21,557 nucleotides of DNA from the NCBI GenBank assembly GCA_903958285.1, contig CAJBSR010000049.1, positions 1 through 21,557 of the forward strand, given 5' to 3'. The DNA comes from an uncultured Sphingomonadales bacterium. GTDB taxonomy: Bacteria > Pseudomonadota > Alphaproteobacteria > Sphingomonadales > Sphingomonadaceae. This document shows positions 1 to 21,557 of the stretch, one piece after another. The position numbers and the translations under genes were made by a program. Under the pieces are notes generated by a model that saw nothing but the letters and a program-made list of their open reading frames with translations, was not told the DNA's origin and did no database searches. Each line of letters begins with the position of its first letter. The stretch's first letter is position 1.

Positions 1-165
1 ACCCGCAAGGAAGAGCTGCTGGTGGCCAAGGACAACCTCTCCAAGATGTGGCTCCTGCGCCGCATCCTGATGCAGATGGGCACCGTAGATGCGATGGAGT
101 TCCTGCTCGACAAGATGAAGGATTCCAAGACCAACGACGACTTCTTCGACAGCATGAATCAGTAA
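1..165 (+). CDS. rho: Transcription termination factor Rho, C-terminal fragment (5' truncated by window)
   Basis: This is the last 54 codons and the TAA stop of a gene that begins before the window. The visible peptide opens with TRKEELLV, continues with a KMWLLRRIL segment, then DAMEFLLDKMK, and ends NDDFFDSMNQ. This matches the conserved C-terminus of Rho, the hexameric RNA helicase that terminates transcription; the E. coli protein shows the same TRKEELL, DAMEFL and TNDDFF pattern. The ATPase core and RNA-binding domain lie outside the window, so intactness cannot be judged. The stop codon is 9 bases upstream of the likely terC start, so the next gene could be co-transcribed. In many alphaproteobacteria rho sits directly beside mnmE; here about 3.7 kb separates them. 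Confidence 0.93.
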   Translation, partial: TRKEELLVAKDNLSKMWLLRRILMQMGTVDAMEFLLDKMKDSKTNDDFFDSMNQ

Positions 166-174
166 GGGGTGATG

Positions 175-906
175 ATGCTCGACCTTTTTCAACTGGCCTC
201 AACCAGTGCACCGGCACTGGGCGGATTCGGGGATATCTGGGGCCATATCGTCAATGACTTCTCCAACATCACAGAGCCCGCAGCGTTCGCGGCGTTCATG
301 CAGGTGTTGTTGATTGATCTTGTTCTCGCCGGCGACAATGCCATCGTCGTTGGCGCGCTGGCCGCGGGCCTTCCCGCCGATCAGCGTAAGAAGGTCATCG
401 TCATCGGCGTGGTCGCAGCGCTTGTCCTGCGCATCTTCTTTGCGCTGACGGTCAGCTGGCTGCTTGGCATTGTTGGCCTCGTGCTGGCGGGCGGTCTGCT
501 GCTCTTGTGGGTCGCCTGGCGCATGTACCGCGATCTTCACCACGGCGAAGCAGGTGTGTCACCGGGGTCGCCAGAGATTGCGGGTGATGAGGATTCGGGC
601 ATTCCTGCGGCGAAAAGCTTTGCAGCCGCCGCTTGGTCCGTCGCCATTGCCGACGTCTCCATGAGCCTCGACAATGTGCTCGCCGTGGCAGGCGCGGCAC
701 GGGAGCATCCGGGCATCCTCATTGTCGGCCTGATCTTTGCGGTCGCTCTGATGGGGATCGCGGCCAACGTGATCGCCCAGTATATTGAGCGGTATCGCTG
801 GATCGCCTGGTTCGGCCTTGCCGTCATCGTCTATGTGGCGGGCAAAATGATCTGGGAGGGCTTCCACGAGGTCCAACCCCATGTTCTGGCCATTGCAGGC
901 ATGTAA
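175..906 (+). CDS. TerC/YjbE-family integral membrane protein (putative metal ion exporter)
   Basis: The 243-residue protein is a polytopic inner-membrane protein of the TerC family, whose characterised members are linked to manganese export or metalation of secreted enzymes. Two signature acidic motifs are present: LAGDNAIV (Asp54, Asn55) in the first membrane segment and MSLDNVLAVAGAA (Asp166, Asn167) in the second half. These paired DN motifs are thought to sit in the membrane near the transport path. About seven hydrophobic segments are visible, with a polar loop around residues 118-148. The start is ambiguous: GTG at 169, ATG at 172 and ATG at 175 are in frame. The AGGGG ribosome site at 165-169 is best spaced for the ATG at 175. 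It directly follows rho. The actual substrate is not shown by sequence. Confidence 0.85.
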   Translation: MLDLFQLASTSAPALGGFGDIWGHIVNDFSNITEPAAFAAFMQVLLIDLVLAGDNAIVVGALAAGLPADQRKKVIVIGVVAALVLRIFFALTVSWLLGIVGLVLAGGLLLLWVAWRMYRDLHHGEAGVSPGSPEIAGDEDSGIPAAKSFAAAAWSVAIADVSMSLDNVLAVAGAAREHPGILIVGLIFAVALMGIAANVIAQYIERYRWIAWFGLAVIVYVAGKMIWEGFHEVQPHVLAIAGM

Positions 907-922
907 CGGATAGGGTCGCGGC

Positions 923-1516
923 ATGAACGATCCTTGGACCGATCAGCCGCGACTTTCCGGCCCGCACGTGACGCTTAGGCCCATGGTGCGGGCAGACCGC
1001 GATGTGATCGTCGCGGCCGCATCAGACGGCAAATTGTGGGAGCTATTCTACACCGCGGTTCCGTCCGAAGCGACGGTCGATGCCTATCTCGACACGGCAG
1101 AGCGGGAGGCAAGCTATGGCCGCGCCATGCCGTTCGTCGTGCTCAACGCGGCAGGTAAAGTGGTTGGCTGCACGCGCTACATGCGGATGAACAAAGCCGC
1201 CCGGCGGCTGGAGATCGGCACGACCTTCTATGCCAAATCGGCCCAGCAGTCGCCCGTCAACAGCGCGGCGAAACTCTTGTTGCTAACCCATGCTTTTGAA
1301 GTGATGGAAGCTTCTTGCGTCCAGCTGCGCACCGACCATTTCAACCATGCCTCTCAGCGGGCGATTGAGCGGTTGGGCGCAAAGAAGGATGGGGTTCTGC
1401 GGAACCACAGCATTGTCGACGGGCGGGTGCGCGATACCGTCTGCTACTCCATCATCGCCAATGAATGGCCGGGCGTGAGGCGTAATCTAGAGTTCAAATT
1501 GTTGCGCGACGTCTAA
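923..1516 (+). CDS. GNAT-family N-acetyltransferase (RimJ/RimL-like)
   Basis: A 197-residue soluble protein with the layout of the RimJ/RimL-type GNAT acetyltransferases, which transfer acetyl from acetyl-CoA to an amine such as a protein N-terminus or small molecule. Visible markers are the N-terminal strand LRPMVRADRD, a central segment VVGCTRYMRMNKAARRLEIGTTFY, the FNHASQRAIERLGAKKDGVLRNH stretch that in this family carries the end of the CoA-binding region, and a C-terminal DTVCYSIIANEWPGV strand typical of these enzymes. An AGGGT ribosome site seven bases upstream supports the ATG at 923. Only 16 bases separate it from the terC-like gene, so the two may be co-transcribed. The substrate is unknown. 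Confidence 0.85.
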   Translation: MNDPWTDQPRLSGPHVTLRPMVRADRDVIVAAASDGKLWELFYTAVPSEATVDAYLDTAEREASYGRAMPFVVLNAAGKVVGCTRYMRMNKAARRLEIGTTFYAKSAQQSPVNSAAKLLLLTHAFEVMEASCVQLRTDHFNHASQRAIERLGAKKDGVLRNHSIVDGRVRDTVCYSIIANEWPGVRRNLEFKLLRDV

Positions 1517-1559
1517 TCTGTCGATTGTGCCCCGGCGATGCGCGAGATAGCCTGCACAC

Positions 1560-2249
1560 ATGACGATACGCCTCCTTCTCCTCTCCCTCTCGCTTTTGGC
1601 CACGCCCTTGGCGGCGGCCCCTGCAAAGGTGACTGGGTTCAGCTATGTCTGGCCTAAGACCTTGGAAAAGACGCCCGCGCTGGTCGCGTATCTGAAGAAG
1701 GACCGCGCGGCGCAGTACAAGGACTATGCACCGCTCTTCAATGAACCCCCCGAAGCGGGTCCGCCGCTCGACAGCTATGAAAATGGAACGAGTTGGACGG
1801 TGCAGACGACACTGCCCGGACTCCTCATCCTTACCGGCCAGCGCTGGGCCTATACCGGCGGCGCGCATGGCTATGGCTATACGGACAGCCTGATCTGGGA
1901 TGTGAAGGCCGCGCGTGTGACGCCATTCTCTGGCCTGTTCACGAACCCCAAAGCGGCTGAGGTGTTGCTGACGCCCCTTTATTGCCGCGCACTGGATAAA
2001 GAGCGGATTGTGAAGCGCGGGGAACCAACACCGCGCGATGACATCTTCGGCGACTGCCCCAAGCTGTTTGAATCGGCCGAAATCTGGCCGGACAAGCCGA
2101 TCTATGGCAAGTTCAGCCGCATTGAGATGTCTCTGGGCGCTTACACGGCAGGCCCCTATTCCGAAGGCAGCTATGATCTGGAGATCATCATCCCCAAGGG
2201 GCTGAAGGCACTGGTGAAACCGCAATATCAGGCGCTTTTTCCGGGGTAA
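1560..2249 (+). CDS. Secreted DUF4163/DUF3298-type protein
   Basis: A 229-residue exported protein. Residues 1 to about 20 (MTIRLLLLSLSLLATPLAAA) form a clear Sec signal peptide without a lipobox cysteine. The mature part resembles the DUF4163/DUF3298 region found in the extracytoplasmic part of the anti-sigma factor RsiV and in many stand-alone periplasmic proteins. The diagnostic pieces are an N-terminal strand beginning FSYVWPKT, the YTGGAHGYGY motif near the middle, and a final DLEIIIPKGLKALVKPQYQALF strand. Two cysteines (in LYCRAL and GDCPKLF) could form a disulfide in the periplasm. The family binds ligands such as lysozyme in some firmicutes, but no ligand can be assigned here. The gene ends just before a dispersed palindromic repeat. 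Confidence 0.75.
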   Translation: MTIRLLLLSLSLLATPLAAAPAKVTGFSYVWPKTLEKTPALVAYLKKDRAAQYKDYAPLFNEPPEAGPPLDSYENGTSWTVQTTLPGLLILTGQRWAYTGGAHGYGYTDSLIWDVKAARVTPFSGLFTNPKAAEVLLTPLYCRALDKERIVKRGEPTPRDDIFGDCPKLFESAEIWPDKPIYGKFSRIEMSLGAYTAGPYSEGSYDLEIIIPKGLKALVKPQYQALFPG

Positions 2250-2257
2250 CCTACAGC

Positions 2258-2321
2258 GTCATCCCCGCGAAAGCGGGGATCCATAGATGGCCTAGTGGAT
2301 TCCCGCTTTCGCGGGAATGAC
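2258..2321. repeat. Dispersed palindromic repeat between convergent genes, possible bidirectional terminator
   Basis: Two 26-bp arms (2258-2283 and 2296-2321) are inverted copies differing at only two positions and flank a 12-bp centre. Each arm also contains its own small hairpin with a GAAA loop (CCCGCGAAAGCGGG type). The minus-strand reading gives HSRESGNP followed by WIPAFAGMT, the well-known spurious peptide pattern produced by this class of intergenic repeat in many proteobacterial genomes. It sits exactly between the stops of two convergent genes, so it could end transcription from both sides, although it lacks a clean T-run. Copies elsewhere in the genome are expected but cannot be checked here. 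Confidence 0.8.
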
Positions 2322-2329
2322 AGCAATTT

Positions 2330-3019
2330 TCACCCCAGATTCGCTTTGAAGAACGCCTCGGTCCGCCCATCGGCCAGCGCGGCACCCGCCTCATCCCGCC
2401 GGTTGCCCATTTCCGCAGCAAATCCGTGGTCGAGTCCGACATAATCATGCAGCGTCACCTTGGGGTGGCCGTCCAACCCGGCGTGGATCGCCGCCTGCGC
2501 TTCGGGGCCGACAAAATGATCGGCGGTCGGAATGTGGAGCATCAGGGGGTGGGCAATGGCGTGCGACTCGCCCAGCATCTGATCAATCATCACGCCATAA
2601 TAGCCGACAGACGCGTCAATATCGGTGCGGGCGGCTGCCATATAAGCGAGGCGCCCGCCAAGGCAGAAGCCGACACAACCGACCTTGGCAACAGGCGCGT
2701 GCCCGGCAAGGCCGTGGCGGATCGCTTTGATGACGGTTTCGATATCGAGCACGCCCTTATCCGCATCATATTGCTGGAAATAGCCAAAGGCTTCGTTGAG
2801 TTCAGCCTCGACATCAGGGTTGAGTTCCACGCCGGGTGCGAACCGCCAGAAGATGTCGAGCGCCACGGCCAGATAGCCCTTGGCTGCCCAGCTGTCGCAT
2901 TTCTGGCGGATGCCTGCGTTCAGGCCAAAGATCTCTGGAATCACGATAATCGCGGCGGTCGGCGTTGCGCTCGGCACCGCCACATAGAGGTTCATATCGC
3001 CCAATTTGGTCATCGTCAT
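2330..3019 (-). CDS. Dienelactone hydrolase family protein
   Basis: A 229-residue cytoplasmic alpha/beta hydrolase. The catalytic triad of the dienelactone hydrolase family is complete: nucleophile Cys119 in GFCLGG, Asp167 in PTADHF, and His198 in GLDHGF. Glu29 in the IPEIFG motif, which in the family contacts and activates the cysteine, is also present. The characterised enzyme opens dienelactone in chlorocatechol breakdown, but most chromosomal paralogues like this one have unknown ester or lactone substrates. The ATG at 3019 overlaps the stop of the upstream ogt gene by four bases, so the pair is translationally coupled. A second in-frame ATG lies six bases further in. No other aromatic degradation genes are in the window, so a catabolic role is not supported by context. 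Confidence 0.9.
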   Translation of the reverse strand: MTMTKLGDMNLYVAVPSATPTAAIIVIPEIFGLNAGIRQKCDSWAAKGYLAVALDIFWRFAPGVELNPDVEAELNEAFGYFQQYDADKGVLDIETVIKAIRHGLAGHAPVAKVGCVGFCLGGRLAYMAAARTDIDASVGYYGVMIDQMLGESHAIAHPLMLHIPTADHFVGPEAQAAIHAGLDGHPKVTLHDYVGLDHGFAAEMGNRRDEAGAALADGRTEAFFKANLG

Positions 3020-3519
3020 AGCAGTCGTGTCCTCTGATTTTGGGGGAGGTTGGCATATTCGAAATCGAGCAGCCAGCTCTTGGTGCGGGCGCCTGCGCCA
3101 CCGGAGTAGAATTCAGGCCCGGCGGCAGATGTGACGCGGTGGCACGGAATGATGAGGGGGAAGGGATTGGCCTTGCACGCCCCGCCGACAGCGCGGGCCA
3201 CGGAACCGCAATTTGCCGCGAGCTCACCATAAGTAATTGTTTTTCCATAAGGAATAGACGCGATGGCGGCGCGTAGGGCCGCGCCTTCTGCGCTTTCCAA
3301 TGGGGATAATGGCAAATCGAACTCGTGCAATCGCCCCGCAAACCAGGCGCCCAACTGGGCGACAGCGGCGGCGAGGACGGGGTGGGTGACATCCCCCTGC
3401 GTCGCCCCGGTGTCGACCGAGGGTGGGATGTGCAGGCCCGTCAGCCAATCGTCCGTCGCGCTTAATGTGAGCGCGCCCAAGGGGCTTGCGAATCTGGCTG
3501 TTGCGGATGCGCGGTGCAT
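3016..3519 (-). CDS. ogt: Methylated-DNA--protein-cysteine methyltransferase (O6-alkylguanine repair)
   Basis: A 167-residue suicide DNA-repair protein that moves the alkyl group from O6-alkylguanine to its own cysteine. The acceptor is Cys126 in the IIPCHRV motif. The upstream helix-turn-helix with YGKTITYGELAA and the arginine-finger segment VARAVGGA are conserved, as is the closing GGAGARTKSWLLDFE segment (usually GG...K..LL..E). The length matches the short Ogt/MGMT form without an Ada regulatory domain. It is first in a two-gene minus-strand unit with the dienelactone hydrolase (4-nt overlap). It is divergent from the DUF6489-like gene, so the 47-base gap at 3520-3566 must hold both promoters. 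GACKANP replaces the more usual GANGRNP, a mild deviation. Confidence 0.93.
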   Translation of the reverse strand: MHRASATARFASPLGALTLSATDDWLTGLHIPPSVDTGATQGDVTHPVLAAAVAQLGAWFAGRLHEFDLPLSPLESAEGAALRAAIASIPYGKTITYGELAANCGSVARAVGGACKANPFPLIIPCHRVTSAAGPEFYSGGAGARTKSWLLDFEYANLPQNQRTRLL

Positions 3520-3552
3520 GGCGCACAGATGACGGCTAATAGCGCATGGCTC

Positions 3553-3559
3553 AAGGGAG
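3553..3559 (+). promoter_or_regulatory. Ribosome binding site fixing the start at 3567
   Basis: AAGGGAG lies seven bases before the ATG at 3567. An in-frame ATG at 3546 would put this site inside the coding region, and the seven residues it adds do not look like part of a folded protein. The start at 3567 is therefore preferred. Confidence 0.7.
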
Positions 3560-3566
3560 TTGGCCC

Positions 3567-3818
3567 ATGAAGTTCAATATTGAGGTTGAATGCACCCCTG
3601 AAGAGGTGCGGCGTCTGGTGGGTCTGCCCGATCTGACCGAGGTGCATGATGTCTATCTCGACAAGATGAAGGACGTCATGACCACGGGCCTGACACCGGA
3701 CATGGTCGACACGATGGTCCGCAGCTGGGTGCCCGGTGGCGCCGCCGGCATGGATTTCGTGAAGGATCTGGTGAAGGGCCTTTCCTCCGCGACATCAACG
3801 CCGAAAAAGAAGGATTAG
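3567..3818 (+). CDS. Small DUF6489-like protein
   Basis: An 83-residue soluble protein beginning MKFNIEVECTPEEVRRLVGLPD, then a helical run (VHDVYLDKMKDVM), a TPDMVDTMVRSWVPGGAAGMDFVKDLV segment, and a lysine-rich tail ending PKKKD. The overall pattern is that of the DUF6489 family, small proteins common in sphingomonads with no established function; I make this assignment from memory of the family and not from a search. There is no signal peptide or membrane segment. It lies 21 bases upstream of mnmE on the same strand, so it may be co-transcribed with the tRNA modification gene. The mostly helical, amphipathic look invites comparison with granule- or membrane-associated small proteins, but nothing in the sequence proves that. 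Confidence 0.7.
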   Translation: MKFNIEVECTPEEVRRLVGLPDLTEVHDVYLDKMKDVMTTGLTPDMVDTMVRSWVPGGAAGMDFVKDLVKGLSSATSTPKKKD

Positions 3819-3839
3819 GCGCGCCAATCCCGCCTTTTT

Positions 3840-5105
3840 ATGCGTTCAGAGACCATCTTTGCCCTGTCCAGTGGGTTGCCGCCCTCCGGTATCGCCGTCG
3901 TCCGCATCAGCGGGCCGCAGGCGGGGGCTGCACTGACGGCGCTGGCCGGACCCTTGCCGGAACCCCGTCGTGCCAGCCTGAGGCGCTTCCGGGGTGTGGA
4001 TGGGGCGACATTGGATGACGGCTTGGCGCTTTGGTTCCCGGGGCCTGCAACGGCGACTGGCGAAGATCTGGCTGAGCTGCACCTTCATGGAGGGCGCGCT
4101 GTTGTAGCGGCGGTTCTGGAGGCGTTGGGCGGGATCCCGGGGTGCCGGATGGCCGAAGCCGGAGAGTTTACCCGTCGTGCGTTTGAAAATGGCCGGATTG
4201 ACCTGACGGAGGCTGAGGGACTGGCGGGTCTGCTCGCCGCTGAGACGGAATTGCAGCGCCGCTCCGCACTGGCTCTGGCCGAAGGCGGGATGGGCCGGTT
4301 GGTCGCTTCATGGGAGGTGACCTTGCTGCGCGAATCAGCGCGGTTGGAGGCGCTGCTCGACTTCTCGGACGAAGGCGATGTGGCCGATGATTTGCCTGAT
4401 GTCGCACCTTTGCAGGGGCTGGCAGATGAGATGGCGGCACTGCTCGCAAGCCCGCCGGCGGAGCGCTTGCGCGACGGTGTAAAGGTCGTGCTCGGCGGCC
4501 CGCCGAATGCAGGAAAATCTAGTCTTTTCAATGCTTTGATTGATCGCGACGCAGCAATTGTAACCGATATTGCGGGCACAACACGCGACCGGATTGAAGC
4601 GCCGGTCTCGCTGGATGGCGTGCCGCTTCTGTTCGTGGACACTGCCGGTTTGCACGAGGATGCCGCCGATGCCGTTGAGGCGATTGGCATGGCGCGGTCG
4701 TCCGAGGCACTGGATGCCGCGGATATCATCCTCTGGCTGGGAGACGCGTCGACGTCACCGCCCGATGCGATTCTCGTTGCGCCCAAGGCCGATCTTTCCC
4801 CCCGCGCTGAGGGCCTTCCGGTGTCCGTCCGGACGGGAGAGGGGCTGGCGGACTTGCGGACGGCCATCCTTGCCCGCGCCAAGACCCTTTTACCCCAACC
4901 GGGCGCGCTGGCGCTTAATGCCCGCCATCGGACTATTGTGGCGGAAGTGGCGGACCTTGTTTCAGAGGCGGCATCTTCGAACGATGTCCTGATTCGCGCC
5001 GAGCAACTCCGCGTGGCCCGGACGGTGCTGGACCGGTTAACCGGGCGCTCCGGGGTCGAATCGATGCTCGACGCCCTCTTCGGGGCGTTTTGCATCGGGA
5101 AGTAG
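3840..5105 (+). CDS. mnmE: tRNA modification GTPase MnmE
   Basis: MnmE works with MnmG to place the 5-carboxymethylaminomethyl group on uridine 34 of certain tRNAs. The 421-residue protein has the N-terminal formyl-THF-binding domain (start SETIFALSSG, then GEFTRRAFENGRIDLTEAEG near 107-126), a helical domain, and an inserted G domain. G1 is GGPPNAGKSS (219-228), G2 lies in DIAGTTRD (243-250), and G3 is DTAG (267-270). The protein ends in CIGK, the catalytic C-terminal cysteine motif. The G4 position reads PKAD (315-318) in place of NKxD, so the usual asparagine is missing. The ATG at 3840 has no good ribosome site, but the conserved N-terminus fixes it. An 81-base gap containing a parS site separates it from mnmG. 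Confidence 0.96.
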   Translation: MRSETIFALSSGLPPSGIAVVRISGPQAGAALTALAGPLPEPRRASLRRFRGVDGATLDDGLALWFPGPATATGEDLAELHLHGGRAVVAAVLEALGGIPGCRMAEAGEFTRRAFENGRIDLTEAEGLAGLLAAETELQRRSALALAEGGMGRLVASWEVTLLRESARLEALLDFSDEGDVADDLPDVAPLQGLADEMAALLASPPAERLRDGVKVVLGGPPNAGKSSLFNALIDRDAAIVTDIAGTTRDRIEAPVSLDGVPLLFVDTAGLHEDAADAVEAIGMARSSEALDAADIILWLGDASTSPPDAILVAPKADLSPRAEGLPVSVRTGEGLADLRTAILARAKTLLPQPGALALNARHRTIVAEVADLVSEAASSNDVLIRAEQLRVARTVLDRLTGRSGVESMLDALFGAFCIGK

Positions 5106-5132
5106 GCCTGTTTTGCCGCTTCAGACCATCCC

Positions 5133-5146
5133 GTTTCACGTGAAAC
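5133..5146. other. parS centromere site 1 (intergenic mnmE-mnmG)
   Basis: The perfect 14-bp palindrome GTTTCACGTGAAAC is the core of the near-universal parS sequence bound by ParB. This copy has the consensus A on the 3' flank but C on the 5' flank. It is the only one of the four that is not inside a gene. Confidence 0.95.
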
Positions 5147-5186
5147 ACATTTGACCGACTCTTCGGCTGCGCGTAGCGGCAAGAGC

Positions 5187-7034
5187 ATGACGCAGAGTTT
5201 TGACGTGATCGTGGTGGGCGGAGGCCATGCCGGCTGTGAAGCGGCCTGTGCGGCGGCGCGCATGGGCGCACGGACCGCGCTCGTCAGCTTCCGGCGCGAT
5301 ATGATCGGTGCCATGTCCTGCAACCCGGCCATTGGGGGCTTGGGCAAAGGCCATCTCGTGCGTGAGGTGGACGCGTTTGATGGAATATTGGCGTGCGCTG
5401 CCGATGCCGCCGCCATCCACTATCGTATGCTGAACGCGTCCAAGGGCGCCGCCGTCCAGGGCCCGCGCATCCAGGCGGACCGTAAGCTGTTCAAGGCGGC
5501 CATCCATGAGATTCTCGCGCAGCAGGATAATCTGACTATTGTTGAGGGCGAGGCTGCCGCACTTGTGTTGGAGGACGGGCGTCTGTGCGGGCTGACGCTT
5601 GGCAGCGGTGAGGTGCTGACCAGCGCGACGCTGGTGCTCGCGACAGGCACCTTCCTCAACGGCAAGATGTTTTGCGGCGAAGACCGGAATGTCGGCGGAC
5701 GCGTGGGCGAGGCGGCGGCGGTCACGCTGGGCACGCAGCTGCGCGCGCTCAACCTGCCGATGGGACGTTTGAAGACTGGCACACCGGCGCGGCTTGATGG
5801 TCGGACGATCAATTGGGCCGGGCTCGACATTCAGATGTCGGACGGAGAGACGTGGACCTTCTCAGACCTGACCGAACGCCGCACTGCGCCACAGCTCTGG
5901 TGTGCCATCACCCGCACGAACACGGCGACGCACGACATCATCCGCGCGGCGCTGGACCGATCCCCGCTCTTTTCGGGCGACATAGAGGGGCAGGGGCCGC
6001 GCTATTGCCCGTCGATTGAGGACAAGATCCACCGTTTTGGCGATCGGGACGGCCATCAGGTCTTTCTCGAGCCGGAGGGGCTGGACGACGCGCTCATCTA
6101 CCCCAATGGCATTTCAACCTCTTTGCCGGAGGATGTTCAACTCGCCTTCCTGCGCACCATGCCTGGGTTGGAAGCGGTCGAGATCGTTCAGCCGGGCTAT
6201 GCCGTTGAATATGATCACATTGATCCGCGTGCTTTGGCCAACACGTTGGAGATTCGTGGGCTGCCCGGAGTCTTCTGTGCAGGCCAGATCAATGGCACAA
6301 CGGGGTATGAGGAGGCGTCGGCCCAAGGCCTGATGGCGGGCCTGAACGCGGCGGCAAAGGCGCTTGGCCGTCCGCCGCTCGTGCTGGATCGGGCCTCGTC
6401 CTATATCGGCGTGCTCATTGACGATCTCGTTTTGCAGGGCGTGACCGAGCCTTACCGGATGCTGACGGCACGGGCTGAGTATCGATTGCGTCTGCGGGCG
6501 GACAATGCCGCGACTCGACTTACACCCATTGCACTGGCGACCGGTTGTGTTGGTGAGCAGCGGCGTGACTGGTTCGTTTCACGTGAAACCGAGCGGGCTC
6601 GGGGCCGTGAGATTCTCGACACGCGCTATGCAACGAGCGACCTTCGTTCTGCGGGACTGGAGGTGAAGGCGGGTGCCGACGCGCAATCGCTGTTCGACTG
6701 GTTGCGGTTCGTCGATGCCAAGCCTGACGCCCTCATCGCGCTTTGCCCTGCGCTCGCAGCGATTTCGACGCCGGTTCTCGCCGAACTGATCGAAGATGCA
6801 CGCTATGCACCCTATATTGCGCGTCAGGACGCGGAAGTCCGCGCCATGCGGGCCAATGACAAGATTCCGCTGTCAGCCGTGGACTTCACCGCTGTCCCTG
6901 GTCTGTCCAATGAGATGGTCGAGCGGTTGCAGGCCGCGCGTCCAGCAACCCTTGGCGCTGCGGAACGGGTGCGGGGCATTACGCCCACGGCGTTGGCGGC
7001 GATCCTTGTTCAGGCCAAGCGAGTCGCCGCGTGA
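5187..7034 (+). CDS. mnmG: tRNA uridine-5-carboxymethylaminomethyl(34) synthesis enzyme MnmG
   Basis: The FAD- and NADH-dependent partner of MnmE in wobble-uridine modification, 615 residues, the usual family length. The N-terminal dinucleotide-binding motif is [12 protein letters not shown] (from residue 9), followed by [23 protein letters not shown], the [16 protein letters not shown] segment, [12 protein letters not shown], and [16 protein letters not shown] near the FAD site. The reading frame could extend upstream to a TTG at 5151, but the added residues are not conserved and the ATG at 5187 gives the standard [13 protein letters not shown] start. A parS site lies within the coding region and encodes VSRET at about residue 464. 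The TGA stop overlaps the rsmG GTG start (GTGA), so translation is coupled. Confidence 0.97.
6576..6589. other. parS site 2 (inside mnmG)
   Basis: A second perfect GTTTCACGTGAAAC palindrome, in frame within mnmG, where it encodes Val-Ser-Arg-Glu-Thr. Both outer flanking bases depart from the 16-bp consensus (C on each side). Confidence 0.95.
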
Positions 7035-7659
7035 CCGAGGACGAAGCCCAAGACTGGCTGCGCGAGACACTCGATGTTTCACGTGAAACGCTCGACAAGC
7101 TGGACCGTTATCGCACGCTGGTGCTTGAGGGGGCCGAAGAGCAGAACCTCATTGCACGCTCCACCTTCGACGTGTTCTGGACGCGGCATATTGTGGACTC
7201 CGCCCAGCTCCTCCCTTTGGCGGCCGAGGCCGCTGCAGGAGATTGGCTCGATCTCGGCGCAGGAGCGGGCATGCCGGGGATCGTGGTTGCGATCCTATCC
7301 GATCGCCCCGTCCATCTTGTGGAGGAGCGACGTGGGCGGGTTAATTTCCTCAATCGCGTCATTGAAGACTTGGATTTGCCCAATGCACAAGTCTTTGGAT
7401 GTAAAGTACAAGCGTTGCGCCATGCGCCGGCAGCCGTCATCAGCGCGCGTGCTTTTGCACCTTTGCCCAAGCTCTTTGATCTCGCCCACAGCTTTTCCAC
7501 ACAAAAGACGGTCTGGTTGCTGCCAAAAGGTCGTTCGGCACGTGACGAACTGGCCAATGCACAGCATAACTGGCAAGGGACGTTTCACGTGAAACCGAGT
7601 TTGACGGATTCAGAGGCTGCAATCCTTGTAGCGACGGGCGTCAGGAAGGCTGCAAGACG

Positions 7660-7663
<4 letters not shown>
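7031..7663 (+). CDS. rsmG: 16S rRNA (guanine(527)-N7)-methyltransferase RsmG
   Basis: A 210-residue SAM-dependent methyltransferase that modifies G527 in the 530 loop of 16S rRNA; loss of this mark gives low-level streptomycin resistance in several bacteria. The SAM motif [17 protein letters not shown] spans residues 72-88, followed by [17 protein letters not shown] and a later [15 protein letters not shown] segment, all typical of the family. Translation starts at GTG 7031, which overlaps the mnmG stop, and ends in an ATGA overlap with parA. The gene carries two parS sites: one near the 5' end encoding VSRET (residues 16-20), and one near the 3' end encoding FHVK. The clustering of two centromere sites in one short gene constrains its codons at both ends. 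Confidence 0.96.
7076..7089. other. parS site 3 (5' part of rsmG)
   Basis: A perfect GTTTCACGTGAAAC core, preceded by the consensus T. It is read in the same frame as the mnmG copy and again encodes Val-Ser-Arg-Glu-Thr. Confidence 0.95.
7582..7595. other. parS site 4 (3' part of rsmG)
   Basis: A perfect GTTTCACGTGAAAC core in a different frame from sites 2 and 3; here it encodes Thr-Phe-His-Val-Lys-Pro. It lies only 65 bases before the parA start codon. Confidence 0.95.
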
Positions 7664-8438
<775 letters not shown>

Positions 8439-8442
<4 letters not shown>

Positions 8443-9347
8443 GTGAAGATCAGGCCCCGAAGAAGCGGCCCATGGGCCTTGGCCGCGGATTGTCCTCGCT
8501 TCTGGGGGAAATCCAGACCGAGACGGCGACCGCCGTGCCGAGCCGGAATGATGGCGGCATCGCTGTGCCCGATGGCGTGCGGCTCGTTCCCGTCACCAAC
8601 CTCCAGCCTTTGCCGAATCAGCCGCGTCGGAACTTTGATGATGCAGCGCTTGATGAGCTGGCCAAGTCGATCACCGCGCTTGGCGTCCTCCAGCCCATTG
8701 TCGTGCGCGATATGGGCGGGCATTATCAGATCGTCGCAGGCGAGCGCCGCTGGCGTGCCGCACAGCGGGCGCACCTCCATCAAGTCCCTGTAATTGTTAA
8801 ACAATTTGACGATCGGACCGCGCTTGAGATTGCGCTGGTGGAGAATATCCAGCGGGAAGAACTCAACGCCTGGGAAGAGGGCGAGACCTATCGCCGTCTG
8901 ATCGAGGAATATGGCCACAGCCAGGAAGAACTGGGCCGGATCGTTGGGAAATCACGCAGCCACATCGCCAATCTGATGCGTCTGCGCAATTTGCCGATGC
9001 GCGTGCATGGTTGGCTGGTGTCCGGCGACATCTCCATGGGTCATGCCCGCGCGCTGCTCCAATGCGAGGACCCTGAGGGCATTGCCAAACAGGTGATCGA
9101 GCGTGGGCTGTCCGTTCGGGATACCGAGCGGCTGGCCAAGCGCGCCAAAGCCGGGGCCAAGTCCGCCACGAAAGCGCGCGGCGGGCGCGATCCGGATCTT
9201 GAGGCGCTGGAGCGCCAATTGGGGGATATTCTGGGCCTTAAGGTTCAGATCGCCCATGGCGCACGCGGCGGCACGGTGACGCTGGGCTATTCCTCGCTCG
9301 ACCAGCTGGATCTCATTTGCCAGAGGCTCTCCGGCGAGCACATTTAG
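8439..9347 (+). CDS. parB: Chromosome partitioning protein ParB (parS-binding CTPase)
   Basis: A 302-residue protein that loads at parS and spreads as a CTP-dependent clamp. The basic N-terminus with GLGRGLSSLLGE (about 13-24) is the ParA-stimulating peptide. The N-terminal ParB/Srx domain contains the GERRWRA motif (101-107), part of the CTP pocket, and LVENIQRE (133-140). The central helix-turn-helix that reads parS spans about 160-181 (SQEELGRIVGKSRSHIANLM). A C-terminal dimerisation region starts near LEALERQLGDIL. The frame is open for 25 codons upstream of 8439, but that stretch only shadows parA; the ATG at 8439 overlaps the parA stop and starts the conserved sequence. Its stop lies just 14 bases from the stop of the convergent ankyrin gene. 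Confidence 0.96.
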
Positions 9348-9361
9348 ACCGACTCAGTCGA

Positions 9362-9946
9362 CTAGACCGGACCGGCGGCGGCCTTGGCGGGCTTGGCGTC
9401 CTGCAAGAGCTTCAAGATGACTGCAGCGCGACTGTCCCGCGCAGCATAGTCCATCGCGGACATGCCAGCGGCACGGTCTGTTTTGTTAGGATTTGCACCT
9501 GCAGCCAAGAGCAATCGGACCATCGCGACATCGCGTTGCTGGGTCGCCAGAATCAACGGGGTTTCCCCGCGGGAGTTGATGGCGTCCACCGACGCGCGAC
9601 GCTTGAGCAATAGGTCTGCGCCTTCAGCATAGCCGACTTGTGTCGCCAGAATCAGCGGCGTATTGCCGTCGGTATCCTTGATGTCAGGCCTGGCGCCTTT
9701 TGCCAGCAGGAAGGCCAGCCATGTGGTGTCGCGCCGCTTGGTGACGATATGGAGCGCGCCTTCGCCGGTGGAGACGTCCTTGGTGTCCACAATTACACTG
9801 CCCGGCTTATTCAGGATTTCGGTCGCCTTGGCGCCATCGCGTTCGCGCACCGATTTCAGGAAATTATAGCCGTCCGAATATTGCGCGCTGGCTACAGCCG
9901 GCCAGAGCAGCAGAGCAGCGATGATCGTCGCGATGAACTTTTTCAT
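9362..9946 (-). CDS. Secreted ankyrin-repeat protein
   Basis: A 194-residue protein with a Sec signal peptide (MKKFIATIIAALLLWPAVASA, cut after residue 21), so it acts in the periplasm or outside. The mature part carries about four ankyrin repeats; the clearest are those around DTDGNTPLILATQVGYAEG and SRGETPLILATQQRDVAM, with the usual LLLAAGANPN turn at the end of the second. A first degenerate repeat holds EGALHIVTKR and the last reads AGMSAMDYAARDS. Ankyrin repeats mediate protein binding; the partner is unknown. The frame extends 14 codons upstream to 9988, but the ATG at 9946 begins a standard signal peptide. It is convergent with parB and divergent from the SCO gene, leaving 75 bases for two promoters. 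Confidence 0.88.
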   Translation of the reverse strand: MKKFIATIIAALLLWPAVASAQYSDGYNFLKSVRERDGAKATEILNKPGSVIVDTKDVSTGEGALHIVTKRRDTTWLAFLLAKGARPDIKDTDGNTPLILATQVGYAEGADLLLKRRASVDAINSRGETPLILATQQRDVAMVRLLLAAGANPNKTDRAAGMSAMDYAARDSRAAVILKLLQDAKPAKAAAGPV

Positions 9947-10021
9947 ATCGGTACGCCCCAGAATGTGCGGATAAATCGTCCCTTGCACGCCGCCGCGTAG
10001 CAGAGCAAAGCTAGCCGCACT

Positions 10022-10609
10022 ATGAACAAATTCAAGATCCTCGCCGCGGCTTTTGCCATGACCGCTTTGTCCGCCTGCGGAGGCGCGCCTGCGGGGCCGC
10101 CGCCTTTGGAGGGCGCTAAGATGGGTGGCGCCTTTCGCCTGACCAATCAGGATGGCAAGACCGTCACCGATGCGGACTTTGCGGGCAAATATCGGCTTGT
10201 CTATTTTGGCTATACCTTTTGCCCCGATGTCTGCCCGGTGGACGTGCAGATCATGGGGCAGGGTCTATCCGCCTTTGAAAAGATGGACGCATCGCGCGGC
10301 GCCAAGGTGGTGCCGATCTTCATCACGGTTGATCCTGTGCGCGATACGCCTGCAGTGGTGAAAGAGTTCGTCTCCAACTTCCATCCGCGCATGGTCGGGC
10401 TGACCGGGCCGGAGACCGACATTGACGCCGTCGCCCAGCGCTATGGCATCGCTTATATGCGGCAAAAACCCAATGCGCAGGGCGCCTATCTGGTCGATCA
10501 CGCCCGGATTGCTGTGCTGTATGGCCCCAAAGGCGAACCAATTGCCATCATGCCGCAGAACGCCAAACCGCAGGCCTTTGCGGATGAGCTGGCCCGCTGG
10601 GTCCGATAA
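10022..10609 (+). CDS. SCO family protein (copper-binding, cytochrome oxidase assembly type)
   Basis: A 195-residue thioredoxin-fold lipoprotein of the SCO1/SenC family, which delivers copper to the CuA site of cytochrome c oxidase or acts in periplasmic thiol redox control. The signal peptide ends in a lipobox, LSAC, giving lipidated Cys19. The copper ligands are present: Cys67 and Cys71 in FCPDVC, and His160 in AYLVDHAR. The VDPVRDTP segment is also typical. No cytochrome oxidase genes are in the window, so the target oxidase must be encoded elsewhere. The TAA stop shares a base with the start of the next gene (TAATG), making a three-gene unit with the YcgN-like protein and the metallopeptidase. 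Confidence 0.93.
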   Translation: MNKFKILAAAFAMTALSACGGAPAGPPPLEGAKMGGAFRLTNQDGKTVTDADFAGKYRLVYFGYTFCPDVCPVDVQIMGQGLSAFEKMDASRGAKVVPIFITVDPVRDTPAVVKEFVSNFHPRMVGLTGPETDIDAVAQRYGIAYMRQKPNAQGAYLVDHARIAVLYGPKGEPIAIMPQNAKPQAFADELARWVR

Positions 10610-11058
10610 TGGCGGGGGACCGTTATTGGGAGGACCGTCCACTCGACACGTTGGACCGTGCACAGTGGGAATCACTGTGTGACGGATGCGGCAAATGCTG
10701 CCTCAACAAGCTGGAAGACGAGGATACGGGGGAAATTTACCCGACCAACGTCGCCTGCCGCTTACTGGATCGGGCCAGTGGCCAATGCTCCGACTATCGC
10801 AATCGCTTTGCCCAAGTGCCGGACTGTATCCGGCTGACCCCGGCGCGGTTGGAAACGATGGACTGGCTGCCTGAAACCTGCGGCTATGTGCGCCGCGCCA
10901 ACAATTTGCCGCTGCCCGAATGGCATCATCTCGTTTGCGGGGACCGTGAGGAGATCCACAGGCGTGGCATGTCAACGCGCGGCTGGACCGTATCTGAAGT
11001 CGATGCCGGTGATCTGGAAAACCATATCATCGAATGGCCGGAGGAGCGTCCCAAGTGA
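10609..11058 (+). CDS. YcgN/UPF0260-family cysteine cluster protein
   Basis: A 149-residue cytoplasmic protein with the conserved cysteine pattern of the YcgN (UPF0260) family. CDGCGKCC supplies Cys24, 27, 30 and 31, with further cysteines at 50, 60, 73, 91 and 110. The spacing suggests a bound metal or iron-sulfur cluster. The ITWPLPETCGYV-like segment of the family appears here as MDWLPETCGYVRRA, and WHHLVCGDREEIHRRG follows. The molecular function is not established. It is tightly linked to the SCO gene upstream (1-nt overlap) and to the metallopeptidase downstream, whose GTG start overlaps this stop. The coupling with a copper protein is suggestive of metal handling but is only inference. 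Confidence 0.9.
   Translation: MAGDRYWEDRPLDTLDRAQWESLCDGCGKCCLNKLEDEDTGEIYPTNVACRLLDRASGQCSDYRNRFAQVPDCIRLTPARLETMDWLPETCGYVRRANNLPLPEWHHLVCGDREEIHRRGMSTRGWTVSEVDAGDLENHIIEWPEERPK
11040..11046 (+). promoter_or_regulatory. Ribosome binding site fixing the GTG start at 11055
   Basis: GGAGGAG, a very strong Shine-Dalgarno sequence, lies inside the end of the YcgN-like gene and eight bases before the GTG at 11055. The alternative ATG at 11034 lies upstream of it and would waste the site. Confidence 0.75.
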
Positions 11059-11738
11059 CTGCGGCGGACATTGATGGGCTGGAGATCATTCGCAAACGCG
11101 AAGCGCGGCGGATGAAATTGACTGTCGATCCCCGCAGTGGCGCTGTCCGTCTTGTCCTTCCGCTGCGCGCGGCCCTTGGCCCGGCGATGGATTGGGTGGA
11201 GGCGCATCGCGGCTGGATAGAACGGCAACGCGAACGCCTGCCAGACCCTTGGCCCATCACACCGGGCATGACCGTGCCCTTTGCGGGACGCGACTATGTG
11301 CTCGATTGGTCGGAGACACACCCGCGCAAACCCGCGCTTTTGGGGGATCGACTGACCATTGGTGGGCCGCAAGACGTTATGGCGTCACGACTTTTGCGCT
11401 GGCTGCGGGCCGAGGCGAAGGCTGTTCTGGATGCAGAGACACGTGAGATCGCAGGTGCGTCCAATATCGAGGTGGCGGAGGTGTCCGTTGGTGATCCCCG
11501 CGCGCGCTGGGGAAGTTGTTCGAGCAACGGCAATATCCGCTATAGCTGGCGGCTGATCCTCATGCCGGACCATGCCCGCCGGTCGATTGTGGCGCATGAA
11601 GTGGCGCACCGCGTCCATATGGATCACAGCCGCGCCTTTCACCGTTTGGTTGCAGAGCTTTATGGGGAAGACCCACGCGCGTCACGCGCCTGGCTGCGTG
11701 CCCATGGGGCGCGGCTTCACTGGTTCGGGCGGGACTGA
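11055..11738 (+). CDS. YgjP-like (M48-type) zinc metallopeptidase
   Basis: A 227-residue soluble protein of the YgjP/COG1451 family. The zinc motif HEVAH is at residues 181-185, preceded by the family's RWGSCSSNGNIRYSWRLILMP segment and followed by the MDHSRAFHRLV region, which supplies the further histidine. The N-terminal half (IRKREARRMKLTVDP..RLVLP) matches the family's beta-rich domain. The natural substrate is unknown. The GTG start overlaps the YcgN stop (GTGA) and is served by a strong upstream ribosome site. The final 22 bases overlap the end of the convergent penicillin-binding protein gene, so the two stop codons lie within each other's coding region. Confidence 0.88.
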   Translation: MTAADIDGLEIIRKREARRMKLTVDPRSGAVRLVLPLRAALGPAMDWVEAHRGWIERQRERLPDPWPITPGMTVPFAGRDYVLDWSETHPRKPALLGDRLTIGGPQDVMASRLLRWLRAEAKAVLDAETREIAGASNIEVAEVSVGDPRARWGSCSSNGNIRYSWRLILMPDHARRSIVAHEVAHRVHMDHSRAFHRLVAELYGEDPRASRAWLRAHGARLHWFGRD

Positions 11739-13771
11739 TCGGCGCGCGGCGTGGACGGTCGGGCAGGCTGTGCGTCGCGCCGGGTCGCTTCATCAAGGAT
11801 GCGGCGATATTCGGCGTCTTCTGCTGCCGGGTCATAGTCGTCCGTTACTTTCGGTTCGACCGGATTGCCATTCTCATCGACAAAGGAGGACGGGGCCGCG
11901 GCATTACCCTGATCGCCCAGATACGCCTCTTCGTCGGTTTCCAGCATCCACTCAGGCAAGGTCACGTCGGTTTCGAACTTTTCAACCGGACGTTTTGCAA
12001 CAGCCGTGCGCATGAACGCGGCAAAGGCCATGGCGGGCGCCCGTCCGCCCTGTAGATCGCGGACAGGACGTGCATCATCGCGGCCCATCCAGACACCTGT
12101 GGTGATCCCGCTTGAAAAGCCCATGAACCAACCATCTTTATTTGAGCTCGTCGTTCCCGTTTTACCGGCGACCGGGCGGCCAATTTGCGCTGCACGGCCT
12201 GTGCCGGCGTTGACGGCGGTTTGCATCATGTCGGTCATACCGGCCGCCACCCAAGGGTCGATCAGCTGGAGGTCCGGTTCCTTGGCGCGCTGGTAAAGCA
12301 ACTCGCCAGACGCAGACGTCACCTTGACGATACCGTAAGGGGCAACGGCTTTGCCCTTGGCCTGTACGGCGGCATAAGCACGCGTCATGTCGATCAGGCG
12401 GACGTCCGACGTGCCCAAAACCATTGAGGGCTGCGTGTTGATTGGCGTGGTGATGCCAAGCCTGCGCGCCATGCCCGCAATGGCGCCGGTGCCGATTTCC
12501 TGCCCGATCTGCGCCGCGATGGTGTTGATTGAATAGGTGAAGGCGGTGCGCAACGTCATTTCACCGAGGTTTCGGCCAGAACTGTTGCGCGGGCTCCAGC
12601 CACCAATGTCGATGGGCTGGTCAATCATCTTGGTCTCTGGCGTCATGCCGGATTCCAGCGCCGACAAATAGACGAACAGCTTGAACGCAGAGCCCGGCTG
12701 CCGCACCGCTTGCGTGGCACGGTTGTAGATCGACGTCACATAATCGCGCCCGCCCACCATCGCGCGCACCGCACCATCGCGGTCCAGCGCGACAAGCGCG
12801 CCTTGCGCATTGGCGGGGGCGAAGGTGTTGATAGCCGCTGCCGCCGCGGTCTGCATCGACGGGTCAATGGTGGTCCAGACATCAATGGGCGCCGTCGTCT
12901 CTTCAATCAGCCCATCCAGCTGCGGCAAGGCCCAGTCGGTGAAGTAACGGATGCTGTTCTGCTGGGCTGGGCTGGCCAGCTTGACCGCTTCGGGGCGCGC
13001 CATGGCGGCTTGCTGCGTCGTGATGACACCGGCATCCGCCATCACGCCCAACACAACCTTGGACCGGCCAAGGGCGGCCTGCGCGTCGGCTGTCGGCGAA
13101 TAGTTGGACGGGGCCTTCACAAGTCCGGCGATGATCGCGGCCTCTTCCAGGCTCAGCTTTTTGGCGGGATGGTCAAAAAAGCGGCGCGAGGCCGCGTCAA
13201 TGCCATAAGCGCCGCCGCCGAAATAGACGCGGTTCAGATAAAGCTCGAGGATCTCATCCTTCGAATATTTGGCCTCCATCGCCATGGCGATGACGAGTTC
13301 CCGCCCCTTACGGCCAAAGGTGCGCGTGTTGGTGAGGAAGAGGTTGCGCGCCAGCTGCTGGGTGATGGTGGATCCGCCCTGCGCGAAGTGCCCCCGCGTC
13401 AGGCGGACCTGCACCGCGCGGGCAAGGCCGATGGGGTCGACGCCGGGGTGATAGCGGAAGCGCCGGTCCTCCACCGAGACCATGGCATCCACCATGACGT
13501 CGGGAATGTCGCGATAATCGATCCATTCGCCATAGATTGGCCCGAGCGAGAGGATCACCTGCCCCGTTGAATCGCGGACACGGATGACCTGGCCCAGAGA
13601 GTCGCGCGTGCGCAGCTCCCCAAAATCGGGCAGCGAGGAATAGGCAAAGCCGATGGCGGACACCAGGCCAACCAGCATGACGCCGCCAAGCACCAGACCC
13701 CAGCGGAACAGACGGGCGAACAGGCCGCGTTCCTTGGGCGCAGGGGCAGGTTTGGGACGCTTGCTGGCCAT
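11717..13771 (-). CDS. Bifunctional class A penicillin-binding protein (PBP1A-like glycosyltransferase/transpeptidase)
   Basis: A 684-residue inner-membrane enzyme that polymerises and cross-links peptidoglycan. A basic cytoplasmic tail is followed by one membrane helix (about 23-46). The GT51 domain has catalytic Glu101 in SVEDRRFRYHPG and the GGSTITQQLARNLFL motif (132-146). The transpeptidase domain has SxxK as Ser361-Ala-Phe-Lys, SxN as SIN (414-416), and KTGT (537-540). The C-terminal 100 residues are acidic and proline-rich. It is shorter than canonical PBP1A (about 800-850), with little room between the two domains for the usual OB-like insert. The ATG at 13771 has an AAGAAGG site seven bases upstream. 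It is last in the minus-strand run, 61 bases after msrB. Confidence 0.94.
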   Translation of the reverse strand: MASKRPKPAPAPKERGLFARLFRWGLVLGGVMLVGLVSAIGFAYSSLPDFGELRTRDSLGQVIRVRDSTGQVILSLGPIYGEWIDYRDIPDVMVDAMVSVEDRRFRYHPGVDPIGLARAVQVRLTRGHFAQGGSTITQQLARNLFLTNTRTFGRKGRELVIAMAMEAKYSKDEILELYLNRVYFGGGAYGIDAASRRFFDHPAKKLSLEEAAIIAGLVKAPSNYSPTADAQAALGRSKVVLGVMADAGVITTQQAAMARPEAVKLASPAQQNSIRYFTDWALPQLDGLIEETTAPIDVWTTIDPSMQTAAAAAINTFAPANAQGALVALDRDGAVRAMVGGRDYVTSIYNRATQAVRQPGSAFKLFVYLSALESGMTPETKMIDQPIDIGGWSPRNSSGRNLGEMTLRTAFTYSINTIAAQIGQEIGTGAIAGMARRLGITTPINTQPSMVLGTSDVRLIDMTRAYAAVQAKGKAVAPYGIVKVTSASGELLYQRAKEPDLQLIDPWVAAGMTDMMQTAVNAGTGRAAQIGRPVAGKTGTTSSNKDGWFMGFSSGITTGVWMGRDDARPVRDLQGGRAPAMAFAAFMRTAVAKRPVEKFETDVTLPEWMLETDEEAYLGDQGNAAAPSSFVDENGNPVEPKVTDDYDPAAEDAEYRRILDEATRRDAQPARPSTPRADQSRPNQ

Positions 13772-13832
13772 GTGTTGGCCTTCTTAGGCGGCGGCGGGAC
13801 TCGCGGCAAGGCGCTGTGTGCGCCTGCCCAAG

Positions 13833-14234
13833 TCAGTCGTCATTGCCACCGTCAAAATCGAGCGACACGCTGTTCATGCAGAAGCGAAGTCCGGTCGGCT
13901 GCGGGCCATCGGGGAAGACGTGGCCCAGATGCCCGTCACAGCGGGTGCAGCGCACCTCGATGCGCGTCATGCCGTGGGCTGTGTCTTCCACCATCGTCAC
14001 GGCATCGGTTGTGACCGGTGCGTAAAAGCTGGGCCAGCCGGAACCGGATTCATATTTGGTGTCGGACAGGAACAGGTCTGCCCCGCACCCGGCGCAGCGA
14101 TAAATGCCATCCTCTTTGCATTCATTGAGCGCGCCCGAAAAGGCGCGCTCGGTTCCTGCATGGCGCAGCACCTCAAATTGCTGGGGGGTCAGGCGCGCAC
14201 GCCACTCGTCGTCGGTGAGAAGAAGCTTTTCCAT
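13833..14234 (-). CDS. msrB: Peptide-methionine (R)-S-oxide reductase MsrB
   Basis: A 133-residue repair enzyme that reduces the R epimer of methionine sulfoxide in proteins. The four zinc cysteines are present as CAGC and CTRC, the substrate-site [10 protein letters not shown] and [11 protein letters not shown] motifs are intact, and the catalytic cysteine lies in RFCMNS. There is no signal peptide, so it is cytoplasmic. The frame extends to a TTG at 14276, overlapping the upstream oxidoreductase gene, but the ATG at 14234 starts the usual [15 protein letters not shown] sequence. It follows the FAD oxidoreductase by only 31 bases, so it may be read from the polyketide operon promoter as well as its own. 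Confidence 0.95.
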
Positions 14235-14265
14235 GATCTTAGTCTGGGCGTTCTGCGCCTGCGCT

Positions 14266-15324
14266 TCAAGCCTCAATCCGCGTCGCGCTCGCCATGGCTG
14301 GACCGAGCTTTGGAAAAAGCGACAAAGCGAGCAGGATCAGACCACGCCCCATGGCGAATTCAGAGGTGTGCCAGATGGCCGTTGCGCGCCCGATGGGCCG
14401 TCCGCTCTGCCGTCCGAACCGGGCCTGCCAATGAGGGGCCTCATCGCGCCCGCCCTGCAGGAACGCTTCGGCCGCACTGCGTCCGCTGGCGAGCGCAATG
14501 CCATTGCCTTCGCCTGCCAGTGACGGAATGACGCCAGCCTGATCGCCAATGCGGAACAGGCCGGGCGTTGTATGGCGTGCGTGCCAGCCATAAGGGACGG
14601 TGGCGATGGCATCGATGGGTGTCGTATCCGTCAGACTGTCCAGCCGCGCCCCAAAAGCCTTATGCGTGCGGCCAAGGCTTTGGAGCAGGCCGCGCGGGTC
14701 CCTGCCATGTTCGGTCAGCAACGACTTGCGCAACGCGAGGCAGATATTGGCGCTGCCATCTTCCTGCAGTTCAATCCCGGCATAGCCACGGTCGAACATG
14801 TGCAGTTCAATGGCGGCGCCAACCAGTCGGGTGAGCGACGCACTGGCGGGCAGGCGGACGCGCAGGCCCATGGCGGGATCGCGGGCAGTGCGGGGGCGTT
14901 CCGCACCCTTTAAATCATATTTGCCGGTCGCCAGAAAAACCGTGTCGGTCCGGTCTGCCAACTCATCCAGATGCCGCACCATGACGCCACGTTCCAACCC
15001 GGCGCCTGCCTGAACAGCGGCGGACAAGAGGGCGGTGTCCATTGCGCGGCGGGACAGGCCCAGCGCGCGCTCCGGCAAGGGGGCAGAGGCCGTGCGGTCG
15101 CCCCAAAAGACCGTGAGATGGTCAACCGGATGGCCGTCTGGCGACACGCCGAGCCGCTCGAGGCTTTTTATTGTGCGCCAGCTGAGAAAGCCGCCGCACA
15201 GGGCGTCGCCGGTTTCGGTCGATCGCTCCAGGATTAGCGGACGCGCGCCGCCCTTGGCGAGCGTGATGGCAGCGGCACAACCGGCAGGGCCGGCGCCGAT
15301 GATTATCGGATCGCTTCGACGCAT
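14266..15324 (-). CDS. FAD-dependent oxidoreductase of a type III PKS operon (geranylgeranyl-reductase/hydroxylase-like)
   Basis: A 352-residue flavoprotein. The N-terminal FAD-binding motif [13 protein letters not shown] begins at residue 7, an acidic residue in LILERS closes the fold, and the second FAD motif appears as [25 protein letters not shown], the GD motif of the group that contains geranylgeranyl reductases and aromatic hydroxylases. Either a hydroxylation or a reduction is therefore possible. The ATG at 15324 begins the conserved region; the frame extends to 15393 but that stretch only shadows the methyltransferase. The start lies 22 bases inside the methyltransferase gene, so the two are coupled. 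Its place after a type III polyketide synthase and a methyltransferase suggests it tailors the polyketide product. Confidence 0.87.
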
Positions 15325-15992
15325 AGCCGAAAAGGGAAGGTGCGAAAGACGCGGGCATTGTGCACTCCGGCTTCCGCGAGAATGGGGGGCCATTCACTTG
15401 GCCGGTACGACCGGGCGATGGAGAGCGCGCCGTCTTCCCGCACGATCCGGTGCCACCCCGCAATCCGTGCGAGCAGGGGATAGCCCGCATAAGCAAAGCC
15501 ATGGCGGTGGAGATCATTGATGAACCAGCCGCGCTGGGCATGCTGATCCATGAAGCGCAGGAAGCCGACCAATTGGTCATGCGTCATATGGTGCGCGACA
15601 AGGCTGGAAAGGATGACGTCCCAAGTGTCTTCGGCCAGATCCGCATAGTCGCCCGTGCGGTAGGTGATTGGCAGGCTGGCCGACGTGCGCGTCATCGCTG
15701 CCTCGGCGCTGCGGGGGTTGAGGTCGATGCCGACGAGTTCGACGGACTGGCGCCGCGCCTTGGCCCAATGGGCGATGCGCCGCAGCATATCCCCGTCGCC
15801 AAAGCCGACATCAAGAATGCGCAAAGGGCTGCTGCTGCGCGCCGTGATCCGGTTGAGGAAGCTAAGTGTCGGGCGACGGGCCATCGTGACTGTGTTGACC
15901 TGCGCCAGATCTTTAAGGACGCGGGCATAGATGGAGGGGTCGAGGTCCTCGGCATCCATCTGCTCTTCTGTCAGGGCGCGCGTTTCGAGCAT
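15303..15992 (-). CDS. Class I SAM-dependent methyltransferase of a type III PKS operon
   Basis: A 229-residue Rossmann-fold methyltransferase. SAM motif I is RILDVGFGDGDML (58-70), followed by the acidic end of strand 2 in VELVGIDLNP, the DYADLAEDTWDVILSSLVAHHM segment, and a C-terminal region (WHRIVREDGALSIARSYRPSEW) like that of small-molecule methyltransferases acting on quinones and phenols. Its start codon overlaps the polyketide synthase stop by one base, and its end overlaps the oxidoreductase start by 22 bases. Unlike the small membrane methyltransferases paired with type III synthases in Bacillus and Streptomyces, this is a soluble class I enzyme. The methyl acceptor, presumably the polyketide, is inferred from position only. 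Confidence 0.87.
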   Translation of the reverse strand: MLETRALTEEQMDAEDLDPSIYARVLKDLAQVNTVTMARRPTLSFLNRITARSSSPLRILDVGFGDGDMLRRIAHWAKARRQSVELVGIDLNPRSAEAAMTRTSASLPITYRTGDYADLAEDTWDVILSSLVAHHMTHDQLVGFLRFMDQHAQRGWFINDLHRHGFAYAGYPLLARIAGWHRIVREDGALSIARSYRPSEWPPILAEAGVHNARVFRTFPFRLCVEAIR

Positions 15993-17053
15993 CAGGGGAC
16001 CGTCCGGAAGCGGAAGCCTTCGGCGGCCAGCCCCGGCCCAAAGGCAAGTGCCACGCCGCGCGATACGGGGCGGCCTATCATGCGCGCCAGCACGAACATG
16101 AGGGTGGCGGAGGACATGTTGCCGCCTTCCAGCAGCACTTGGCGCGACTCGCTGAGGGCATCAGGCGCAAGCGAGAGTCCCTGTTCCACCGCATCAAGGA
16201 TGGACCGGCCCCCGGCATGGACGGCCCAGGCGTCAACATCAGCAGGTGCACCGCCAGCCAGCGTTGTGACAAGGTTGGGATCGCGCAGCGCATCAGCAAT
16301 GCGGCCGGGCACTTGGCCGGACAGATGCATCTCAAAGCCATTGTTGCCAATGTCCCAGCGAATCAGATCGTCTGATTCAGGCAGCGTCGTTGCAAAGGGC
16401 GCCTCGACCGACAGGCCGGGGCCATCGGCACAGACCAGGGCCGCTGCGGCGCCGTCACCAAACTGGAGCATCGCGAGCAGTGATTCGATGCTGCCTGTTC
16501 TGTTGAGATGGAGCGAGGAGAGTTCGACCGTCACCACAAGCACGCGGGCATCGGGTTGAGACCGGACGATGTGCGCCGCACTCCTGAGTGCCGTGACGGC
16601 AGCATAGCAGCCCATGAAACCGACGAGCAACCGCTCTACCGACGGGGAGAGCCCCAATTGCCGCGCGATGATCTGGTCCACGCCGGGTGCGACAAAGCCG
16701 GTGCAACTCGCCACCACAAGGTGCGTGACCGTGGAGAGGTCTTGGGTGAGGCCGCCAATAGCCTCCATCGCGAGCGCGGGCGCATGTTCGGCGTACAGCG
16801 CCATGCGCGCCGCTGTCGTGGGGTCGTCGCCTGCATAAAAGCCACCGGGGGAGACAGGGGAGCCACCGTCTGCGGTGACGGGGAGGACGGCAAAGCGGTG
16901 CGCGATGCCCGCCCGGCTGGCCATGCGGCGGAACAAGGCGCGTTCCCTATCGGTCTCGATGCGGCTTTCCGCCCAACCCACAAAGGCGGCATGGATATCT
17001 TGCGTCGGACGTGCAGTGGCGAGCCCCACGATCCGGGGGACAATCTCAGTCAA
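15992..17053 (-). CDS. Type III polyketide synthase (chalcone/stilbene synthase family)
   Basis: A 353-residue homodimeric-type ketosynthase that extends an acyl-CoA starter with malonyl-CoA without an acyl carrier protein. The catalytic triad is complete: Cys149 in VGFMGCYAA, His279 in WAVHAGG, and Asn312 in EGGNMSSAT. The family segments VVASCTGFVAPGVDQ and LQFGDGAAAALV are also clear. The start is a TTG at 17053, with GAGGA at 17058-17062 as ribosome site and no ATG in frame before an upstream stop; GTG 17029 is an alternative. It leads an overlapping operon with a methyltransferase and an FAD enzyme. Bacterial relatives make alkylresorcinols, alkylpyrones or related phenolic lipids; the product here is unknown. 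Confidence 0.93.
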   Translation of the reverse strand: MTEIVPRIVGLATARPTQDIHAAFVGWAESRIETDRERALFRRMASRAGIAHRFAVLPVTADGGSPVSPGGFYAGDDPTTAARMALYAEHAPALAMEAIGGLTQDLSTVTHLVVASCTGFVAPGVDQIIARQLGLSPSVERLLVGFMGCYAAVTALRSAAHIVRSQPDARVLVVTVELSSLHLNRTGSIESLLAMLQFGDGAAAALVCADGPGLSVEAPFATTLPESDDLIRWDIGNNGFEMHLSGQVPGRIADALRDPNLVTTLAGGAPADVDAWAVHAGGRSILDAVEQGLSLAPDALSESRQVLLEGGNMSSATLMFVLARMIGRPVSRGVALAFGPGLAAEGFRFRTVP

Positions 17054-17103
17054 TTGATCCTCGCTCCGCGTCTGTCGCGCTCATGACCCAAATGGGAAAG
17101 ACT

Positions 17104-17113
17104 TTGGTTAGCA
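17104..17113. promoter_or_regulatory. Putative regulator half-site in the PKS/DUF4402 divergent promoter region
   Basis: TTGGTTAGCA (minus strand TGCTAACCAA) lies in the 81-base gap between the divergent polyketide synthase and first DUF4402 genes. A near-identical GGTTAGCAAA occurs before the chaperone gene, and TTAACCAA before the second DUF4402 gene. TTAACCA-type elements resemble CtrA half-sites of alphaproteobacteria, which is inference only. Confidence 0.3.
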
Positions 17114-17134
17114 GTTTCTTGAAGCTTGGGCAGT

Positions 17135-17659
17135 ATGCAAAGTTTCATGATCCGGATCAGCATTTTGCTTGGGTTGCTCCTCGTCGCGCCGACATCTGTT
17201 GCCGGCGAATCATGCCGCTTATGCGCGCCGGAACCTGAACGGTTATCCCAAGGAGGTCGCCCGAGCGTGCCCCTGCGTATTGAGATTGAGACCGCGCTGG
17301 ACCTCGGCCGCGTGGCGCAGGGCGCGGGCGGCGGGGCGGTGGAACTCGATCCCAAAACAGGCACCCGCCGAGTTGCAGGTGCGCTCGCTGATCTGGGCGG
17401 CATGGCGCTGACCGGCACGGCAATGGTCACAGGTACTCCCTTTGCGCGCGTCCGCATTGATTTGCCTGCGCGCGTCCGACTCCAATCGACGACCGGCGAT
17501 ATCGCCGAAGTGGTGCAAATGCATAGCAACCTTCCGCCTGCACCAACGCTGAATGAACATGGCCAGCTGCGCTTCACCTTCGGCGGTAAATTGGTTCTAA
17601 AGGGCGGAGAAAGCGGAAATTTTCGCGGCTCTGTGCCGATCAGCGCTGAGTATGAGTAG
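17135..17659 (+). CDS. Secreted DUF4402 protein, first copy (putative minor pilin-like subunit)
   Basis: A 174-residue exported protein. The signal peptide (IRISILLGLLLVAPTSVAG) is followed at once by a CxxC pair in ESCRLCAPEP. The rest follows the DUF4402 pattern: LDLGRVAQGAGGGAVELDPKTG near the start, VTGTPFARVRIDLPARVRL in the middle, and a final FTFGGKLVLKGG then GNFRGSVPISAEYE strand. That terminal alternating strand resembles the donor or closing strand of fimbrial subunits. The start is uncertain: TTG 17126, ATG 17135 and ATG 17147 are in frame and none has a strong ribosome site. It shares architecture with the second copy downstream but is far more diverged in sequence and less threonine-rich. 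A role as a minor or tip subunit is inference. Confidence 0.78.
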   Translation: MQSFMIRISILLGLLLVAPTSVAGESCRLCAPEPERLSQGGRPSVPLRIEIETALDLGRVAQGAGGGAVELDPKTGTRRVAGALADLGGMALTGTAMVTGTPFARVRIDLPARVRLQSTTGDIAEVVQMHSNLPPAPTLNEHGQLRFTFGGKLVLKGGESGNFRGSVPISAEYE

Positions 17660-17684
17660 AACCGCTTCAATCCTTCCCTGACCG

Positions 17685-17724
17685 TTAACCAAGTGCGGAA
17701 GGACATATTCAAACCATTATGGAT
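17685..17724. promoter_or_regulatory. Candidate regulatory region of the second DUF4402 gene
   Basis: This region holds TTAACCAA (17685-17692) and the palindromic element AAACCATTATGGAT (17711-17724), about 70 bases before the start codon. The same element, with one base changed at the centre, stands before the chaperone gene at a similar distance. No clear -35/-10 pair could be assigned. Confidence 0.4.
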
Positions 17725-17779
17725 CAAAACGCATTCCGGAGTGGGGCAAGGTCGCACTCGGAAGAAGCGTGAATTATCT

Positions 17780-17785
17780 AGGGGA
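17780..17785 (+). promoter_or_regulatory. Ribosome binding site of the second DUF4402 gene
   Basis: AGGGGA lies seven bases before the ATG at 17793. It rules out the in-frame GTG at 17769, which would add eight residues ahead of a normal signal peptide. Confidence 0.75.
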
Positions 17786-17792
17786 CAATAAA

Positions 17793-18290
17793 ATGAACAT
17801 TCGTACTCTCAAGGCAGTGGCTGCCGGTTCGGTTCTGGCGCTCGGCCTGGTTTCGGGTGCTGCAAATGCGGCAACGGCTGATGGCACGGCGCGTGCGACG
17901 ATCCTGCAGCAGGTGACCGTCACCAACACGTCGGACCTGCAGTTCGGCACAGTTGCCATCGGCACCGGCGGTGGTTCTGTGACAGTTGCAACCGGCGGCG
18001 GACGCACCTGCGCCACGACGCTTGTTTGCTCGGGCGCGACGACAGCGGCTGGCTTTGCCGTTGCAGGCGCAGTTGGCATGAACGTCGGCGTGACGGTTCC
18101 GGGTTCGGTGACGCTCACGGAAACAGGCGGCGCGACGATGAGCGCAACGCTGAACTCCAGCGCAGCTTCGCTGACGCTCGCTGGCACGGCGGCTGATGCC
18201 TTCTCGGTCGGCGGTACGCTGAACGTTGGTGGGTCGCAGGCAGCTGGCGCGTATGCCGGTACTTTCACGGTGACCGTCAACTACCAGTAA
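17793..18290 (+). CDS. Secreted DUF4402 protein, second copy (putative major pilin-like subunit)
   Basis: A 165-residue exported protein with a textbook signal peptide cut after SGAANA (residue 26). The mature chain is very rich in Ala, Gly, Thr and Val and low in charge, as in abundant surface subunits. DUF4402 landmarks are ATILQQVTVTNTSDLQFGTVAIGTGG at the start, VPGSVTLTETGGATM in the middle, and DAFSVGGTLNVGGSQ then GAYAGTFTVTVNYQ at the end. Two cysteines nine residues apart (RTCATTLVCSG) probably form a disulfide. It has the strongest ribosome site of the locus and is followed by a strong intrinsic terminator, which fits a highly expressed major subunit. The chaperone and usher-like genes follow. 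No structure or function has been proved for this protein here. Confidence 0.85.
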   Translation: MNIRTLKAVAAGSVLALGLVSGAANAATADGTARATILQQVTVTNTSDLQFGTVAIGTGGGSVTVATGGGRTCATTLVCSGATTAAGFAVAGAVGMNVGVTVPGSVTLTETGGATMSATLNSSAASLTLAGTAADAFSVGGTLNVGGSQAAGAYAGTFTVTVNYQ

Positions 18291-18318
18291 TTCTCTTCCT
18301 TCGGGAACCAGAGGAGGA

Positions 18319-18350
18319 GGGCCCGTCGGTACATCCGGCGGGCCCTTTTT
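18319..18350 (+). terminator. Intrinsic terminator after the second DUF4402 gene
   Basis: An 11-bp GC-rich stem (18319-18329 with 18335-18345, one G-T pair) closes a five-base loop and is followed by five T residues. It begins 28 bases after the DUF4402 stop and is the clearest rho-independent terminator in the window. Confidence 0.93.
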
Positions 18351-18388
18351 CTATGTCCAGCACCCGCACACGCATTTCCCTGCGCCGT

Positions 18389-18416
18389 GGTTAGCAAAGA
18401 TGAAACCATAATGGAT
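18389..18416. promoter_or_regulatory. Candidate regulatory region of the chaperone-usher genes
   Basis: GGTTAGCAAA (18389-18398) is followed by AAACCATAATGGAT (18403-18416). The latter matches the element before the second DUF4402 gene at 13 of 14 positions. It lies after the terminator and 58 bases before the chaperone start, where a new promoter is needed. Confidence 0.4.
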
Positions 18417-18474
18417 GTAAGCCCGTGTCCTGGGTGGGTTGCGTTTTGCCCAGGGAATTTTTCGGGGAAAGTTT

Positions 18475-19290
18475 ATGCGTTTGCCAAAGTTTATGTCCGG
18501 CCTCGGCCTTGTTGCGCTTGTCGTGGCGGCCCCTGCTCAGGCAGCCGGCGATCTGCTCGTCGCGCCAACGCGTGTCATTCTTGACGGCGCACGGGGCACT
18601 GAGGTCATCCTCAACAATATCGACAGTGAGACCGCGACCTACCGTGTCTCTCTGGAGGTCCGGCGCATGAACGCCGACGGCACGCTGGACGAAGTCGAGC
18701 CGGAAAAGGCGACAGCTGCAGAAGCGCAGGCGCTCAGCATGATCACTTATGCGCCCCGCCGTATCGAGTTGGCGCCCAATCAGCCCCAGGCGATCCGCAT
18801 CGGCGTTCGCTCCCCGGCGGATCTGCCCGACGGCGAATATCGCGTGCATATGTTGTTTCGCGCCATCCCGACCGCGCGGTCCGTTACGGAAACCCAGACG
18901 ACGGATTCCGGACTCTCCATCGCACTCACGCCGATTTACGGGGTGACGATTCCTGTCATCATCCGCAAAGGCGCCCTTAAGGCGACGGCGGCAATCGGGG
19001 ATGCCCGTATTGATCGGTCGACGGGTCAGCCGGAGTTGACGATGTCGCTGTCGCGTGAAGGCAGCCGCTCCACCTATGGCCGCATCCGTGTTTTGAAACC
19101 GGGCAAGTCGACGCCTGTCTTCGAGGTGCGCGGCGTGGCCGTTTACCCGGAAGTGAACAAGCGCGCGGTGAGTTTTCCCATTGATGCGCAAACCGCCGCC
19201 CAGCTCGCCGGGCCGGCGACCGTTCAATATCTTGAAGAAGCCGATGCTGGGGGCCGCGTGATCGCGGAAACCCAGACGGTCATCCGTTAA
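18475..19290 (+). CDS. PapD-like periplasmic fimbrial chaperone
   Basis: A 271-residue exported protein with a signal peptide cut after APAQA (about residue 23). The first immunoglobulin-like domain shows the pilus chaperone pattern: LLVAPTRVILDGARGTEVILNN with the conserved Arg that anchors the subunit carboxyl group, TYRVSLEVRRM, then YAPRRIELAPNQPQAIRIGVR and PDGEYRVHMLFRAIP. The second domain runs from SIALTPIYGVTIPVIIRKG to the end. Such chaperones fold subunits by donor-strand complementation and hand them to an outer-membrane usher. The ATG at 18475 has a GGGGAAA site four bases upstream; an upstream TTG at 18439 is less likely. It has its own promoter region after the terminator and is 27 bases from the usher-like gene. 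Confidence 0.88.
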   Translation: MRLPKFMSGLGLVALVVAAPAQAAGDLLVAPTRVILDGARGTEVILNNIDSETATYRVSLEVRRMNADGTLDEVEPEKATAAEAQALSMITYAPRRIELAPNQPQAIRIGVRSPADLPDGEYRVHMLFRAIPTARSVTETQTTDSGLSIALTPIYGVTIPVIIRKGALKATAAIGDARIDRSTGQPELTMSLSREGSRSTYGRIRVLKPGKSTPVFEVRGVAVYPEVNKRAVSFPIDAQTAAQLAGPATVQYLEEADAGGRVIAETQTVIR

Positions 19291-19293
19291 GGG

Positions 19294-19307
19294 CGGGTTC
19301 GAACCCG
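19294..19307. repeat. Perfect 14-bp palindrome between chaperone and usher-like genes
   Basis: CGGGTTCGAACCCG is a perfect palindrome three bases after the chaperone stop and ten bases before the usher-like ATG. In RNA it could fold into a short stem close to the start codon, where no ribosome site is visible, so it might reduce usher translation. The effect is inference. Confidence 0.5.
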
Positions 19308-19317
19308 GATCCCACCC

Positions 19318-21557
19318 ATGCGTCCCCTGATTTCCAAATTGAGGCGTTGGATCGCGGCCTGTGTCGCGATTGGCGTTCTTGCCCAGCCCGCGCTTGCGCG
19401 GGCTGATGCCGTTTGGAAACCCAATGCGGACGACGCGGTTCTGTTTGAATTGCGCTTGGGCCAATATCGGCTGGGCGATGGTGTGCGCGGCTATCAGACC
19501 CCCGCCGGTGTGTGCGTCGACATGGCCGATATGGTCATGGCGCTCGATCTTCCTGTTCGCGTCGACAAGAAGTTGCGCCGCGCAACAGGCTGGATCTTCA
19601 ACGAAAGCCGCACACTCACCCTTGATCGCGACGCCAACACGGTACAAATCGTGAACAAGACGTCCAAACTACCTGCAGGCGCCATTTATGATGCGCCCGA
19701 AGGCTGGTGCGTGGCAACGCCGCAACTTTCCAATTGGCTTGGCGTTGCGCTCAACCCCGATTTGTCGAACGCGATCCTCGTCATTAAGTCTGATACCAAG
19801 CTTCCGGTCGAACTGTCTGCCGAACGCAAAGCGCGGGCCGCCAAGATCCGCCCCGCCTCCACCTTTGACCTCAAGGCGCTGCCGCAAAGCCGCGTTGCCT
19901 ATCGCGGGATCAAGACCCCCTCGGTGGACGCGAATGTCTCCATTGGTGGGCTGCGCGAACGCGGCCATGGCGCCAAGACCGATGTTCAGTTTGAACTTTA
20001 CGCCAGCGGCGAAGCGGGCCCCATCGCTTATGATGCGCGCCTTGCCTCCAACCGCAAGGGTGTGCCGGAATCGCTGCGCCTGCGGGGCTATCGCTATGAT
20101 CCCGATGGCAAGCTGCTCGGTCCATTGAACGCGACACAGATCGCCATTGGCGATGTGCTGGGCCTCTCGTCGGGCCTTTCTGCACAATCTTCCATCGGCC
20201 GTGGTGCGATGACCAGCAACCGTCCGCTTGATCGGCCTGAGAATTTCGACCGGACGGACTTCCGGGGAGAACTGCCGTCCGGTTGGGATGCTGAACTTTA
20301 TCGCAATGGCCAGCTGCTCAATGTCGCGCTCAACCGGGCCGATGGGCGGTATGAATTTCTCGATGTGCCGCTGCTTTATGGGCAGAACCGGTTTGAGATC
20401 GTGCTCTATGGGCCGCAGGGTCAGATCCGGCGGGAACAGAAAATCCTGTCGGTCGGGCCAGATAGCATCCCGCCGCGCCAGACCTGGTATTGGGCTGGCC
20501 TCAATCAGGATGGGCGCGATCTCATCGGCCTGCCCAGTGGCCCGCAATTCGGCACAGACCGCTGGCGCGGGTCTTTCGGGTTGGAACGTGGGCTGTCGAC
20601 GCGCACCTCGGTGTCGGCGAGCTACCATAACCTCTTCGTGAAGGAAGTTGGTCGGCGCAACTTTGTGGAAGCCGCGCTGCGCCAAGCCGTTGGCCCCGTG
20701 CTGGCGCAACTTTCCGGCGCAACTGATCTGAAGGGCGGCAGCGTCCTTTCCGTCCATATGCTTGGCGAACTTGGCCGGATCTATATCAGTGCGGAAACCA
20801 CCAACGTCATGGGCAGCTTCCGCTCCGATCGCATTCAGCGCGGGGTGCAAGGCTTGCACCGTCTCTCGGTCGATCATGGCCTCAAGGTCGGCCGATCGGT
20901 GATGCCGGTTCACGCCGAAGCGCGCTATACCACCCGCGACAATGGCAATGATACGCTGGAGGTGGGCGGCCGTGTTTCCACCAGCTTCAGCCGCTATTCG
21001 ATCACCGCCGAAGTCGACATGCGGCAGGACAAGCGCCCGGTGGGGCCAGATCCGCCGATGGAAGTGGACACGGGCATATTGCTGAACGCACGCGTTGGCC
21101 GGTTCCGGTTGCGCGGCGATGCGCGTTTTGACGTGTCCCCGCAAAGCCGGTTCCGCAGCTTTGGTCTCATCACCGAATGGGCGGGCAAAGGCGATGGAAA
21201 GAATGCGGCCCAATGGCGCGCGGACCTGTCTTATGACCGGATGATCGACCGCGCGCGCGCGGGGCTCGGCTATGCGCGTCAGTTTGACCGGCTATCGCTG
21301 TCGGGCAATGCGGAAGTCGCGACCGATGGATCGGTTGCCGCGAGCATCGGCCTGACCTTCAGCATCGGGCCGAACCCGACGAAAAAGGGTGGTTTTAGAA
21401 TGACTTCCGCGCGTCTGGCGACGCACGGACAGGTGCTGGCGCGCGTCTTCCGCGACAATAATGCCGATGGCATCCGTCAGCCCGATGAACCGCTGGAACC
21501 CGAAGTCCAGCTCGCCGCCGGACGCGTGCCGGTGGATCAATTGACCGACCCCAATGG
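19318..21557 (+). CDS. Outer-membrane usher-like protein of the DUF4402/chaperone locus (3' truncated by window)
   Basis: The frame is open from the ATG at 19318 to the window end (746 complete codons). Residues 1-29 form a signal peptide (CVAIGVLAQPALARA). Residues 40-110 form a small N-terminal domain beginning VLFELRLGQYRLGDGVRGYQTPAG, with two cysteines (in GVCVDM and GWCVAT). A long stretch follows with alternating polar/hydrophobic strands, for example RGSFGLERGLSTRTSVSASY and RTDFRGELPSGWDAELYRNG, as in the barrel and plug of fimbrial ushers. Residues 713-722 (DNNADGIRQP) match the calcium-binding turn of SdrB-like domains, the start of a carboxypeptidase-regulatory-like module. No ribosome site is seen. 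An usher role is inferred from the adjacent chaperone and subunits; adhesin or anchor is the alternative. Confidence 0.75.
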   Translation, partial: MRPLISKLRRWIAACVAIGVLAQPALARADAVWKPNADDAVLFELRLGQYRLGDGVRGYQTPAGVCVDMADMVMALDLPVRVDKKLRRATGWIFNESRTLTLDRDANTVQIVNKTSKLPAGAIYDAPEGWCVATPQLSNWLGVALNPDLSNAILVIKSDTKLPVELSAERKARAAKIRPASTFDLKALPQSRVAYRGIKTPSVDANVSIGGLRERGHGAKTDVQFELYASGEAGPIAYDARLASNRKGVPESLRLRGYRYDPDGKLLGPLNATQIAIGDVLGLSSGLSAQSSIGRGAMTSNRPLDRPENFDRTDFRGELPSGWDAELYRNGQLLNVALNRADGRYEFLDVPLLYGQNRFEIVLYGPQGQIRREQKILSVGPDSIPPRQTWYWAGLNQDGRDLIGLPSGPQFGTDRWRGSFGLERGLSTRTSVSASYHNLFVKEVGRRNFVEAALRQAVGPVLAQLSGATDLKGGSVLSVHMLGELGRIYISAETTNVMGSFRSDRIQRGVQGLHRLSVDHGLKVGRSVMPVHAEARYTTRDNGNDTLEVGGRVSTSFSRYSITAEVDMRQDKRPVGPDPPMEVDTGILLNARVGRFRLRGDARFDVSPQSRFRSFGLITEWAGKGDGKNAAQWRADLSYDRMIDRARAGLGYARQFDRLSLSGNAEVATDGSVAASIGLTFSIGPNPTKKGGFRMTSARLATHGQVLARVFRDNNADGIRQPDEPLEPEVQLAAGRVPVDQLTDPN

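Follow-up and report, generated by a model that had tools for sequence, protein, structure and literature searches.

The chaperone-usher pathway is divided into three groups with six clades (PMC9452303). Archaic (sigma) pili, such as Csu and CupE, are built from SCPU subunits, classical pili include type 1 pili (usher FimD) and P pili (usher PapC), and alternative (alpha) pili include ECP and CFA/I. A conserved arginine (Arg89 of CsuC) is shared by archaic and alternative chaperones (PMC4654587), and in the Gram-positive WxL/WxLIP system WxL is predicted to be completed by a strand from WxLIP (PMC10599100). Here, we describe a locus that is very probably of a known kind, a chaperone-usher fibre, and probably of an unrecognised group: its subunits carry a domain of unknown function, DUF4402, and by the features tested it matches none of the three known groups.

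The window, the whole stretch of 21,557 nucleotides analyzed, makes up all of contig C49; the genome is fragmented into 593 contigs and belongs to the same genus as genome G050 of our family sample. Its plus strand carries four open reading frames in the order DUF4402-1 (17135..17659), DUF4402-2 (17793..18290), a PapD-like periplasmic chaperone (18475..19290), and an outer-membrane usher (19318..21557) that is cut by the contig end with 746 aa visible; the start codons are ATGs of our choosing. The missing end of the usher lies at the start of contig C351 of the same genome, which encodes 143 aa from base 2 and then a stop, and a relative that is 99% identical (L064) has an intact usher gene of 900 aa. 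Since the genes beyond the L064 usher look unrelated when read by eye, the locus probably consists of four genes. A sequence-only reading had proposed these four genes, in this order on one strand, as the parts list of a chaperone-usher fibre. Open reading frames and domain matches agreed with it, and DUF4402, chaperone, and usher genes stood in this order on one strand at every one of the 32 usher loci read in the family sample (30 distinct; the 32 include the same-contig pairs L054/L063 and L057/L070 and the near-copies L067/L068), so the arrangement is not a matter of chance.

The fold predicted for the usher aligned with FimD and PapC from about residue 182 to 890, over about 560 residues and thus across most of the chain, and showed a barrel, a plug, and C-terminal domains. 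The usher identity, which a model lacking barrel or plug would have overturned, therefore held. Searches with single sequences were far less telling: Pfam gave no match in the 746 visible residues, searches of Pfam and NCBIfam yielded at most weak C-terminal matches for ushers, PHROGs gave no match, and PDB sequences gave nothing for the single usher and mainly SdrD C-terminal matches for the usher profile. Alignment by hhalign to single FimD or EcpC sequences was uninformative, with a score no better than that to a large protein at L064:11075, which from its look we take to be a TonB-type receptor; profile comparison was informative once query and target were both alignments. The N-terminal domain (19423..19797) has predicted strands at residues 40-157, a region outside the FimD/PapC alignment, which covers nothing before about residue 182; seen from the archaic side, the profile alignment begins at column 37. 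Both cysteines noted earlier in this domain, Cys66 and Cys131, are well conserved, each being found in 22 of 26 ushers. Many invariant positions fall in columns 317-368 (20230..20472), the most conserved stretch of the protein, which lies within the barrel part aligned with FimD/PapC and may represent the plug. As for the SdrB-like turn that had been noticed near the visible end, a DxNxDG motif is present past the barrel (21454..21489), probably in the first C-terminal domain, and its D713 is invariant in 26 ushers; in the L064 usher, the Pfam matches to SdrD_B and CarboxypepD_reg, both below their cut-offs, lie later, at 803-861.

Profiles also upheld the PapD-like nature of the chaperone. 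The chaperone profile matched chaperones of archaic-type operons from the same family at E 1e-11 over 207 columns (a set of eight rows that includes the neighbours of ushers L196, L197, and L199) and, more weakly, K-12 fimbrial chaperones at E 2e-6. PapD_N matched seven of 27 chaperones of the group at E 0.1, and its match to the window protein was below cut-off (17.6 bits against 23). Two residues, R123 and H125, are invariant in the 27 chaperones, and an alignment of uncertain register places H125, rather than R123, opposite the likely arginine. A search of PDB sequences with the single window chaperone found no match; with the profile, the best match was EfmWxLIP1 (E 0.003), and FimC followed at E 0.15. 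The EfmWxLIP1 match is a weak lead, and WxLIP is perhaps a parallel or kin system to this chaperone, although the WxL/WxLIP system works without an usher.

Both DUF4402 proteins are secreted and match PF14352 above its cut-off of 25.2 bits (54.9 bits for DUF4402-1 and 93.5 for DUF4402-2). The predicted model of DUF4402-2 (mean pLDDT 88.8) has a pilin-like, Ig-like fold; in structural comparisons, it gave modest scores and a consistent list, headed by the archaic pilin CsuA/B and with CfaB, of the alternative group, third among the Foldseek rows. A search of PDB sequences with the DUF4402 profile gave no match of weight. The N-terminal extension of the DUF4402-2 model is of low confidence and alternating, and its codons 27-37 (17871..17903) form a candidate donor strand, as suggested by the aligned family. 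In an alignment of 52 DUF4402 proteins, picked before the last loci had been added (147 labelled frames eventually, among them several copies of single loci), the penultimate residue is Tyr in 48 of 52, and the odd-even hydrophobicity difference of the extension was above zero in 44 of the 48 rows free of gaps, with a mean of 2.94 compared with 0.005 (sd 0.24) in permuted rows.

The two DUF4402 genes had been named together as subunits, and here a correction applies: they are probably different parts. DUF4402-1 belongs to the 16 of the 147 labelled frames with CxxC in the first 75 residues, and its extension pattern is weak. Among usher-linked rows, mean alternation was 0.91 for CxxC proteins (four positive of five scored) and 3.72 for the others (27 scored); for unlinked CxxC rows, it was -0.17 (three scored). 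The gap between CxxC and non-CxxC rows may partly be an alignment effect. DUF4402-2 is likely the major (rod) pilin, and DUF4402-1 could be a tip subunit, because a subunit that accepts a strand and donates none would sit at the tip. Long DUF4402 proteins (~340 aa) adjoin the usher at L104, L108, and L189.

In order to place the locus among the known groups, we compared usher profiles. Ushers of the DUF4402 group scored 195 to archaic-type, 87 to classical (seven from K-12), and 81 to alternative ushers (18 ushers); with query and target swapped, the scores were 214, 84, and 68, respectively. Among the known sets, the scores were 348 (archaic-classical), 206 (archaic-alternative), and 172 (classical-alternative). 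The archaic-type set comprised 20 rows, of which five are full ushers linked to SCPU genes, 12 are fragments that come partly from the same genes, and three (L196, L197, and L199) are other ushers with a PF00577 match. In these three, the PF00577 match is weak; they form their own tree branch and come from genomes without SCPU matches. PF00577 was found in none of six genomes and in none of the 26 DUF4402-group ushers at E 0.1, which sets them apart from classical ushers despite the shared fold, and the same searches with TcfC (PF16967), again zero of six genomes and none of 26 ushers at E 0.1, set them apart from alternative ushers. Two DUF4402 genomes (G039 and G042) carry PF00577 ushers at other places.

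By these profiles, the archaic pili are the nearest relatives in usher and chaperone, and it could be argued that the locus is a divergent archaic, Csu-like system with the same working, whose pilins have drifted past the SCPU model. We consider this unlikely. In its favour, all three parts have their best profile matches in archaic-type operons, and CsuA/B tops the structural list of the pilin. Against it, SCPU matched none of the 52 DUF4402 proteins at E 0.1, at which all 52 matched DUF4402, and the DUF4402-group ushers score lower with archaic-type ushers than archaic ushers do with either classical or alternative ones. In an unrooted tree of 58 ushers, a single branch with an SH-aLRT of 99 separated the 30 ushers of the DUF4402 group from the remaining 28, which comprise the classical, alternative, and archaic ushers and further ones with PF00577, and the usher did not fall within an archaic clade; this was a quick tree from a low-identity alignment, and the 30 (12 of the 26 A1 ushers and 18 others) had been found by their likeness to one another, the 18 with A1 or P0004, one of them (L190) having no DUF4402 gene nearby. 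Moreover, SCPU genomes (five of 59 in the family sample) and DUF4402 genomes (20 of 59) do not overlap, and the window genome has no SCPU match. The two pilin families look like distant kin at the profile level: DUF4402 and SCPU profiles matched over the last 38 columns at E 3e-7, classical pilins matched SCPU at E 2e-7 and DUF4402 at E 8e-5, and one long SCPU protein carries a sub-threshold DUF4402 match. The DUF4402 ushers probably form a separate fourth group, nearest to the archaic one, a weaker claim than that of the mechanism.

The computed case for DUF4402 as the pilin of a chaperone-usher fibre is strong. The idea that DUF4402 is the pilin fold of a surface fibre came from the sequence-only reading, and the usher fold, chaperone profile, DUF4402-2 model, and gene linkage support it. 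Very probably, the locus encodes a chaperone-usher fibre that works by strand completion of the DUF4402 fold. A strand of the chaperone would complete the DUF4402 fold in the periplasm, and the chaperone-DUF4402 pair would dock on the usher, where the extension of the next DUF4402-2 would displace the chaperone strand. Subunits chained in this way would exit through the usher barrel, and DUF4402-1, with little or no extension to donate, would be located at the tip of the fibre.

A strong hairpin followed by a T run (18312..18352, plus strand) lies 3' of DUF4402-2, before the chaperone gene, and is a possible attenuator. Its fold z was -3.6 in the window and -2.6 over a longer stretch, and z ranged from -3.3 to -7.1 across nine operons that we chose for folding. 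Terminator-like hairpins were found at 24 of 49 DUF4402-chaperone junctions, at seven of 44 between DUF4402 genes, and at one of 51 between chaperone and usher, in a survey that omits L054, L070, and L068, counts one locus twice (L071 and L243), and uses shuffles preserving base composition only. A dedicated terminator scan reported four terminator-like sites compared with 2.3 expected, and the hairpin at 18312..18352 was not among them. Partial termination at the hairpin would lower the output of chaperone and usher relative to that of the rod subunit, and it may in this way keep the rod subunit in excess.

An usher could also export DUF4402 proteins to the surface singly or in a short complex with no polymer formed, a reading that fits a locus with just two subunit genes, in the window as in L064, and the weak extension of DUF4402-1. 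We regard it as decidedly improbable, as the extension is present in 27 of 27 scored usher-linked non-CxxC rows and a hairpin past the last subunit gene suggests that excess subunit is needed.

The claim that DUF4402 genes travel with chaperone and usher genes held for genomes and only partly for genes. Of the 59 genomes in the family sample, 20 had DUF4402 and 19 had an usher, all of these being among the 20; the remaining genome, G022, is 67% complete. Away from any usher, however, were 36 of the 68 family-sample DUF4402 genes, and no chaperone was found at the 29 unlinked loci that were read. These unlinked copies suit the reading that DUF4402 is a general secreted beta-sandwich whose usher link is partial and whose unlinked members do other work, an even less probable account given that 12 of 13 scored unlinked non-CxxC rows retain the extension and that DUF4402 and usher co-occur by genome with Fisher p of 1e-14, 1e-11, and 1e-14 (family, class, and phylum samples, uncorrected for kinship and with genomes shared between samples).

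A sphingomonad fibre had been implied, but the gene set is not confined to sphingomonads and was also found in the class- and phylum-level samples. Ushers were called confident there when they scored at least 100 bits to usher profile A1 and reached the barrel, which held for 18 of 26 class-sample and 13 of 51 phylum-sample genomes with any A1 match; many weak A1 matches are shared C-terminal domains. Among 289 class-sample genomes, 13 had DUF4402 (E 0.001), 18 had a confident usher, and 10 had both. In four more genomes, local profiles identified an usher with a DUF4402-like neighbour (L177, L180, L185, and L186). Neither a chaperone nor a convincing DUF4402 gene is seen at four other class-level usher loci (L184, L187, L188, and L190). 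Iterated local profiles detected an usher of about 800 aa, outside the confident set, at both DUF4402 loci of G327. The phylum sample of 398 genomes had DUF4402 in 14, a confident usher in 13, and both in 10, and the three remaining ushers adjoin DUF4402-like genes (L236, L237, and L238). In G202, the DUF4402 gene stands alone. Sub-cut-off DUF4402 matches in very long frames of G169 and G419 were set aside, with none of the three parts nearby, as was G374, which has an SCPU operon.

A further reading, which we offer tentatively, goes beyond the fourth group: a single usher may serve a scattered library of DUF4402 subunits, with rod and tip encoded in the operon and interchangeable subunits by the unlinked genes. 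The supply would be there, in the unlinked family-sample genes counted above and in the 14 DUF4402 matches of one 0.9-Mb genome, and the make-up of the fibre would then be set by which distant DUF4402 gene is on. That small genome (G338) is listed as 99% complete and has two ushers (L173 and L174), one with an in-frame stop. A second DUF4402 pair occurs in the window genome (L056, contig C274) and in its congener (L055, G050:C3:145000-160000), where no chaperone or usher was found nearby.

If correct, the strand-completion mechanism would tell what DUF4402, so far a domain of unknown function, does. Alphaproteobacteria and certain other lineages of the phylum would gain a surface-fibre system where the tested Pfam usher models detect none, and a candidate fourth group would stand alongside the three groups of chaperone-usher systems. 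In the open-access library searched, no paper named DUF4402, PF14352, pfam14352, or IPR025514, the last presumably being the identifier for DUF4402. Among the titles and abstract openings there that link ushers with sphingomonads or alphaproteobacteria, none named such a system.

Two further observations are minor. At L232 (G573), a pair of DUF4402 genes and a chaperone gene are followed in one run by the gene for a protein of 831 aa with CarboxypepD_reg at its end; no usher profile matched this protein clearly, and it may be a yet more distant usher. In the window itself, the minus strand at 14266-17053 carries consecutive genes for a protein resembling chalcone/stilbene synthases, for a methyltransferase, and for an FAD-dependent oxidoreductase; they may form a small biosynthetic operon that diverges from the fibre locus.
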